Positions 1-64,000 of a stretch of 64,000 nucleotides of DNA are shown in pieces. The DNA lies in the NCBI GenBank assembly GCA_020853395.1, contig JADYYY010000009.1:62001-126000 (forward strand), read 5' to 3'. A model generated the notes under the pieces. The model made no database searches. It saw only the letters and a program-made list of their open reading frames with translations, and was not told where the DNA came from. Source of the DNA: Acidobacteriota bacterium (GTDB taxonomy: Bacteria > Acidobacteriota > Vicinamibacteria > Vicinamibacterales > SCN-69-37). The number at the start of each line of letters is the position of its first letter. The first letter of the stretch is position 1. A program made the position numbers and the translations under genes.

Positions 1-1341
1 CATGGGGATCATGATCACCGTGCGCATGGTCTTCGACGTGAAGAAGAAGTGGGCGTACATGTTGAGCGCGATGACGACGACGTAGACCGTCCAGAAGCTC
101 ATGTCACGGCCGAGGTGCACGCTCTCGAACACGCGCTGGATCGCCCAACGCGCGGCGCCCGTCTGATCGAGCGCCAGCCCGCCGGCGTACGCGCCGGCGC
201 TGAAGATCAGCAGGTGCCACGGAATGTCCGTGTCGTTCCACTTCAGCAGGCCGAGCCTCGGGGTGAGCGCGAGGATACCGCCGAGCATCGCGGCCACCAC
301 GGCCGAGATCCCGAACCCGAACCACGCCATCTGGAAGCGATCCGTCACCCACAGGAACACGACCAGCCCGAAGATCGCGAGGCCCTTCTTCTCGCCGAAG
401 GTGAGCGGTCCCATTCGGGCGAGCTGGCTCTTCAGCGAGTCGAGGCCGCCCGCCAGCCGCGGCACTGACTGCTCGCTCGGGATCTTCATCAGCAGATGCG
501 GGCCGATCCACCACGCGATGGCCATCGCGACGAGCGCCACCGGCAAGCTGGCGAACATCCAGTCCGTGTAGTACACGCGGGTGCCGCCCATCGTCAGGAT
601 GAAACCGACCGCGATGAGGTTCGCGGTGGAACCGGTCATGAATCCCGAGGAGAAGATGTTGATCCCGAGCAGATTCTGGAGGAACAGGTTGCGCCCGAAG
701 TTCGTCGGCGACTGCGACGTCGACTGGTAGATGGCGGCCACGACGAGCATGAGCGGCAGCGTCATGACGGCACGGGCGGCGGTCGCCGGAATGAGCGGGG
801 CCAGCGCGAGCTGCACGACCAGCAGGGCGAGCAGGGTCGTGCCGGCGCGGTGCCCGAAGCGCACGAGCAGCAGCAGCGCGAGCCGTTTCGCGAGATGCGT
901 CTTGATCAGGATGGCGCTCAGGATGAACGCCATGACGTTCAGCCAGATGACGTCGAGCCCCAGCACGCCGAGCACGTTCGCCTCGCTCCAGGCGCCGGTG
1001 AGGATCAGCACGACCATCAGCACGAGCGAGGTGACGTGCGTCGGGATGGGTTCGGCGATCCACCAGATCAGTGCGAGCGCGAAGGCGGCCAGCGCCGCCT
1101 GGCCGTTGCCGGTCAGCCCGACCGGCGCCGGCATCGCGAGGATCGCGCCGAATGCCGCGAGCCCCAGCGGGAACCCCAGGTACTTCATCCAGCGCTCGGC
1201 CGGCCCGGATGGACGTTCCACCACAACCGAGAGCTTGTGGCGTTCGATGTCGAGCGGGTCTTCGACGGCCGTCGAAGCCTGCGGCTCGGCTGACGGCGTC
1301 AGCGCACGGTCGGGCGCGTCGGTGAGCCGGGTACCGCTCAT
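1..1341 (-). CDS. DASS/SLC13-family sodium-coupled anion symporter (3' end outside window)
   Basis: The frame stays open from an ATG at 1341 to the left edge, giving 447 residues with no stop, so the C-terminus is missing. After about 50 hydrophilic residues the protein is almost entirely membrane helices, starting with an ERWMKYLG segment. It carries GEKKGLAIF and WHLLIFSAGAYAGG stretches and a GSTANL motif where divalent-anion symporters bind substrate and sodium. Family members import dicarboxylates, sulfate or phosphate with Na+ across the inner membrane. The start overlaps the stop of the upstream CYTH gene as ATGA, so translation is probably coupled. With a phosphate-type porin and a triphosphatase in the same operon, an inorganic anion such as phosphate is my guess for the substrate; the sequence alone does not fix it. 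Confidence 0.88.
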   Translation of the reverse strand, partial: MSGTRLTDAPDRALTPSAEPQASTAVEDPLDIERHKLSVVVERPSGPAERWMKYLGFPLGLAAFGAILAMPAPVGLTGNGQAALAAFALALIWWIAEPIPTHVTSLVLMVVLILTGAWSEANVLGVLGLDVIWLNVMAFILSAILIKTHLAKRLALLLLVRFGHRAGTTLLALLVVQLALAPLIPATAARAVMTLPLMLVVAAIYQSTSQSPTNFGRNLFLQNLLGINIFSSGFMTGSTANLIAVGFILTMGGTRVYYTDWMFASLPVALVAMAIAWWIGPHLLMKIPSEQSVPRLAGGLDSLKSQLARMGPLTFGEKKGLAIFGLVVFLWVTDRFQMAWFGFGISAVVAAMLGGILALTPRLGLLKWNDTDIPWHLLIFSAGAYAGGLALDQTGAARWAIQRVFESVHLGRDMSFWTVYVVVIALNMYAHFFFTSKTMRTVIMIPM

Positions 1342-1826
1342 GAGGACTGTCGCTCGCCAGCGCTCCACGTTCGGTAGGGACGCGCGATCAGGTTGACGTT
1401 GAAGTAGCGCGGATCGGCAGAGACCTCGGGGCCGAGCCAGGCCGGCCGATCGAACGCCTGGCCGGCGGCGTCGAGCTCGATCTCGGCCGTCACGAGGCCT
1501 TCGTTCTCGCCGTGAAACTCGTCGACCGCCCACGTCCGGCCGCCGACGTCGAGGCGATAGCGCGTCTTGTCGATCAGCGGCCGCTCGCAGAGCGTGTCGA
1601 GCATCTCGTCGGCGTCGGCGACGGGGATCTCGTACTCGAACTCGGCGCGCGTGACGCCGGTCGTGAGCCCCTTGATCGTCAGCACCGCGCGCGGCCCTTC
1701 CGTTCTCACGCGCACCGTGCGTTCCTTCACGGTGGACAGATAGCCCTGGCGGAATCTCACGCCGGCCGCGCCGGCCTTCCATTCGCCGCCGGCCACGAGG
1801 AACTTGCGCTCGATCTCGCGGGCCAT
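1338..1826 (-). CDS. CYTH-domain triphosphate tunnel metalloenzyme
   Basis: This 162-residue protein is a single CYTH domain, the usual length for bacterial members. The diagnostic ExExK motif is at residues 4-8 (EIERK, followed by FLV), then basic and acidic strands (VRVR, LTIKG, EFEYEIP, KTRYRLDV, AEIEL) expected to line the tunnel. The EIERKFLV opening is typical of the subgroup containing the Nitrosomonas europaea tripolyphosphatase, so hydrolysis of tripolyphosphate or a related triphosphate with a divalent metal is the likeliest activity; thiamine triphosphate or an adenylate-cyclase role cannot be excluded. It has no signal peptide and is cytoplasmic. The start is supported by GGAGG five bases upstream. 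It is third in a minus-strand operon, between the porin and the symporter. Confidence 0.9.
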   Translation of the reverse strand: MAREIERKFLVAGGEWKAGAAGVRFRQGYLSTVKERTVRVRTEGPRAVLTIKGLTTGVTRAEFEYEIPVADADEMLDTLCERPLIDKTRYRLDVGGRTWAVDEFHGENEGLVTAEIELDAAGQAFDRPAWLGPEVSADPRYFNVNLIARPYRTWSAGERQSS

Positions 1827-1843
1827 GACGTCCTCCGATCGGA

Positions 1844-1867
1844 CCCGGGAGCCGTGAGGCTCCCGGG
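1844..1867 (-). other. Perfect intercistronic hairpin between porin and CYTH genes
   Basis: CCCGGGAGCC, loop GTGA, GGCTCCCGGG: a 10-bp perfect stem with a GNRA-type tetraloop in the 66-base gap between the porin stop and the CYTH start. No T-run follows, so it is more likely an mRNA-stability or processing element, or a weak attenuator, than a full terminator. Confidence 0.6.
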
Positions 1868-1892
1868 CGTCATGCGCAGGGACAGCCGCGGC

Positions 1893-3161
1893 TCAGAACA
1901 TCAACCCGAGCCGCATCTGGAACACGTTGAACGTGTCGCCCGTGACGTAGTCGCGGTCGCCATCCGCGTTCCCGTCGCCCTTGACGTACAGGTAGTTCGC
2001 CATGAGCCGAACGTTCGCGTTCGCGTACCAGTTGACGCCGAACGTGACGATCTCCTGCTTGCCGCCGAGCACGTTCGCCCCGGCGTCGTTCAGGTCCATG
2101 GTGGAGTAGCGGACCGCCAGCTCCAGCGCGCCGCGCGTGCTCTTCGGCACGATGCGCGAGAACTCACCGGCCGTCCGATCGTACGGCCGCCGATCGCCCG
2201 TCGGGAACCAGCTCGCGAACGCGTACCAGCCGTCGTAGGTTGGCTCCGCGAGCCCAGCCTGCGTCCGGCGCAGCACTTCCCGGTTGTACTCGCTCTGGAA
2301 CGAGAACGAGCCGGCCGCCGCGGCGAGCTCGGCGCCGTAGAGGCTCGCATGGTCGACGTTCCTCACGTTGCCGGTGTCGATGAACCGCCCGCGATTGACG
2401 TGCGTCTCGGGACGGGCCCGCACGCGCCAGCGGTTCGCGTCAGACAGATCCTCGTTCACGGCGGCGGTCGGCTTCATCATCGCGGCGGCGACGCCGACGT
2501 GCACGAACGTCGTCTCTCCGCCGATCGGCAGCGCGGTGACGCGGCCGACGACGCTGTAGGTCTGATCCTGGCCGATCTCGTCGATGGTGTCGCCGAGCTC
2601 GGGACCGAACACGCCCCCGGACGCCTGCCACCGATCGCGCCAGTGCGAGATGCCAACGCCCATGCGCCGGTCCGGCGAGAAGTTGTCGAGCAGCGAGCGT
2701 TCCATGAACGTGATGTAACGTGACGAGGTCAGCGTCTCGAGGCCGAACGGCGTCTTGAAGTTGCCGGCGCGGATGAGCGTGTTCGACAGCCCCGAGTAGC
2801 CGACCCACGCGTCCTTCACGTCCACGGCGTTCTCGACGAAGTCGACGTCGAACTGCGACACCCACGTCCGCCAGAGCTGCATGTTCAGCGCGAAGCGCGC
2901 GCGGCGGAGCTCGACGCCGTTCGCGAGCGTGTTGTCGCTGTTGAAGTAGTACGCCGAGTCGAGGTTGAGCCGCCCGTCCACCCACCACTTGAAGCGCTGG
3001 TCTGGACTCTGCGCGATGAGGATGCCGGCGCCCTGGAACACGTTCACGGGTTCGGGCGGCGTCTGCTCATCGGCCGGCGGCGCGGGGGCCTGCGCATGGG
3101 CGATGCCGGCGGCGCAAGCGGAGACAAGAACGAGACCCAGCACGATTCGCAACGTCTTCAT
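1893..3161 (-). CDS. Phosphate-selective porin, OprO/OprP type
   Basis: This 422-residue outer-membrane beta-barrel has a clear signal peptide (hydrophobic residues about 5-18, likely cleaved after AHA at 23) and ends in phenylalanine (LGLMF), the usual barrel-assembly signal. The body alternates polar and aromatic strands and has the pattern of OprO/OprP porins: FKWWVDGRLNLD, the FKTPFGLE segment, SRYITFMERS, and a late FGVNWYANANVRLMANY strand. Pseudomonas relatives conduct phosphate (OprP) or pyro/polyphosphate (OprO). The same Pfam family is also annotated for porins of unknown selectivity, so the substrate is inferred. It overlaps the stop of the upstream CYTH-like gene by four bases (ATGA). 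Confidence 0.88.
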   Translation of the reverse strand: MKTLRIVLGLVLVSACAAGIAHAQAPAPPADEQTPPEPVNVFQGAGILIAQSPDQRFKWWVDGRLNLDSAYYFNSDNTLANGVELRRARFALNMQLWRTWVSQFDVDFVENAVDVKDAWVGYSGLSNTLIRAGNFKTPFGLETLTSSRYITFMERSLLDNFSPDRRMGVGISHWRDRWQASGGVFGPELGDTIDEIGQDQTYSVVGRVTALPIGGETTFVHVGVAAAMMKPTAAVNEDLSDANRWRVRARPETHVNRGRFIDTGNVRNVDHASLYGAELAAAAGSFSFQSEYNREVLRRTQAGLAEPTYDGWYAFASWFPTGDRRPYDRTAGEFSRIVPKSTRGALELAVRYSTMDLNDAGANVLGGKQEIVTFGVNWYANANVRLMANYLYVKGDGNADGDRDYVTGDTFNVFQMRLGLMF

Positions 3162-3787
3162 GACAAGCGCCCTCCCGGCGCGCGGTGGTACGGGGACGTG
3201 GCGGCGATGCCGGTCAGCTCCTTCAGCGCCGTCACGTAGTTGAGATTTCGGAAGGCCGAGAGGCCGAGCGTGTGCACCGTGCGCCGCACGAGATCCGCCG
3301 CTTCCGCCTCGACGCCGATCGTGCGAATTGGACGGCCGTCCACGAGCAGTGCGGCCACTTCCACCGCGCAGCCGCCGATGAGCGCCCCGTGACGCTCCTT
3401 CTGCACCGCGACTGCGCGCAGTGCGGTCGTCGGCGCGACCACATCCGACAGGAACTCGTCCATCGTGAGCGCCCGCGATCCTGTTTCAGGCGGCACGAGC
3501 CCCCATTCGGCGAAGACCGCCGCGATCGTGCCGGCGTCGATGGGAAACGCGACCTTGAGGATCGGCGACCACAGCTCGAGGCCGTGCTCTGCGCGCTGGA
3601 GACGTTTCACGTCGAGCACGCCGTGGCGGATCTTCACGTTGGCGTCCGAGTCGCGGCACAGGACGTACGTCTCGGCGCTCGATCGGATCTCCGACGCCTG
3701 AGCGCGGATGCGATCGTCGACGTCGCCGAACGTGTTGGCGAACGCGCGCCATTCCCAGCGGGGCACGACGGTGGCCAGCGACTCCAT
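3158..3787 (-). CDS. Degenerate CYTH-like protein, first gene of the porin operon
   Basis: This 209-residue cytoplasmic protein is only distantly like a CYTH domain. In place of ExExK the N-terminus reads WEWRAF (residues 11-16). The middle has VKIR and LDVKRL, and the C-terminal half has the family pattern of basic strand, acidic strand and closing helix: VQKERH, CAVEVAALLVDG, GVEAEAADLVRR, TLGL. Loss of the second Glu and of the Lys suggests altered or absent catalysis, perhaps a binding or regulatory role. It overlaps the porin start by ATGA, so it heads the operon with porin, a canonical CYTH enzyme and the DASS symporter. The family call rests on pattern recognition only and would need a profile search. 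Confidence 0.6.
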   Translation of the reverse strand: MESLATVVPRWEWRAFANTFGDVDDRIRAQASEIRSSAETYVLCRDSDANVKIRHGVLDVKRLQRAEHGLELWSPILKVAFPIDAGTIAAVFAEWGLVPPETGSRALTMDEFLSDVVAPTTALRAVAVQKERHGALIGGCAVEVAALLVDGRPIRTIGVEAEAADLVRRTVHTLGLSAFRNLNYVTALKELTGIAATSPYHRAPGGRLS

Positions 3788-3914
3788 GCGGCATTGGATT
3801 GAGCAAGAGCGATGCCGCTGCGGCGACGACGCGATCCGCCGCGGTTGGGTGATCGAACAGCATCACCTCGCGCGACGGGCGTGCGGCTGAAAGCGATTTT
3901 GCCGGGGATGAAGG

Positions 3915-3939
3915 AAAAAGCCGCGGCGCCTGCCGTGGC
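3915..3939 (-). terminator. Intrinsic terminator after the mgtC-like gene
   Basis: On the minus strand GCCACGGC, loop AGGC, GCCGCGGC form an 8-bp stem with one A-C mismatch, directly followed by TTTTT. It begins about 8 bases past the mgtC-like stop, and so separates that gene from the porin operon downstream. Confidence 0.7.
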
Positions 3940-3946
3940 CGGCGGG

Positions 3947-4423
3947 TCAGTCGTCGTCCGATCGATCGCCGCGCGTGCGACGCACGACGCGATCGATCGG
4001 ACCGCCCAACGTCAGGATCAGCAGCGACAGCAGCACGGCGATGACGGCCGCGCGCCAGAGGCCGGCGCCGACCGCGATCCCCGTCGCCGCGACAATCCAG
4101 ATCGACGCGGCCGTCGTGAGCCCGTGCACGCCTCGAAGGTCGGCGCGATGGAGGATGACGCCGCCGCCGATGAAGCCGACGCCGGCGACGATGCCCTGGA
4201 TGACGCGGCCGGGCGCCGCCGCATCGCCTTGCTCGGCCGACGTCAGCAGCAAGCCGGTCAGCATCATGAGGGCCGCGCCGAGCGAGACGAGCGCGTGCGT
4301 GCGCAACCCGGCCGGCTTCAGCGACATCTCCCGGTTCAGGCCCACGGCCGCGCCGAGCAGCGTCGCAATGACCAGCCGGCCGGCGAGCGCCCACACATCG
4401 GCGGGAAGCGAGATTTCATCCAT
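3947..4423 (-). CDS. MgtC/SapB-family inner-membrane protein
   Basis: This 158-residue protein has four or five membrane helices and the conserved MgtC core: LGAAVGLNRE near residues 23-32, RTHALVSLGAA near 40-50, then VAGVGFIGGGVILHR and GLTTAASIW. It is the short form without the C-terminal ACT-like domain of Salmonella MgtC. Family members are linked to growth at low Mg2+, F1Fo-ATPase modulation and phosphate homeostasis, but no transport activity is settled. It sits upstream of the porin operon on the same strand but ends at its own terminator. Its leader contains a long inverted repeat (4451-4646). Confidence 0.9.
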   Translation of the reverse strand: MDEISLPADVWALAGRLVIATLLGAAVGLNREMSLKPAGLRTHALVSLGAALMMLTGLLLTSAEQGDAAAPGRVIQGIVAGVGFIGGGVILHRADLRGVHGLTTAASIWIVAATGIAVGAGLWRAAVIAVLLSLLILTLGGPIDRVVRRTRGDRSDDD

Positions 4424-4450
4424 GTCGGTCGGGCCGATCGCGTCCTACTG

Positions 4451-4646
4451 GCCTCGTAGAAGCACGCGATGTGCCAGGGCCCGCATGCAGGCGCGCCCCG
4501 CTGCCGCCTCGTCGGGCGAGGCGGAGCGTGCCGGCGGGCCTGAGTTATCCCGCACTCGTCCAGCGATCACGCGAACGCGCCCGACATCGCCCGAGACCGG
4601 GCCGCCCTTCAGTCTCACGCGCGTCGGGCCGATAGCCCTACGAGGC
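4451..4646. promoter_or_regulatory. Divergent mgtC/pilT-like intergenic region with long-range inverted repeat
   Basis: The 228-base gap between two divergent genes holds GCCTCGTAG at 4451-4459 and its perfect complement CTACGAGGC at 4638-4646. A GTCGGGCCGAT block also occurs near both ends, at about 4429 and 4624. The right arm contains the GAGG that serves as ribosome-binding site for the GTG start at 4652. On the other strand the arms would close a roughly 195-nt structure just upstream of mgtC. Both promoters must lie here, but no convincing -35/-10 pair is visible. Confidence 0.4.
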
Positions 4647-4651
4647 AACCC

Positions 4652-5806
4652 GTGACCACATCCTCCGATCCCACCGCGCCGGCCGTGCCGACTCAGCAGT
4701 TGATCGCGTCCATGCTCCACGGCCGCGAGCACGTGAGCGACCTCATCTTCTCGCCGGGACGAGCGCCGCAGGTCGAAGTGCGGGGCGAGCTCGTGGAGCT
4801 GCGCTTCCGCGGGTTCGAACAGCTCACCCCGCAGCAGATCGCGGAGCTCGCCGGCGATCTCATCGCCGGTCATCCCGTCGCGGCCGAGCAGCTTCAGCGA
4901 GACGGATCCGCCGATCTGTCGTACGTCCTGCCCGGCGTGGCCAGGTTCCGCGTCAACATCTTTCGCCAGCGCGGCACGTTCGCGATCGTCATGCGGGTCA
5001 TCCCGATGCGGATTCCAGGCTTCGCGGAGCTCGGGCTTCCCGAGCAGCTCGGCGCGATCGTCGGCCTGCGCCACGGCATCGTGCTCGTCACCGGGCCGAC
5101 CGGCTCCGGCAAGTCGTCCACGCTCGCGGCCATCATCGATCGGATGAACGACGAGCGCGCGATTCACATCATCACGATCGAAGATCCCGTCGAGTTCCTC
5201 CACGCGCACAAGAAGGCCACGATTCACCAGCGCGAGCTCTACAGCGACACGCCGTCGTTCAGCACGGCGCTCCGTGCCGCGCTGCGCGAAGCGCCCAAGG
5301 TGATCCTCGTCGGCGAGATGCGCGACCGCGAGACGATCGAGATCGCCCTCGAGGCGTCGGAGACCGGGCACCTCGTGCTGTCGACGCTGCACACCATCGA
5401 CGCCTCCAAGACGATCGAGCGCATCGTCGGCGTGTTCCCTCTGGGCGACCAGCAGGGCATCCGCACGAGGCTGTCGAAGGCGTTTGAGTACATCCTCTCG
5501 CAGCGGCTCGTCCCGCGGCAGGACCGGCCGGGACGCGTGGCCGTCGTCGAGATCCTCAAGGCCACGCTGCGCACGCGCGAGTACGTCCAGAACGGTGAGG
5601 GCGACGGCAAGACGCTGCTCGATGCGATGCGCGTCGGCCAGGAGGACGGCATGCAGCACTTCGACGGCGAGCTCGAACGGCTGATCCGCGCCGGCGTCGT
5701 GTCGGCCGACGTGGCGATGACGTACGCGACGAACCCGCACAATCTCCGGCTCGAGATCGCCGACTATCTCGACGAACAACGCGAGGCGCGGGCCGCCGCG
5801 TCGTAG
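4652..5806 (+). CDS. Type IV pilus retraction ATPase, PilT/PilU family
   Basis: This 384-residue secretion-superfamily ATPase has an N-terminal PAS-like domain, Walker A GPTGSGKS near residue 148, the Asp box (TIEDPVEF), Walker B-like ILVGEMRD and a His box (LSTLHT). These place it with the hexameric ATPases that depolymerise pilin at the inner membrane for twitching. The C-terminus runs to EDGMQHFDGELERL without the canonical PilT AIRNLIRE motif, which leans toward PilU or a divergent PilT. It starts at GTG with GAGG six bases upstream; that site lies in one arm of an inverted repeat. No other pilus genes are in the window, but a PilZ-domain protein is at 11.2 kb. Confidence 0.92.
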   Translation: MTTSSDPTAPAVPTQQLIASMLHGREHVSDLIFSPGRAPQVEVRGELVELRFRGFEQLTPQQIAELAGDLIAGHPVAAEQLQRDGSADLSYVLPGVARFRVNIFRQRGTFAIVMRVIPMRIPGFAELGLPEQLGAIVGLRHGIVLVTGPTGSGKSSTLAAIIDRMNDERAIHIITIEDPVEFLHAHKKATIHQRELYSDTPSFSTALRAALREAPKVILVGEMRDRETIEIALEASETGHLVLSTLHTIDASKTIERIVGVFPLGDQQGIRTRLSKAFEYILSQRLVPRQDRPGRVAVVEILKATLRTREYVQNGEGDGKTLLDAMRVGQEDGMQHFDGELERLIRAGVVSADVAMTYATNPHNLRLEIADYLDEQREARAAAS

Positions 5807-5870
5807 CCGGCTCACCGGCGCGTCGAGCGGCCGGCGGAGGACGCCGAGCGCGCGGCCACGCGCGCCCGGG

Positions 5871-6668
5871 TCAGTTGTCGCCGTCGAGCAAGCCGCCGAG
5901 CGCGCCGAGAACCGACCCTTCCTCCCGGCCGCCGCGCGTGATGCCCGGCACGGCCGAGACGATCCGGTTGGCGAGCCGGCTCAGCGGAAGCGACTGGAGC
6001 CAGACCCTGCCCGGACCGCGCAGCGTCGCGAAGAACAGACCCTCGCCGCCGAAGAGCGCCGTCTTGATCTTTCCCACGTACTCGATGTCATAGCTCACCG
6101 ACGGCTGCAGCGCGACGATGCAGCCGGTGTCGACGCGGATGAGCTCGCCGGACGCGAGCGTCCGTTCGGTGAGCATGCCGCCGGCGTGCACGAACGCCCA
6201 CCCATCCCCCTGCAGGCGCTGCATGATGAACCCTTCGCCGCCGAACAATCCCACGCCGAGCTTCCGCTGGAACGCAATGCCGATGCTGACGCCCTTGGCG
6301 GCGGCGAGAAACGAATCCTTCTGCGCGATGAGCTCGCCGCCGATTTCGGAGAGGTGCACCGGCACGATGCGGCCGGGATACGGCGCGCCGAACGCGATGC
6401 GGCGCTTCTGGGCAGTGCGGTTCAGGAACACCGTCATGAACAGCGATTCGCCCGTGAGCAGGCGCTTGCCGGCACCCATGAGGGCGCCCATGAACCCGCT
6501 CTGCTTCTGCGAGCCATCGCCGAAGACGGTCTCCATCTCGATGCCGTCGTCCATGTACATCATGCTGCCGGCTTCGGCGACCGTGGCCTCGTTGGGGTCG
6601 AGCTCCACTTCGACGTACTGAAGGTCCTCGCCGATGATCCGGTAGTCGATCTCGTGCATTCCTGCCAT
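5871..6668 (-). CDS. AIM24-family (TIGR00266-type) protein
   Basis: This 265-residue soluble beta-rich protein has the glycine-rich repeat pattern of the AIM24 family: [22 protein letters not shown] and [10 protein letters not shown] recur around turns. Bacterial members have no defined enzymatic role; the yeast namesake is a mitochondrial inner-membrane biogenesis factor. I chose the ATG at 6668 over the longer frame because AGGAGA lies seven bases before it and the conserved MHEIDYRI segment follows at once. The C-terminus has a short serine/glycine linker. It is divergent from the alpha/beta hydrolase, with 61 bases between their starts for both promoters. Confidence 0.85.
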
Positions 6669-6729
6669 GCGTCGGTCTCCTGATCGAATCCGCACCGCGC
6701 GGCGATCGTCCGGCCACAGATTGTCCCAC

Positions 6730-7593
6730 ATGCGCGACACTCGTTTCGTGGCTGCGTCGTCGCTCGCGCTGATCCTGCTCGTGGTCCTGGCCGTCATCTG
6801 GTTCGGCCAGCGTTCGCTGATGTACTTCCCGTCGAGCGATCTGCCGGCTCCGGCCGACGTGGGATTGCCGGGCGCGGAGGCCGTCGAGTTCCGCACGGAG
6901 GACGGCCTGGATCTCGCCGGCTGGTTCGTCGAGCCGGCCGGTCCACCGTCGGGCTACACGGTGCTCGTCTGCCACGGCAACGCCGGCAATCGTGGCCACC
7001 GGGCGCCGCTCGCGGCACGCCTGTCGCGCCTCGGCGCCGCCGTGCTGCTCTTCGACTATCGCGGCTACGGCGGCAACCCGGGACTGCCGTTCGAGGCCGG
7101 CCTCGCGCGCGATGCGCGCGCAGCCCTCCGATATCTCAAAGAACGCACAGACGTGGATCCACGGCGGATCGTCTTCTTCGGCGAGTCACTCGGCACGGGC
7201 GTCGCGGTGCGTCTTGCCGCCGAAGACCCGCCCGCGGCGCTGATTCTGCGATCGCCGTTCACGTCCTTCGTCGAGGTCGCGGCGCATCACTATCCCTTCC
7301 TGCCCGCCCGCTGGCTGCTGCGCGATCGGTTCGCGTCGATCGACCGGATCGCGAAGATCGTGTCGCCGACGCTCGTCATCGCCGGCGATGCCGACGAGAT
7401 CGTGCCGCTCGCGGACAGCGAGGCCCTCTTCGCCCGAGTACCAGCGCCAAAGCGGCTCGTCATCGTCCGCGACGCCGGCCACAACGACGACGTGCTCATG
7501 TGGGGTCCGCAGGTGATCGGTGCCATCGCGGACTGGCTGGGACTGCAGTCCTCAGCGCCGCCGGCGACGGGTCATGACCAACGCGAGTCATGA
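6730..7593 (+). CDS. Membrane-anchored alpha/beta hydrolase (BEM46/YfhR-like)
   Basis: This 287-residue protein has one N-terminal membrane anchor (about residues 6-24) followed by an alpha/beta-hydrolase domain. The oxyanion region is VCHGNAGNR, the nucleophile elbow is GESLGTG, the acid is probably in GDADEIVP and the histidine in DAGHNDD, so the triad is complete. The YFPS and FDYRGYGGN segments are typical of the BEM46/YfhR group, whose substrates are unknown (esters or thioesters likely). The frame extends 21 codons upstream, but this ATG precedes the membrane segment directly and leaves a promoter gap to the divergent AIM24 gene. Confidence 0.85.
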
Positions 7594-7700
7594 GTTGTGA
7601 GCGATGAGCCTGGCGCCGCGGGACGAGGGGCATCGAACGGTAGCCGGGCGTTTCGATCGAGCACGGGCTCCCTCGCCTCTGACGACTCCGCCCAGACGCG

Positions 7701-9515
7701 TTACGCCGTCGCGCGCACGGGCGCGACGGCAGCGGCCACGCGGGCGAGCTCGGACAGCCGGTCGCGCGTCTCGATGAGCGTCGAGGTGACGTGTGTCGCA
7801 CCCGCCGCCATCAGCGCGGCCGTGCCGTCGTCAGCCAGATCGGGCGGCGCCCAGCGGCCCACGACGATCCGCACGTCGGGCAGCGCGGCATGCAGCTTCT
7901 TGACGAGGTAGCGGGACTTGGAGGGCGCGCTCCGTGCCAGCTCCGCGACGCAGACGGCCGCGTATCCGCCCCGCTGCGCCAGCGCGACCACCTCGGCCAC
8001 GAGCGTGGGCGCCGCGACGACGTCGAGCGTGATGCCGGTGCCAGGCAGCAGCAGTTGCAGCATCGCGACCGCCACGGCGTCCGGTGCGCCGCTCACGGGG
8101 TAGGCCAGCACGCGCAGCGGCGGCGGGGCGCCGGACGGTTCCTGCGCGAGGGCCGACGCGGCGTCCCGCGCCGCGGCTGCAGGACCGCGCGGCCGGCTGC
8201 CGAGGTCACTGAGAAGGTCGCGGGTCGCCTCCACCACCGCGGCTTCGTCCTCGTCCGACAGCCGGTCTCTCCCCCGGTCGTACTCGGCGTAGCTCACCGC
8301 GGGCAGCAGCAACCCGTCGAACACGCGATCGAACCCTTGATCGACAACGTAACGGTCGACCAGCTCGGCCGCCTCGCTCTGATCCCGTGCGAGCAGCCGC
8401 TGGTAATAGCGGAACTCGGGCGAGAGCGCCGGCGCGTCGGCCATCAGCGTCGAGAGGAAGTACAGCCCGGGGACGTGCTTGCCGAGGACGACCACGCAGA
8501 CGGTGAGCGGCGTCGCCATCAGCAGTCCCATCGGGCCCCACAGCCACGTCCAGAACGCGACCGCGACGAGCAGCGCCACCTGCGAGACGCCCGCCGCGCC
8601 GGCATACAGCATCGTCTCCAGCACGAGGTTCGTGAACAGCTCGAGGACGACGAGGACGATGACGACTTCGAGCGGCTGGCGCCAGCCCGGGAGCGCGGCG
8701 AGCGCGACGAGCAGCGGGCCGCCCGCCGCGATGATCGGTCCCACGTACGGAATGAAGCGGAGCGCCGCGCCGAGCGCCGCCCAGAACAGCGGGTAGGGCA
8801 CCCCGATGAACGCGAGCGCTGCGCCCACACAGGCACCGTAGATGGTGTTCACCAGCGCCTGCATCAGCAATTGCCGGCTCACCCGCCTGCTGGCTTCCTC
8901 GAACGCCTTCGTCGTGACGGCCAGATGACCGTGGCCGATGAGGCCGATCACCCGCCCTCGCAGATCTTCGCGCTCGAGCAGCATGAAGATGACCATCACG
9001 GCCACGAAGCCCGCCGTCGACAGCGGACCGAAGAGCGGGCTGAGCCAATCAGGGAATCCCCAGAGAGTCGCGACCTGCTCGGACCGTACGATCACCGGTT
9101 GCGCCGGCGTGCCCTTTCGCTCCTCTGTTCGGACGACCTCCGTCTGGATGTCCTTCAGCGTCTCCTGGACCTTCTCGACCGAGCCGCCGCGGCTCGCGGC
9201 GCGCACGTCGGCGATCTTCTCCCGGATGTTGTCGCGGTACCCGGGCAGGTCCGCCGCCAGGTGCGCGACCTGGTTCGCGAGCGCCCAGCCGATGCCCCCA
9301 AGGCCGGTGAAGAGCAGCACGACGACCACCAGCACGGCCGGCACGCGTCCCATCCAGCTCTGAAGACGCGCGACGAGCGGCGCGAGCACGAAGGTGATCA
9401 GCAGGGCGAGCGCCAGCGGGATCAGGATCGCCTGCGCCCAGTAGAGGACCGCGACGACGAGGACGCAGCCCGCGAAGGTGATCCACGGTCTGACGCTCGC
9501 GAACGCATCGCGCAC
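7701..9515 (-). CDS. AI-2E-family permease with C-terminal cobalamin-binding-like domain
   Basis: This 604-residue protein is about twice the length of a plain PerM/YdiK permease. Residues 1 to about 330 are the AI-2E/PerM membrane domain: two N-terminal helices, a charged periplasmic segment with an Arg/Glu-rich stretch, then IPYVGPIIAAGGP and WGPMGLLMATPLT, both conserved. A hydrophilic linker follows, and residues about 475-590 look like an alternating beta/alpha Rossmann-type domain resembling B12-binding modules, but without the DxHxxG histidine. Family members export AI-2-like or other small molecules, or exchange Na+/H+; specificity is not predictable. No operon partner: ppk2 lies upstream on the same strand with an 88-base gap. 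Confidence 0.85.
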   Translation of the reverse strand: MRDAFASVRPWITFAGCVLVVAVLYWAQAILIPLALALLITFVLAPLVARLQSWMGRVPAVLVVVVLLFTGLGGIGWALANQVAHLAADLPGYRDNIREKIADVRAASRGGSVEKVQETLKDIQTEVVRTEERKGTPAQPVIVRSEQVATLWGFPDWLSPLFGPLSTAGFVAVMVIFMLLEREDLRGRVIGLIGHGHLAVTTKAFEEASRRVSRQLLMQALVNTIYGACVGAALAFIGVPYPLFWAALGAALRFIPYVGPIIAAGGPLLVALAALPGWRQPLEVVIVLVVLELFTNLVLETMLYAGAAGVSQVALLVAVAFWTWLWGPMGLLMATPLTVCVVVLGKHVPGLYFLSTLMADAPALSPEFRYYQRLLARDQSEAAELVDRYVVDQGFDRVFDGLLLPAVSYAEYDRGRDRLSDEDEAAVVEATRDLLSDLGSRPRGPAAAARDAASALAQEPSGAPPPLRVLAYPVSGAPDAVAVAMLQLLLPGTGITLDVVAAPTLVAEVVALAQRGGYAAVCVAELARSAPSKSRYLVKKLHAALPDVRIVVGRWAPPDLADDGTAALMAAGATHVTSTLIETRDRLSELARVAAAVAPVRATA

Positions 9516-9603
9516 GGTCCCCCCTTCCGGACGCCGTCGTTGCGGCCGCCCGTGGCGCTGAGGGAGCGTTCAGTCCCGACAGCAAACGTGATGCCGGAGG
9601 CGA

Positions 9604-10485
9604 TTACGTCTCCGCGCGAAGCTGGCGCTTGGCCACAGCCATCGCGCGGCGCTCGGCAGGGCTGGCGACCGGATAGTGCAGGTCCATTGCGCGCAACGTC
9701 TCCACCAGGATCTCGGCCACGGTCCGGCGCATGAACGGTTTGTCGTCGGCCGGAATCGCGTACCAGGGCGCCCATGGACGCGACGTCTCGTTCAGCGCTT
9801 CCTCGTAAGCCCGCAGGTAGTCGCCGAAGAACCGGCGCTCGCGCACGTCGCCGGCTCGGAACTTCCAGTTCTCCTCGGGGTCGTCGATCCGATCGAGGAA
9901 CCGTTTCTTCTGCTCGCGCTTCGACACGTTGAGGAAGAACTTCACGATCGTCGTCCCGTTGCGCGCGAGATGCTGCTCGAAGTCGCGGATCGACTCGTAC
10001 CGTTCCTCCCAGAGCGTCGGGGTCGGCGCGCGATCGGGCAGCCGCTGGGTGTCCAGGATTTCCGGGTGCACTTTCACCACGAGCACTTCCTCGTAGTGGC
10101 TGCGGTTGAAGATCCCGATGCGCCCGCGCTCCGGCGCGCGGCTCGCGACGCGCCACAGGAAGTCGTGGTCGAGCTCGGTCTCGCTGGGCCGCCTGAAGGT
10201 GTGCACCTCGCAGCCCGCCGGGTTGATCCCCGACATCACGGCGCGGATCGTGCCGTCCTTGCCGGCGGCGTCGAGCGCCTGGAAGATGACGAGCAACGCC
10301 TTGCGGTCGTTGGCGAACAGCCGGCGTTGGCGCTTCCGCATCTCGGCGATGGCCGCGTCGAGCGCCCGCTCGCTATCGGCCTTGACCACGCCGTCGGGCG
10401 GGCGGGTCGGCGCGTGCTTCACGCGGAATCCACCGTCGAACGGCACGAGATACGGACTGCGGGAACGGGCGTAGCGGCTGGACAT
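9604..10485 (-). CDS. ppk2: Polyphosphate kinase 2 family protein
   Basis: This 293-residue PPK2 has Walker A (DAAGKDGT), the base/phosphate-binding FNRSHYEEVLV segment, and the lid region with WKFRAGD. The two catalytic aspartates expected of the family are present around Walker A and B. PPK2 enzymes transfer phosphate between polyphosphate and nucleoside mono- or diphosphates. Length and the YLVPFDGGF N-terminus fit the single-domain polyP:nucleotide phosphotransferase group, mostly using polyP to make ADP/ATP. It is monocistronic as far as can be seen, and is the second polyphosphate-related locus in the window besides the CYTH/porin operon. Confidence 0.9.
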   Translation of the reverse strand: MSSRYARSRSPYLVPFDGGFRVKHAPTRPPDGVVKADSERALDAAIAEMRKRQRRLFANDRKALLVIFQALDAAGKDGTIRAVMSGINPAGCEVHTFRRPSETELDHDFLWRVASRAPERGRIGIFNRSHYEEVLVVKVHPEILDTQRLPDRAPTPTLWEERYESIRDFEQHLARNGTTIVKFFLNVSKREQKKRFLDRIDDPEENWKFRAGDVRERRFFGDYLRAYEEALNETSRPWAPWYAIPADDKPFMRRTVAEILVETLRAMDLHYPVASPAERRAMAVAKRQLRAET

Positions 10486-10569
10486 CGGCCGACGTTACCA
10501 CGCGGCCGGTGGTCCGCTGTGCGCGTCGGGCTGGCGCGACATTCGCACGGCGCCGGCACGGGGGACCTC

Positions 10570-11043
10570 ATGCGCCACTCCGGCCTCAATCAATACTTCG
10601 AGCACCTCGCCGAGCGCGTCACGCAGTGGACCGGCAGCAACGCCGGCTTCGCCGCCGCCGCGGCGATCGTCGTCATCTGGGCGGTGCTCGGCCCCGTGTT
10701 CGCCTTCTCGGACACGTGGCAGCTCGTCATCAACACCGGCACCACGATCGTGACGTTTCTGATGGTGTTTCTCATCCAGCGGGCGCAGAACAAGGACGCG
10801 CTCGCGCTGCACTTGAAGCTGAACGAGCTGGTCGCCGCGCTGCAGGGCGCGAGCAACCGGATGATCGACGTCGAAGCGCTCTCCGAAGAGGAGCTGCAGG
10901 TGCTGCGCTCTCACTATCGCGAGCTGGCGAAGCTCTCGCGAGCCGAACGCCACACGAGACAGTCGCACTCAGTGGAAGAGGCCCGTCAGCGGCACGCGAG
11001 GAAGCTCCAGCGGATCGCATCAACGCAGCCCACCGGGAAATGA
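10570..11043 (+). CDS. Low-affinity iron permease family protein
   Basis: This 157-residue protein has two membrane helices (about residues 25-45 and 50-70), the NTGTTIVTFLMVFLIQRAQNKD core typical of the family, a helical LHLKLNELVAAL segment and a charged, coiled C-terminal tail. The yeast Fet4 relation gave the family its name; in bacteria an iron-transport role is not demonstrated and the short form could be a small structural membrane protein. I took the ATG at 10570, preceded by GGGGGA, and not the much longer upstream frame, which is antisense to ppk2. Confidence 0.8.
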   Translation: MRHSGLNQYFEHLAERVTQWTGSNAGFAAAAAIVVIWAVLGPVFAFSDTWQLVINTGTTIVTFLMVFLIQRAQNKDALALHLKLNELVAALQGASNRMIDVEALSEEELQVLRSHYRELAKLSRAERHTRQSHSVEEARQRHARKLQRIASTQPTGK

Positions 11044-11229
11044 GCCGCGGCGCGACTGACTCGCGGCGAGCGTGGTCGGCATGGGACACCTGCCGGTCCG
11101 TCATCGAGCCAGGAAGGCGCCGGCTCGTGCCGTGATCTTCCGCAGCCCATTGGCGCGTGCCGTGCTCAGGATGGGTAGCCGTTGGACGTGGTGGGCGAGG
11201 CTCTCAGAGAAGGCGTCGCGCGCCTGCGG
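11044..11229. other. Convergent intergenic spacer
   Basis: This lies between the iron-permease stop and the PilZ stop. I see no open frame with a credible start, no T-tailed hairpin and no RNA-like feature. Confidence 0.4.
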
Positions 11230-11610
11230 TCAGGCGACGCGCTCCGGACGGGTTGGCTCGGTCGCCGCGAGGAACAGACGGCTGATCGCCGCCTGGTCGT
11301 CCTGGGACCTCGCGCACATGAATTCCCACCCGGTGACGAACGACAGGTCGCCGCCGCCGTTCGACGCGTGGGAGTGCACGGCCTTGGCGACGAGCGTCGC
11401 GGTTCGTCCATCGGACGGCACGGTGAAGACGAATCGGTGCGTCATCCCCGTGTGAAAGGGCCGGGTGCAGCGAATGGCGAATCCTCCGAGGCTGACGTCG
11501 TGCAGTTCCATTCGCAGGTCGGACCCCTGAACCTGCACGTGGATCTCCTGGCTCGGCACCACTCGCCCGGTACGCCGTCCTTCTCCGGCCAGTGCGCCCG
11601 CAGGCATCAT
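11230..11610 (-). CDS. PilZ-domain protein, putative c-di-GMP receptor
   Basis: This is a 126-residue stand-alone PilZ domain. The c-di-GMP-binding signature is present in both parts: RRTGR near residues 12-16 (RxxxR) and DVSLGGFAI (D/NxSxxG) about 25 residues later, followed by the beta-barrel strands (FVFTVPSDG, ATLVAKAVHSH). It should bind cyclic di-GMP and act on motility, pili or exopolysaccharide through protein contacts. The start at 11610 has GGGAGGG a few bases upstream; the frame continues upstream without support. No diguanylate cyclase is nearby. Confidence 0.85.
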   Translation of the reverse strand: MMPAGALAGEGRRTGRVVPSQEIHVQVQGSDLRMELHDVSLGGFAIRCTRPFHTGMTHRFVFTVPSDGRTATLVAKAVHSHASNGGGDLSFVTGWEFMCARSQDDQAAISRLFLAATEPTRPERVA

Positions 11611-11899
11611 CGACCCTCCCGGACCGCAAGCTCGCCCGCTCCCGCGACGGGACCGGCCGCATTGACGGCACCGTAACTGCGAGCTCGGCCCGCACTCCGG
11701 CAACCGCGATTACAGGACTGCACGCGGCGGCGCACGACGGCCTGCGCCATGCCTCTGAACTCGTCACCGACTGGCCGCTGTCGTCCCGGGCTGCAGCCCG
11801 CGGTTCCACACCGCCGGGCCTGCAACAGGCGAGGCGCGGCCGAGTGCTACCGGCAACCGCCGGTATCTTGAACGTCTATCGGCCGGTGGCGGGCCGACT
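11611..11899. other. Intergenic region upstream of the PilZ gene
   Basis: This holds the PilZ promoter (minus strand) and the end of the yjbQ transcription unit. A 14-bp perfect palindrome CGGGCTGCAGCCCG lies at 11787-11800 and could be a dyad operator or a hairpin behind yjbQ. I find no convincing gene. Confidence 0.4.
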
Positions 11900-12325
11900 C
11901 TATCCCCTGGCGCCGAGGACGGCGACGACCACCGTCCGAGCGTGCGGGGCGCGACGATGCTCGAAGAGGAAGATGCCTTGCCAGGTGCCGAGCGCCAACC
12001 GGCCGTCGACGATCGGGATCGTCTCGCTCGTGCGGGTCAGGACCATCCTGAGATGGGATGGCATGTCGTCCGGCCCCTCGGCAGTGTGGATGAAGTACTC
12101 GCTGTCTTCGGGCACGAGGCGGTCGAAGAACGCGTGGAGATCGACGCGGGCCGATGGGTCGGCGTTCTCGTAGATGACGAGCGACGCAGAGGTGTGCTGG
12201 ACGAACACGGTGGCGATGCCGGTGCGTGCGCCGCTCTCGCGCACGATCTTCGCGACCTCGTCGGTGATCTCCATCGTGCCCTGGCCATGGGTCCGCACGG
12301 TGAAGCGGGCCGAGTGCGCGATCAT
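11900..12325 (-). CDS. yjbQ: YjbQ family (UPF0047) protein
   Basis: This 141-residue protein matches the YjbQ family along its whole length: FVQHTSASLVIYENADP, the HLRMVL segment, TSETIPIVDGRL and GTWQGIFLFEHR. The conserved His, Asn and Glu residues would form the active site. Some members show a secondary thiamine-phosphate synthase activity in vitro, but the physiological role is unknown. An in-frame TTG at 12361 would add 12 Ala-rich residues; the ATG at 12325 gives the usual family length. Confidence 0.9.
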   Translation of the reverse strand: MIAHSARFTVRTHGQGTMEITDEVAKIVRESGARTGIATVFVQHTSASLVIYENADPSARVDLHAFFDRLVPEDSEYFIHTAEGPDDMPSHLRMVLTRTSETIPIVDGRLALGTWQGIFLFEHRRAPHARTVVVAVLGARG

Positions 12326-12408
12326 CGCCGCGATGGTACTCGCGGCCGCGTCGCGCGCCAAGCGGGACGCGGCTGAACTGAATACGTGCCGCCGCCGATA
12401 TTACGCGC

Positions 12409-12891
12409 GTGAGCACCGTCCGGCGCCGCGGCGTCACCGCAGACGACTGGGGCAAGCCGCGCCGCAACGCGGCCGGCGATCCGATCTGCCGCTGGTGCGG
12501 CGGGCCGGTCCTGAAGCCGAGACGGACGTTCTGCGGCGACGCCTGCGTGCACGAGTGGAAGATCCGAAGCAGCCCGTGGTACGTGCGCCAGCAGCTCAAG
12601 AAGCGCGACAAGGGCGTCTGTCGGATCTGCGGATTCAACGTCATGAAGGCGCATCGCGAGTGGTCGAAGGCCAAGCCGCCTGCCGGCGACCGCGCCGCCC
12701 GGCGCGCCTGGCGGCGGTCTCGGCCCCGGTGGGAAGCCGATCACATCGTCCCCGTCGCCGACGGCGGCGGCGAGTGCGGGCTCGACAACTACCGCCTGCT
12801 CTGCCGTTCGTGCCACGTGTCCGTGACGCTTCGATGGCGCGTCGCGCGAGCGTCCGCGACGCCAGCGATGGCAGCGTCACGCGACACCTGA
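12409..12891 (+). CDS. HNH endonuclease with zinc-binding Cys pairs
   Basis: This 160-residue protein has an N-terminal CRWCGG / FCGDAC zinc module (residues about 27-47), a linker with CRICGF, and a C-terminal HNH core: ADHIVPVADGG, LDNYRLLC, RSCH. The catalytic His pair and Asn are present. It has no targeting domain, methyltransferase or integrase next to it, so a house-cleaning or mobile-nuclease role is equally possible. It starts with GTG and is divergent from yjbQ. Its very Arg-rich tail may bind DNA. Confidence 0.82.
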   Translation: MSTVRRRGVTADDWGKPRRNAAGDPICRWCGGPVLKPRRTFCGDACVHEWKIRSSPWYVRQQLKKRDKGVCRICGFNVMKAHREWSKAKPPAGDRAARRAWRRSRPRWEADHIVPVADGGGECGLDNYRLLCRSCHVSVTLRWRVARASATPAMAASRDT

Positions 12892-12940
12892 CGCGCGCCT
12901 CGACTACACTCGTCGTCGGCGCGCCCTGGCGCGCGTTCCC

Positions 12941-13363
12941 GTGACGATGCCCCCGCGCATGACCGTTGCCTTCGCCATGTTCTGTCAGCAGTACGATCCG
13001 GAACACCCGACGGATCTGCGCCACATGGCGACGGGCATCGGCGGATGGTCGGCCGAGACGCCGCCCACCGTCGAGTTGACGCTGGCGATCGGCCTCTGGA
13101 ATGCCGGTGGACCCGGCCGCGTGCGCTGCCGGCTCGGCGTCCGGCGCCCGGACGACGAGATTCAGTACGTCGGCGAAGGCGACACCGACATTCAGGACAC
13201 GGGCGAGCTCGCCGTGCTGCCGTTGAAGTTCACGCTCACGCTCGACAGACCGGGCATCTACTGGGCGATCGGCGAGTTCGACGGCGCGACGATCGTCGAG
13301 GTGCCGTTCAACGTGAGCGACACGCCCGCTCCCACGTCCATCTCAGGCGCGCTCGGCCCGTAG
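12941..13363 (+). CDS. Hypothetical protein, DUF6941-like
   Basis: This 140-residue acidic protein is predicted to be all-beta: VTVAFAMFCQQYD-type opening strand, VELTLAIGLWN, VLPLKFTLTLDRPGIYWAIGEFDG and VEVPFNVSD at the end. The layout resembles small bacterial proteins annotated DUF6941, which have no known function. It has no signal peptide or metal motif. A GTG at 12941 and ATGs at 12947 and 12959 are alternative starts. Confidence 0.6.
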   Translation: MTMPPRMTVAFAMFCQQYDPEHPTDLRHMATGIGGWSAETPPTVELTLAIGLWNAGGPGRVRCRLGVRRPDDEIQYVGEGDTDIQDTGELAVLPLKFTLTLDRPGIYWAIGEFDGATIVEVPFNVSDTPAPTSISGALGP

Positions 13364-13528
13364 CCAGGCGTCGCGCTCCGACGTTTCCGCCGCGAGTCCC
13401 TCTTCGCAGACGAACGGACGCCGTTTCGACGCTGAGCGCGCCGAGCGCGCACGCCGATTGTGGCGAGCAGGATGGTGGCTGACCGCCGTACACTGTCGGC
13501 AGCCGAATCCGCGATGGAGATCTCATCG

Positions 13529-14518
13529 ATGCGGGCGATGCAGCTCGTCCGGCGAGGCGCGGGACGCCTCGAGGCCGTGGCTCGCCTGCGTCCATCGCCG
13601 GGTCCGGACCAACTCAGGATCCGCGTGACGGCGTGCGGCGTCTGCCGCACGGATCTCCATGTCGTCGACGGCGAGCTGCCCGACGTCCCTGTCCCGATCA
13701 CGCCGGGCCACGAGATCGTCGGGCGCGTGGACGCGGTTGGCCCTGGCGTCACGGTGTTCTCGCCCGGCGATCGCGTCGGCGTTCCCTGGTTGGGATGGTC
13801 CTGCGGCGGCTGCGCGTTCTGCCGTGCGGGCCGCGAGAACCTGTGCCCGCAGGCGCGCTACACCGGGTATCAGATCGACGGCGGCTACGCGGAATACGCG
13901 GTGGCGGACGCGCGATTCTGTTTCCCGCTCCCTGCGTCCTACAGCGACCTGCACGCCGCGCCGCTCCTGTGCGCGGGGATGATCGGCTATCGCGCCCTGC
14001 GCATGGCGGGTGACGCCCGGCGCCTCGGCATCTACGGCTTCGGCGCCGCCGCGCACATCGTCGCGCAGGTCGCACTGGGAACCGGCCGGGAGGTGTACGC
14101 GTTCGTCCGGCCAGGCGACGAAAGCGCCCGAACGTTCGCGCGGGCTCGAGGCGTCACGTGGGCCGGCTGGTCCAACGAGCCGCCGCCGACACCGCTCGAT
14201 GCCGCGCTGATCTTCGCGCCGGACGGCGCGCTCGTTCCCGAAGCTCTCGCGCGAGTCGTGCCGGGCGGTGTCGTGGTCTGCGCCGGCATCCACATGAGCG
14301 ACATTCCCGGCTTTGCGTACCGGCTGCTCTGGGGCGAGCGGGTGGTTCGATCGGTCGCGAACCTCACGCGACAGGACGCGCGCGAGTTCCTCGCGCTCGC
14401 CGAGCGGGTGCCGATCGCCACGACGGTGCGGCCGTATCCGCTCGCGCAGGCGAACGACGCGCTGGCCGATCTTCGGGGCGGCCGGATCACTGGCGCCGCC
14501 GTGCTCGTCACGCCCTGA
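13529..14518 (+). CDS. Zinc-dependent alcohol dehydrogenase, MDR family (TIGR02822-like)
   Basis: This 329-residue medium-chain dehydrogenase has catalytic zinc ligands in GVCRTDLH and GHEIVG, the four-cysteine structural zinc lobe (CGGCAFCRAGRENLC), and a Rossmann domain with GIYGFGAAAH. The FVRPGDESA stretch and the overall layout fit the alcohol-dehydrogenase subfamily that acts on small alcohols/aldehydes with NAD(P). The ATG at 13529 follows GGAGA by eight bases; two other in-frame ATGs are 15 bases before and 9 after. The gene stands alone between the DUF6941-like and VOC genes. Confidence 0.9.
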   Translation: MRAMQLVRRGAGRLEAVARLRPSPGPDQLRIRVTACGVCRTDLHVVDGELPDVPVPITPGHEIVGRVDAVGPGVTVFSPGDRVGVPWLGWSCGGCAFCRAGRENLCPQARYTGYQIDGGYAEYAVADARFCFPLPASYSDLHAAPLLCAGMIGYRALRMAGDARRLGIYGFGAAAHIVAQVALGTGREVYAFVRPGDESARTFARARGVTWAGWSNEPPPTPLDAALIFAPDGALVPEALARVVPGGVVVCAGIHMSDIPGFAYRLLWGERVVRSVANLTRQDAREFLALAERVPIATTVRPYPLAQANDALADLRGGRITGAAVLVTP

Positions 14519-14636
14519 GCCTGGCGGCGACAGCCCATGCTCGCGGCCAGCGAGTCGTGCCGATGTGCCGGCCAGCCGCAGGGATCGACGACACAGCGCG
14601 CCCGACTCGCCGAGTCTGGTTTACGATGCTCGGCTG

Positions 14637-15023
14637 ATGAGCTTTGCGCACCTGACGCTGCCCACGCGCGATGTCGAGCGCACCGCGCGGTTCTTCGAGA
14701 AGACGCTCGGCTACGCGCGCCGGCAGACGCCCGCGAACTCGCCGGTGGACGCCCAGTGGCTCGATCTCGGGCGCGATCAGCAGGTCCACGTCGTGCGCGT
14801 GGCGGAGTTCGAAGCCTCGCCGTTCGAGGGCGAGTTCGGCCGGCACGTCGCGGTGCGCTATCCGCTGGCCGGCTTCGACGCGCTGAAGACGCGGCTGCGG
14901 AGTGAAGGCGCCGAGGTCTTCGCGCCGCTCCGCGCGACGCCCTTCGAGCGGTTCTTCTTTCGCGATCCGGTGAACGGCTTCGTCTTCGAAGTGCTCCCCG
15001 AGCAGGTGGCCAGGCCGGAGTGA
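14637..15023 (+). CDS. VOC-family (glyoxalase/dioxygenase fold) protein
   Basis: This 128-residue protein has one pair of beta-alpha-beta-beta-beta modules. The opening strand FAHLTLPTRDVERTARFFEKTLGY is typical, and FFRDPVNGFVFEVLPE is the usual closing strand with the metal-binding Glu. Metal ligands would be His5 and the final Glu. It could be a lyase, an extradiol enzyme or a resistance-type binding protein; nothing nearby decides. It is convergent with the cupin gene. Confidence 0.88.
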   Translation: MSFAHLTLPTRDVERTARFFEKTLGYARRQTPANSPVDAQWLDLGRDQQVHVVRVAEFEASPFEGEFGRHVAVRYPLAGFDALKTRLRSEGAEVFAPLRATPFERFFFRDPVNGFVFEVLPEQVARPE

Positions 15024-15037
15024 CGCGAACGTCCGGC

Positions 15038-15433
15038 TCAGGCCCCGTGGGCCATCCACTTGGACCAGTAGAACGTCAACGGCACCTTGCCGGTGTTGAC
15101 GATGCCGTGCAGCGTGTTGCCGGCACAGTAGAGGATGGCGCCGGGCCCGACCTTCGTCACGCTCCCGTCCACGCTGATCTCGCCCGTGCCTTCCGCGACG
15201 ATCAGGAACTCCTCTTCGGGATGGCGATGCGGCGGATGCGGGCTCGCTCCGGGGTCCAGCACGGCCATGCCGGTGCAGACGCCCTGCAGTTGGTCCGTCG
15301 GGCCGTTGTAGTGGGTGAACACGCGGCAGCCGTTCGCGTAGTCGGCCGGCAGCGCCTCGATCGAGAGCACGCCGTCGGCGAGTTTCGGCGCATCGGTGGC
15401 GACGGAGACGACGCTTTCGGATTGAGTGGCCAT
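15038..15433 (-). CDS. Cupin-domain protein
   Basis: This 131-residue protein is a single cupin barrel. Motif 1 is HPPHRHPEEEFLIVAEGTGEI, which supplies the two His and the Glu metal ligands, and motif 2 is PGAILYCAGNTLHGIVNTG. It ends with a FYWSKWM strand. Small secreted or cytoplasmic cupins of this type lack assigned reactions; sugar or oxalate-type metabolism is possible. The ATG at 15433 leaves 59 bases to the divergent gluQRS. Confidence 0.85.
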   Translation of the reverse strand: MATQSESVVSVATDAPKLADGVLSIEALPADYANGCRVFTHYNGPTDQLQGVCTGMAVLDPGASPHPPHRHPEEEFLIVAEGTGEISVDGSVTKVGPGAILYCAGNTLHGIVNTGKVPLTFYWSKWMAHGA

Positions 15434-15492
15434 GGTCGAGGATCGTGTACCGGCCCGCGCGCCACGGTCAAGATCGCACGGCGGAGCGTCGG

Positions 15493-16362
15493 ATGCTGAC
15501 GCGCTTCGCGCCGGCCCCGACCGGGCTGCTGCACCTCGGCCACGTGGCGAATGCGATCTACGTGTGGGGCGTGGCCGCCCGGTACGGCGCTGACGTGCTG
15601 CTGCGCATCGAGGATCACGATCGGCAACGTTCACGCCCGGAGTACGAAGCGGCGCTCCTCGATGATCTCGATTGGCTCGGTTTCGCGCCGGCGCGGTTTC
15701 CGACGCGCGCATTCAGAGCCGGCGCGTGCGAGTCGCGCCAGAACGATCGGCGCGCCGTCTACACGGCGGCCGCCGACGCCTTGGATCACCACGGGCTCCT
15801 CTACGGCTGCCGCTGCTCGCGGCAGCGCCAGCACGTCAGCGGTGGCACGCACGCGTGCCGCGACGCCGCTCTGGGGCTGGCTGGCGACGTGGCCTGGCGG
15901 CTTCGGCTCACACCAGCGCCCGAGGTCTTCGACGATCTCTTGCTCGGCCCGCAGCACCAGACGCCGGGGCCGGACCTCATCGATCCCGTGATCCGGGACC
16001 GCGCGGGCAACTGGACGTACCAGTTCGCCGTCACGGTGGACGACCATCTGCAAGGCATCGACGTTGTCGTCCGCGGCCGCGATCTGCTCGAGTCCACGGC
16101 GCTCCAGATGCAGCTCGCGCGCCTGCTCGGCCGCGCGCGGCCCGCGACGTTCGCCCATCATCCGCTCGTGATGAAAACCCCCGCGCGGAAGCTGAGCAAG
16201 TCGGATGGCGACGCCGGCATCCGCGCGCTGCGCGAGACGGGCTGGTCGCCCGCCGACGTCATCGGCAAGGCCGCGGCCGCCGTCGGCCTGCTCGCCGCCC
16301 CTCAACCGGTGACGGCGAGCGACGTCGCGACGCTCTTCACCGGGAGGGACCTGCGTGCATAA
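15493..16362 (+). CDS. gluQRS: Glutamyl-Q tRNA(Asp) synthetase
   Basis: This 289-residue truncated GlxRS paralogue has no anticodon-binding domain. It carries RFAPAPTGLLHLGH (the HIGH motif as HLGH), LRIEDHDRQR, the zinc site C-x-C ... C around residues 109-125, and KLSKS as KMSKS. It charges glutamate onto queuosine at position 34 of tRNA-Asp. The start is set by the conserved MLTRFAPAPTG opening. It overlaps the next gene by eight bases, a probable two-gene operon. The residue 120-140 region is shorter than in E. coli. Confidence 0.92.
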   Translation: MLTRFAPAPTGLLHLGHVANAIYVWGVAARYGADVLLRIEDHDRQRSRPEYEAALLDDLDWLGFAPARFPTRAFRAGACESRQNDRRAVYTAAADALDHHGLLYGCRCSRQRQHVSGGTHACRDAALGLAGDVAWRLRLTPAPEVFDDLLLGPQHQTPGPDLIDPVIRDRAGNWTYQFAVTVDDHLQGIDVVVRGRDLLESTALQMQLARLLGRARPATFAHHPLVMKTPARKLSKSDGDAGIRALRETGWSPADVIGKAAAAVGLLAAPQPVTASDVATLFTGRDLRA

Positions 16363-17224
16363 CCGGATTCACGATCTTCTCTGCACCGCAGTGCTCGCCG
16401 GCGCCGAGCGCGTGCTGGCCGTCCGGCAGTCTGGCGCCATCGGCGCAGGCTACAAGGATGCGACGGAGCTCGTGACCGACGCGGACCGCCAATCGGACGC
16501 GGCGATGCGCGAGATCTTCGAGCGCGAATGCCCCGCGATCGATGCGTCTCTGTCGTTTCGCCTGGAGGAATCAGGCCACACGGGGCCCAGCGGTGCGCGA
16601 CGGATCGGCGCCGATCCGCTCGACGGCACGTCGCACTTCGCGGCCGGCGGCAATCTCTACTCCGTGCAGGCACACTACGTCGACGACGGCGTGGCGACCA
16701 TCGGCGTCGTCTTCCAGCCGGAGGTGTTCCTGCCGCTGGCCGAAACCGATCGACCCACGGGCCGCCTGGTCAGCGGGATCCACGGCGCCGGCGCGTTCGT
16801 TCGCCGCACGGAGCTCGTCGGCGGCCGGTTCCTGCTCGGCGAGGCCCGTCGAGTCCGCCGGCGCACGGCATCGCGCACGAGAGCGATCATCGGCTGCGTG
16901 CCGTACAGCACGAAGATGTCGGCGGGCGAACGCGAGATCGCGCGCCGGGTCCACGAGAGCGGCGTCATCGGCGCGACGACCGGCACGGGCGGCGCCGGCG
17001 GCAACGTGATGTGGGTGCTCTTCGGCGGCCACGACCTCTACGCGAACTTCGGTGCCGGTGAAGACCTCGACCTCGTGCCGCCGCAGGTGATCGCCGAGGA
17101 AGCCGGCTGCACCGTGTGGGGTCCGGATCGCCGGCCGCCTCGCTGGCACGTCCGCAAGCAGCCGTTCATCGTCGCGCTCGACGACGACACGGCGGAGCGG
17201 GTGCTACGGGCCGCAGGCTTCTGA
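16355..17224 (+). CDS. Inositol monophosphatase/CysQ-family phosphatase
   Basis: This 289-residue protein of the FIG superfamily has metal-site motifs EES (near residue 73) and DPLDGTSHF (near 91), and a C-terminal motif that departs from the usual WDxAAG form (AGEDLDLVPP). Substrates in the family include inositol phosphates, fructose-1,6-bisphosphate and 3'-phosphoadenosine 5'-phosphate; the altered third motif makes a guess unsafe. It begins at a GTG inside the gluQRS end. Confidence 0.78.
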   Translation: MHNRIHDLLCTAVLAGAERVLAVRQSGAIGAGYKDATELVTDADRQSDAAMREIFERECPAIDASLSFRLEESGHTGPSGARRIGADPLDGTSHFAAGGNLYSVQAHYVDDGVATIGVVFQPEVFLPLAETDRPTGRLVSGIHGAGAFVRRTELVGGRFLLGEARRVRRRTASRTRAIIGCVPYSTKMSAGEREIARRVHESGVIGATTGTGGAGGNVMWVLFGGHDLYANFGAGEDLDLVPPQVIAEEAGCTVWGPDRRPPRWHVRKQPFIVALDDDTAERVLRAAGF

Positions 17225-17232
17225 GCCGACCG

Positions 17233-17670
17233 CTATTCGCCCAGCGTCGCGGCCGAGAACTCGACGACGAGCGGCGGCCGCTGGTTGTAATCGCTGTAGC
17301 GGATCCAGGCCGGGCGCGCGCGGAAGTACATGAGTCCTGGCAGGGCCTGCCGAGAGGGCCCTTCCGGAAAGACCTTGAAGTACGCCGCCTTCAGCCGCTC
17401 GAGCTCTTCGCCCTTCGGCTCGTCGACGATGCCCTCGTACTGCACGGTGCGAGCGTCTTCACCCCAACCGCCGATCACCAGCGCGATGGCGGGATTGGCG
17501 CGCAGGTTGTGCGCCTTGCGCGTCGACAGAATCGTGTCGAACACGATCTCGAACGCGTCCGTCACGGCGACGCCGATGAGCGCGGCCTGCGGCGTGCGGT
17601 CTGGAGACGACGAGGCTTCGACCGCCCAACGATGGAGACGAAGGAACTGCAGGAGCTCGACAGGCTTCAC
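17233..17670 (-). CDS. Pyridoxamine 5'-phosphate oxidase-like flavin-binding protein
   Basis: This 145-residue split-barrel protein opens with a short helix and LRLHRWAVEASSS, contains the IVFDTILSTRKAHNLRANPAIALVI segment typical of PNPOx-like domains (strand plus R-K-N phosphate contacts), and ends with the FRARPAWIRYSDY strand. It probably binds FMN or F420. The function could be oxidoreductase or flavin storage. It is convergent with the IMPase-like gene, eight bases apart. Confidence 0.82.
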   Translation of the reverse strand: MKPVELLQFLRLHRWAVEASSSPDRTPQAALIGVAVTDAFEIVFDTILSTRKAHNLRANPAIALVIGGWGEDARTVQYEGIVDEPKGEELERLKAAYFKVFPEGPSRQALPGLMYFRARPAWIRYSDYNQRPPLVVEFSAATLGE

Positions 17671-17783
17671 GAGACCTTCTTACTACAAAATCGGGCGGAG
17701 GAAGACGCGCAAGACACGATGCGGGGACGCGCGCCCGATCTCCCTGTCGTCCGGCGCGCGTCGCGCCACAGCCGACGCGTCCC

Positions 17784-18812
17784 TCACGCCGTGAGCGTCT
17801 CGACGACGACGTCGTAGATCTCTTTCGTGCCCGCGTGCCCCTGGCCCGTCTCGATCGTGTAGAGGCCGTGCCATTTGAGGTCGTTTTCGAGATAGCACAT
17901 CGCCGTCGCGAGATCCCAGTTCTGGTTGACGCGCGTGTGCATCGTGCCCGCCGTGAAGGGCGCCATCATCTTCAGGCAATCGTGCAGGTCCTGCTGATTG
18001 GGTGCGCCGGCGCCGCCGACGTCGACGTTCGAGTACGAGCCGGCCGCCTGGATGATCTCGGCGAGCAGCGTCCAGGCCGCCCGGCCCGTCAGCGGCGGCG
18101 GCGCGGCGGGCGTCTGCGGCGCAGGGGCAGCAGCGGCTGGTGCCGGCGCAGGCGTCACGGGCGAGCCAGGCGTGCCGGCCCGTCCGGCGCCCGTGGCCCG
18201 GCCGCGGCCCCCGCCACCACCACCGCGCGTCTCGACCGACACGATGATCCCCTTCGACTTGCCGTAGTCGACCATCGTCTTCAGCGTCGGGATGCCGTAG
18301 ACCTTGTTCTCGTGCGTGGGCTGCCCCTGCGGTCCACCCTGGTTGACCATCACGCGCTTGGCGCCGAGCGTCACGGCGTGGTCGACGAACATCTTCGTCA
18401 GATCGATCGCGAGCAGCCGATCGCGGACCCGCGGGGCCGAGAAGTGCAGGTCGTTGAACTCGAGGTTGATCTGCTGCACCTGCGACTTCGCCTTCTCCAC
18501 CCGCGAGCGCAGCTCCCTGAGGTACGACGTCTCGAGCGAGGCCAGGTGATAGTGCTGGAACTCGACCTTGTGCACGCCGTAGGTGTCCGCGATCATCGTG
18601 GCGTAGTCGAAGAAGTCCAGCGTGCGCTCCGGCGTGCTCGGCACGTCGGGCACTTGCAGGATGCTCTGGAAGTTCAAGCTCATGATGGAGATGCGGTCGA
18701 GCGCCGCCTGCTTCTTCGCTTGACCGGCGCCGGCGGCTCGGGCCGGGCGGGCGAAGCCGGTGGCCGCGACCGCTCCTGCTGCGGCGCTCACGAGAAACTC
18801 TCGGCGTTTCAT
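17784..18812 (-). CDS. Tat-exported sugar-isomerase-like TIM-barrel protein
   Basis: This 342-residue protein begins with a twin-arginine signal (KRREFL, then a hydrophobic stretch to about residue 27). The mature part is like xylose-isomerase-type TIM barrels: VEFQHYHLASLE, QQINLEFND, LGAKRVMVNQGG, GIIVSVETRG, then NVDVGGAG and TGMHTR-like strands late. Residues about 197-240 are a Gly- then Ala/Pro-rich low-complexity insertion in the middle of the barrel. Metal ligands are not all clear. Export of such barrels is common in Acidobacteriota and Planctomycetes, with unknown substrates. Confidence 0.78.
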   Translation of the reverse strand: MKRREFLVSAAAGAVAATGFARPARAAGAGQAKKQAALDRISIMSLNFQSILQVPDVPSTPERTLDFFDYATMIADTYGVHKVEFQHYHLASLETSYLRELRSRVEKAKSQVQQINLEFNDLHFSAPRVRDRLLAIDLTKMFVDHAVTLGAKRVMVNQGGPQGQPTHENKVYGIPTLKTMVDYGKSKGIIVSVETRGGGGGGRGRATGAGRAGTPGSPVTPAPAPAAAAPAPQTPAAPPPLTGRAAWTLLAEIIQAAGSYSNVDVGGAGAPNQQDLHDCLKMMAPFTAGTMHTRVNQNWDLATAMCYLENDLKWHGLYTIETGQGHAGTKEIYDVVVETLTA

Positions 18813-18890
18813 ACCTGCCTCCTTGGGCGTCGACGACGCGGCATCGAGACGCGCATTATCCCCCGAAGGCGGCGCCCCGGCCCGGCCTTT

Positions 18891-19688
18891 CTAGCTCTTG
18901 ATTCCCCTGGTCATCAGGAAGCCCTGACGGAGGACGTTGTCGGCGTAGTACTCCGCGGCGAGCGCATCGTACTCGTGCCGGAAGGCGTCGAGTTTGGCCG
19001 GATCGGTCGTGCCGAGCGACTCGACGAGCTTCAGCACGGGACCGGCCGTTCTCTCGACGACGGCCCGGTTGTGCGCAGGGGTCAGGCACGGCACCACCAT
19101 GGTGGCACGGTCGAACACGAGGTCGCGGACGCGACTGCCGAGCCGTTCGCGGATAACGTTGACGTCGCCCCACTGTGGCGGCGGCGCGACGCCGGGCGGC
19201 GGGGGCGGCGCGTACCGGCCGACGAGGGCGAACATGCGGCCGACGAACAGTTCGGGCGGCCACGTCGAGAACGCGATCGTGCCGCCCGGCGCGAGCACGC
19301 GGAGCATCTCGGCGATCGCGATCTCCGGCCGAGGCGCGAACATGTGGCCGAACTGGCTCGTCACGACGTCGAAGCCGGCATCCTCGAACGGCAGCGCCTC
19401 GACGTCGCCTTCGTGCCAGTCCACCGTCACGTTCGCGATGGCCGCATTCTCCCGCGCGCGCGCCAGCAGCTCGGGCGTCAGGTCGAGGCCGGTCACGGCA
19501 GCCCCCCGCCGCGCGGCCGTGACCGCGACGACGCCGGTGCCGCAGCCGACGTCGAGCACCCGCTGGCCGGCCCGAATGCGCGCGTGGTCCACGAGCGTGG
19601 CGGCCGGCGGCGTGGTCCAGACCTCGAGCGGTGCGAAGCAGGCCCAGCTCTGACGCTGGATCGCTTTGAAGCTGGCAAACGGATCCAT
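18891..19688 (-). CDS. Class I SAM-dependent methyltransferase
   Basis: This 265-residue methyltransferase has motif I VLDVGCGTGVVAV (about residues 44-56), the acidic ribose-binding TGLDLTPE, WHEGDVEALPFEDAGFDVV and the MLRVLAPGGTIAFSTW motif. It belongs to the broad UbiE/Methyltransf_11 group; the substrate is not indicated. AGAGGAG lies eight bases upstream of ATG 19688. It is divergent from padR across a 203-base region that contains two strong inverted repeats. Confidence 0.9.
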   Translation of the reverse strand: MDPFASFKAIQRQSWACFAPLEVWTTPPAATLVDHARIRAGQRVLDVGCGTGVVAVTAARRGAAVTGLDLTPELLARARENAAIANVTVDWHEGDVEALPFEDAGFDVVTSQFGHMFAPRPEIAIAEMLRVLAPGGTIAFSTWPPELFVGRMFALVGRYAPPPPPGVAPPPQWGDVNVIRERLGSRVRDLVFDRATMVVPCLTPAHNRAVVERTAGPVLKLVESLGTTDPAKLDAFRHEYDALAAEYYADNVLRQGFLMTRGIKS

Positions 19689-19739
19689 GGTTGGCTCCTC
19701 TGGCTCGACGGCGAAGCCGAAAGGGACGTGCTGCCCCCG

Positions 19740-19772
19740 ACACTGGCTCGGCCGGCAGTGCCGGCCCAGTGT
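19740..19772. other. Strong compound hairpin in the methyltransferase/padR spacer
   Basis: ACACTGG ... CCAGTGT (19740-19746 and 19766-19772) enclose GGCCGGCA and TGCCGGCC. Only one base separates the inner arms, so the structure could also extrude as a cruciform. It sits between divergent genes and is therefore more likely an operator or structural element than a terminator. Confidence 0.45.
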
Positions 19773-19845
19773 AGCGCGGACGGGCTCGATACAGTGCCGT
19801 GACCCGGCCGTCAGCCCGGCGGCCCCGGGCCGATGAGCTGCGGCA

Positions 19846-19893
19846 GTAGAACATCTACCATCGCAGCCTCGCTCATGGTAGATTGACTACCAT
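19846..19893. promoter_or_regulatory. Probable PadR operator overlapping the padR start
   Basis: Two dyads abut: GTAGA-ACA-TCTAC (19846-19858) and ATGGTAG-ATTGA-CTACCAT (19875-19893). The half-site CTACCAT also occurs at 19855-19861, pairing with ATGGTAG at 19875-19881. The last half-site includes the padR start codon (ATG 19892). Autorepression by binding here is the straightforward reading. The sequence is notably AT-richer than its surroundings. Confidence 0.65.
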
Positions 19894-20245
19894 GCCACGA
19901 CGTTCCGACCGGACCCAGTTGCTCCAAGGCACGCTCGACCTCCTGATCCTGCGCACGCTGCTCTTCGGCCCGGTGCACGGCCGGGCCATCGCGACGCACA
20001 TCCAGCGGACGACCGACGACGTGCTGCAGGTCGAGCACGGATCGCTGTACCCCGCGCTGCATCGGCTGGAGCGGCGCGGCCTCGTCGCGGGCACGTGGGA
20101 AAAGCGCGAGCGCAACCGCGAGCTCAAGTACTACCGGCTCACCGCCGCCGGGCGCCGCCACCTCGCACGCGAGGAATCGCGCTGGGCCCGGCTCGTCGCC
20201 GCGATCGCCCGGGTCGCGGCGGCAGCCCGCGGAGGCGCCGAATGA
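19892..20245 (+). CDS. PadR-family transcriptional regulator
   Basis: This 117-residue winged-helix protein has the full PadR signature: [21 protein letters not shown], then [28 protein letters not shown] and the wing [13 protein letters not shown]. It has a short C-terminal dimerisation helix, so it is of the PadR-s1 type. It overlaps the permease start by ATGA and surely co-transcribes with it, a pairing very common in Acidobacteriota. I prefer the ATG at 19892 over the in-frame TTG at 19883 because the operator dyads end there. Confidence 0.93.
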
Positions 20246-22830
20246 CCGTGCGCGCGCCCTGGCGCCGACGGCGCGCCGGCCGCACGCCAGCGCCCGACGA
20301 CGTCGCCCGCGAGCTGCAGTCGCACCTGGAGCTCGAGATCGAGGCGCAGCGCGACGAGGGCCTGTCCGAGGCCGACGCCACGCGCGCGGCCTATCGGACG
20401 TTCGGCAACCCCACGCGCGTCCGCGAAGACATCCGCGACGAGGCTCGCTGGACCTGGGCCGACGACCTCGCGCGCGACGTCGGGAGCGGCGTCCGCCACC
20501 TGACGTCGCAGCCCATCTTCACGACGGTCGCCGCGCTCTCGCTGGCGCTCGGCATCGGCGCCAACATCGCCGTCTTCAACGTCAGCAGTTCGCTGCTGCG
20601 CCGCGTGCTGCCGGTAGCGGCGCCCGACGAGCTCGTCACCGTGACGGAGGAGCGCGACGGCAACTTCTCCTATCCCGCCTACGTCGCGCTGCGCCAGCAC
20701 GTCGAAGGCATGGCGGATCTCGTCGCGGCCTCATCGGTCATCAACGTCAACGTCGACGCCGCCGGCTCGGTCGAGCCGCTCGACGTGAAGCTCGTGTCGG
20801 GCAATTACTTCAGCGTCCTGCGCGTGCCGCCCGCCTCGGGCCGCATCATGGATTCCGCCGACGAACAGCGCGCCGTCGCCGTCATCAGCCAGGCCTGGTG
20901 GACCCGGCGGTTCGCACGGTCGCCAGACGTGGTGGGCAAGGTGGTGACGATCGCCGGTGTCCCCTTCACGGTGATCGGCGTCGCCCCGAGCTGGTTCACG
21001 GGAGAAACGGTCGGTGAAGCTCCCGACGTGTGGGCGTCGGTCGTCCTTCGGCCGGCGGCGATTCGGAACGAGCCGGGCTTCACCTGGCTGTACGTGATGG
21101 GCCGCATCTCGCCGCCCGCCACGCGGGAACAGCTCGCGGCGGCGATGGCGGCCGGCGGCCGGACGATCAGTCGCGGCGACAGCGTCGGCCTGCGCATCGC
21201 GGCGGAGCCTGGCGCCCGAGGCCTGTCGCGGACGCGCACGCACTGGGCTGCGCCGCTCACCGTGCTGACGGTGATCGTCGGGCTCGTCCTGCTCGTCACG
21301 TGCGTGAACCTGGCGGTGCTGCTCCTGACGCGCTCCGCCGCGCGCCGGGGAGACATCGCGGTCCGTCTCTCGCTCGGCGCGACGCGCGAACGCATCCTAC
21401 GGGCGCTGATGATCGAGCACCTGCTGCTCGGCCTGCTCGGCGGTGCCGCGGGGCTGGCGGTCGGCCTGGTGGGCAGCCAGTTGCTCGTCACGATGGCCGC
21501 GGACGTGCAGCCGCTGTCGTTGGACGTGCAGCTTCGCGCCAGCACGGTGTGGTTCACGCTGGGAACCTCGATCGCCGCCGTGCTGCTCTTCGGAGGGATT
21601 CCCGCATGGCGGGCCAGCCGAGAGTCCGCCGTGGCGCTGATCTCGCGCGACAGCCGATGGATCGTCGGTCGTTCCGGCGGCTGGCACGCGCGCGAAGGCT
21701 TCATCGTCTTTCAGCTCGCCGTGTCGTTCGTCCTGGTCGCCGCCGGCACGGTTTTCGTACAGACGCTGCGAAACCTGCAGGCAGAGGATCTCGGCTTCGA
21801 CGCGGATCGCGTGCTCGCGCTCCAGTTCGTCCCCGATCAGGGCTACCGGCCGCCTCCAGACTTCCTCTCGCGCGTGCTCGGTGCGGTCTCGGCGCTGCCA
21901 GGCGTGGAGATCGCCACGGTCGCGACCGCGGGTCCGCTCTCCGAGCAGGGCGGCGGCGTGAACGGGCTGCAGGTGCCGGGATTCACCGCGAACGGTCCGG
22001 AGGATCTGCGGGCGCGAGCCGACTGGGTTGGTCCAGGCTATTTCAAGACATCCGGCATCCGGCTCGTGACCGGGCGGGACTTCTCGGCTGCCGACGACGC
22101 GAATCGTCAACCCGTGGCGATCGTGAACGAGACCTGGGCCCGCTACTACTTCGGCACGACGGCCGTCATCGGCCGCCGGTTCTGGTTCAACAAGAAGGAA
22201 TACGAGATCGCCGGCGTCGCCCAGGACACGAAGTACACGGATCTCCGGGCACCCATCCAGCGGTTCGTGTACTTCGCGTTGCTGCAGGGTGGATCCGCGA
22301 ACCGCTTGTTCGTCCGGGCCGCCGTGCCGCCGGCGACGCTCGCCGCTGCGGCCCGGCGAGCCGTGGCGACCGTGGACCGCCGCGTCTCGGTGCGCGACGT
22401 CGTGACGATGGCCGAGGTGGTGGATCGGCGTCTCGCCCGCGAGCGCCTGCTGGCGCGCTTGGCCGGCGTGTTCGGCGGCCTCACGCTCCTGCTGGTGTCG
22501 ATCGGCATCTACGGCACCGTGGCCCAGGTCACGACCGAGCGCGCGACGGAGATCGGCCTGCGCCTCGCGCTCGGCGCGACGCGCACGCTCGTCACCTGGC
22601 AGGTGCTCCGCCGCATCGTCGTCATGCTCGCCGCGGGGCTGGCGCTCGGCGCGATCGGCGTGTACGGCGCCGGCCCGCTCGTGGCCACGCTGCTGTACGG
22701 CATCAGTCCGGTCAGCGTCACGACGATGGTCGTGACGATCGCGGTGCTGGGCGGCGTCGCGCTTGCCGCCGGCTGGCTGCCGGCGGTCCAGGCCTCGCGG
22801 TTCGACCTGGCAGCGATCCTGAGACGCTGA
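20242..22830 (+). CDS. ADOP-type duplicated ABC permease (FtsX/MacB)
   Basis: This 862-residue protein starts with a cytoplasmic acidobacterial extension (residues about 10-65: [18 protein letters not shown] ... [10 protein letters not shown]) followed by two copies of a MacB periplasmic domain plus FtsX helices. The first FtsX block holds [23 protein letters not shown], the second [17 protein letters not shown]. This is the acidobacterial duplicated orphan permease layout, which lacks an ATPase partner in the same operon. It may work with a shared MacB-like ATPase in export of peptides or lipids, or in envelope stress. The start lies in the padR stop. Confidence 0.92.
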
Positions 22831-22838
22831 CGCGGCGG

Positions 22839-23909
22839 CTACCGCCAGGCGTCGCGCAGGAACCTCACGAAGTTCCCGTGCGCGACGAGCGCGACGTCCG
22901 GCTCGGCATAGCCGCGCTGGCGCAGCAGGTCCGGCACGCGCGCCAGATCGGCGATCGTGTCGAGGTCGGCGGGCGTCTGCTCGATCCCGAACGCGCCGTC
23001 GAGATCGGACCCGATGCCGATGTGCCGCGCGTTGCCGGCGATCTGGCAGATGTGGTCCATGTGGTCGATCATGACCGCGAGCGTCAGGCCCGCGCTCTCG
23101 GGCGTCGACGTCGCGCGCACCCAGCCCGGCACCATCATCCAGGCATCCAGCGGCGCACCGATCACCGCGCCGCGATCGACGAGCGCTTTGATCTGATCGT
23201 CGCTGAACTGCCGATTGTGGGGCACGAGCGCGCGGCAGTTGCTGTGGCTCGCCCAGATCGGCCCGCGGAAGTGGTCGAGCGCCTCCCAGAAACTCTCGTC
23301 GCAGAGGTGCGTCGCGTCGAGGATCACGTTCAGCCGCTCCATTTCGCGGAGCAGCTCGCGGCCGCGCACGCCCAGGCCGCCTGTCGCATCGGTGCCCTGC
23401 GCGTAGGTGCCGGGCCCGTAGTGCGCGGGGCCCACCGCGCGCACGCCCTGCGCGTACGCCCGCTCGAGGTGACCGACGCTGACGAGCGAGTCGGCGCCCT
23501 CGAGGCTGAGCACGTAGCCGATCGCAGCGTCTGCCGGCGCGTCACCGCGTGGCCACGCCGCGAGATGCCGATCGAGCCCGGCGCGATCGGCGATCTGGGC
23601 GAGCTGGCCGTCCGCTTCCATCGCGCGATACCAGGCCAACTGCCCTTGCGTCTGCGCCCAGGCCTGCTCGGGGCTGTGCCAGCCCGGCAGGCGATTGGCC
23701 GGCTTGACGTAGCGGGCGATTTGCGTCGCGACGGTCAGCCCGATGCCGCCCCGGCGCATCTCCGGCAACGACACGGTGCCGTGGCCGCGGTCCACCTTGT
23801 CGCTCCGGCCCGCTTCACGCGCGCGGATCTCGGCGACCGGGCGTCGCAGATCCCGGTTCCACTCGAGCGCGTTCATGGCGAGGTCGAGGTGGCCGTCGAC
23901 GATGAGCAT
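22839..23909 (-). CDS. Membrane dipeptidase (peptidase M19)
   Basis: This 356-residue zinc dipeptidase of the amidohydrolase fold has the ligands and motifs of M19: DGHLDL at residues 5-10, YVLSLEGAD, LDATHLCDESF, ASHSNCRAL and IGIGSDLDG. No signal peptide is seen, so it is likely cytoplasmic. Bacterial relatives hydrolyse dipeptides including L-X-D-X. It is last of four co-directional genes with RidA, a D-threonine aldolase-like enzyme and a GntP permease, which suggests work on D-amino-acid-containing peptides. Confidence 0.92.
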   Translation of the reverse strand: MLIVDGHLDLAMNALEWNRDLRRPVAEIRAREAGRSDKVDRGHGTVSLPEMRRGGIGLTVATQIARYVKPANRLPGWHSPEQAWAQTQGQLAWYRAMEADGQLAQIADRAGLDRHLAAWPRGDAPADAAIGYVLSLEGADSLVSVGHLERAYAQGVRAVGPAHYGPGTYAQGTDATGGLGVRGRELLREMERLNVILDATHLCDESFWEALDHFRGPIWASHSNCRALVPHNRQFSDDQIKALVDRGAVIGAPLDAWMMVPGWVRATSTPESAGLTLAVMIDHMDHICQIAGNARHIGIGSDLDGAFGIEQTPADLDTIADLARVPDLLRQRGYAEPDVALVAHGNFVRFLRDAWR

Positions 23910-23945
23910 CAGCAGCTCCGGGGGAGGCGGCTCACACGCCGCGTA

Positions 23946-25289
23946 TCAGACGATCAGATCCAGCAGGACGATGCACACGAGCGCGACCACGGACAGGACG
24001 GTCTCCATCGCCGTCCACGTCCTGAGCGTGTCCTGCACGGTCAGGTTGAAGCATTCTTTCACGAGCCAGAAGCCGGCGTCGTTCACGTGCGAGAAGATGA
24101 GCGAGCCGGCGCCCATCGCCAGCACCAGCAGCTCGACGTGGACGCCGGACGCGGCGGCGGCGATCGGCGCCATGATGCCGGCCGCCGTCGTGATCGCCAC
24201 GGTCGCCGAGCCGGTGGCGATGCGGATCAGCGCGGCCACGAGCCAGCCGAGCACGACGACGGGCACGTGCGAGGCCGTCGCGACGGCGGCGATCGCCTGA
24301 CCCACGCCGCTCTCCACGAGCACGCGGTTGAACCCGCCGCCCGCCCCGACCACGAGCAGGATGCCGGCGATCGGCGCGACGCAGTCGTTGGTGAACTTCA
24401 GGATCTCGTCGCGCGTGTACCCGCGCGCGACGCCGAAGGTGTAGAACGACAGCAGGACCGCGAGGAGCAGCGCGACCACCGGGCTGCCGACGAAGTCCAC
24501 CCATCGCCGGAGCCCGTCGTCGGGCGGCAGCGTCACGTCGGCGATCGTGGCGCACAGCATGAGCAGCACGGGCAACAGGATCGTGACGAGCGTCACGCCG
24601 AATCCCGGCAGCGCGTCCGTCCTGCCCTGCTGGCTGAGCTGATCGGCCAGCGCGCCGGCCGCCTCGGCCCGCACGCGCCGCGCGAGGAACGGCCCGATGA
24701 GCGGCCCGGCGACGACGGCCGTCGGGAAGCCGATCAGCAGCGAGTAGAAGATCGTCGTGCCGACGTCGGCCTTGAAGATCTCGATCGCGACCATCGGACC
24801 CGGATGCGGCGGGACGAGGCCGTGAACGACCGACAGCCCCGCCATCAGCGGGATGCCGATGACCATCAACGGCCGGCGCGTCACGCGGGCGATCGTGAAC
24901 GCGATCGGCATCAGCAGCACGAGCCCGACCGAGAAGAACACCGGGATGCCGACGACGAAGCCGACGAGCATCATCGTCCAGTGGACGCGGCGCTCGCCGA
25001 GCGCGCGGGCGATGGTCTCGGAGACCACGCGCGCGCCGCCCGACTCGGCCAGCATCTTGCCGAGGATCGTGCCGAGGCCGACGACGACCGCCACGGATCC
25101 CAGCACGCCGCCGACGCCGTCCTGCACCGCGCGCGCAATCGCCGAGAGCGGCATGCCGGCGCCCAGCCCCACGGCGACCGCGGCGAGGATGAGCGCGACG
25201 AACGCGTTCATCTTGAACCGCGCGATCAGCAGCACCAGGCCGATCACGGCGGCGAGCGCGAACAGCAGCAGGCCGGCGTGCCCGTTCAT
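23946..25289 (-). CDS. GntP-family permease
   Basis: This 447-residue protein has 12 or more hydrophobic helices and the family segments FKMNAFVALILAAVAVG, LGTILGKMLAESGGARVV, LVPPHPGPMVAIEIF and GGGFNRVLVESGVG. GntP proteins are proton symporters of gluconate and other sugar acids, but DsdX in the same family takes up D-serine. With a D-threonine aldolase-like neighbour, a D-hydroxy amino acid is a plausible substrate here. It is 15 bases downstream of the aldolase. Confidence 0.92.
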   Translation of the reverse strand: MNGHAGLLLFALAAVIGLVLLIARFKMNAFVALILAAVAVGLGAGMPLSAIARAVQDGVGGVLGSVAVVVGLGTILGKMLAESGGARVVSETIARALGERRVHWTMMLVGFVVGIPVFFSVGLVLLMPIAFTIARVTRRPLMVIGIPLMAGLSVVHGLVPPHPGPMVAIEIFKADVGTTIFYSLLIGFPTAVVAGPLIGPFLARRVRAEAAGALADQLSQQGRTDALPGFGVTLVTILLPVLLMLCATIADVTLPPDDGLRRWVDFVGSPVVALLLAVLLSFYTFGVARGYTRDEILKFTNDCVAPIAGILLVVGAGGGFNRVLVESGVGQAIAAVATASHVPVVVLGWLVAALIRIATGSATVAITTAAGIMAPIAAAASGVHVELLVLAMGAGSLIFSHVNDAGFWLVKECFNLTVQDTLRTWTAMETVLSVVALVCIVLLDLIV

Positions 25290-25304
25290 GTCGGTCGCGC
25301 GCGG

Positions 25305-26414
25305 TCAGACGGAGAGGCGACGGGCGCGCGCGGCGATCGGCCAGCGATCGACGGCCCGCCCGTCCTCGACGACGACGGCTTCGCTGTACAGCGCGACCGT
25401 CGGGCAGATGTGGACCGGCAGGCCGTAGACCACGGCGCCGACGGGCAGCTCCGCCGCCCGCGCCGTTTCGATGACGAGGTGCTCCTCGCTGTGGCCCACG
25501 GCGCGCGCGTCCTCGATGCCGAAGAGGTGGACGCGCGGGTGAGGGTTCTCGGACGCAATCGCCTTGTGACCGAGATCGAGACAGAGCCTCGTGCCGCCCG
25601 GTCTGCTGACGACGCGCGTTACGACGAGCGCGGCGGGCAGGAAGTCCATGTCGGGCAGCTTCGTCGTGTAGCCCCAGTCCCAGAACAGCGACGTTCCCGG
25701 GCTGCACTCCACGTCGGTGTGCGCGGCGTGGATCGGGAAGGTCGGCGTGCCGCCCGCGACGATCGACGGCACGGCGAGACCATCGGCCTCGAGCTCCTGC
25801 CGCAGCCGGCGGATCGGCGCGAACGCCGCGTCACAGTTGGCGGTGCGCGTGGCGAGATCGCGATCGTGCAGGTGGCCGTCGTAGGCGTGGAATCCCGCCG
25901 CCGAGAGACCAGGCTGCGACGCGATGAGCCGGTACAGCTCGGCGGCGCGCGGCCCCGGCTCGATGCCGGTCCGGTGCATGCCGCAATCGAGATCGAGGAA
26001 CACGCGCACGGTCCGCCCCGATGCCTGCGCCGCCTTCGACAACGCGCCGATTGCCGTCTCGTCGTCGGCCACCGCCGCAAACGTCGTGTCCGGATACGCC
26101 GCGGCAAGAGTGAGGAGCCTGTCGACGTTCGGCCCGACCGGCTGATACGCGAGCAGGACGTCGGGCGCGCCGGCCGCCGCCGTCATCTCGGCCTCGGCGA
26201 TCGTCGCGGCCTTGAACTTCGTGATCCCGGCCGCGAGCTGCATGCCGACCACTTGCGGGAGCTTGTGCGTCTTGACGTGCGGCCGGAGGCGCGCCGGGCC
26301 GCCGGCGATGCGGACCATGCGCGCCACGTTCTCCCGGACGCGCGCGGGATGCACGAGCAGGGCGGGCGAGGCGACGCGCTCGACGTCCGCCATCGCGTAC
26401 CAGGGCCGCGGCAT
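25305..26414 (-). CDS. D-threonine aldolase-like PLP enzyme
   Basis: This 369-residue fold-type III PLP enzyme (alanine-racemase-like N-terminal barrel plus C-terminal beta domain). The PLP lysine is in RPHVKTHK near residue 50, and the C-terminal metal pair of D-threonine aldolases is visible in GLPVHICPT. FLDLDCGMHRTG is also typical. The reaction would be cleavage of D-threonine or D-3-hydroxy amino acids to glycine and an aldehyde. D-serine dehydratase-like enzymes share this fold and remain an alternative. It is five bases downstream of ridA. Confidence 0.9.
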   Translation of the reverse strand: MPRPWYAMADVERVASPALLVHPARVRENVARMVRIAGGPARLRPHVKTHKLPQVVGMQLAAGITKFKAATIAEAEMTAAAGAPDVLLAYQPVGPNVDRLLTLAAAYPDTTFAAVADDETAIGALSKAAQASGRTVRVFLDLDCGMHRTGIEPGPRAAELYRLIASQPGLSAAGFHAYDGHLHDRDLATRTANCDAAFAPIRRLRQELEADGLAVPSIVAGGTPTFPIHAAHTDVECSPGTSLFWDWGYTTKLPDMDFLPAALVVTRVVSRPGGTRLCLDLGHKAIASENPHPRVHLFGIEDARAVGHSEEHLVIETARAAELPVGAVVYGLPVHICPTVALYSEAVVVEDGRAVDRWPIAARARRLSV

Positions 26415-26419
26415 GACGC

Positions 26420-26881
26420 TCAGCGCACCTCGAAGATCGCTTCGATCTCGACGGCGATGCCGCCCGGAAGCGAGCCCATCCCGACGGCGCTCCGCGCGCC
26501 GATGCCGTGCTCACGTCCGAACACGTCGGCGAAGAGCTCGCTGCAGCCGTTGATGACTTTCGGATGATCGAGGAAGCCGGCCGTGCAGTTCACCATGCCG
26601 AGCACCTTGATCACCCGCACCACGCGATCGAGCGATCCCAGATGGGCGCGCAGGCTCGACAGGATGGCGAGCCCAACCTGCCGCGCCGCCAGCGCGCCGG
26701 CCTCGAGGTCCATCGACTCGCCGACGCGCCCGACGATCAACGAGCCGTCCGATCTGACCGGACCGTGGCCCGACACGTACGCCATGGCGCCGGCGACGAC
26801 AACGGGCCGATACACGGCGAGCGGCTTCGGCGCCGGCGGAAGGTCCAGTTTCAATTCTGCAAGACGGGCATCCGCACTCAT
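26420..26881 (-). CDS. RidA-family (YjgF/YER057c/UK114) protein
   Basis: This 153-residue protein is longer than canonical RidA but has the fold elements VVVAGAMAYVSGHGPV, the arginine-containing VRVIKVLGMVNCTAGF and the final GSLPGGIAVEIEAIFEV. RidA hydrolyses 2-aminoacrylate and similar imines formed by PLP enzymes, which fits a PLP enzyme directly downstream. The subgroup is not the enzymatically verified RidA one. ATG 26881 has GGAG six bases upstream. It is divergent from adk. Confidence 0.88.
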   Translation of the reverse strand: MSADARLAELKLDLPPAPKPLAVYRPVVVAGAMAYVSGHGPVRSDGSLIVGRVGESMDLEAGALAARQVGLAILSSLRAHLGSLDRVVRVIKVLGMVNCTAGFLDHPKVINGCSELFADVFGREHGIGARSAVGMGSLPGGIAVEIEAIFEVR

Positions 26882-26982
26882 GGCTGCTCCGGAGGAAGAA
26901 AGACCGCGCACATCTTCGCACGGGCGCGCGGCGGTCACCATCCGCCCGCGTTTTGGCGGAGAATAGCGGGCACGCGCCGCGC

Positions 26983-27696
26983 ATGCCGTCCACGAACATC
27001 ATCCTCATGGGGCCGCCCGGATCGGGCAAGGGGACGCAGGCGGTCCGCATCGCCCAGCGGTACCACGTGCCGATCATCTCCACCGGCGACATCCTGCGCG
27101 CCACGGCGCGATCGGGCTCCGCGCTCGGCCTCGAGTTGCGCGCCATCATGGCGTCGGGCGGTCTGGTCAGCGACGGGATGATGGTGGATCTCGTGCGCGA
27201 GCGCCTGCAGCGATCCGACGCCACGGCGGGCTTCATCCTCGACGGGTTCCCGCGCACGGTGGGACAGGCCGGGGCCCTCGCCGAGATGCTGGGCGGCCGG
27301 CCGGTGGTCGCGGTCGTGCTCGAGGTGCCCGATCAGGATCTCGAAGCGCGGCTCGACTCGCGCCGGATCTGCTTGAAGTGCCGGGCCGTGTACCACAGCG
27401 GCACGCGGCTCGGATCGGAAGCGGAAACCTGCGCGCGCTGCGGCGTCGCGCTCATCAAGCGCGACGACGACAACCTCGAGGTCATCCGGACGCGGCTGCA
27501 GACGTACCACCGAGACACCGAGCCGGTGCTCGCCTACTACGCCGAGCGCGGCGCGCTCGTGACCATCGACGGCTCCCCCGCGCCCGACGCCGTGACACGG
27601 GCGATCATCCGAGCCATCGACGCGCGCCGTCAGGTGTTCCTGCCGGATCCCGGCGCGCCCCGCCCGCACGCCTCCAAGAACGTCCGCCGGTCATGA
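26983..27696 (+). CDS. adk: Adenylate kinase
   Basis: This 237-residue long-form adenylate kinase has the P-loop GPPGSGKGT, STGDILRA, LDGFPRT, and the four-cysteine zinc LID (CLKC ... CARC, residues about 128-147), then TRLQTYHRDTEPV. It interconverts AMP, ADP and ATP. It has about 20 extra C-terminal residues beyond the family core. The ATG overlaps no strong ribosome site, and an in-frame TTG at 26953 would add 10 residues. Its stop overlaps the next start (ATGA). Confidence 0.94.
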   Translation: MPSTNIILMGPPGSGKGTQAVRIAQRYHVPIISTGDILRATARSGSALGLELRAIMASGGLVSDGMMVDLVRERLQRSDATAGFILDGFPRTVGQAGALAEMLGGRPVVAVVLEVPDQDLEARLDSRRICLKCRAVYHSGTRLGSEAETCARCGVALIKRDDDNLEVIRTRLQTYHRDTEPVLAYYAERGALVTIDGSPAPDAVTRAIIRAIDARRQVFLPDPGAPRPHASKNVRRS

Positions 27697-29387
27697 GGCT
27701 GGCCGACTGGATCGTGCTCGGCGGCGCGCTCGCGTACGTCGTGCTCTTCGGGCTCTGGCGCAGCCGCCGTACCAACACCGTCAACAAGTACCTGCTCGCC
27801 GGCCGCAGCATGCCGTGGCACGTCGTCGGCCTGTCGATCATGGCCACGCAGGCGAGCGCCATCACGTTCGTGTCGACGACCGGCCAGTCGTACGTGGACG
27901 GCATGCGGTTCGTCCAGTTCTACTTCGGCCTGCCGATCGCCATGGCCATCCTGGCCTACACCGCGGTGCCGATCTTCCACCGCGCGCGCGTCTACACGGC
28001 CTACGAGTACCTCGAACAGCGGTTCGACACGAGGACCCGCGCCCTCGTGAGCGCCATCTTCCTGATCCAGCGCGGCCTGGCGCTCGGCATCTCGCTCTAC
28101 GCGCCGGCCGTCGTGCTCACCGTCATCCTCGGATGGCCCGACTGGCTGACGACCTGCCTGATGGGCGGCATCGCGATCGCGTACGCCACCGTCGGCGGCG
28201 CGAAGGCGATCGCCTGGACCGACTTCCAACAGATGCTCGTCATGGTGGCCGGGCTCGTCGCGGCGTTCATGACCGCGGTCTGGCTGCTGCCGCCGCACGT
28301 CTCGTTCGCCAACGCCGTCGGCCTGGCCGAGGTCGCGGGCCGGCTGAACGTCATCACGACGACCGTCGACTGGAACGACCGCTACAACCTGTGGAGCGGG
28401 CTCATCGGCGGCGCGTTCCTGGCCATGGCCTACTTCGGCACCGATCAGTCGCAGGTGCAGCGCTACCTGACCGGCCGCTCGATCGCGGAGAGCCGGCGCG
28501 GCCTCTTCTTCAACGCCGCCGCCAAGATTCCGATGCAACTGTTCATCCTGTTCATCGGGGCGATGGTGTTCGTCTTCTACGTCTACGAGAAGCCGCCCGT
28601 GCTCTTCCAGCCGACGGAACTGGCGCGCGTCGAACAGCCCGCGCTGCGGGACGCGTACACGCCGATCGCCGAACGGTACGACACGGCCTTCGCCGACCGG
28701 CGTGCGGCCGCCGACAAGCTGATCGATGCCCGCCGATCGGGCAACGCCCTCGCGTTCGACAACGGCCGGCAGGCCTACGACGACGCGCAGCGCCAGCTCG
28801 ACGCGGCGCGCCGCGACGCCGCGGCCCTCGCCGTCGAGCACGGCGGCAGCCGCAGCAGCGACACGAACTACATCTTCCTGACGTTCGTCACGCAGCACCT
28901 GCCGGCCGGCCTCGTCGGTCTCGTGCTCGCCGTCATCTTCGGCGCGACGATGTCGTCGATCTCGGGCGAGATGAGCGCGCTCGCCTCGGTGAGCATGATC
29001 GACGTCTACAAGCGGCACGTGCGGTCCGAGGCCTCCGATCATCACTACCTGACGGTGTCGCGGCTGGCCACCGTCTTCTGGGGCCTCTACGCGATGGCGA
29101 GCGCCCAGTACGCCAAACGCCTCGGCTCGCTCGTCGAGGCGGTCAACGTGCTCGGCTCGCTCTTCTACGGGACGATGCTCGGCGTGTTCGTGGTCGCCTT
29201 CTTCTTCAAGCGCGTCAACGCGCGGAGCGCGTTCGTGGGCGCGCTGGCCGGCCAGGCCGCCATCTTCGCGTGCTGGTATTTCACCAGCATCGCGTTCCTC
29301 TGGTACAACGTGATCGGCTGCGTCGTCGTCGTCGCGACGGCGACGATGCTGTCGGCCGTCGGCACGCCTGAGAAGGTCAAGGCATGA
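27693..29387 (+). CDS. Sodium:solute symporter (SSS family) with charged insertion
   Basis: This 564-residue protein has about 13 membrane helices and typical SSS segments: LAGRSMPWHVVGLSIMATQAS, YEYLEQRFD, GGAKAIAWTDFQQM and ATMSSISGEMSALASVSMIDVYKRH. Between helices, residues about 297-390 form a hydrophilic, helical, Arg/Asp/Ala-rich insertion (TPIAERYDTAFADRR ... DDAQRQLDAARRDAAAL) that ordinary members lack or have shorter. Substrate unknown; sugars, sialic acid-like compounds or amino acids are all used in the family. It is coupled to adk upstream and the SDR gene downstream. Confidence 0.9.
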   Translation: MRLADWIVLGGALAYVVLFGLWRSRRTNTVNKYLLAGRSMPWHVVGLSIMATQASAITFVSTTGQSYVDGMRFVQFYFGLPIAMAILAYTAVPIFHRARVYTAYEYLEQRFDTRTRALVSAIFLIQRGLALGISLYAPAVVLTVILGWPDWLTTCLMGGIAIAYATVGGAKAIAWTDFQQMLVMVAGLVAAFMTAVWLLPPHVSFANAVGLAEVAGRLNVITTTVDWNDRYNLWSGLIGGAFLAMAYFGTDQSQVQRYLTGRSIAESRRGLFFNAAAKIPMQLFILFIGAMVFVFYVYEKPPVLFQPTELARVEQPALRDAYTPIAERYDTAFADRRAAADKLIDARRSGNALAFDNGRQAYDDAQRQLDAARRDAAALAVEHGGSRSSDTNYIFLTFVTQHLPAGLVGLVLAVIFGATMSSISGEMSALASVSMIDVYKRHVRSEASDHHYLTVSRLATVFWGLYAMASAQYAKRLGSLVEAVNVLGSLFYGTMLGVFVVAFFFKRVNARSAFVGALAGQAAIFACWYFTSIAFLWYNVIGCVVVVATATMLSAVGTPEKVKA

Positions 29388-30121
29388 GTCGATCGATCGT
29401 CATCACGGGCGCCAGCGCCGGCATCGGCGCGGCGCTCGCCAGGCACCTGGCGCCCGCGGGCGCGCGCCTGACGCTCGTCGGCCGCCGCCGGCCGGAGCTC
29501 GAGGCCGTGGCGGCCGACTGCGGCCCCGACACGCTGGCGGTCGGGGCCGACGTCACCGATCGCACCCAGGTCCGCCACGTGGTCGACCAGGCGCTGCGCC
29601 GCTTCGGCGGGATCGACGTGTGGATCAACAACGCGGGACAGGGCATCAGCCGCCTGCCCTCGGAGCTGACCGACGACGACATCGACGAGATGATGCGCGC
29701 GAACGTGAAGTCCGCGCTGTACGGCATGCAGGAGGTCCTGCCGCACTTCAAGGCGCGCGGCGCCGGCCACGTCATCAACATCTCGTCCGAGCTGGGCCGC
29801 ATGCCGTACGTCCCCGTGCGGGCGGCCTACAGCGGCGCTAAGCACTACCTCAACGCGCTCACGGCGAACTTCCGGGATGAAGTGCAGGCGGGCCATCCGG
29901 CCATCCACTTCTCGATCGTCTCGCCCGGCGTCGTCCGGACCGAGTTCGGCGTGCGCGCCCGCCACGGTGGCGCCGACTCGCGCCTGATCCCGAACTCGCA
30001 GAGCGCGGAGGACGTCGCCGCGATCATCGCCTCGGTGATCGACACGAAGCAGAAGGACGTCTACACGCAGCCGGGCGCGCTCGACCGCGTGCTCGCGTAC
30101 TACCGGGCGCTGAGCACGTGA
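29384..30121 (+). CDS. Short-chain dehydrogenase/reductase
   Basis: This 245-residue classical SDR has the cofactor motif TGASAGIG (residues 8-15), RR after the second strand hinting at NADP, NNAG, and the catalytic Ser (NISSELG) with Y-x-x-x-K as YSGAK. The SPGVVRTEFG stretch closes the active site. The substrate is not predictable. It overlaps the symporter stop by ATGA and is 16 bases ahead of the large membrane protein gene. Confidence 0.92.
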   Translation: MSRSIVITGASAGIGAALARHLAPAGARLTLVGRRRPELEAVAADCGPDTLAVGADVTDRTQVRHVVDQALRRFGGIDVWINNAGQGISRLPSELTDDDIDEMMRANVKSALYGMQEVLPHFKARGAGHVINISSELGRMPYVPVRAAYSGAKHYLNALTANFRDEVQAGHPAIHFSIVSPGVVRTEFGVRARHGGADSRLIPNSQSAEDVAAIIASVIDTKQKDVYTQPGALDRVLAYYRALST

Positions 30122-30137
30122 CGCATCCGCCCTCCTG

Positions 30138-32609
30138 ATGGCCTGGCTGCTCGCCGCCTGCGCGTCCTCCTGGCTGTTCGCGGCGATCGCCGCCGGCACC
30201 TTCGTGCCGCTCCGCCATCCGGACGAGCTCGAGTACCTCTACGTCTGGCCCGAGACCACACCGTTCCTGTGTGCCGGCACGGCGGCGACGATCGCGATGA
30301 TCGGCGCCTACGCCGGCGTGCGTCGCCTCGCCCGCGGCCGCCCGGAAGCCGAGCGCGCGGCGCGAGGGGGCCGCTGGCTCGCGCCCGCGACGCTGGTCGC
30401 GCTGGCGCCGCTCGGCATCCTGCCGGCCGCGCCGGGAGTCGGCGAGCGCGCGGCGCTGCTGTCGTATCTCGGTTACGACCTGCGCTGGTGGTGGTGTGCC
30501 GCGCTGCTCGCGTGGCTCGCCACGCGGGCGGATCGACTGCTCGGCTCGCCGATGCGCCGACGCATCGAAGGGATCCGGAACTGGCCCACGCCGTCGCGGC
30601 GCCTGCTCCTCGAAGGCACGCTGTTCGCCGGCGTGCTCGCGTGGACGTTCTTCTCCACGCCCCTCCTGCGGCTTCACGGCACCGTCGTCGGCGACGAGCC
30701 GAAGTACTTGCGGTTCTGTGAGCTCTGGTATCAGGGCGGCGGGCTCGACATCTCCCGGCTGACGCTCGTCTCGGAGCAGCCGATCGACGCGCCGCCGCGC
30801 CTACTCCGCAACCTCGGCCACGCCGCCGCCGTGCTGCCCGAAGTGGTTCGCGACCTCGCGGCCGACCTGCCGGCGTTCGTGACGCAGCCCGCGACGTTTC
30901 GATGGAGCCGCGTCACGGCCGATCACGGGTTCGTCCGGGGGAAGCACGGCGGCATCTACCAGGTGCACCAGCCTGGCGTGTCGCTCACGTTGATGCCCGG
31001 CTACGTCCTCGATCGCTACCTCGTGGCGACGACCTCGACCGACGATGGCAAGTTCCCGCGCGAGTTTCCGTTGACGACCCTGACCATGTGGCTCTGGGCC
31101 GGCGCCTGCGCGGTTGCGCTGTTCCGGCTGCTCGCCGACGCGCTCTGCGCCGAGAGCCTCGCGTGGGTCTGGGCGCTCGTCGGCCTGTGCACGCTGCCGG
31201 CTGCCGCCTTCGCGTTTCAGTTGTATCCGGAACTGCCGGCGCTCTGGATCGTCCTGACCGGAACGCGACACGTCCTGTTCGTGCGTCACGCCGCGCTCGG
31301 CCGCCGGATCGCGATGGGCGGCGCCATCGGCGCGCTCGCCTGGTTCCATCCGAGGTTTCTGCTCGTCGCGGCGTGTCTCACGGCGGCCGGCGCGTGGCGC
31401 CTCCAGGGCCGGCCGCGCGCCGCGTTCGTGACCGCGTCCGCCGCGGCGGTGTTCTCGTTGATGGTCTTCGCCTATCACGTCTCGGGATCGTTCCTGCCGA
31501 CCGCGCTGTGGGAAGCGAACGACCAGAGCGTGTCGTTCCTCCGCGTCGGGTTCGTGCTGAACCTGCTGGGCTACGCGATCGATCGCACCTGGGGGGCGCT
31601 GCCACATGCCTTGATCCTGAGCGCTGGGCTGCCCGGCCTGGTGCTGCTCGCGCGTTCGGCCCCCGCGCACGCGTGGCTCGTCGCGACCCTCGTGCTCGCG
31701 CTCGTCGTGCCGGCCGCCGGCCACACGCTCAGCGCCGCTGGCACGACGCCCGGCCGGCTCATCGTCGCGGTAGTCCCGCTGCTCATCTGGCCGGCCGCCG
31801 TGCTGGTGCGACGATGGTGGCCGCACGCCGCGGTGCGCGCGGCCACCTGCGCCGCGCTCGTCCTGTCGTTCGAGGCCGCGTTCACGTACGACTGGTGGCA
31901 CACGAAGGGACCGCTGATCGCGGCCGGCGCGAGCGGATGGCGTCCGAACCTCGCGTTTCCGATCGTCCGCGGCGACGTGTGGAGCCATGCGAGCGGCAAC
32001 ACGGCCGCATTCGCCGCGGCGCTCGTCGCGCTGGCCGCCGGCGGCGCGCTCGCCTGGCGGCGGGCCGGACCAGCAGCCGACGCCGGTCAGCCGCCGTCCG
32101 CGAGGCTGCCCGCTGGCGGCGCGTCCGGGATCCTGGCCGGTGTCGCGGCCGCCTGGCTGGCCACCGCCGCGATCGGCGACTGGACGTCCGACGCCTACCT
32201 GCTCCGCGAGAACGCGTCGGTCGCGCGCGCGGTCGACGGGCTGCTGGATCGGCCGCGCTGCCGGATCTGCTTCTCGACCCGTCGCGCGCAAATCGACTGG
32301 AAACACATCGTGCCGAACACAGCTCATGGCGCCCACGCGGTGTTCGGCGTGACGCAGCGCACGCTGCGGCTCGACGTCGTCACCGACGGTGAGGCCGGCG
32401 AACCGGCCTTCCTTCGCGCGCGGGTGGAGTACGGCGACGGCGAGGCAACCGGCTGGCAGGGCGTGAACGGCCGGCGGACGATCGAGCACCAGTACGCGCG
32501 GCCTGGCCGCTACCGGATGATCCTCTGGTTCGAGACGCCCGACGGCCGGATCGGCGCGTCGAGCTATACGGTCGAGATCGGCGCTCGGGAGGGAGGTCGC
32601 GATGTCTGA
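30138..32609 (+). CDS. Large GT-C-like integral membrane protein with C-terminal PKD-like domain
   Basis: This 823-residue protein has 13 or more membrane helices. A first periplasmic loop contains VVGDEPKYLRF, reminiscent of the acidic catalytic loop of GT-C glycosyltransferases, although that family match is weak. Further periplasmic material includes KHGGIYQVHQPGVSL. The C-terminal about 90 residues form a soluble beta domain (RVEYGDGEATGWQGV ... RYRMILWFETPDG) like a PKD/immunoglobulin fold. It likely works on lipid-linked sugars at the periplasmic face, but no substrate can be read off. It shares eight bases with the small gene downstream. Confidence 0.65.
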   Translation: MAWLLAACASSWLFAAIAAGTFVPLRHPDELEYLYVWPETTPFLCAGTAATIAMIGAYAGVRRLARGRPEAERAARGGRWLAPATLVALAPLGILPAAPGVGERAALLSYLGYDLRWWWCAALLAWLATRADRLLGSPMRRRIEGIRNWPTPSRRLLLEGTLFAGVLAWTFFSTPLLRLHGTVVGDEPKYLRFCELWYQGGGLDISRLTLVSEQPIDAPPRLLRNLGHAAAVLPEVVRDLAADLPAFVTQPATFRWSRVTADHGFVRGKHGGIYQVHQPGVSLTLMPGYVLDRYLVATTSTDDGKFPREFPLTTLTMWLWAGACAVALFRLLADALCAESLAWVWALVGLCTLPAAAFAFQLYPELPALWIVLTGTRHVLFVRHAALGRRIAMGGAIGALAWFHPRFLLVAACLTAAGAWRLQGRPRAAFVTASAAAVFSLMVFAYHVSGSFLPTALWEANDQSVSFLRVGFVLNLLGYAIDRTWGALPHALILSAGLPGLVLLARSAPAHAWLVATLVLALVVPAAGHTLSAAGTTPGRLIVAVVPLLIWPAAVLVRRWWPHAAVRAATCAALVLSFEAAFTYDWWHTKGPLIAAGASGWRPNLAFPIVRGDVWSHASGNTAAFAAALVALAAGGALAWRRAGPAADAGQPPSARLPAGGASGILAGVAAAWLATAAIGDWTSDAYLLRENASVARAVDGLLDRPRCRICFSTRRAQIDWKHIVPNTAHGAHAVFGVTQRTLRLDVVTDGEAGEPAFLRARVEYGDGEATGWQGVNGRRTIEHQYARPGRYRMILWFETPDGRIGASSYTVEIGAREGGRDV

Positions 32610-33036
32610 CCGGCACTGGGCCTGGGGGATTCGCTCGCTCGCGCTGATCGCCTTCGTGCTGGCGATCGTGGCCATCGTCGAGGCGCGCGCGATTCGTCAG
32701 GCGCGCGGGGAGCTGCAGGCGCTCCGCGACGAGCGAGCCCGCGGCATCGCATCGCTGCACGCGGTCTGGGCGGGCGCCGCGGTGGACGAGACCGTCGCGG
32801 CGCTGCAGGCGCTCGACACGATGTTCGAGGAACCGACCGAAGGACTGGGCCGCGCCGGAGGCCTGTGCGCCGGCGGGCGCGTCGATGGCCGAGCCGTCGC
32901 GGACTTCGTGCGCGCCTTCGCCGCCGCGCGCAGCACCGGCACGTCGAAGGCCGGCGCGATCGACACCATGCGGGAGGCGGTCCGTGCCACCGCCGAGTTC
33001 CGATCGAAACATCCGGATCTCGTGCCCAAGCCGTGA
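32602..33036 (+). CDS. Small single-pass membrane protein of unknown function
   Basis: This 144-residue protein has one membrane helix (about residues 10-26) and then a helical, Ala/Arg-rich soluble part with a predicted coiled coil (IRQARGELQALRDERARG) and a Cys in GGLCAGG. I do not recognise a family. It starts eight bases inside the GT-C-like gene, so the two products probably act together, possibly as a complex. Confidence 0.65.
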   Translation: MSDRHWAWGIRSLALIAFVLAIVAIVEARAIRQARGELQALRDERARGIASLHAVWAGAAVDETVAALQALDTMFEEPTEGLGRAGGLCAGGRVDGRAVADFVRAFAAARSTGTSKAGAIDTMREAVRATAEFRSKHPDLVPKP

Positions 33037-33057
33037 CGTCTGGCGGACGGCCTCGGC

Positions 33058-33561
33058 CTAGCGCCCGATCCGCAGCACCAGCACGACGAACGCCGCCGCC
33101 AGACCGAGCACGGCGCGGTACTCCCGATTCACGGCCACGCGCCGCCAACTGAACGGACGATCGACCCCGCCGATCGCGCCCGCCCGGTAATCGCTGTACG
33201 CGCCGTCGAACTTCTCGTCGAGCGACGCTTCCTCCACCCGCACGGCAGCCGTGAGCGTGATGCCGAGGTACAGCACGACGAGCACCGACACGACGAGGCT
33301 CTGCGCGGCGATCGCGAACCCGGTGCCCAGCACGCTCGAGCCGACGTACAGCGGATGGCGAACCAGCCGGTAGGGGCCCGAACGCGTGATCTCTTTCCCC
33401 TTCTCGATGTGCCCCGCGGCCCAGAGCCTGAGCCCCTCGCCCACGACGGCGACCGCAAGCCCGGCGGCCCAGGATCGCCATGACGGTCGGGCGAGCCCGA
33501 ACGCGACGGCGGCGGCAAGGAAGCCCAACGGAACGCGAAGTCGGGCGAGGCGGGTGAGCAT
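33058..33561 (-). CDS. Isoprenylcysteine methyltransferase-like (ICMT/PEMT) membrane protein
   Basis: This 167-residue protein has four or five helices and the PEMT/ICMT signature GPYRLVRHPLYVGSSV followed by a YLGITLTAAVRVEEASLDEKFDGAYSDYR-type segment that carries the RxxHPxY and EE pattern. Family members methylate lipids or thiols with SAM. It is the last gene of the LPS-core operon, and its ATG is joined to the waaC stop as TGATG. The target in this context is unknown. It converges on the small membrane protein gene, 21 bases away. Confidence 0.85.
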   Translation of the reverse strand: MLTRLARLRVPLGFLAAAVAFGLARPSWRSWAAGLAVAVVGEGLRLWAAGHIEKGKEITRSGPYRLVRHPLYVGSSVLGTGFAIAAQSLVVSVLVVLYLGITLTAAVRVEEASLDEKFDGAYSDYRAGAIGGVDRPFSWRRVAVNREYRAVLGLAAAFVVLVLRIGR

Positions 33562-34571
33562 CAGGGCAGGGGCGCGGCCGCCACTCGAGCGAGACGCGTG
33601 TCGATGGCCGCGCGCACGTCGGCCTCGGTGATCCCGCCGAGGCACCACCGCTCGGCGCCGCGCCGGCAGCGGCGCTCGTAGTGGCACGCGCAGTCATCGT
33701 ACCGCGAGACGCTGACGTCGTCGACGTGCCAGGGCCCGTTGCGCCGCGGCGTCGTCGGGCCGAAGAGCGCGACGACCGGCGTGCCGACGGCGGCGGCGAC
33801 GTGCGTCGGCCCGGTGTCGCCCGACAGCATGAGCGCGGCCGCCCGCGACACCGCGACGAGATCGGCCACGCGCGTGGGCGGCGCCAGGGTGGCGGCTCCG
33901 TCGGACGCCGACACGACCTGCTGAGCGAGCGGCGCCTCACCCGGGCCCCAGAGCACGATCGACGGCAGCCGATGCGCGTCGAGCAGCCACCGCGCGACGT
34001 GGCCGAAGCGATCGGGCGGCCACCGCTTGTTCGGCCACGCGGCGCCGGGATTCACGAGGGCGAATCGCGGCGTGCGCGCGCGAACCTGATCCAGCGCCTC
34101 TGACGCGACGTCGGCCAGCGGAAAGCGCGGCTCGCCGGCAACCGCGCCCACGGCTGTCGCGAGCAGCAGGTTCTTGTCGATGACGTGGCGGCCTTCCTCG
34201 ATCGGCATGCGCTCGGAGTAGAACGGCGCGGCCGCGCGCTCGCGCAGCGCCGGGCGGTCGAAGCCGACGACGCGCGTTGCGCCGGACAGCCTGGCGAGCG
34301 CGGCGGACTTGACGAGACCCTGGAAATCGAGCGCGACGTCGTAGCGGCGAGCGCGGAGGCGCCGCCGGACGTCGAGCCAGGCGAGAACGTTCCGGCCAGC
34401 AAGCGCGACGACCTGCGTCAGGATCGGCACGAGCTCCAAGAACTCGACGTGCGGCGCGTCGACGAGCCAGTCGACCTCCGCCGAGGGGTGCGCCCGGCGG
34501 ATCGCGTCGACCGCCGGCAGAGTGTGGACGAGGTCGCCCAGCGAGCCGAGGCGGACGACCAGGATCCTCAT
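33561..34571 (-). CDS. waaC: Lipopolysaccharide heptosyltransferase I
   Basis: This 336-residue GT-B enzyme of family 9 has the heptosyltransferase I opening [49 protein letters not shown] for ADP-heptose, and [24 protein letters not shown]. It adds the first L-glycero-D-manno-heptose to Kdo of the inner core in the cytoplasm. The C-terminal Cys-rich CACHYERRC is characteristic. It overlaps rfaE2 by four bases. Confidence 0.92.
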
Positions 34572-35086
34572 CGATCGTTCGGCGGCTCGGCCCCCGGCGC
34601 AGGCGAATCCGCCGCGCCGGCCGCGTCGATCCTCGCGAAGAGGTCGCGCGTCGAGTGATCCTTCGGATCGCCGACGATGGCGATGCGGCCGCCGTAGCTG
34701 CGGACGACGTCCCGTTCCGGCACGGTGTCGGTGCGGTAGTCGGTCCCCTTGCAGTGGACGTCGGGCCGCAGCGCCCGCAGCAGCCGTTCGACGGTCGCCT
34801 CGGGGAAGGTCACGACGTAGTCGACGGCGCGGAGCGCCGCGACGATCTCGGCGCGCGCGGCGGCCGGCACGATGGGCCGCCCCTCGCCCTTCAGCCCGCG
34901 CACCGACGCGTCGTCGTTGACGGCGACGACGAGCCGATCGGCTTCCCGCCGCGCGCCTTCGAGGTACCGGACGTGCCCGACGTGCAGGACGTCGAAGCAG
35001 CCGTTCGCAAACGCGATCGTGCGCCCCGCACGGCGGTCCGCTTCGACCAGCGCGACGAGATCCTCGTCGGTCACGACCCGCCCCAT
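34568..35086 (-). CDS. rfaE2: D-glycero-beta-D-manno-heptose 1-phosphate adenylyltransferase
   Basis: This 172-residue nucleotidyltransferase has [13 protein letters not shown] (the HxGH motif) near residues 25-40, KGEGRPIVP, and the KGTDY motif, as in the C-terminal half of E. coli HldE. It makes ADP-heptose from heptose-1-phosphate. The domain is a separate gene here, three bases after rfaE1, not fused to the kinase as in enterics. Confidence 0.93.
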
Positions 35087-35089
35087 GGC

Positions 35090-36148
35090 TCAGCGTGCCG
35101 CCGGCGCGCCGGGCTCACCGGCCTCGCACGCGGCAATCAACTCCTCGGCGCCGACCGTTGCGGTGCCGCGTTTCATGACGACCAGGCCGCCGGCATGGTT
35201 CGCGATCCGCGCCGCCTCGGCGAACGACGCCCCGGCGGCGAGCGAGAGCGCGAACACGACGATCACCGTGTCGCCGGCTCCCGTGACGTCGGTGACCTGA
35301 TCGGAGCCGGCGATCGGAATGTGGTCCGTCGGCCTGCCGGGCTCGAAGAGTGCCATGCCCCGGCTGCCGCGCGTGATCAGCACGGCGCGGCACCGCAGCC
35401 GATCGAGCAGCGTTCGGCCGGCGCGCTCGAGCGCCTGCCGATCGTCGTCGAGGGTCGTGCCGAGCAGCGCTTCGACCTCGGGCTCGTTCGGCGTGCAGGC
35501 GGTCATGCCGTGGAAACCGGCCAGGTCGTAGCGCGAGTCCACGAGCACGAGCGGCGCCGGCCGGCGCGCCGCGGCGAGCGCGCGCCGCCAGCGCTGCGGC
35601 GTGACGAGACCGCTGCCGTAGTCGGAGAGGACGACGACGTCGGCCCGCGCGATCGCACGGGCGAGCGCGCGTTCGACGCGCGCGCCGAGCGCGCCGGTCA
35701 CCGGCGCCGGCGCGCGATCGATGCGCACGACCTGCTGCTTGGCGGAATGGACGCCGCCGGCGAGAATCCGCGTCTTCACGGGCGTGCTGTACCGGGCCGC
35801 GCGCGCGACGCCCGCCGTGTTCACGCGGGCCGGCAGCGCGGCCAGCAGCCGTGCGCCGGCGTCATCGCGGCCGACGAGGCCGACGAGATCGACGCCGGCG
35901 CCGAGCGCGGCGGCGTTGTTGGCCGCATTGCCGGCGCCCCCCGGCACGATCTCGGTCGAGTCGTAGCTCAGGATCAGCACCGGCGCCTCGCGGGAGACGC
36001 GGTCGATCTTGCCGTAGATGAACTCGTCGGCGATGAGATCGCCGGCGACGAGCATGCGCACGCGCGAGAACCGCCGGATGAGCTCTCGAACGCCCGACGC
36101 GCCGGCGGTGCGACCGCTGGCCGTGTCGCGAGGCCGCGGCGTCCTCAT
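35090..36148 (-). CDS. rfaE1: D-glycero-beta-D-manno-heptose-7-phosphate kinase
   Basis: This 352-residue ribokinase-family (PfkB) protein has VAGDLIADEFIYGKIDRVSREAPV at the N-terminus, PGGAGNAANNAAALG, TPNEPEVEALLG, and the anion hole DVTGAGDTVI. It phosphorylates heptose-7-phosphate on C1, giving the bisphosphate for GmhB. The ATG at 36148 overlaps the gmhB stop (ATGA); the frame extends six codons upstream without support. Confidence 0.93.
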   Translation of the reverse strand: MRTPRPRDTASGRTAGASGVRELIRRFSRVRMLVAGDLIADEFIYGKIDRVSREAPVLILSYDSTEIVPGGAGNAANNAAALGAGVDLVGLVGRDDAGARLLAALPARVNTAGVARAARYSTPVKTRILAGGVHSAKQQVVRIDRAPAPVTGALGARVERALARAIARADVVVLSDYGSGLVTPQRWRRALAAARRPAPLVLVDSRYDLAGFHGMTACTPNEPEVEALLGTTLDDDRQALERAGRTLLDRLRCRAVLITRGSRGMALFEPGRPTDHIPIAGSDQVTDVTGAGDTVIVVFALSLAAGASFAEAARIANHAGGLVVMKRGTATVGAEELIAACEAGEPGAPAAR

Positions 36149-36711
36149 CGTCTGAGCAGCACCCACGAGGTGGCCTCCATCAGATCCGCGGCGATGCAGG
36201 CGGCCCCCGGCACGACGCCACCGTGCGCGCGCGCGACGCTGTCGCCGGCGCCGGTCCGCACGAGGATGCCGGTGGCGCCAGCGCTCACGGCCAATCCGAC
36301 GTCGGACTGCTTGTCGCCGATCACGAACGACCGCGCGACGTCGATGTCCAGCCGTTCGGCCGCCTGCCGAATCATGCCGGGCCTCGGCTTGCGGCAGTCG
36401 CAGTCGAGGCGCAGCGCCGGCAGGAGCGCGGCCGGATGGTGCGGGCAGTGGAACCAGCCGTCCACGTGCGCGCCGCCCGCCTCGAGGTCCTGCGCGAGCC
36501 GCGCGTGGACCTCATGGACGAACGACTCGGCGTACAGCTTCAAGCCGATGCCGCCCTGGTTCGTCGTCACGCAGACGAGGAAGCCGGCGCGGTTGAGCAG
36601 CCGAATGGCGTCGATGCTCCACGAGAACCAGTGCACCTCCTCGTGCCGGCTGAGATAGCCGACGTCGCGGAGCATCGTACCGTCGCGATCGAGGAACACC
36701 GCGCGCCGCAT
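36145..36711 (-). CDS. gmhB: Heptose-1,7-bisphosphate 7-phosphatase
   Basis: This 188-residue HAD IIIA phosphatase has FLDRDGT (residues 6-12), CVTTNQGGIG, a zinc loop (FHCPHHP ... DCDCRKP), and FVIGDKQSDVGLA as the last motif. It removes the C7 phosphate of D-manno-heptose 1,7-bisphosphate. It is four bases after waaF and coupled to rfaE1. Confidence 0.93.
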   Translation of the reverse strand: MRRAVFLDRDGTMLRDVGYLSRHEEVHWFSWSIDAIRLLNRAGFLVCVTTNQGGIGLKLYAESFVHEVHARLAQDLEAGGAHVDGWFHCPHHPAALLPALRLDCDCRKPRPGMIRQAAERLDIDVARSFVIGDKQSDVGLAVSAGATGILVRTGAGDSVARAHGGVVPGAACIAADLMEATSWVLLRR

Positions 36712-36715
36712 GCGA

Positions 36716-37759
36716 TCAGCGACCCGCCGCGGCGAGGCGCGCGACGACCGCCCGGTAGACGACGTCGACGTCGATCCGCTTCATGCACCGGTGATCGATG
36801 GGGCAATCGCGCAGGTGGCAGGGGCGGCAGAACACCGGCTCGGTGATCACGTCGTGGTCTCCAATCGGACTCGTGGCCCGCTCATCCGTCGGTCCGAAAA
36901 TCGCGACCACCGGCAGGCCGATCGCGGCCGCCAGATGCATCGCGCCAGAGTCGTTGGACACGAACGCCGACATGCGCTGCACGACGCCGGCCAGAGCGCC
37001 GAGGCTCGTGCGGCCGGTGAGATTCACCACCGCCGGCACGACGTCGGCCGCGTGCGCGCGGAGCCAGGATTCTACCGCAAGGGCCGCATCGCGATCGTGC
37101 GACGCGCCGACGAGCACGGGCGTCACGCGCGCCTGGCGGACGAGCGCCGCGATGACCGCCGCGACCCGGTCGGGCGGCCACTGCTTGGCCTGGCCGTAGG
37201 CGGCGCCGGGCGCGAACCCGACGAAGCGCGCCTCGGGCGCGACCTTCATCTGCGCGAGCAGCGCGTCGGCGCGCGCGATGCTCGGAAGCCGCGCCTCGAC
37301 GCGCGGCGCTTCCGAGGGCGCACACTCGATGCCGAGCCCGCGCACGAGGTCGCGATAGTAGTCGCTCTGGTGCGTCACGCCCTCACGCCGTGCCGGCGCG
37401 CTGCGGTGCGTGAGCAGGAGCCGGCGCCACGACCTGGCGTACCCCCATCGCTGAGGAATGCGCGCGCGGAAGAGCTGCCATGCCGACCGGAACGAGTTCG
37501 GGAACAGCAGCCCCAGCTCGAATCCCTCCCCCTCCAGGACCGCGACCGCGTCCCGCGTGCCCGCCGGCAGCTCGACGACCCGATCGGGTGCCGCGTTGGT
37601 GTCTTCGCGGAACAGCGCCGCCACCGACGGCGTCGCCGCGATCGTCAGGTGCGCCGAAGCGAAATGCCGCCGCACCGCGCCGAGCGCCGGCAGCGCCAGC
37701 ACGGCATCGCCCAGCCAGTTGGGCGGACGGACGACGAGGCGCTGAATCGATTCGGACAC
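36716..37759 (-). CDS. waaF: Lipopolysaccharide heptosyltransferase II
   Basis: This 347-residue GT9 enzyme has RPPNWLGDAVLALPALGAV at the N-terminus (heptosyltransferase II type), GFAPGAAYGQAKQWPPDR, SNDSGAMHLAAAIGLPVVAIFGPTDE, and a terminal CRPCHLRDCPIDHRC cysteine cluster. It adds the second inner-core heptose. It is separated from lpxL by a 218-base region with an AT-rich patch that probably supplies an additional promoter. Confidence 0.93.
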   Translation of the reverse strand: MSESIQRLVVRPPNWLGDAVLALPALGAVRRHFASAHLTIAATPSVAALFREDTNAAPDRVVELPAGTRDAVAVLEGEGFELGLLFPNSFRSAWQLFRARIPQRWGYARSWRRLLLTHRSAPARREGVTHQSDYYRDLVRGLGIECAPSEAPRVEARLPSIARADALLAQMKVAPEARFVGFAPGAAYGQAKQWPPDRVAAVIAALVRQARVTPVLVGASHDRDAALAVESWLRAHAADVVPAVVNLTGRTSLGALAGVVQRMSAFVSNDSGAMHLAAAIGLPVVAIFGPTDERATSPIGDHDVITEPVFCRPCHLRDCPIDHRCMKRIDVDVVYRAVVARLAAAGR

Positions 37760-37977
37760 GGCAGGGACAATCTACGATCTTCAAATCACGAATTGAATTG
37801 ACAATCGACGACAAGGGCGCCGTTCGAGGTCGCGCCGCCGTCCTCGGCGGGCGCCTCGGCGGCCGTCCAGGGCGCGACGATGAGTTCCAGTGGCTTCCGC
37901 GATCGACGGATGACCCGGCGGAGCGGACACGCTCCTGCGAAAGCGCGAACCCGGCGGGGCCCGCCGCGCGCGCAGCC
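37760..37977 (-). promoter_or_regulatory. AT-rich spacer with possible internal promoter for waaF onward
   Basis: Positions 37768-37815 are conspicuously AT-rich against a very GC-rich background. On the minus strand TTCAAT and TAGATT lie 17 bases apart, in the right orientation and about 20 bases from waaF. Neither box is a close match to consensus. The remainder of the spacer is GC-rich and shows no gene. Confidence 0.35.
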
Positions 37978-38919
37978 TCAGCTCGACTCGTCGACCGGCG
38001 ACGACCCGTGCTCGGCACGAGCGTCTGGCGCTTCCCCTTCCGGCCGCCAACGCCGGTGCATCCAGAGCCACAGGTGCGGGTACTTCCGCACGTACATCTC
38101 GAGCACGTCGCTGCAGCGCTGGGTGAGCTCCCGCACCGGATCGTCGGCACCGGCGGCCGGCGGCTCGATGGGCGGCTCGTAGATCAACCGGTAGCGTCCG
38201 CCAGGGAGCGGCAGGGCGAACGCCGGCACGATCGGCGCGCCGGTGCGCAGCGCGAGCGTAGCGAGCGCCGACGTCGTCGCCGCCGGCCGGTTGAAGAACT
38301 CGACGATGACGGCGTTGGCGTCCTGGATGTGCTGGTCGATCGGGATGCCGACCACCTCGTTCGCCGCGAGCGCCCGAAGAACCTTCCGCACGGCGCCCTG
38401 GCGGTGGATGATGCGGTTGCCGGTCGAACATCGGATCCGCTCGAGGAGCGCGTCGAGATAGGGGTTGTCGAGTGGACGGGCCAGCACCGCCATGCGCGGG
38501 AGCCGGAGCGGGTGCACGATGCCCTGCATCTCCCAGCAGCCGAAATGCCCCACGAACATGATGACGCCCTTGCCGCGCGCGAGCGCCGCGCGGATGTGGT
38601 CGTCGCCCACGAACTCCGTGCGCTCGAGCAGCGCGGCGGGTGGCAGCGTGCTCGCCTGGAGCACTTCGATCAGCAGACGTCCGAAGTGCACGAAGGTCTG
38701 TCGCGCGATGCGCCGGCACTCGCGCGGCGGCCGCACCGGAAAGGCCGCCTGCAACTGCTGCGCGGCCAGCCGGCGGTGCGGCCGATCCACGACGTACGCC
38801 GTCCACCCGACGGCCGTGCCGAGCGCGCGGGCGCCGGACACCGGCAACCACCCCGCGATCGCCCGCACGACCTGGACGAGCACGTACTCGGCGCGGTGAC
38901 GCACGTCGGTCAGCGTCAC
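37978..38919 (-). CDS. lpxL: Lipid A biosynthesis acyltransferase, LpxL/HtrB family
   Basis: This 313-residue acyltransferase has one N-terminal hydrophobic helix (about residues 14-40) and the catalytic HxxxxE as HFGCWE in FVGHFGCWEM. Later it has PIDQHIQDANAVIVEFF, TGAPIVPAFALPLPGG and YPHLWLWMHRRW. It transfers a secondary acyl chain to Kdo2-lipid IV-A or its equivalent. It begins with GTG overlapping the lpxK stop (GTGA), so the much longer in-frame reading upstream is not real. Confidence 0.9.
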   Translation of the reverse strand: MTLTDVRHRAEYVLVQVVRAIAGWLPVSGARALGTAVGWTAYVVDRPHRRLAAQQLQAAFPVRPPRECRRIARQTFVHFGRLLIEVLQASTLPPAALLERTEFVGDDHIRAALARGKGVIMFVGHFGCWEMQGIVHPLRLPRMAVLARPLDNPYLDALLERIRCSTGNRIIHRQGAVRKVLRALAANEVVGIPIDQHIQDANAVIVEFFNRPAATTSALATLALRTGAPIVPAFALPLPGGRYRLIYEPPIEPPAAGADDPVRELTQRCSDVLEMYVRKYPHLWLWMHRRWRPEGEAPDARAEHGSSPVDESS

Positions 38920-39899
38920 GCCCGCGCACTCGCGATGCGCGCGAAGAGCCAGGCGCGAAACGCCTCCGCCGGCTCGATCGTCACGCTGAGCGGCACCGCC
39001 GCGATTGGGATCGGCAGGGGCCGAAGCGGCAGCAGCCGGATGAGGTCCTTGGTGGTCGTCAGCACGCCAGCCGCCCCCGCGCGCTCGACCAGGCGAGTGA
39101 GCCGAGCGAGGTCGCGGACGTCGTACCGATGGTGGTCGCCGACGGCCATCGTCTCGGCGACGTCCCACCCGGCCTGCCTCAGCATGTGCATGAATCGGTC
39201 GGGCTGAGCGATGCCGGCCAGCGCCACGATGGGGCCAGGCGCGGTGAAGGCGTCCGCTCGCGCCGGCTCGAGCGGCGCCGGAGCGCCGATCTGACGGTGC
39301 AGGGCGAACAGCGCGGCGGATGGCGCGAGCGCTCGAACGCGAGCCATGACCGGGTCGGCGGCAGCCGCGTCGACGACGACGGCGTCGGCGCGGGCGAGCG
39401 AGGAGACGGCCGATCGCAACCGGCCGAACGGCACTCGCCGGCCGTCGAGATCCGCGGGCGTGACGATGACGATGTCGGCATCGCGCGCGATGGCCCGGTG
39501 CTGGAATCCGTCGTCGAGCAGATGGACGGTGGCGCCGAGCACGTCGGCCGAGAGCGCCGCCGCGATCGCGCGCACGTCGCAGACGACGACCGCGACGCCC
39601 GGCAGCTCGCGCGCGAGCATCAACGGCTCGTCGCCGCTCCGCGCGACGTCGGCCAGCAGGTGCCGGCCGTCGCTCACGACGACCGCGCCCTCCTGCGGCT
39701 GCGCGCGCGCGTAGCCGCGGCTGAGGATGGACGGCCGTTCGCCGGCCTCGACGAGCAGTCGGGCCACGTGCGCCACCGTCGGCGTCTTGCCGCGCCCGCC
39801 CATCGCGATGTTGCCGATCGACACGACGGGACGGGCCGAGTGGCGCGGGGTGCCGAGGGAACGGGCGCCGGAATCCGGCGGGCGATCCGGGTACGTCAC
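38916..39899 (-). CDS. lpxK: Tetraacyldisaccharide 4'-kinase
   Basis: This 327-residue kinase has the P-loop GNIAMGGRGKT at residues 29-39, SRGYAR, SGDEPLMLA, and DDGFQHRA, all typical of LpxK. It phosphorylates lipid A disaccharide. The GTG at 39899 overlaps the waaA stop (GTGA). With that start the protein lacks the N-terminal hydrophobic helix that anchors E. coli LpxK, and its P-loop sits about 20 residues earlier. An upstream start inside waaA would give no hydrophobic segment either. Confidence 0.88.
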   Translation of the reverse strand: MTYPDRPPDSGARSLGTPRHSARPVVSIGNIAMGGRGKTPTVAHVARLLVEAGERPSILSRGYARAQPQEGAVVVSDGRHLLADVARSGDEPLMLARELPGVAVVVCDVRAIAAALSADVLGATVHLLDDGFQHRAIARDADIVIVTPADLDGRRVPFGRLRSAVSSLARADAVVVDAAAADPVMARVRALAPSAALFALHRQIGAPAPLEPARADAFTAPGPIVALAGIAQPDRFMHMLRQAGWDVAETMAVGDHHRYDVRDLARLTRLVERAGAAGVLTTTKDLIRLLPLRPLPIPIAAVPLSVTIEPAEAFRAWLFARIASARA

Positions 39900-41224
39900 C
39901 TGCGTGTGAACGGCCGCACCACGCCCCGGCGGCCGGGTAGCGGCAGCAGCTCGGCGATGACGTCGAGCGTGCGCGCGTTCGCGCCGCGGTTCGCTTCGAC
40001 GAGCGCCCGGGCGGCCGCACCGAGCCTGGCGCGCTCGACGGGGTCGCCGGCCAGCCGCAGCAGGACGTCGACCAGCTCGGCGTCGCCATGGACCTGAATG
40101 GCCGCCTGATTGCGCAGGAACGTGTCGGCGATCTCCGCGAAGTTCTGCATGTGCGGACCGAAGACGATCGGGCGGCCGCACACGGCGGGTTCGAGGATGT
40201 TGTGTCCGCCCTTGGCGACGAGGCTGCCGCCGACGAAGACCACCGTCGCGATTTGGAACAGGTGCGCCAGCTCGCCCATCGTGTCGAGGATCACGACGTC
40301 GGCGCGCGGCTCGCTGTCGATCGGCAGCGCGGTCCGCCGGACGACGCGCAGGCCTTCGGCGCGGGCGAGCGCCTCGACGTCGGCGACGCGTTCGAGCTTC
40401 CGCGGCGCGATGATCGCCAGCGCATTCGGCTGCGCACGGCGGATCGCGGCGAAGGCGTCGAGCACGGGCCCTTCCTCACCCTTGAGGGTGCTGGCCGCGA
40501 TGAGCACCGGCCGGCTGGCGGGCACGCGGAAGAAGCGGAGGACCCGGCCGGCGCCGCGCCCGGCCGCCAGGGCCGGCGCCTCGAGCGAGTCGAACTTGAG
40601 GCTGCCGGTGACGAGCACGCGCGCAGGGTCGGCGCCGATGTCCACGATCCGCCGAGCCGACTCGTCGCTCTGCATGCAGAGCCGATCGACGTCGAGCAGC
40701 ACGCGCCTGAAGAACACCCGCGCGACGCGGTACCGCGGGTACGACCGCGACGAGATCCGGCCGTTCACGAGCATCGTCTTGACGCCCTTCTTCCGGCACG
40801 CCCGCAGGAGGTTGGGCCAGATCTCCGTCTCCATCATGATGAAGAGGCGCGGGCGCACGAGCGCGAGCGTGCGGTTGACGAAGAGCGGCAGGTCGAACGG
40901 GAAGAAGAAGACGCCGTCGAGCCCCTGCAGCCGCGTGCGCGCCACCTGATGCCCCGTGAGCGTCGTCGTCGAGAGGTACAGGCGATACTTGGGGTACCGC
41001 TCCCTGAGGTCGCTGATGAGGGCGCGGGCGGCGAGCGCCTCGCCCACCGACACGGCATGGATCCAGATCGAGTCGTCGCCGTCGAGGTTGAACCCGACCG
41101 GCAGCCGGCCCATGCGCTGCGTGAGGCTCCCGATGTACTTCCGGTAGCGCAGGGCCTGGTAGACGAACCAGGGCGACAGGCCGGCCGCGAGGAGCAGGAT
41201 CAGGGCGGTGTAGAGCGCGTGCAC
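39896..41224 (-). CDS. waaA: 3-deoxy-D-manno-octulosonic acid (Kdo) transferase
   Basis: This 442-residue GT30 enzyme has an N-terminal membrane anchor (residues 4-22), then IWIHAVSVGEALAARAL with the catalytic Glu, METEIWPNLLR, VNGRISSRSYPRY and VFVGGSLVAKGGHNILEPAVCGRP. It adds Kdo to lipid A. It is the first gene of the operon and divergent from gap, with 74 bases between the starts, where no clear box on this strand is seen. Confidence 0.94.
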   Translation of the reverse strand: MHALYTALILLLAAGLSPWFVYQALRYRKYIGSLTQRMGRLPVGFNLDGDDSIWIHAVSVGEALAARALISDLRERYPKYRLYLSTTTLTGHQVARTRLQGLDGVFFFPFDLPLFVNRTLALVRPRLFIMMETEIWPNLLRACRKKGVKTMLVNGRISSRSYPRYRVARVFFRRVLLDVDRLCMQSDESARRIVDIGADPARVLVTGSLKFDSLEAPALAAGRGAGRVLRFFRVPASRPVLIAASTLKGEEGPVLDAFAAIRRAQPNALAIIAPRKLERVADVEALARAEGLRVVRRTALPIDSEPRADVVILDTMGELAHLFQIATVVFVGGSLVAKGGHNILEPAVCGRPIVFGPHMQNFAEIADTFLRNQAAIQVHGDAELVDVLLRLAGDPVERARLGAAARALVEANRGANARTLDVIAELLPLPGRRGVVRPFTRR

Positions 41225-42306
<1,082 letters not shown>

Positions 42307-42309
42307 GCC

Positions 42310-43482
42310 ATGCGCACGATTCGCGACCTCGCGCTCGAGGGGCGCCGTGTGTTCGTCCGGGTCGACTTCAACGTCCCCATCGAGCACGGGCGCATCACCG
42401 ACGACACGCGGATCCGCGCCGCGCTGCCGACGATCACCTACGCGCTCGGGCAGGGGGCGACCGTGATTCTCGCCTCGCACCTGGGCCGGCCGAAGGGCAA
42501 ACCGAAGCCCGAGTTCAGCCTGAAACCGGTCGCCGAGCACCTCGGCACGCTCCTCGAGCGGCCGGTGGCCTTCGCGCCCGACTGCATCGGGCCGGCGGCG
42601 GCCGAGACGATCGCGGCGCATCCGGGCGGCGTGATCGTGCTGGAGAACCTGCGCTTCCACGCCGAGGAAGAAGCGAACGACCCGGCGTTCGCGAAGGCGC
42701 TCGCGGATCTGGCGGACGTGTACGTCAACGACGCGTTCGGGTCGGCGCACCGCGCGCACGCCTCGACCGAAGGGATCGTGCACCACGTGACGACATCGGC
42801 CGCCGGGTTCCTGATGGCCGCCGAAGTCGAGTATCTCGGGCGGGCGCTCCACGATCCCGAGCGTCCGTTCGTCGCGATCCTCGGCGGCGCGAAGGTGTCG
42901 GACAAGCTCGAGGTGATCGAGAACCTGCTCACGAAGGTCGACGCGCTCGTCATCGGCGGCGCGATGGCCTACACGTTCCTGAAGGCGGCCGGCCAGCCGG
43001 TCGGCAAGTCGCTCGTCGAGGAGAACTTGATCGACACGGCGAGGACGCTGACCGCGCGCGCGGCCGCGCACGGCATCACGGTCGAGCTGCCGGTCGATCA
43101 CGTGGTCGCGCCGAAGCTCGAGGCGGGCGCGCCGGCGGCCACGCTCGCCGTGGGCGATCCGGCGATCGGCGACCGCATGGGGCTCGACATCGGCCCGGAG
43201 ACGGTGGCGCGCTACGCTGACGTCATCGGCCGGGCGAAGACGGTCGTCTGGAACGGGCCGATGGGCGTGTTCGAGATTCCGGCGTTCGCCAACGGGACGA
43301 TCGGCGTCGCCAAGGCGGTCGCCAACGTCCACGGCACGACGATCATCGGCGGCGGCGACTCGGTCGCGGCGGTGACGCAGGCCGGCGTCGCGGACAAGAT
43401 GACGCACATCTCGACCGGCGGCGGCGCCTCGCTCGAGTTCCTCGGCGGCCAGCAACTGCCGGGCGTCGAAGCGCTCGGATGA
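42310..43482 (+). CDS. pgk: Phosphoglycerate kinase
   Basis: This 390-residue PGK has [29 protein letters not shown]-type N-terminus (Asp and Arg substrate residues), [34 protein letters not shown] and the ADP-binding WNGPMGVFE and GGGDSVAAV. It makes ATP from 1,3-bisphosphoglycerate. It forms an operon with gap upstream; a 154-base gap of palindromic repeats separates it from tpiA. Confidence 0.96.
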
Positions 43483-43494
43483 GCGGCGACTGTG

Positions 43495-43620
43495 GCGGGC
43501 GGGCGTCGGCCCGCCCGCGCACCGAGCACCCGAAGTAGGCGGCCGCAACCGCAGTAGGCGGCGGGCTTCAGCCCGCCGCGCGCCCTGCGGGGCTGAAAGT
43601 CCCGCGGCTTCAGTACCGAA
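43495..43620. repeat. GC-rich palindromic repeat cluster between pgk and tpiA
   Basis: Two perfect hairpins occur in the 154-base gap: GCGGGCGGGC-GTCG-GCCCGCCCGC at 43495-43518 and a second at 43558-43579 with GGCGGGC ... GCCCGCC arms. The unit GTAGGCGG recurs at 43535 and 43554. A third GGGCTGAAAGTCCC-type stem follows. The layout is that of REP-type intergenic elements and may affect mRNA stability within the operon. Confidence 0.6.
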
Positions 43621-43636
43621 AGGCAGGCTCCCCACG

Positions 43637-44416
43637 ATGCGTGTTCCCGTTCTGGCTGCCAACTGGAAGATGTTCAAGACCAACCGCGAGACGCTCGCCT
43701 ACCTGCGGGAGTTCAGCGCGCTCGTCAAACACGTCGACGGCGTCGAGATCGTCGTCGCGCCGCCGCTCACGTCGATCGCCACGGCGGTCGAGGCCGCGCG
43801 CAATACGTCGATCGGCATCGCCGCGCAGAACCTGCACTTCGAGAAGCAGGGCGCGTTCACCGGCGAGGTGAGCGCGGCGATGATCAAGGACGCCGGCGCC
43901 GGCTACGTCATCATCGGCCACTCGGAGCGGCGCCGGATGTTCGGCGACACGGACGCCTGGGTCAACCGGAAGCTCCGCGCGGCGCTCGAGGCCGAGCTCA
44001 TCCCTATCGTCTGCATCGGCGAGACGCTCGAAGAGCGCGAGGCTGGCCAGATGCCGGCGGTCCTCGACCGGCAGATCAAGGATGGGCTGGCCGGCTGCAC
44101 GCCGGCCGAGCTCGCCGGGCTCGTCATCGCCTACGAGCCGGTCTGGGCCATCGGCACCGGCAAGAACGCCACGCCGGCCGAAGCCGACGAGGCGCACCGC
44201 TACGTCCGCGGCCGGCTGCGCGAGTGGTTCAGCCCCGACGCGGCGGCCGCCTGCCGCGTGCTGTACGGCGGGTCGGTCAAGCCCGACAACGTGAAGGAGC
44301 TGATGGCGCTCCCCGACGTCGACGGCGCCCTGGTCGGCGGCGCCAGCCTCGAGGTCGCGAGCTTCTTCAAGATCGTGCAGAACGGCCGGGACGGGCATCG
44401 CGCGGCGACGCACTGA
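43637..44416 (+). CDS. tpiA: Triosephosphate isomerase
   Basis: This 259-residue TIM barrel has [13 protein letters not shown] with the substrate Lys near residue 12, [11 protein letters not shown] with the catalytic His, [16 protein letters not shown] with the catalytic Glu and the flexible loop, and YGGSVKPDN for phosphate. It interconverts dihydroxyacetone phosphate and glyceraldehyde-3-phosphate. The short hydrophilic C-terminal tail ([11 protein letters not shown]) is slightly longer than usual. Confidence 0.96.
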
Positions 44417-44428
44417 GGCGCCGGCTGC

Positions 44429-44500
44429 GTAGGTGCCCGGCCCGCCCGGGCGACCGTGTGCGTGGGCGCCCGCTGTGTAGGCGCCCGCCCGGGCGCCAGG
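44429..44500. repeat. Palindromic repeats between tpiA and secG
   Basis: GTAGGTGCCCGG and GTAGGCGCCCG starts are followed by self-complementary arms; the second, at 44480-44497, has GGCGCCC and GGGCGCC arms. They resemble the GTAGGCGG-led repeats on the other side of tpiA, so the same element family flanks the gene. Confidence 0.55.
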
Positions 44501-44573
44501 CCCGCGGATGCCGTTCGGTGACGAGCTGACGTCCCCGGCCGTCCATGCGAAGCGCCTGTATACTGATTCGTCT

Positions 44574-45044
44574 ATGCTCTACTACCTCGTCGTCGCCATC
44601 TACGTCCTGGTGTCGTTGCTGCTGCTGGTCGTGATCCTGCTGCAGCAGGGGAAGGGCGGCGACATCGCCGCGGCGTTCGGCGGCGCGAGCAGCCAGACCG
44701 CCTTCGGGGCCCGGGCGGGCGCCACGGTGTTGACGCGCGCGACGACGATCCTTGGATCGCTGTTCTTGGTGGGCGCCTTCGCGCTCACGTTGATGGGACG
44801 CAGCGGCGGCGGATCGGTGGTGAGCGGCGTCGGCGGCCCGGCGCAGCAGGCCGCCCCAGCGCTGCCGATGCCCACGCTGCCGTCGACTCCGCCCGCGACG
44901 CCGCCCGCCGGCGGCGCGAGCCAGACACCGGCACAGGGTACGCCGGCGGCGCCCGCCACACCCGCGCCGAACGCGCCGCAGTCGCCCGCGCAGAACGCAC
45001 CCGTGCAGCAGCCGGCGCCGGCCGGCGGACCGTCAGGACGATAG
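44574..45044 (+). CDS. secG: Preprotein translocase subunit SecG
   Basis: This 156-residue SecG has two membrane helices (about residues 3-22 and 52-70) separated by the conserved LLQQGKGGDIAAAFGGASSQTAFGARAGATVLTRAT-type loop, here the QQGKGGD and GGASSQ motifs. The C-terminal about 80 residues are Ala/Pro/Gln-rich, a disordered extension absent from E. coli SecG. It supports SecYEG export. TATACT at 44559-44564 ends nine bases before the ATG and could be a -10 for a leaderless or very short transcript. secG behind gap-pgk-tpiA is a widespread gene order. Confidence 0.93.
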   Translation: MLYYLVVAIYVLVSLLLLVVILLQQGKGGDIAAAFGGASSQTAFGARAGATVLTRATTILGSLFLVGAFALTLMGRSGGGSVVSGVGGPAQQAAPALPMPTLPSTPPATPPAGGASQTPAQGTPAAPATPAPNAPQSPAQNAPVQQPAPAGGPSGR

Positions 45045-45060
45045 CCCGTCCATGGCTCCA

Positions 45061-45092
45061 GGCCATGGGCACACGCAAGTTCGCCCATGGCC
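45061..45092 (+). terminator. Perfect hairpin behind secG (terminator-like, no T-run)
   Basis: GGCCATGGGC (45061-45070) and GCCCATGGCC (45083-45092) are perfect inverted repeats separated by 12 bases. A further CCATGG at 45050-45055 can compete for pairing. No uridine tract follows directly, so a Rho-independent end is uncertain. Confidence 0.4.
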
Positions 45093-45112
45093 CTCGAGCC
45101 GTTCGGTCCCGT

Positions 45113-45217
45113 CCCGGTTCCCTTCCTCCTCTTCCCTTTCCCTTTCTCCCTTTTCCCTTCCTCTTCCCTTTTCCCTTTCCCCTCTACCTTTGCCCTTTGC
45201 CCTCTGCCCTTTGCCCT
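45113..45217 (+). repeat. Polypyrimidine tract
   Basis: Positions 45119-45185 are an unbroken run of C and T (67 bases) built from CCCTTT-like units. It continues as TTTGCCC repeats to about 45217, ending just before the oligopeptide-binding protein gene. Such mirror-like homopyrimidine DNA can adopt triplex structure. It could space or stall transcription between secG and the transporter operon. Confidence 0.7.
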
Positions 45218-45251
45218 GACTAAACTCCATGAGCAGACGGAGACCACCAGC

Positions 45252-47071
45252 ATGATGGACACGCCGACACGTACGCGTGCGCTGCGGAGCGCGGCCGCGA
45301 TCCTCGTTCTCCTGAGCCTCGCCGCCTGCCGCGGCGAGCGCCGGCAGGCGGCCACCTTCGTGGACCAGCACCCGCTGCCCGAGGAACCGTGGGTCGTCGA
45401 CGTGCCCGAGGTCGGCACGTACGGCGGGCGGTTCGTCATCGGCACGATCTCGGGGCCCAAGACGTTCAACGTGCTGATGGCCAACGAGACCTCGTCCACC
45501 GACATCACGGGCCTGATGTTCATCGGCTCACCGGGTTCGACAACGGCACGCAGGAAGCCGTGCCGGGCCTCGCGAAGTCGTGGGAGGTCAGCCAGGACGG
45601 GCTCACCTGGACGTTCCATCTGCGCAAGGGTGCCAAGTTCTCGGACGGCCGGCCGATCACGGCGGCCGACGTGCTGTTCAACTTCCAGGTGGCCTACGAC
45701 GCCACGCTCCATCCGTCGGTGCAGGATCTGCTGGTGATGAACGGGCAGCGCTTCGAGATCACGGCGCCCGACGACTACACCATCGTCATCGAGACGCCGC
45801 AGCCGAACGCCATGCTGGTGTCGCTGGCCAGCTCGGTGCCGATCATGCCGAAGCACGTGCTCGAGCCGGCCTTCAAGAACGGCGATTTCGCGTCAGCCTA
45901 CAGCGTGAGCACGCCGCCGGATCAGATCGTCACGAGCGGGCCGTTCCGCCTGCAGCAGCAGGTCGCGGGCGAGAAGACCGTGCTCGGGCGGAATCCGTAC
46001 TGGTTCGGCGTCGACGAGCAGCGCCACCGTCTGCCCTATCTGGACGAGGTCGTCTTCGTGGTCGTCCCCGACCTCGACGCGGCGGACCTGAAGTTCCGGG
46101 CGGGCGAGCTCGACGGCCTGGACAGCGTCAAGCCGGAGAACTACGTCTGGTACGAGCAGAACCAGCAGTCCGGCAACTTCACCCTCCACGACACGGGGCC
46201 GGCGCTCAGCACCAACTTCTTCTGGTTCAACCTCAACAAGGTGCGCAAGCCGGCCGCCGGCAAGCGCGTCGGCGATCCCGTGGTCGATCCCGCGAAGTAC
46301 GCGTGGTTCAACAGCGCGGCGTTCCGCAAGGCCGTCTCGATGGCCGTGGATCGCGACGCGATGATCCCCAGCGTGTTCTTCGGCGAAGCCGTCAAGAACT
46401 GGTCGCAGCAGACGGCCGGCAGCAAGCAGTGGTACTCCGAGGACGTCCTGAAGTACGACTACAATCCCGCGGAGTCGAAGAAGCTCTTGGCCAGCCTGGG
46501 GTTCGCCGATCGCAACGGCGACGGCGTCCTCGAGGACAAGGCCGGCCACCCGATCGCCTTCACGCTCAAGACGAACAGCGAGAACCGGCTGCGCGTCTCG
46601 ATGGCCAACTTCATCCGCGACGACCTCGCGAAGGTCGGGATCAGGGTCACCCTCACGCCGATCGACTTCAACACGCTCGTCACGAACCTGCGCGACGACT
46701 TCCAGTACGAGGCGGCGCTGCTGGGGTTGCAGACCGGCGTGCCGCCGGATCCGGGCATGGGCCAGAACGTCTGGCGCTCCAGCGGCCGCACGCACTACTG
46801 GAACATGGCCCAGCCGAAACCGGAGACGCCGCAGGAAGCCCGCATCGACCAGTTGATGGACGTCATCGTCGGCACGCCCGACATGCCGAAGCGGCAGGCC
46901 GCCTGGAAGGAAGTCGAGCAGACGGTCAACGAGCAGGCATGGATCCTCTGGCTCCCGACGCAGAAGATCAAGCTGCCGTTGAGCAACCGGTTCGGGAACA
47001 CGCAGCCCTCGCCGATCCCGCACCGGCTGCTGTGGAACATCGACCGCGTCTTCGCGAAGCCGCGGTCCTGA
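45252..47071 (+). pseudogene. Oligopeptide ABC transporter substrate-binding lipoprotein, frameshifted
   Basis: The reading frame starts at 45252 with a lipoprotein signal (LLSLAAC lipobox) and goes through VGTYGGRFVIGTISGPK and TDITGLMFIG, then shifts at about 45527. The continuation LTGFDNGTQEAVPGLAKSW lies in the next frame and runs to 47071 through VTSGPFRLQQ, FRKAVSMAVDRD and NEQAWILWLPTQ. One base (probably a C in the GGC-TC run) is missing relative to an intact gene; the sum would be about 606 residues of the SBP_bac_5 family. The partner permeases and ATPases are intact, so a sequencing error is as likely as real inactivation. The product would capture oligopeptides in the periplasm. 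Confidence 0.8.
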
Positions 47072-47087
47072 TCGCTCGCGCCGGCGC

Positions 47088-48056
47088 ATGCGGACGTACG
47101 TTCTGCGGCGGGTGCTCCAGACCATCCCGCTGCTCCTCGGCATCTCGTTCCTGAGCTTCCTGCTGCTGTACCTCGCGCCGGGGGACTTCCTGAACACGAT
47201 GGCCGAGAACCCGGCCATCTCGGCCGAGACGATCGAGGCGATGCGCCGGCGGTTCGGCCTCGACCAGCCGTGGTACGTGCAGTACGGCCTCTACCTCCGC
47301 AACCTGCTGCTCGACTTCGACTTCGGCGAGTCGTTCTCGCGGCATCAGCCGGTCTTCACGGTCATCAGCGAAGGGCTCGGCAACACGCTGATGCTGGCCG
47401 CGGCGTCCGCAATCGTCACCTGGGCGCTCGCGGTGCCGCTCGGCGTGATCGCCGCCGTGCGCCAGCACTCGTGGGTGGACAAGCTCCTGTCGGTGTTCGC
47501 GTTCGTGTGGCTGTCGATCCCGGAGATCCTGTCCGGCCTGTTGCTGCTGATGCTCGCGGCGCGCACGGGCTGGTTTCCGGTCGGCGGCATGCGATCGATC
47601 GACTACGACGACCTGACGCCGCTGGGTCAGGCGCTCGATCTGCTCTGGCATCTCGCGCTGCCGGCGCTCGCGGTCGGGCTCGTGCCGCTCGCGAGCCGCA
47701 TGCGGCAGATGCGCGCGAGCCTGCTCGACGTGCTGCGCCTCGACTTCGTGACGACCGCGCGCGCGAAAGGCCTCGACGAGCGCGTGGTGGTGTTCAAACA
47801 CGCGCTGCGCAACGCGCTCAACCCGATGATCACGCTCTTCGGCTACACGCTCGGCGCCCTCGTCTCGGGCTCGTTCATCGCCGAGATCATCTTCTCCTGG
47901 CCCGGCTTGGGCCGGCTGACGCTCGACGCGATCCTCTCGCAGGACCAGTACCTCGTCATGGGCTCGGTGCTCATGGCCTCCGTCGTGCTGATCCTCGGCA
48001 ACCTCGTCGCCGATCTGCTGCTCGCGATCGCCGACCCGCGCATCAGCTACGACTGA
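47088..48056 (+). CDS. Peptide ABC transporter permease, OppB/DppB type
   Basis: This 322-residue permease has six helices and an N-terminal RRVLQTIPLLLGISFLSFLLLYLAPGD segment, RRFGLDQPWYVQY, and the EAA loop TTARAKGLDERVVVFKHALRNALNP that docks the ATPase. It sits with OppC, D and F homologues, 17 bases after the binding-protein gene. It forms half of the membrane pore. Confidence 0.94.
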   Translation: MRTYVLRRVLQTIPLLLGISFLSFLLLYLAPGDFLNTMAENPAISAETIEAMRRRFGLDQPWYVQYGLYLRNLLLDFDFGESFSRHQPVFTVISEGLGNTLMLAAASAIVTWALAVPLGVIAAVRQHSWVDKLLSVFAFVWLSIPEILSGLLLLMLAARTGWFPVGGMRSIDYDDLTPLGQALDLLWHLALPALAVGLVPLASRMRQMRASLLDVLRLDFVTTARAKGLDERVVVFKHALRNALNPMITLFGYTLGALVSGSFIAEIIFSWPGLGRLTLDAILSQDQYLVMGSVLMASVVLILGNLVADLLLAIADPRISYD

Positions 48057-48057
48057 C

Positions 48058-49212
48058 ATGGCGCCCGTCGCCGCTCCCGTGCCGCCGGCGGATCCCGCCG
48101 TTCCGCGAGCCGAAGCCGCTCCGGCGCTGCCGCCGCAATCGCCGGCGCGGATCTTCTGGCGCCAGTTCAAGCGCAGTCCGCTCGCCATCGCCGGCGGCGT
48201 GCTGCTGCTCGTGTTCTACGGGCTGGCCACCGTTGCCCCGTTCATCGCGCCGTATCCGCCCGAGCTGATGGATCGCGATCGGTTCTTCCACCCGCCGCAG
48301 CCGCCGCACTGGGTCACCCACGACGGCCACTTCATCTGGCGTCCGCTGGTACACCAGACGCGCCTCGCCGACGCGCGCACGTTCCGATACGAGGAGGTTC
48401 CGGGCGCCGAGCAGCCGATCCGGTTCTTCGTCCGCGGCGAGCCGTACCGCCTGCTCGGCCTGACGGCGAGCCGTCGGCTGTTCGGCGTCGACGGCCCGGC
48501 GCGCGTGTACCTGCTCGGCACCGATTCGTTCGGCCGCGACCAGTTCTCGCGCCTGCTCTACGGCGCGCGCATCTCGCTCACCGTCGGCCTGGTCGGCATC
48601 GCGATCTCCTTCACGATCGGCCTGCTGCTCGGCGGCATCGCCGGCTACTTCGGCGGCTGGATCGATACGATCATCATGAGGCTGAGCGAGCTCCTGCTCA
48701 GCATCCCGTCGCTCTACCTCATCATCGCGCTGCGCGCCGTGTTTCCGATCGACCTCCCCAGCCAGCAGGTGTACTTGGGCATTGTCGCGATCCTGTCGTT
48801 CATCGGATGGGCCGGCCTCGCCCGCATCATCCGCGGCCTGGTGCTCTCCATCAGGCGCAACGAGTTCGTCACCGCGGCCGAGGCGCTCGGCGTCAGCCGT
48901 TTCCGGATCATCGCGCGGCACATACTTCCGAACACCTGGTCCTTCGTCATCGTCGCCGCCACCGTGTCGGTGCCGGGCTACATCCTGGGCGAGGTGGTGC
49001 TGTCGTTTCTCGGGGTCGGCGTGCAGGAACCGGCCGCGTCCTGGGGCAACATGCTGAACCAGGCCCGGAGCCTGCGCGCGCTGACGTCGTTCCCCTGGCT
49101 GCTCTACGTCCCTGGTGCGGCGATCTTCCTGACCGTCATGGCGTTCAACTTCCTCGGCGACGGCCTGCGCGACGCGCTCGATCCACGCCGGGTCACGGGC
49201 GGCAAGTCGTGA
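48058..49212 (+). CDS. Peptide ABC transporter permease, OppC/DppC type
   Basis: This 384-residue permease has a Pro/Ala-rich N-terminus, one helix at about residues 42-62, then about 95 periplasmic residues before the [21 protein letters not shown] motif, and four or five further helices with the EAA loop [21 protein letters not shown]. The long periplasmic insert is larger than in E. coli OppC. Only one base separates it from the oppB-like gene. Confidence 0.93.
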
Positions 49213-49225
49213 ACGGCGGCACGTC

Positions 49226-50286
<1,061 letters not shown>

Positions 50287-50290
<4 letters not shown>

Positions 50291-51282
50291 CGCCGCTCCT
50301 CGACGTGACCGACCTCCGCAAGTACTTCCCGATCAGGAAGGGCGTCTTCTCGAAGACGGTCGGCCACGTGAAGGCCGTCGACGGCGTCTCGTTCTCGGTC
50401 GACGCCGGCGAAGTGCTGGGGCTCGTGGGTGAAAGCGGCTGCGGCAAGACGACGACCGGGCGATCGATTCTGCGGCTGATCGAGCCGACGGGCGGCAGCG
50501 TGAAGTTCGACGGGCGCGAGATCGTCGGGCTGCCGCGGCGGGCGATGCGGGCGCTCCGCCGCGAGATGCAGATCATCTTCCAGGACCCGTACTCGAGCCT
50601 GAATCCCCGGCTGACGATCGGCAGCATCCTCTCGGAGGCGTTGACGACACACGGCATCGCGCGGGGGCGCGCGGTCCGCGGACGCGTCGACGAGCTGCTC
50701 ACGCTCGTGGGCCTCTCGCCGGGCCACGCCGCCCGCTATCCGCACGAATTCTCCGGCGGCCAACGGCAGCGGATCGGCATCGCGCGCGCACTGGCGGTGT
50801 CGCCGAGGCTCATCGTCGCCGACGAACCGGTCTCGGCGCTCGATCTCTCCATCCAGGCGCAGATCATCAACCTGCTGCGCGACCTGCAGCGCTCCATGCA
50901 GCTCACGTACGTGTTCGTCGCGCACGATCTGTCGGTCGTCGAGCACATCAGCGACCGCGTCGCGGTCATGTACCTCGGCCGGATCATCGAGCTGGCCGCG
51001 AGCGAGGAGCTGTACCGGAACCCGAGACACCCGTACACGGTCTCGCTGCTGTCGGCGATTCCGATTCCCGACCCGACGCGCCGGCGCCGGCGCATCGTCC
51101 TCAGCGGCGACGTGCCGAGCCCGGCGAATCCGCCGGCGGGCTGCCGCTTCCATCCGCGCTGCTACCTGGCGCAGGAGATCTGCGCGCGGGTCGAGCCGCC
51201 GCTGCGCACGATCGCGGACGGGCACGTCTCGGCCTGTCACTTCGCCGAAGAGGCGAGGGAGAAGGCGCCGAGCCCGTTGTAG
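50287..51282 (+). CDS. Peptide ABC transporter ATPase, OppF/DppF type
   Basis: This 331-residue ATPase has the OppF-type N-terminus ([25 protein letters not shown]), Walker [11 protein letters not shown]-loop [25 protein letters not shown], and [11 protein letters not shown], and a C-terminal cysteine-rich region ([14 protein letters not shown]). The GTG start overlaps the previous stop (GTGA). It completes the five-gene transporter. Confidence 0.95.
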
Positions 51283-51346
51283 GCACGTGCGCCCTGCCGT
51301 CGCCGCGGCCGGCGACGCGGAGCGCGACGCGGCGGAGGCGAGCGGA

Positions 51347-51352
51347 TACAAT
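51347..51352 (+). promoter_or_regulatory. Possible -10 box for the wzm-like gene
   Basis: TACAAT lies 58 bases ahead of the chosen start codon in otherwise GC-rich DNA. I see no matching -35, so this is a weak call. Confidence 0.25.
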
Positions 51353-51409
51353 GCCCGGCGTGCGCGTCGAGCGACGCGCCCACCGGTCACGCCTGTGTCC
51401 ACGCCTGAG

Positions 51410-52285
51410 ATGTCGTCGATCGCCGCGAGCCTCGCGTCGGATTCCGCGTTCGTCGACCGCGCGACCGAGCAGTTGTCCGTGGCCGAGGAAGCCACCGCGG
51501 TCGTCACCCATCGCGAGCTGCTCAAGAACCTCGTGATGCGCGATCTGAAGCTCAAGTACCGCGGCTCGGTGCTCGGCTTCGCCTGGTCGCTCGCGAACCC
51601 GCTCGCGATGGTGATCATCTACACGCTGGCCTTCAAGTACATCCTCGGCAGCACGCAGCCGGGCTACCCGTTCTTCGTGCTGCTCGGCGTGCTCGCCTGG
51701 ACGTTCTTCGCGAACTCCGCGACGATGTCGACCGGCGCCATCCTCGAATCGGGCGGCCTGATTCGCTCGGTCCGGTTTCCCCGTGCGATCCTGCCGCTCG
51801 CGACCGTCTGCTTCAACCTCGCCCAGTACGTGCTGACGGTGCTCGTGTTCGTGCCGGTCATGCTGACGATCCTCGGCGTCCCTCCGGCCTGGCCGATGCT
51901 CCTGTTCCCAGCCGTCGTCATCCTGCAGGCCATGTTCACGTTCGGCGTGGCGCTGATGCTCTCGGCCGCGACGACGCACTTTCGCGACGTCCGCCACCTC
52001 GTCGACGTGATCCTCCCGCTCTGCTTCTGGACGACGCCGATCGTGTACGCCATTCACCAGGTGCCGGCGGTGGCCGTGATCGGTGGCGCGGCCGTGCCAT
52101 TGCGCACGTTGATCCGCCTGAGCCCGATGTCGCCGTTCATCGTGGCGTACCAGCGCATCTTCTACGAACAGACGTGGCCCGATCCGGGATCGTGGGGGCT
52201 GGCCGTCGCCTACGCGGCCGGGATGCTCGCGCTGGGCGTGTACCTGTTCCGCCGGCTGGAGACGGAGCTCCTCGAGCACCTCTGA
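51410..52285 (+). CDS. ABC-2 type polysaccharide export permease (Wzm-like)
   Basis: This 291-residue permease has six helices and the family motifs RDLKLKYRGSVLGFAWSLANPL, LLGVLAWTFFANS, and FRDVRHLVDVILPLCFWTTPIVYA. It exports undecaprenyl-linked O-antigen or a teichoic-acid-like polymer with the ATPase downstream. The start is uncertain: ATG 51410 and GTG 51395 both lack a good ribosome site, and an open frame reaches back to 51287. The next gene starts in its stop (TGATG). Confidence 0.9.
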   Translation: MSSIAASLASDSAFVDRATEQLSVAEEATAVVTHRELLKNLVMRDLKLKYRGSVLGFAWSLANPLAMVIIYTLAFKYILGSTQPGYPFFVLLGVLAWTFFANSATMSTGAILESGGLIRSVRFPRAILPLATVCFNLAQYVLTVLVFVPVMLTILGVPPAWPMLLFPAVVILQAMFTFGVALMLSAATTHFRDVRHLVDVILPLCFWTTPIVYAIHQVPAVAVIGGAAVPLRTLIRLSPMSPFIVAYQRIFYEQTWPDPGSWGLAVAYAAGMLALGVYLFRRLETELLEHL

Positions 52286-53055
52286 TGGACGTGATCGTCG
52301 CCGACCGCGTGTCCAAGCTCTTCATGCTGCGGCACAACTACACACCGCAGTTGAAGGTGCGCGTCCTGTCCGTGTTCCACCGGGAGAAGCGGCACAGCGT
52401 GGAACCGTTCTGGGCGGTACGCGACGTCTCGTTCGGCATCGCCGTCGGCGAGGTCGTCGGCATCGTCGGCCGCAACGGCTCGGGGAAGAGCACCCTCCTG
52501 AAGATGGTGGCCGGCCTCCAGCGGCCGACGCGCGGGCATCTCTTCGTGGCGCGGCGCGCGCGGGTCGTCGCCATCATCGAGCTCGGCGCCGGGTTCCACC
52601 CCGAGCTGACCGGCCGGGAGAACGTCTACCTCGAGGCGTCGATCTACGGGTTCGACCGCCGGCAGATCGAGGCGATCTACCCGCGCATCGTCGCGTACTC
52701 GGGCCTCGAGCAGTTCATGGATTTGCCGTTGAAGGGGTACTCGTCGGGCATGGCGATGCGGCTCGGGTTCTCCGTCGCCGCGCACCTCGATCCCGACATC
52801 CTGCTGCTCGACGAAGTCTTCGCGGTCGGCGACGCCGACTTCAAGGCACGCTGCGTCGAGACGTTGCTGGAGTTCCGGGCGCGCGGCAAGACGATTCTCT
52901 TCGTGTCGCACTCGGCGGACGCCGTCCGGGAGCTCTGCAGCCGCGTCTGCGTCCTGCAGCAGGGCCAGCTCACCTTCGACGGCCCGACCGAGGAGGGGCT
53001 GGCGTGGTACGAACAGTCGATCGCCGCGGCCGACGACGCCATGGTGCGCCGGTGA
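52285..53055 (+). CDS. ABC-2 polysaccharide exporter ATPase (Wzt/TagH-like)
   Basis: This 256-residue ATPase has Walker A GRNGSGKST, the LGAGFHPELTGRENVYL segment characteristic of Wzt/TagH ATPases, signature YSSGMAMRL, Walker B ILLLDEVFAVGD and FVSHSADAV. It stops shortly after the nucleotide-binding domain, so it lacks the C-terminal carbohydrate-binding domain of the E. coli O8/O9a Wzt proteins. It is coupled to Wzm upstream and shares its stop with the YfhO-like start. Confidence 0.93.
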   Translation: MDVIVADRVSKLFMLRHNYTPQLKVRVLSVFHREKRHSVEPFWAVRDVSFGIAVGEVVGIVGRNGSGKSTLLKMVAGLQRPTRGHLFVARRARVVAIIELGAGFHPELTGRENVYLEASIYGFDRRQIEAIYPRIVAYSGLEQFMDLPLKGYSSGMAMRLGFSVAAHLDPDILLLDEVFAVGDADFKARCVETLLEFRARGKTILFVSHSADAVRELCSRVCVLQQGQLTFDGPTEEGLAWYEQSIAAADDAMVRR

Positions 53056-55490
53056 TCGACGCGGCCCGCCGCCGGCAGCGGCGGTTCGGGATGCTCGCCG
53101 TCGCCGCGATTCTGCTCCTCGCCAACTTCAACATCGTCTTTCTCGGCCAGTCGCTCGTCGCGACGGCGAACTACCATCCCTTCGACAACCGCTTCACCGG
53201 CATGTCGCCGCGCGATATCGGCCCGGCGTTCGTCAACTGGCACGACCAGGGCGCCACGTGGTGGCAGTGGGAGCCCGCCGGGCAGGCGTTCTCGCGCGCG
53301 TTCCGCCGGCTTCATGTCCCGCTGTGGGATCCCTCGATCGGCGCGGGCGTCGACGCGCACACCGAGTTGACGAGCGGACAATACTATCCGCCCTACACGC
53401 TCGTGCTCCTCGCCGGCAACAGCGCGCTGCTGCGGGACGCGTACTACCTCGCGCAACTGCTGTTCGCGGGCATCTGCGCGCTGCTGCTGCTCCTCCGGCA
53501 TCGTTTCGAGATGCCGGCCGCCGTGGCGTTCGCGGCCTGCTACGTGCTCGGCGGCGCGATGACGCAGAACGTGAACGCGATCCTCGGCCAGAGCCAGGCC
53601 GTGCTGCCCTGCCTCCTGCTCGTCACCGATTGGCTGATCGAACGGCCCGTGGCGCGGCGCATCGGCCTCGCGGCGTTGGCCTACGGGAACTGCGTGCTCG
53701 CGTCGTTCCTGCCGATCGTGATCTCGGGCTTCGTGCTCGCGGCGCTGTACGTCGCGGTCGCGCTGTTCACGCGCCCGCATCATCGCGCCGTCTCGGCGGA
53801 GGGCGAGTCCGCCGCGCCGTGGACTCGCCGGGCCATCGCGATCAGGAGCCTCGCCGCCGTCGCGCTGGGACTGGGGCTGACGGCGTTCGTGCTCGTCCCT
53901 GTGGAGGCCATCTCTTCGAGCGTCGAGGTGTTCACGCGCTGGTACCGAGACATCGGCTTCATCGCGTACAACCTCGCGCAGACGATCACGCTCGTCTCGC
54001 CGATCGTCGGATTCGACGCCTGGCAGATCCCCGATCGGAGCCTCCACTTGTTTCCGACCGATGGCGCGCCGATGTTCTACGCTGGGCTCCTGCCCATCCT
54101 GCTCGCCTGCTTCGCCAGGCCGGGTCGTCTGGCGGGACAGCGACATCTCTTCGTCTTCTTCCTCGTCTCGGCCGTGCTCCTGGCGGCGAAGCTGCTGGGG
54201 CTCCGGCCGGCGCAGTGGCTGGCCTACCTGCCCGTGCTCAACACGCTGCACTTCGCGCCGTACTTCGGCGGAGCGCTCACGCTCGCCATCGCCGGACTCG
54301 CGGCGTGCGGCGTGCAGCGGCTCACGATGCGCCGCCCGACGACCGTCGACGTCGTGTGCGGTCCGGTGCTGATCGCGGCCGCCGTCTGGGCCGCGTTGGT
54401 GTTCGCCGCCACGCAGCCGATCAACGCCGCCCTGCCGCGACGGGCTTTCGTGCACGTCGCCGCCGGCGCCGCCGCCGAAGCGGCACGGCTCCTCGTCGTG
54501 GCGATCGGCTTCGTCGGGCTCGTCGTCTTGCACCGGAAGCGGGAGCGTCCGGTGCTGTTCGGCGTCGGGGTCGTCGTGCTGATCTGCGCCGAGCTCCTGC
54601 CGCTGCAGGCCAGGGCACGATTCGGACGGGCGGACGTCTGGCGCTCGCCGCCTCAATACGTTCGCCTGCTGCAGAACGACGGGTCGCTCTTCCGGATCCA
54701 CAGCACGCACGACCTGGCGTTGACCGCCAACGTGTCCCAGGCGTTCGGGATCTCCTCCATCGCGTCTCGCGTGCCCTTCAATCCGGATCGCTACACCGAG
54801 CTCGTACGGCACTACTTCGAGACGCGGCCGCTGCCTTACCCGCTGCCGTCGGCGCTGCTCCCCCGTTCGCGCGTCATCCTGGACGTGCTGAACGTGAAGT
54901 ACCTCATCCCCGTGGCGCCGCCGGACGAGGAGATCGCCCGGCTCGACGAGCTGGGCTTCGAGTATCGCGCCAAGGACGGTCCGTTCCTGCTGCTCGTCAA
55001 CCGCTCGGTGTGGCCGCGCGCGTACGTCGCGAGCCGGGTCACCGTTGCGGCGTCACCGGCGGCGGCGCTCGAGGCCGTCGGCAACCTGCAACGAGGCGAT
55101 GTCGTCCTCGAGGAATCGCCCCGCCTGGTCCGCGCGGCCGCTGGCGTCGAGGCGCGCGTCAGCCGGATCGACTACGGAGACAACCGCGTGCGGATCGACG
55201 TCACGGCCGCCGGGCCCGCCCTCGTCGTGCTGTCCGACGCGTGGGCGCCGGGATGGACGGCGTACGTCGACGGCCGCCCCGCCCCCATCCTGCGCGCGAA
55301 CTACGCATTTCGCGCCGTGGAGGTGCCCGGCACCGCCACGGTGGAGTTCCGCTACTGGCCGCCCGGCCTGACAGCCGGCCTCATCGCCACCGCGACGGCC
55401 CTGCTGACCGTAACGGCGCTGCTCCTCTACGGCCGCACACGGCCAACGCGCCCCGTCGTACCTGTCGTACCCGCGCCGAAAAACGGTTGA
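53052..55490 (+). CDS. YfhO-like large integral membrane protein
   Basis: This 812-residue protein has a first helix at residues 10-28, a periplasmic loop with NWHDQGATWWQWEPAGQ and VPLWDPSIGAG, ten or more helices, and a periplasmic C-terminal domain with VLSDAWAPGWTAYVDG and RAVEVPGTATVEFRYWPPG, as in the YfhO family. YfhO glycosylates lipoteichoic acid in Gram-positives; in this cluster it probably adds a sugar to the polysaccharide or its lipid carrier. The GTG start overlaps the ATPase stop (GTGA). Its last residues (PVVPVVPAPKNG) run into a tandem repeat. Confidence 0.8.
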   Translation: MIDAARRRQRRFGMLAVAAILLLANFNIVFLGQSLVATANYHPFDNRFTGMSPRDIGPAFVNWHDQGATWWQWEPAGQAFSRAFRRLHVPLWDPSIGAGVDAHTELTSGQYYPPYTLVLLAGNSALLRDAYYLAQLLFAGICALLLLLRHRFEMPAAVAFAACYVLGGAMTQNVNAILGQSQAVLPCLLLVTDWLIERPVARRIGLAALAYGNCVLASFLPIVISGFVLAALYVAVALFTRPHHRAVSAEGESAAPWTRRAIAIRSLAAVALGLGLTAFVLVPVEAISSSVEVFTRWYRDIGFIAYNLAQTITLVSPIVGFDAWQIPDRSLHLFPTDGAPMFYAGLLPILLACFARPGRLAGQRHLFVFFLVSAVLLAAKLLGLRPAQWLAYLPVLNTLHFAPYFGGALTLAIAGLAACGVQRLTMRRPTTVDVVCGPVLIAAAVWAALVFAATQPINAALPRRAFVHVAAGAAAEAARLLVVAIGFVGLVVLHRKRERPVLFGVGVVVLICAELLPLQARARFGRADVWRSPPQYVRLLQNDGSLFRIHSTHDLALTANVSQAFGISSIASRVPFNPDRYTELVRHYFETRPLPYPLPSALLPRSRVILDVLNVKYLIPVAPPDEEIARLDELGFEYRAKDGPFLLLVNRSVWPRAYVASRVTVAASPAAALEAVGNLQRGDVVLEESPRLVRAAAGVEARVSRIDYGDNRVRIDVTAAGPALVVLSDAWAPGWTAYVDGRPAPILRANYAFRAVEVPGTATVEFRYWPPGLTAGLIATATALLTVTALLLYGRTRPTRPVVPVVPAPKNG

Positions 55491-55620
55491 CCAGCGCCAG
55501 CGCGTTCCTGGGACCCGTCGTACCTGTCGCACCCGTCGTCCCCGCCAAAAAACGGTTGGCCAGCGCCAGCGCATTCCTTGGACCTGTCGACCCCTCGGAC
55601 CTGTCGTACCCGTCGCACCC
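55453..55620. repeat. Tandem repeat at the YfhO-like gene end
   Basis: A short CCYGTCGYA unit is repeated many times. A larger unit, AAACGGTTGACCAGCGCCAG plus about 50 bases, occurs twice with a period near 70 (55481 and 55551). The first part codes for the PVVPVVP tail of the YfhO-like protein and the rest is untranslated. Confidence 0.7.
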
Positions 55621-55655
55621 GATGGTGTACGATTCCCCGCTTCAGGAGCGGAGTC

Positions 55656-56609
55656 GTGGATCTCGGATCGTTGCGCGGCGCGCGCTGCCTTGTCACCGGC
55701 GGCGCCGGGTTCATCGGCAGCAATCTCACCCGGGCGCTGGTCGACGCCGGCGCCCGCACGATTGTCGTCGACAACTTCTCTACCGGCCGACGAGAGCATC
55801 TGCCGGGCTCGCCGCTCGTCGACTTGATGGAGGCCGACGTCGCGACGATGCCGGAGCTCGAGGACGTGGTGGCGCAGTGCGCGTTCGTGTTCCATCTGGC
55901 TGCGCAGGTCGGCAACGTCAAGTCGATTGCCGCCCCCGTCCCCGACGCGACGGCGAACATCGTCGGGACGGTGCGGCTGCTCGACGCCTGCCGTCGGCAT
56001 CGGCCGATCAAGGTCGTCTACTCGAGCTCCTCGGCGATCTTCGGAGAGGCGCGCGAGATACCGATCGGCGAGGAACACGCGACCGATCCGGCCAGCTTCT
56101 ACGCGCTCAGCAAGCTCACCGGCGAACGGTACGCGCGCCTGGCTCACTCGCTCTGGAACGTCCCGACGGTGTGTCTGCGCTACTTCAACGTGTTCGGCCT
56201 GCCGATGGAGCACAACGAGTACACCGGCGTGATCTCGATCTTCCTCACCCGTCTGACCGCGGGCGAGCCGCTCGCCGTCTACGGCGACGGTACCCAGGTT
56301 CGCGACTTCGTCCACGTCGACGACATCGTGCAGGCCAACCTGCGGGCTGCGCTGCTTGGAGCACCAGGCACGGTGTGCAACATCGGCACCGGCGTGCCGA
56401 CGACGATCGCGGAGCTGGCGCGGGCGGTGATGCAGGCCGCCGGCCGCACCGCCCCCATCGAGCATCGTCCCGCACGCGCCGGCGAAGTGCGGCGAAGCCT
56501 CGCAGACATCACCCGCGCGCGCAGCGTGCTGGCGTTCGAACCGCAGGTAACGCTCGCGGACGGCCTGCGCGAGATGTGGCGGCGGCTCGGCGCCGGGGCG
56601 TCCAGGTGA
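55656..56609 (+). CDS. NAD-dependent sugar-nucleotide epimerase/dehydratase
   Basis: This 317-residue extended SDR has GGAGFIGSNL at residues 13-22, VVDNFSTG with the NAD-binding Asp, the catalytic YALSK and the Ser-rich SSSSAIFGE strand. It is close to UDP-glucose/UDP-N-acetylglucosamine 4-epimerases, but dehydratases of dTDP-sugars share the pattern. GTG 55656 follows AGGAGCGGAG. Its stop overlaps the GT2 start (GTGA). Confidence 0.9.
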   Translation: MDLGSLRGARCLVTGGAGFIGSNLTRALVDAGARTIVVDNFSTGRREHLPGSPLVDLMEADVATMPELEDVVAQCAFVFHLAAQVGNVKSIAAPVPDATANIVGTVRLLDACRRHRPIKVVYSSSSAIFGEAREIPIGEEHATDPASFYALSKLTGERYARLAHSLWNVPTVCLRYFNVFGLPMEHNEYTGVISIFLTRLTAGEPLAVYGDGTQVRDFVHVDDIVQANLRAALLGAPGTVCNIGTGVPTTIAELARAVMQAAGRTAPIEHRPARAGEVRRSLADITRARSVLAFEPQVTLADGLREMWRRLGAGASR

Positions 56610-57901
56610 ACGGATCCGCGGTTCGGCCCGCGATGTGGATCGCGGTGGCCGTCGAGCGGGCCGAGCATGCCGCGTGGCTCGGGCGGCTCGACTACGGCCG
56701 GGCCGGGGTGATCCCTGTGTTCATCGTCGCCGACACGCTGAGCTGGGAGCCCCCGGCGCCGCTCGCGCACGTTCGGGTCTCGTCGAGCGGCACGGCGGGG
56801 AGCGTGCCTCGGCCCGAGTTCGGGCCGTTGCTCGACGTGCTGGCGGAGCGGCAGGCCGGCGCGTGCATGGTCGTCGGCGACAGCACGTTCACGGCTCTGC
56901 TCAGAGTCGCGGCCGACGCGCTCGGCATCGGCGTCATCACGATCCTCGAGAACGAGGACGACCTGGCGGCCTTCGGCCACCGCATGAAGCCGCGACCCGA
57001 TCTGTTCCTGCTGGCGACGTCCGATCCGCCGTGGCGGGTCGTACACGATCCACGATATGGCTCGACGTTGCTGCCGGTGGGCCGGCCGGGGACGGACGGC
57101 GGCGACCACGGCGCGCACCGCCGCATCGTCGACGCGCTCGCGCACTGGTGTGCCGGCACGCTCGAACCTGCCCAGCCGGTGCTCTCGGTCATCGTGCCGG
57201 CGTACAACGAGCAGGACAACATCGGGCCGGTGTGCGACCGGCTGCTCGACGCGCTCGCCGGGTTGCCGGTGGAGATTCTGATCGTGGACGACATGAGCCG
57301 CGACGACACGTTCGCGCGCGCGGCTGCCTGCATGTGGCGATCGCCTCGCGTGCGCGCGTTCACCAAGACGCCGCCGCGCGGCATGGGCAACGCCATCCGG
57401 TTCGGGCTGGACCGCGCGCGCGCCCGGTACATCGCGGTCACGATGGGCGACGGGTCTGACGAGGTCAGCCGCCTGCCCGAGATGCTCGCGAAGGTCCGCG
57501 ACGAGGGCTTCGCGCTGGCCATCGGGTCGCGCTATCGCCATCGCCGCAACTACGAGGCCGTGCCGCGGCTCTACCGGTTCTGGAGCGCGGTGTTCCGGCT
57601 GGCGACGAGGATGCTGATCGGCGTGCGGCTGTCGGACTACACCAATGCGTTCCGCGTCTTCGATCGGCGGATCTTCGATCGGTACGGTCCGGAGAGCGGC
57701 GGCTTCGAGCTGTCGCCGGAGATCACGTTCAAGGCGTGGGCTGCCACGCGCCGGGTCGCGGAAGTCGACGTGCGCCATTTGAAGCGCGCGTCCGGCCAGA
57801 GCAGCTTCTCGTTCCTGCGGGCCGGACCGGGCTACGGCAAGATCCTGCTGAAGGCCTTCGTGCAGCGGATGACCGGCAGGTGGTTCGTGCTCGATTGGTG
57901 A
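56606..57901 (+). CDS. Family 2 glycosyltransferase with unrecognised N-terminal domain
   Basis: This 431-residue protein has two parts. Residues about 192-431 are a GT2 domain of the dolichol-phosphate-mannose-synthase type: LSVIVPAYNEQDNIG, LIVDDMSRDDT, then MGDGSDEV (the DxD position) and FRVFDRRIF. Residues about 10-170 are an alternating strand/helix domain (VIPVFIVAD, CMVVGDSTFTALLRVAADALGIGVITI) I cannot assign; it hints at a sugar-nucleotide epimerase-like Rossmann fold. No membrane helix follows. The GTG at 56606 overlaps the upstream stop; ATG 56633 is an alternative start. Confidence 0.85.
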   Translation: MNGSAVRPAMWIAVAVERAEHAAWLGRLDYGRAGVIPVFIVADTLSWEPPAPLAHVRVSSSGTAGSVPRPEFGPLLDVLAERQAGACMVVGDSTFTALLRVAADALGIGVITILENEDDLAAFGHRMKPRPDLFLLATSDPPWRVVHDPRYGSTLLPVGRPGTDGGDHGAHRRIVDALAHWCAGTLEPAQPVLSVIVPAYNEQDNIGPVCDRLLDALAGLPVEILIVDDMSRDDTFARAAACMWRSPRVRAFTKTPPRGMGNAIRFGLDRARARYIAVTMGDGSDEVSRLPEMLAKVRDEGFALAIGSRYRHRRNYEAVPRLYRFWSAVFRLATRMLIGVRLSDYTNAFRVFDRRIFDRYGPESGGFELSPEITFKAWAATRRVAEVDVRHLKRASGQSSFSFLRAGPGYGKILLKAFVQRMTGRWFVLDW

Positions 57902-58052
57902 TTCGCCTGGCGCGCCGTCGATCGACTCGCACCGGCGCGGAACGGCGCGAAGGGCCGCAAGCCAGTTGGTACACACGCGGTGAGGAGGCGCTCCTGCCGC
58001 AAGGGACGCGGGAGAAGTCCGCGGCGACGCCTCGGACCGAGGAAAGGACGCG

Positions 58053-58979
58053 ATGAAGATTCTGGTGACCGGAGGGCTCGGGGCGGTCGGCGCGCCGTTG
58101 ACCAGCACGTTGCGGGAGCAGGGCCACGAGGTGTGGGTGCTGGATCGCCCGCATCATCACGGTCTGAACGGCGGGTACTATTTCCGCACCGACGTCGGCG
58201 AGTACCGCCAGCTCGAGTCGGTGTTCGATCAGGTCCCCTTCGAGTTCGTCTACCATGCCGCCGCCGAGTTCGGCCGGATCAACGGCGAGCACTTCTACGA
58301 AACGATGTGGCGGACGAACGCGGTCGGCACGAAGAACTTGATCCGGCTCCAGGAGGCCCGCCGCTTCCGCATGGTGGTGTTCTCGAGCTCCGAGATCTAC
58401 GGTGACTACGAGGGCGTCATGACCGAAGACGTCCCGGCGCGCCATCCGATCCGACAGATGAACGATTACGCGATCTCCAAGTGGGTGAACGAGCTGCAGG
58501 TGCTAAACTCGGCGGCCGTCGAGGGGACCGAGACCGTGATCGTCCGGCTGTTCAACACGTACGGCCCGGGCGAGCCGTACAGCGACTACCGCAGCGTCAT
58601 CTGCAAGTTCATCTACTCGGCATTGCATCGGCTGCCCTACCGCGTCTACCTGAACCACCATCGCACGTCGTCGTTCATCGACGATACGGTCCGGACGCTG
58701 GCCGCCATCGCGACCAGGTTCGAGCCCGGGGCGGTGTACAACATCGCCGGTGAGCACTACCACGACATCCGGACCGTGTCCGACATGATTCTCGCGGCGG
58801 TCGGCCGGGACGATCGGCTGGTGGAATACGTCGACTACGAGGTGCACAACACGCGCGACAAGCGCACCTCCGCCGCGCGCGCCCACGCCGATCTGGGGCA
58901 TCGTGAAACCGTCGGGCTGGCCGAGGGCATCGCGCGCACGGTCGCCTGGCAGCGGGAGTACTACGATGTCCGCGACTGA
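58053..58979 (+). CDS. NAD-dependent epimerase/dehydratase (extended SDR)
   Basis: This 308-residue SDR has TGGLGAVGAPL near residues 6-16, FSSSEIYGD, YAISKWVNE as the active Tyr/Lys pair, and NTYGPGEPYSDYRSVICKF. It uses a sugar nucleotide, perhaps in the same pathway as the WecC/WecB-type enzymes. AGGAAAGG lies upstream of ATG 58053. It ends 14 bases inside the wecC-like gene. The 151 bases before it hold no gene. Confidence 0.88.
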   Translation: MKILVTGGLGAVGAPLTSTLREQGHEVWVLDRPHHHGLNGGYYFRTDVGEYRQLESVFDQVPFEFVYHAAAEFGRINGEHFYETMWRTNAVGTKNLIRLQEARRFRMVVFSSSEIYGDYEGVMTEDVPARHPIRQMNDYAISKWVNELQVLNSAAVEGTETVIVRLFNTYGPGEPYSDYRSVICKFIYSALHRLPYRVYLNHHRTSSFIDDTVRTLAAIATRFEPGAVYNIAGEHYHDIRTVSDMILAAVGRDDRLVEYVDYEVHNTRDKRTSAARAHADLGHRETVGLAEGIARTVAWQREYYDVRD

Positions 58980-60198
58980 GGCGCCGATCAGGACCGTCGC
59001 GGTCGTCGGCGCCGGCTACGTCGGCCTCCCTCTCTGTCTCCATCTCGCGCGCGCGGGATTGCGCGTCACGGCCGTCGACGTCGACGAGCGCGTCGTGCGC
59101 GAGATCGCCGAGCGGCGCGCGAAGGTCGACGAGAAAGAGGACTTCGAGACCTATTTCCGCGACCCTGACGTCCAACGTCACCTGTCGGCGTCGCGCACGC
59201 CGGTCGAGGCGGACGCCTTCGTGATTGCCGTGCCGACGCCAGTGCGGCACGACGATCACACGCCCGATCTGTCGGCGGTCGTGGCGGCCGCCGAGTCGCT
59301 CGTGCCGGTTCTCCGTCCTGGCAATCTCGTCGTCGTCGAGTCCACCATTCCACCGGACACGACGCGCGGGGTCGTCCAGCCGATTCTCGAGCGCAGCGGC
59401 CTTCGCGTCGGGCTGAACCTCTTCCTGGCCCATTGCCCGGAGCGGATCCTGCCGGGCAACATCATGGCCGAGGCGGTGTTCAACACCCGCATCGTCGGCG
59501 GGGTGGACGAGGCGTCGACCAGGCGGGCGTCGGCGCTCTTCAGCGTGTTCGTCAAGGGTGGAGTGCGGCTGACCGACGATCGGACCGCCGAGTTCGTCAA
59601 GCTCATCGAGAACTCGTTTCGCGACGTGAACGTCGCGTTCGCCAACCAGGTCGCCGTGCTCTGCGAGGAATTCGGCATCGAGCCGGGCCAAGCCATCGAG
59701 CTGGCCAACCTCCATCCACGCGTCCAGATTCTCAATCCTGGCATCGGCGTCGGCGGCCATTGCATTCCTGTCGATCCCTGGTTCCTCATCGCGGCGCGTC
59801 CCACCCAGACCGGACTGCTCAGAGCGGCACGCGAGTTGAACGACGGCATGCCGCGAAGGACGGCGGATCGCATCCGGCAGTCGGTGGCACAGGTCGATCG
59901 GCCGCGGGTCGTGTGCCTCGGCGCGACCTACAAGCCGAACGTCAAGGACCTTCGCGAGAGCCCGGCGTTGGAGGTCGTGTCGCTCTTGCGTCAGGATGGG
60001 CTGGCGCCAGAGCTGTACGATCCGCTCGTGGAGGAGTATCGCTGTGACTCGGTACTGGCGGTCGCTCGCGGCGCGGATGCGCTCGCCATCCTCGTACCGC
60101 ACGATCTCATCGTCATGGAGATCCGCTATCGCAAGCGCGAGGTGCTCGCCGCGATGCGGACACCGAACCTGCTGGCCTTCTCGCCCGGCATCCTCTAG
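58966..60198 (+). CDS. wecC: UDP-N-acetyl-D-mannosamine dehydrogenase-like nucleotide-sugar dehydrogenase
   Basis: This 410-residue UDP-glucose/GDP-mannose dehydrogenase family member has VVGAGYVGLPLCLHLA (residues about 13-28), ESTIPPDTTRG, CPERILPGNIMAEA, the catalytic Cys in GVGGHCIPVDPWF, and LGATYKPNVKDLRESPA. Of the subgroups it fits WecC best, which oxidises UDP-ManNAc to UDP-ManNAcA. The WecB-like gene 2 kb away supports that. The start is inside the previous gene, with GGGAG eight bases upstream. Confidence 0.9.
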   Translation: MSATEAPIRTVAVVGAGYVGLPLCLHLARAGLRVTAVDVDERVVREIAERRAKVDEKEDFETYFRDPDVQRHLSASRTPVEADAFVIAVPTPVRHDDHTPDLSAVVAAAESLVPVLRPGNLVVVESTIPPDTTRGVVQPILERSGLRVGLNLFLAHCPERILPGNIMAEAVFNTRIVGGVDEASTRRASALFSVFVKGGVRLTDDRTAEFVKLIENSFRDVNVAFANQVAVLCEEFGIEPGQAIELANLHPRVQILNPGIGVGGHCIPVDPWFLIAARPTQTGLLRAARELNDGMPRRTADRIRQSVAQVDRPRVVCLGATYKPNVKDLRESPALEVVSLLRQDGLAPELYDPLVEEYRCDSVLAVARGADALAILVPHDLIVMEIRYRKREVLAAMRTPNLLAFSPGIL

Positions 60199-62284
60199 CC
60201 GCCGCACGCGGCTCGCGTGCGCGGTCACCGCGTCGCTCTCGGTGCTCTCGGCGCTCGCCACCGCCGCGCCTCCGCCGGCCCAGATGCAGGCGACGCTCGT
60301 CGCCACCGGCTTCACGAAGCCGGTGGCATTCGTGCCGCATCCGACCGACGCCGCCGTGCAGATCGTGGTGCAACAGGGTGGCCTCGCGCGCGTGCTCGTG
60401 AACGGCGTCGTGCAGGCGCAGCCGTTCCTCGATCTCAGGGGCCTGATCTCGTCGGACGGCGAAAAGGGCCTGCTGGGGCTGGCGTTCGCGCCGGACTACG
60501 CGACGAGTGGCCGCGTGTTCGTCTACTTCATCAACCCCGACGGCCACAGCGTCGTCGCGCGCTACACGCGATCCGCGGCCCAGCCGCTGCGGCTCGATCC
60601 GGCGACGCGCGTCGATCTCGTGTGGCCGAGCGGCGAACGGTTCATCCGGCAGCCCTTCGCGAATCACAAGGGCGGACATCTCGCGTTCGGACCCGACGGG
60701 TTCCTCTACATCGGGCTGGGCGACGGCGGCAGCGGCAACGACCCGCTGAACCATGCCCAGAACCCGAGGTCGCTGCTCGGGAAGATGCTGCGGATCGACG
60801 TGGCCGTCAGCGAGGGACATGCGACGGGATACGTCGTGCCGGCGACCAACCCCTTCGCCGGCCGCAGCGACGTGCTCGGGGAGATCTGGGCGTTCGGTCT
60901 GCGGAATCCGTGGCGATGGAGCTTCGACGATCCGGCACGGGGCGGAACTGGTGCGCTGATCATCGGCGACGTGGGCCAGGGCGCCTGGGAGGAGATCGAC
61001 TACGAGCCGGCTGGCGCCGGCGGACGCAACTACGGCTGGCGCAACCGCGAAGGTGCGCACGACAACGTGACCACGACGCCGCCGTTCTCGCCGGCGATCG
61101 TCGACCCGATCCATGAGTATGGCCGTGGCACGGGCCAAACGGTGATCGGCGGCTACGTCTATCGCGGCACGGCGCTGGCGTCGTTGCTCGGCGGCCGATA
61201 TGTCTTCGCCGACATCGGGTCCGGACGGCTGTGGTCTCTGGGCCTGCAGATCCACGCGACGAACGAGGCCACCGTGACCGACGTCCAGGAGCACACGAAC
61301 ATGCCTGGCGCAGGTGTTCGGCCGTGGGTGAGCTTCGGAACCGACGCGCGCGGCGAGTTGTATGGCCTGACCTACGACGGTTCGCTGTTCCGATTCGATC
61401 CGTACCCGTCGTCGACCGGCCGACGAGGCGACTTCGACGGCGATGCCAAAGCCGATGTCTCGATCTACCGCCCGAACACCGGAACGTGGCACATCCTGTC
61501 GTCGGCGAGCGGCTATGCATCTGGCGCCACGTATGCCTGGGGCGTCGCAACCGATGTGCCGGTCACCGGCGACTACGACGGCGATGGGCTGGCCGATCTC
61601 GCGGTGTACCGGCCTGGGAACGGCTACTGGTACGTCCTGAAGTCCAGCACGGGCTTCAGCGGTTGGGCGTTTTACACGTGGGGCATGCCGGGAGACGTTC
61701 CCGTGCCCGCCGACTACGATGGCGACGGCCGCACCGACATCACCGTGTACCGGCCCTCGAATGGCTACTGGTACGTGCTGACGTCGCGCTCGGCCTTCAC
61801 CAGCGCTGCGTTCTACAGTTGGGGCATGCCGGGCGATTTGCCCGCGCCCGGCGATTACGATGGCGACGAGCTCGTCGACATCACCGTGTACCGCCCCTCG
61901 ACGGGCCACTGGTTCATCCTGCGGTCGAGCTCGGGCTATTCGGCGGCGAGCATCTACGCGTGGGGCCGGGCCGGCGATCTGCCGGTCGCGGGTGACTACG
62001 ACGGCGACGGCCGTGCCGACGTCGCGGTCTACCGGCCGGACGGCGGCTACTGGTTCATCCTGACGTCCGCATCGGGGTTCAGCACGTCCCGATTCTTCTC
62101 GTGGGGCGCACCGAACGACCGTCCGGTGCCCGCGGACTACGACGGAGACGGCATCGACGACATCGCGGTGTACCGCTCTTCCAACGGCGGCTGGTACGTC
62201 TTGAAATCGAGCGCCGGGTTCACCGCATCCGCCGCCTACCTCTGGGGACAGCCGGCGGACGTTCCGATACTGGCCGGGCGGTGA
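60077..62284 (+). CDS. Secreted PQQ-type sugar dehydrogenase-like protein with six FG-GAP-like repeats (start uncertain)
   Basis: The N-terminal half is a six-bladed glucose/sorbosone dehydrogenase propeller: GLLGLAFAPDY, HKGGHLAFGPDGFLYIGLGDGG, EIWAFGLRNPWRWSF. The C-terminal half has six repeats of about 47 residues (from about 61432), each with D-x-D-G-D and VYRP, e.g. DYDGDGRADVAVYRP, which resembles calcium-binding FG-GAP/VCBS blades. A perfect signal peptide (RRTRLACAVTASLSVLSALATA) begins right behind the wecC stop, but no ATG/GTG/TTG precedes it there. ATG 60077 is the nearest ATG before it and would add about 46 residues; GTG 60242 would cut the signal. It may oxidise extracellular sugars or bind polysaccharide. 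Confidence 0.75.
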   Translation: MRSPSSYRTISSSWRSAIASARCSPRCGHRTCWPSRPASSSRRTRLACAVTASLSVLSALATAAPPPAQMQATLVATGFTKPVAFVPHPTDAAVQIVVQQGGLARVLVNGVVQAQPFLDLRGLISSDGEKGLLGLAFAPDYATSGRVFVYFINPDGHSVVARYTRSAAQPLRLDPATRVDLVWPSGERFIRQPFANHKGGHLAFGPDGFLYIGLGDGGSGNDPLNHAQNPRSLLGKMLRIDVAVSEGHATGYVVPATNPFAGRSDVLGEIWAFGLRNPWRWSFDDPARGGTGALIIGDVGQGAWEEIDYEPAGAGGRNYGWRNREGAHDNVTTTPPFSPAIVDPIHEYGRGTGQTVIGGYVYRGTALASLLGGRYVFADIGSGRLWSLGLQIHATNEATVTDVQEHTNMPGAGVRPWVSFGTDARGELYGLTYDGSLFRFDPYPSSTGRRGDFDGDAKADVSIYRPNTGTWHILSSASGYASGATYAWGVATDVPVTGDYDGDGLADLAVYRPGNGYWYVLKSSTGFSGWAFYTWGMPGDVPVPADYDGDGRTDITVYRPSNGYWYVLTSRSAFTSAAFYSWGMPGDLPAPGDYDGDELVDITVYRPSTGHWFILRSSSGYSAASIYAWGRAGDLPVAGDYDGDGRADVAVYRPDGGYWFILTSASGFSTSRFFSWGAPNDRPVPADYDGDGIDDIAVYRSSNGGWYVLKSSAGFTASAAYLWGQPADVPILAGR
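61432..62281 (+). repeat. Six intragenic tandem repeats of about 141 bp
   Basis: The coding repeats for the FG-GAP-like units are also similar at DNA level (GACTACGACGGCGACGG recurs). Units start near 61432, 61573, 61714, 61855, 61996 and 62137. Divergence is moderate, so the array is not a recent amplification. Confidence 0.7.
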
Positions 62285-62320
62285 TCGAAGCGGGAGCTGA
62301 CGGGGTTGTGGGTCGCGCGA

Positions 62321-63445
62321 TCACGGCTCGCGACGATGCGCTTCGCTCGTCGCCGCCCGCTCGAGCGCGGAGACGATGCGTTCGGCGGCGTGGCCGTCGC
62401 CGTACACGGTGACGGCCCGCGCCATCGCACGGTAGGCATCGTCATCGTCCAGGAGCCTCACGGACGCGTCGACGATGCGGTCGCGATCGGTGCCGACGAT
62501 GGCTGCGACGCCTGCGGCCACGCCTTCTGGACGTTCGGTCGCGTCGCGCAATACCAGGACCGGCTTGCCAAGGCTGGGCGCTTCCTCCTGGATGCCGCCG
62601 GAATCGGTCAGCACGAAGTGCGCGCGGCGCAGGGCGTCGACGAGGTCCGGATACGGCAGCGGCTTCACGAGACGGACGTTCGAGCATCCTGAGAGCGCCC
62701 GCGTCACCTCGCCCAGCACGTTCGGATTGGGATGAACGGGAAACAGGAACTCGACGCGGTCGCGATAACGGTCCGCCAGCCACCGCAGCGCGCCGCACAC
62801 GTCGGCGAGCGGCCGGCCGAAGCTCTCGCGCCGGTGCATCGTCACGAGCACGAGCCGGCGTGTCCCCGTTTCCGGCGTAGGACCGCGGCCTCCCAATCGA
62901 TCGATGGTCCACTGCAACGCGTCGATGGCGGTGTTGCCGGTCACGAGCACCGCCTCGGGCGCGACGCCTTCGGCGAGCAGTTGCTGCCGCGCTCGCTCGG
63001 TCGGTGCGAAATGCAGATCGGCGATGCGGCCCAACAGACGGCGGTTCAGCTCCTCCGGAAACGGCGCATCCTTGGTCGTCGTGCGCAGCCCCGCTTCGAC
63101 GTGGCCCACGCGCGCGCGATGGTAGAAGGCGACGAGCCCGGCGGCGAAGGCGGACGTCGTGTCGCCCTGCACCACCACCCAGGCCGGCTGCTCGACGGCC
63201 ATGACGTCGTCGAGCGCGCCGCACAGCCTCGCCGTCAAGCCGGCCAGCGCCTGGTTGGGCCGCATCACGTCCAGATCGTGGTCGGGTGCGATGCCGAAGA
63301 GGTCGAGCAGCGGATCGAGGAGATCGCGATGCTGCGCCGTGACGCAGATGCGAGGCTCGCACCACTCCGCCGCGGCCAGCGCGCGGATCACCGGCGCCAG
63401 CTTGATCGCCTCTGGCCGCGTGCCGAACACGACGAGCACCTTCAC
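62321..63445 (-). CDS. wecB: UDP-N-acetylglucosamine 2-epimerase (non-hydrolysing)
   Basis: This 374-residue GT-B-fold epimerase has VFGTRPEAIKLAPVI (residues 6-20), VQGDTTSAFAAGLVAFYHRARVGHVEAGLRT, PFPEELNRR, VTMHRRESFG, and LTDSGGIQEEAPSLGKPVLVLR. It converts UDP-GlcNAc to UDP-ManNAc, the substrate of the WecC-type dehydrogenase. It is convergent with the sugar-dehydrogenase-like gene, 36 bases away. Confidence 0.94.
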   Translation of the reverse strand: MKVLVVFGTRPEAIKLAPVIRALAAAEWCEPRICVTAQHRDLLDPLLDLFGIAPDHDLDVMRPNQALAGLTARLCGALDDVMAVEQPAWVVVQGDTTSAFAAGLVAFYHRARVGHVEAGLRTTTKDAPFPEELNRRLLGRIADLHFAPTERARQQLLAEGVAPEAVLVTGNTAIDALQWTIDRLGGRGPTPETGTRRLVLVTMHRRESFGRPLADVCGALRWLADRYRDRVEFLFPVHPNPNVLGEVTRALSGCSNVRLVKPLPYPDLVDALRRAHFVLTDSGGIQEEAPSLGKPVLVLRDATERPEGVAAGVAAIVGTDRDRIVDASVRLLDDDDAYRAMARAVTVYGDGHAAERIVSALERAATSEAHRREP

Positions 63446-63476
63446 TGCCGCGACCTCCGCACGCGTGCCGCCACGG

Positions 63477-64000
63477 CTACGCCGGCAGGATGCGCCGAAA
63501 CAGCCCGGCGTCCGCGAAGCGGCAGCGCCAATCGTGCGCCTGCCGAAAGCGTATCGTCTCGGCCGCGTCCACCGGAGCGCGCAACGCGGCCGCAGCGGTC
63601 GCTTCGATCCCGTGATCCTCGACGAAGAACGTCAGGTCGCCGGCGCCTCGGGAACGCATCTCGCCGAACCGCGTCGTGACCACGGGAAGGCCCATCGCGC
63701 GATACGCGTAGTACTTGATGGGGTCGACCGACTCGGTGAGCGGCGAGGGCGTGAAGGGAATCAGGCCGACCGAGAATCGCTCCATGTGCTGGATCGTCGC
63801 TTCGTGCGAGCAGGCGCCGACGAGCTCCACGTTCGGCCGCAGCCCTCGAGGCGTCGTCACGCGCGGACCGATGATCCGCACGGGCGCGGCGGGATGGGCC
63901 GCGGCTAGCCGATCGACGATCGACCAATCGAACCATGAGCCGACACACCCGACGTAGCCGAACACGATCGGGCGCCGCTCGTCCGCCTGGACCGGTGGCA
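63477..64000 (-). CDS. Glycosyltransferase, GT4/GT1-like (5' end outside window)
   Basis: The frame is open to the right edge, so the N-terminus is missing; about 174 residues are visible. They form the C-terminal GT-B half: VFGYVGCVGSWFDW, VRIIGPR, VELVGACSHEA, and the donor-binding VGLIPFTPSPLTESVDPIKYYAYRAMGLPVVTT with an E-S-V-D-P-I-K-Y signature typical of this bacterial glycosyltransferase group. It presumably builds the polysaccharide exported by Wzm/Wzt. It ends 31 bases upstream of the wecB start, so the two probably share a transcript. Confidence 0.85.
   Translation of the reverse strand, partial: PPVQADERRPIVFGYVGCVGSWFDWSIVDRLAAAHPAAPVRIIGPRVTTPRGLRPNVELVGACSHEATIQHMERFSVGLIPFTPSPLTESVDPIKYYAYRAMGLPVVTTRFGEMRSRGAGDLTFFVEDHGIEATAAAALRAPVDAAETIRFRQAHDWRCRFADAGLFRRILPA

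Follow-up and report, generated by a model that had tools for sequence, protein, structure and literature searches.

Which substrate is served by a gene set that joins an outer-membrane porin and a membrane carrier to two proteins of CYTH type? This question is raised by the left end of a 64,000-nt window, the whole stretch of DNA analysed here (G000:C9:62001-126000, from a genome of 4.28 Mb). The sequence-only reading had described four co-directional genes at this end, two pairs of them joined by ATGA overlaps, as a system for phosphate-type anions of a composition not known before. ORF lists and Pfam searches place all four on the minus strand as described, and both overlaps are present in the sequence. 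Beyond the left edge of the window, the contig completes the gene of the DASS-superfamily carrier and adds a third ATGA-joined pair, formed by DASS and a downstream gene for a putatively exported protein of 241 aa (p241), giving five consecutive genes in the order CYTH-like, OprO/P porin, CYTH, DASS and p241 (Table 1). About 160 bp upstream of the cluster, on the same strand, lies an MgtC gene.

Table 1. Features of the cluster; positions refer to the window unless a contig (C9) or locus (L003) is named
Feature	Position	Strand	Basis
CYTH-like, 209 aa, first cluster gene	3158-3787	-	ORF; TTM-fold model
OprO/OprP-family outer-membrane porin, 422 aa	1893-3161	-	Porin_O_P E=1.9e-62
CYTH protein, 162 aa	1338-1826	-	PF01928 E=2.3e-15
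DASS-superfamily carrier, window part	1-1341	-	PF00939 (Na_sulph_symp) E=4.3e-51
DASS, complete, 527 aa	C9:61758-63341	-	ORF beyond the left edge of the window
p241, 241 aa, fifth gene	C9:61036-61761	-	ORF, ATGA overlap with DASS
ATGA stop/start, CYTH-like/porin	3158-3161	-	sequence
ATGA stop/start, CYTH/DASS	1338-1341	-	sequence
ATGA overlap, DASS/p241	L003 9758-9761, outside the window	-	ORFs
MgtC-family membrane protein, 158 aa	3947-4423	-	PF02308 E=1e-34

Conservation of the gene set

CYTH-like relatives were found in seven other genomes of the class (149 genomes sampled). In five of these seven loci porin, CYTH and DASS genes lay beside the CYTH-like gene, and in the other two a Ppx/GppA protein carried the CYTH-like sequence as its N-terminal segment. 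At the level of the phylum Acidobacteriota it was present in 23 of 396 genomes, and most of these loci carry the same cluster in variable gene order, accompanied either by PhoU_div and PiT or by one or two DUF4010/MgtC proteins; Holophagaceae clusters hold the CYTH-like gene in two copies. A scan of genome contigs seeded with a single CYTH-like protein gave no match. Named genomes were scanned with a DASS alignment as the sole seed, CYTH and CYTH-like being kept out of it. This yielded at least 80 loci from about 18 lineages, including Bacteroidota, Ignavibacteriota, Neomarinimicrobiota, Krumholzibacteriota, Gemmatimonadota, Riflebacteria, Calditrichota, KSB1, and Beta- and Gammaproteobacteria, with some genomes of the 396-genome survey recurring among the named contigs.

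CYTH, CYTH-like and DASS occurred together in 59 of the 80 listed DASS loci, and together with the porin in 44. Where at least 4.5 kb of upstream sequence was available, CYTH was present in 44 of 47 loci and CYTH-like in 41 of 47, and nearly all adjacent core pairs of the listed loci were encoded on the same strand (207 of 210). Cultured carriers include Polaribacter sp. Hel1_85 (L113) and Kaistella jeonii DSM 17048 (L136); cultured Alcanivorax limicola JB21 has CYTH-like and DASS only. In many clusters of Bacteroidota, Lamin-tail-domain and SdiA-regulated/phytase-like proteins are encoded between porin and CYTH-like (L105:4139-6585, L111:5265-6641 and others), and a 486-aa protein outside the Pfam families follows DASS in 12 Bacteroidota loci, e.g. 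L114:9720-11180 (+).

Recurring in many genomes and phyla, the gene set is more than a chance or local accident. Lack of conservation was one of two outcomes named beforehand as speaking against the sequence-only reading, and the neighbourhood comparison across class, phylum and about 18 lineages showed the four genes conserved together. The other, specificity of the transporters for organic acids, was made less likely by the DASS motifs described below. As no published description of the cluster was found in the open-licence part of PubMed Central, the claim of a composition without a described precedent holds for that literature; the gene set is real, widely conserved, linked to phosphate and undescribed there.

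Residues and folds of the cluster proteins

The closest PDB relative of the CYTH protein is the specific inorganic triphosphatase NeuTTM (NE1496 of Nitrosomonas europaea, 3typ; PMC3440374), which covers residues 1-146 (E=6.4e-17; E=1.1e-24 when searched with the family profile). The protein has the CYTH fold, with ExExK in its first strand and paired Arg, Lys and Glu in the tunnel, and all its catalytic residues are kept: E4, E6, K8, R39, R41, K52, E62, E64, K87, R89, E115 and E117 were invariant in the 15 sequences aligned. Nearest relative and residue set both support the cytoplasmic triphosphatase proposed from the sequence as a protein probably resembling a PPPi hydrolase. Unlike NeuTTM, it has as cluster neighbours an altered second TTM protein, a porin and a carrier. 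A second CYTH-domain gene of the host lies at G000:C10:496109-496516 (E=3.7e-17).

No Pfam or NCBIfam family recognised the CYTH-like protein, its profile found weak and mostly unrelated matches in a sequence search of the PDB, and hhalign against CYTH aligned, at low probability, only the later K-x-R segment. Since this profile comparison gave no clear answer, the fold was settled by structure prediction. The AF2 model (pLDDT 90.1) retrieved a top Foldseek match with E=5.1e-7, its best PDB matches were triphosphate-tunnel (TTM) enzymes, and VIA Z scores reached up to 11.8 among PH1819, TTM1, ThTPase, ygiF and AtTTM3. As modelled, with eight strands, the protein has a genuine TTM fold. Conserved positions are R10, E12, R14, K52, R54, K61, E71, K130, R132, E143 and E160. 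The triad R10-x-E12-x-R14 replaces ExExK, and nearly all of the 25 members carry R-x-E-x-R, so that Arg appears to take the place of the first acidic-patch Glu when the register is set by motif and strand position. In AtTTM3 the acidic patch for catalysis comprises Glu2, Glu4, Glu90 and Glu171; according to PMC4641920, PPPi hydrolysis depends on the first two of these, and the same patch of Vtc4 contains basic residues. Since the basic tunnel is kept and the first Glu is apparently exchanged for Arg, the CYTH-like protein is likely to bind a ligand or to catalyse a different reaction, given our own register of the first strand. The CYTH partner described earlier as degenerate thus has a genuine fold with a preserved basic tunnel.

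The porin contains a Porin_O_P domain spanning residues 62-422, i.e. the whole barrel, behind an N-terminus that by eye resembles a signal peptide. It belongs to the family of OprP and OprO, the phosphate and pyrophosphate porins of Pseudomonas aeruginosa (E=4.9e-24 against OprP, 2o4v; E=4.9e-16 against OprO), and keeps R34, R59, R60, S124, S125 and R133 of OprP, which we take to be the residues with a phosphate-binding role. It differs from OprP in having R, K and K in place of Y62, D94 and Y114, and T in place of K121, and from both porins in its linkage to TTM and DASS genes. The basic residues R62, K94 and K114, considered in 70 cluster porins as a cluster-specific signal of selectivity, were dropped as such. 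Non-cluster Porin_O_P proteins from the phylum have these basic constriction residues as well, so that the substrate cannot be read from the porin.

DASS carriers hold the carboxylates of their substrate and Na+ ions with two SNT motifs (PMC7553777). Instead of SNT tips, the hairpins of the window DASS end in PATAAR and SKTMR. All 100 cluster members examined have [PS]AT[AT]A[RK] and SKT-type tips, bar single-residue variants, and the motif counts found SNT at neither tip in any of them, whereas 29 other DASS proteins from 60 Acidobacteriota genomes fall into two known SNT-type motif classes, with the second tip of one of the 29 left unscored because of incomplete sequence. Judged by these tips, the cluster carriers are a third type distinct from both known classes. 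Profile and joint alignments place Arg and His of the window DASS at Arg159 and His392 of LaINDY, which act there as Na+ surrogates (PMC7553777), and Arg at His401. The other branch of cluster DASS carries Lys at the Na1 site and Ala or Ser at the Na2 site. The SN residues and His401 of LaINDY differ in the cluster carriers. With both SNT motifs lost and replaced by Arg/Lys and SKT, the description of the carrier as sodium-coupled is probably wrong: Arg or Lys occupies the Na1 site, and the window type has His at the Na2 site as well. The changed motifs argue against coupling to Na+ and make an organic acid or other carboxylate less likely as substrate; they do not themselves name the substrate.

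In the PDB, the DASS profile found the exchangers DiT1 and LaINDY as nearest solved structures, and also matched the yeast phosphate carrier Pho90 (E=1.1e-6). The window type agrees with LaINDY at Arg159 and His392; it departs from these exchangers in the PAT/SAT and SKT tips, in Arg for His401 and in being carried with phosphate genes. Pho90 and VTC of yeast resemble the cluster in that DASS and TTM superfamilies are joined in phosphate handling. Unlike this pair, the cluster is bacterial, no SPX domain was seen in it, and its TTM proteins are small and free-standing rather than part of a membrane complex. The DASS partner p241 appears to be exported, rich in beta structure and anchored by a single membrane span at the C-terminus, and a Pfam search found no family for it. 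DASS and a p241-like segment lie within a single ORF at L017:9019-10722 and L018:874-2760 (-), which suggests that p241 is a working accessory part of the carrier.

Phosphate-linked partners and host background

Many related clusters contain PhoU_div together with PHO4/PiT, as do 27 of the 59 three-gene loci among the 80 listed DASS loci. Na_Pi_cotrans (NptA) with PhoU, and a histidine phosphatase, recur as further partners. A pyrophosphatase (PPase) with a signal-peptide-like N-terminus is encoded upstream of the cluster in L055:3293-4090 (+) and related Holophagaceae loci, where it adjoins exported proteins resembling an exported or lipoprotein-like TTM family. Members of this family (L068:4724-5662, L072:7057-8004, L079:7066-8004, L129:2043-2921) are barely detected by Pfam; the model of the L068 protein (pLDDT 87) has the TTM fold, and its best structural match is ygiF with tripolyphosphate. 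A CYTH-like domain is fused ahead of a Ppx/GppA phosphatase domain in L013:215-1711 (+) and L014:7455-8969 (-), and the fusion adjoins another CYTH-type protein (L014:8972-9739).

Other neighbours are a PhnD-like binding protein, found in 12 loci, and an NtrC-type two-component system, which stand beside some clusters (L058:12173-15886, L060:13097-16762 and others) as possible regulators. Within Acidobacteriota, MgtC/DUF4010 proteins accompany a large share of the clusters, and in other phyla almost no cluster has them; in Salmonella, a member of the MgtC family promotes phosphate uptake (PMC6658541). A single acidobacterial cluster has a TctC-TctB fusion and TctA in the usual position of DASS between CYTH-like and PhoU_div/PiT (L063:5857-8928, -); in other clusters they stand alongside DASS. 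TctC-TctB-TctA is a tricarboxylate transporter family.

The common thread of the partners is inorganic phosphate and condensed phosphate. PiT, PhoU_div, NptA, the signal-peptide PPase and the Ppx/GppA fusion in related loci bear out the phosphate-type theme that had been proposed from the window. PiT with PhoU_div (DUF47), known alongside Pst from phosphate uptake, is shared with many related clusters and absent from the window's own; elsewhere in its genome the host encodes PiT and PstB separately, and it has no NptA. DASS as the sole phosphate importer of the host was rejected on account of this PiT and PstB. Because the host has them, the cluster is expected to add something beyond basic Pi uptake.

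Interpretation of the locus

Uptake and hydrolysis of condensed phosphates is the most economical reading. We give an even chance to the locus being a phosphate-acquisition module for PPi, tripolyphosphate or short polyphosphate, and infer the following route, with its substrate, direction, coupling and sensor. The OprO/P-type porin would admit phosphate-type polyanions to the periplasm, where certain lineages would shorten them with exported TTM and PPase proteins. A Na+-independent DASS with extra Arg or Lys at its binding tips would then transport a phosphate oxyanion, perhaps in exchange for Pi, with the help of the membrane-anchored, exported p241. In the cytoplasm, CYTH would hydrolyse tripolyphosphate to PPi and Pi, and CYTH-like, with its basic tunnel and apparently without the first Glu of the acidic patch, may serve as a sensor that binds this ligand or as an enzyme for a second substrate. 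A stricter form, in which the new Na+-independent DASS class is a dedicated importer of intact PPi, PPPi or short polyphosphate and the paired TTM proteins are one catalytic and one ligand-sensing, is a possibility that we entertain tentatively. Against the condensed-phosphate reading stand the PiT and PstB of the host, with which ordinary Pi uptake can do without the locus, the TctCBA proteins replacing or joining DASS, which may point to organic anions, the porin residues common to non-cluster relatives, and the absence of PiT/PhoU_div from the window cluster.

The main rival is Pi transport under TTM control: the transporters would carry orthophosphate, and the TTM proteins would be cytoplasmic sensors or regulators gating them by PPPi, polyphosphate or ATP. 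This would resemble the yeast arrangement, in which DASS-type phosphate transporters and the VTC polymerase carry SPX domains. The recurrence of PiT with PhoU_div and of NptA with PhoU, the Pho90 match of the DASS profile and the fusion of CYTH-like to Ppx/GppA agree with this rival, and a kept basic tunnel with an altered acidic patch is expected of a binder. However, the catalytic residues of CYTH, kept in 15 of 15 aligned members, suggest an enzyme, exported TTM and signal-peptide PPase proteins of related loci could not sense cytoplasmic levels, and the host already has PiT and PstB; we regard this rival as rather unlikely. That DASS instead exchanges carboxylates such as citrate or dicarboxylates, the phosphate genes serving freed phosphate (for example where the cell releases citrate to solubilise mineral phosphate or takes it up complexed with a metal), would fit the otherwise carboxylate-carrying DASS and TctCBA and the exchangers nearest in sequence. 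It is improbable in view of the carboxylate-coordinating SNT motifs (PMC7553777), lost in all 100 cluster carriers but of SNT type in the 29 others of the same phylum, and genes of carboxylate metabolism were not seen to recur beside the clusters. Still further down we rank a magnesium or nucleotide-stress locus, in which MgtC/DUF4010 and TTM proteins would reduce the level of chelating PPPi or ATP under Mg2+ shortage and surplus phosphate would leave through the transporters. The MgtC gene upstream in the window, the share of acidobacterial clusters with such proteins and an exchanger-type DASS that could run outward speak for it, but the near absence of DUF4010/MgtC outside Acidobacteriota and the uptake suggested by porin and PhnD-like protein make it highly improbable.

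What PPPase activity signifies in CYTH proteins has been called by no means clear (PMC3440374). Kept together in many phyla, the gene set makes this question testable by linking a porin, an unusual DASS and known phosphate transporters to an enzyme like NeuTTM. It also marks a DASS subclass with changed substrate-binding motifs, a candidate for a new substrate, and brings in, with CYTH-like, a TTM family unrecognised by Pfam and NCBIfam. If condensed phosphates are indeed imported intact, tripolyphosphate-specific CYTH enzymes would gain a physiological job. The carriers are bacteria of soil, sediment and sea, where condensed phosphates may be a source of phosphorus.
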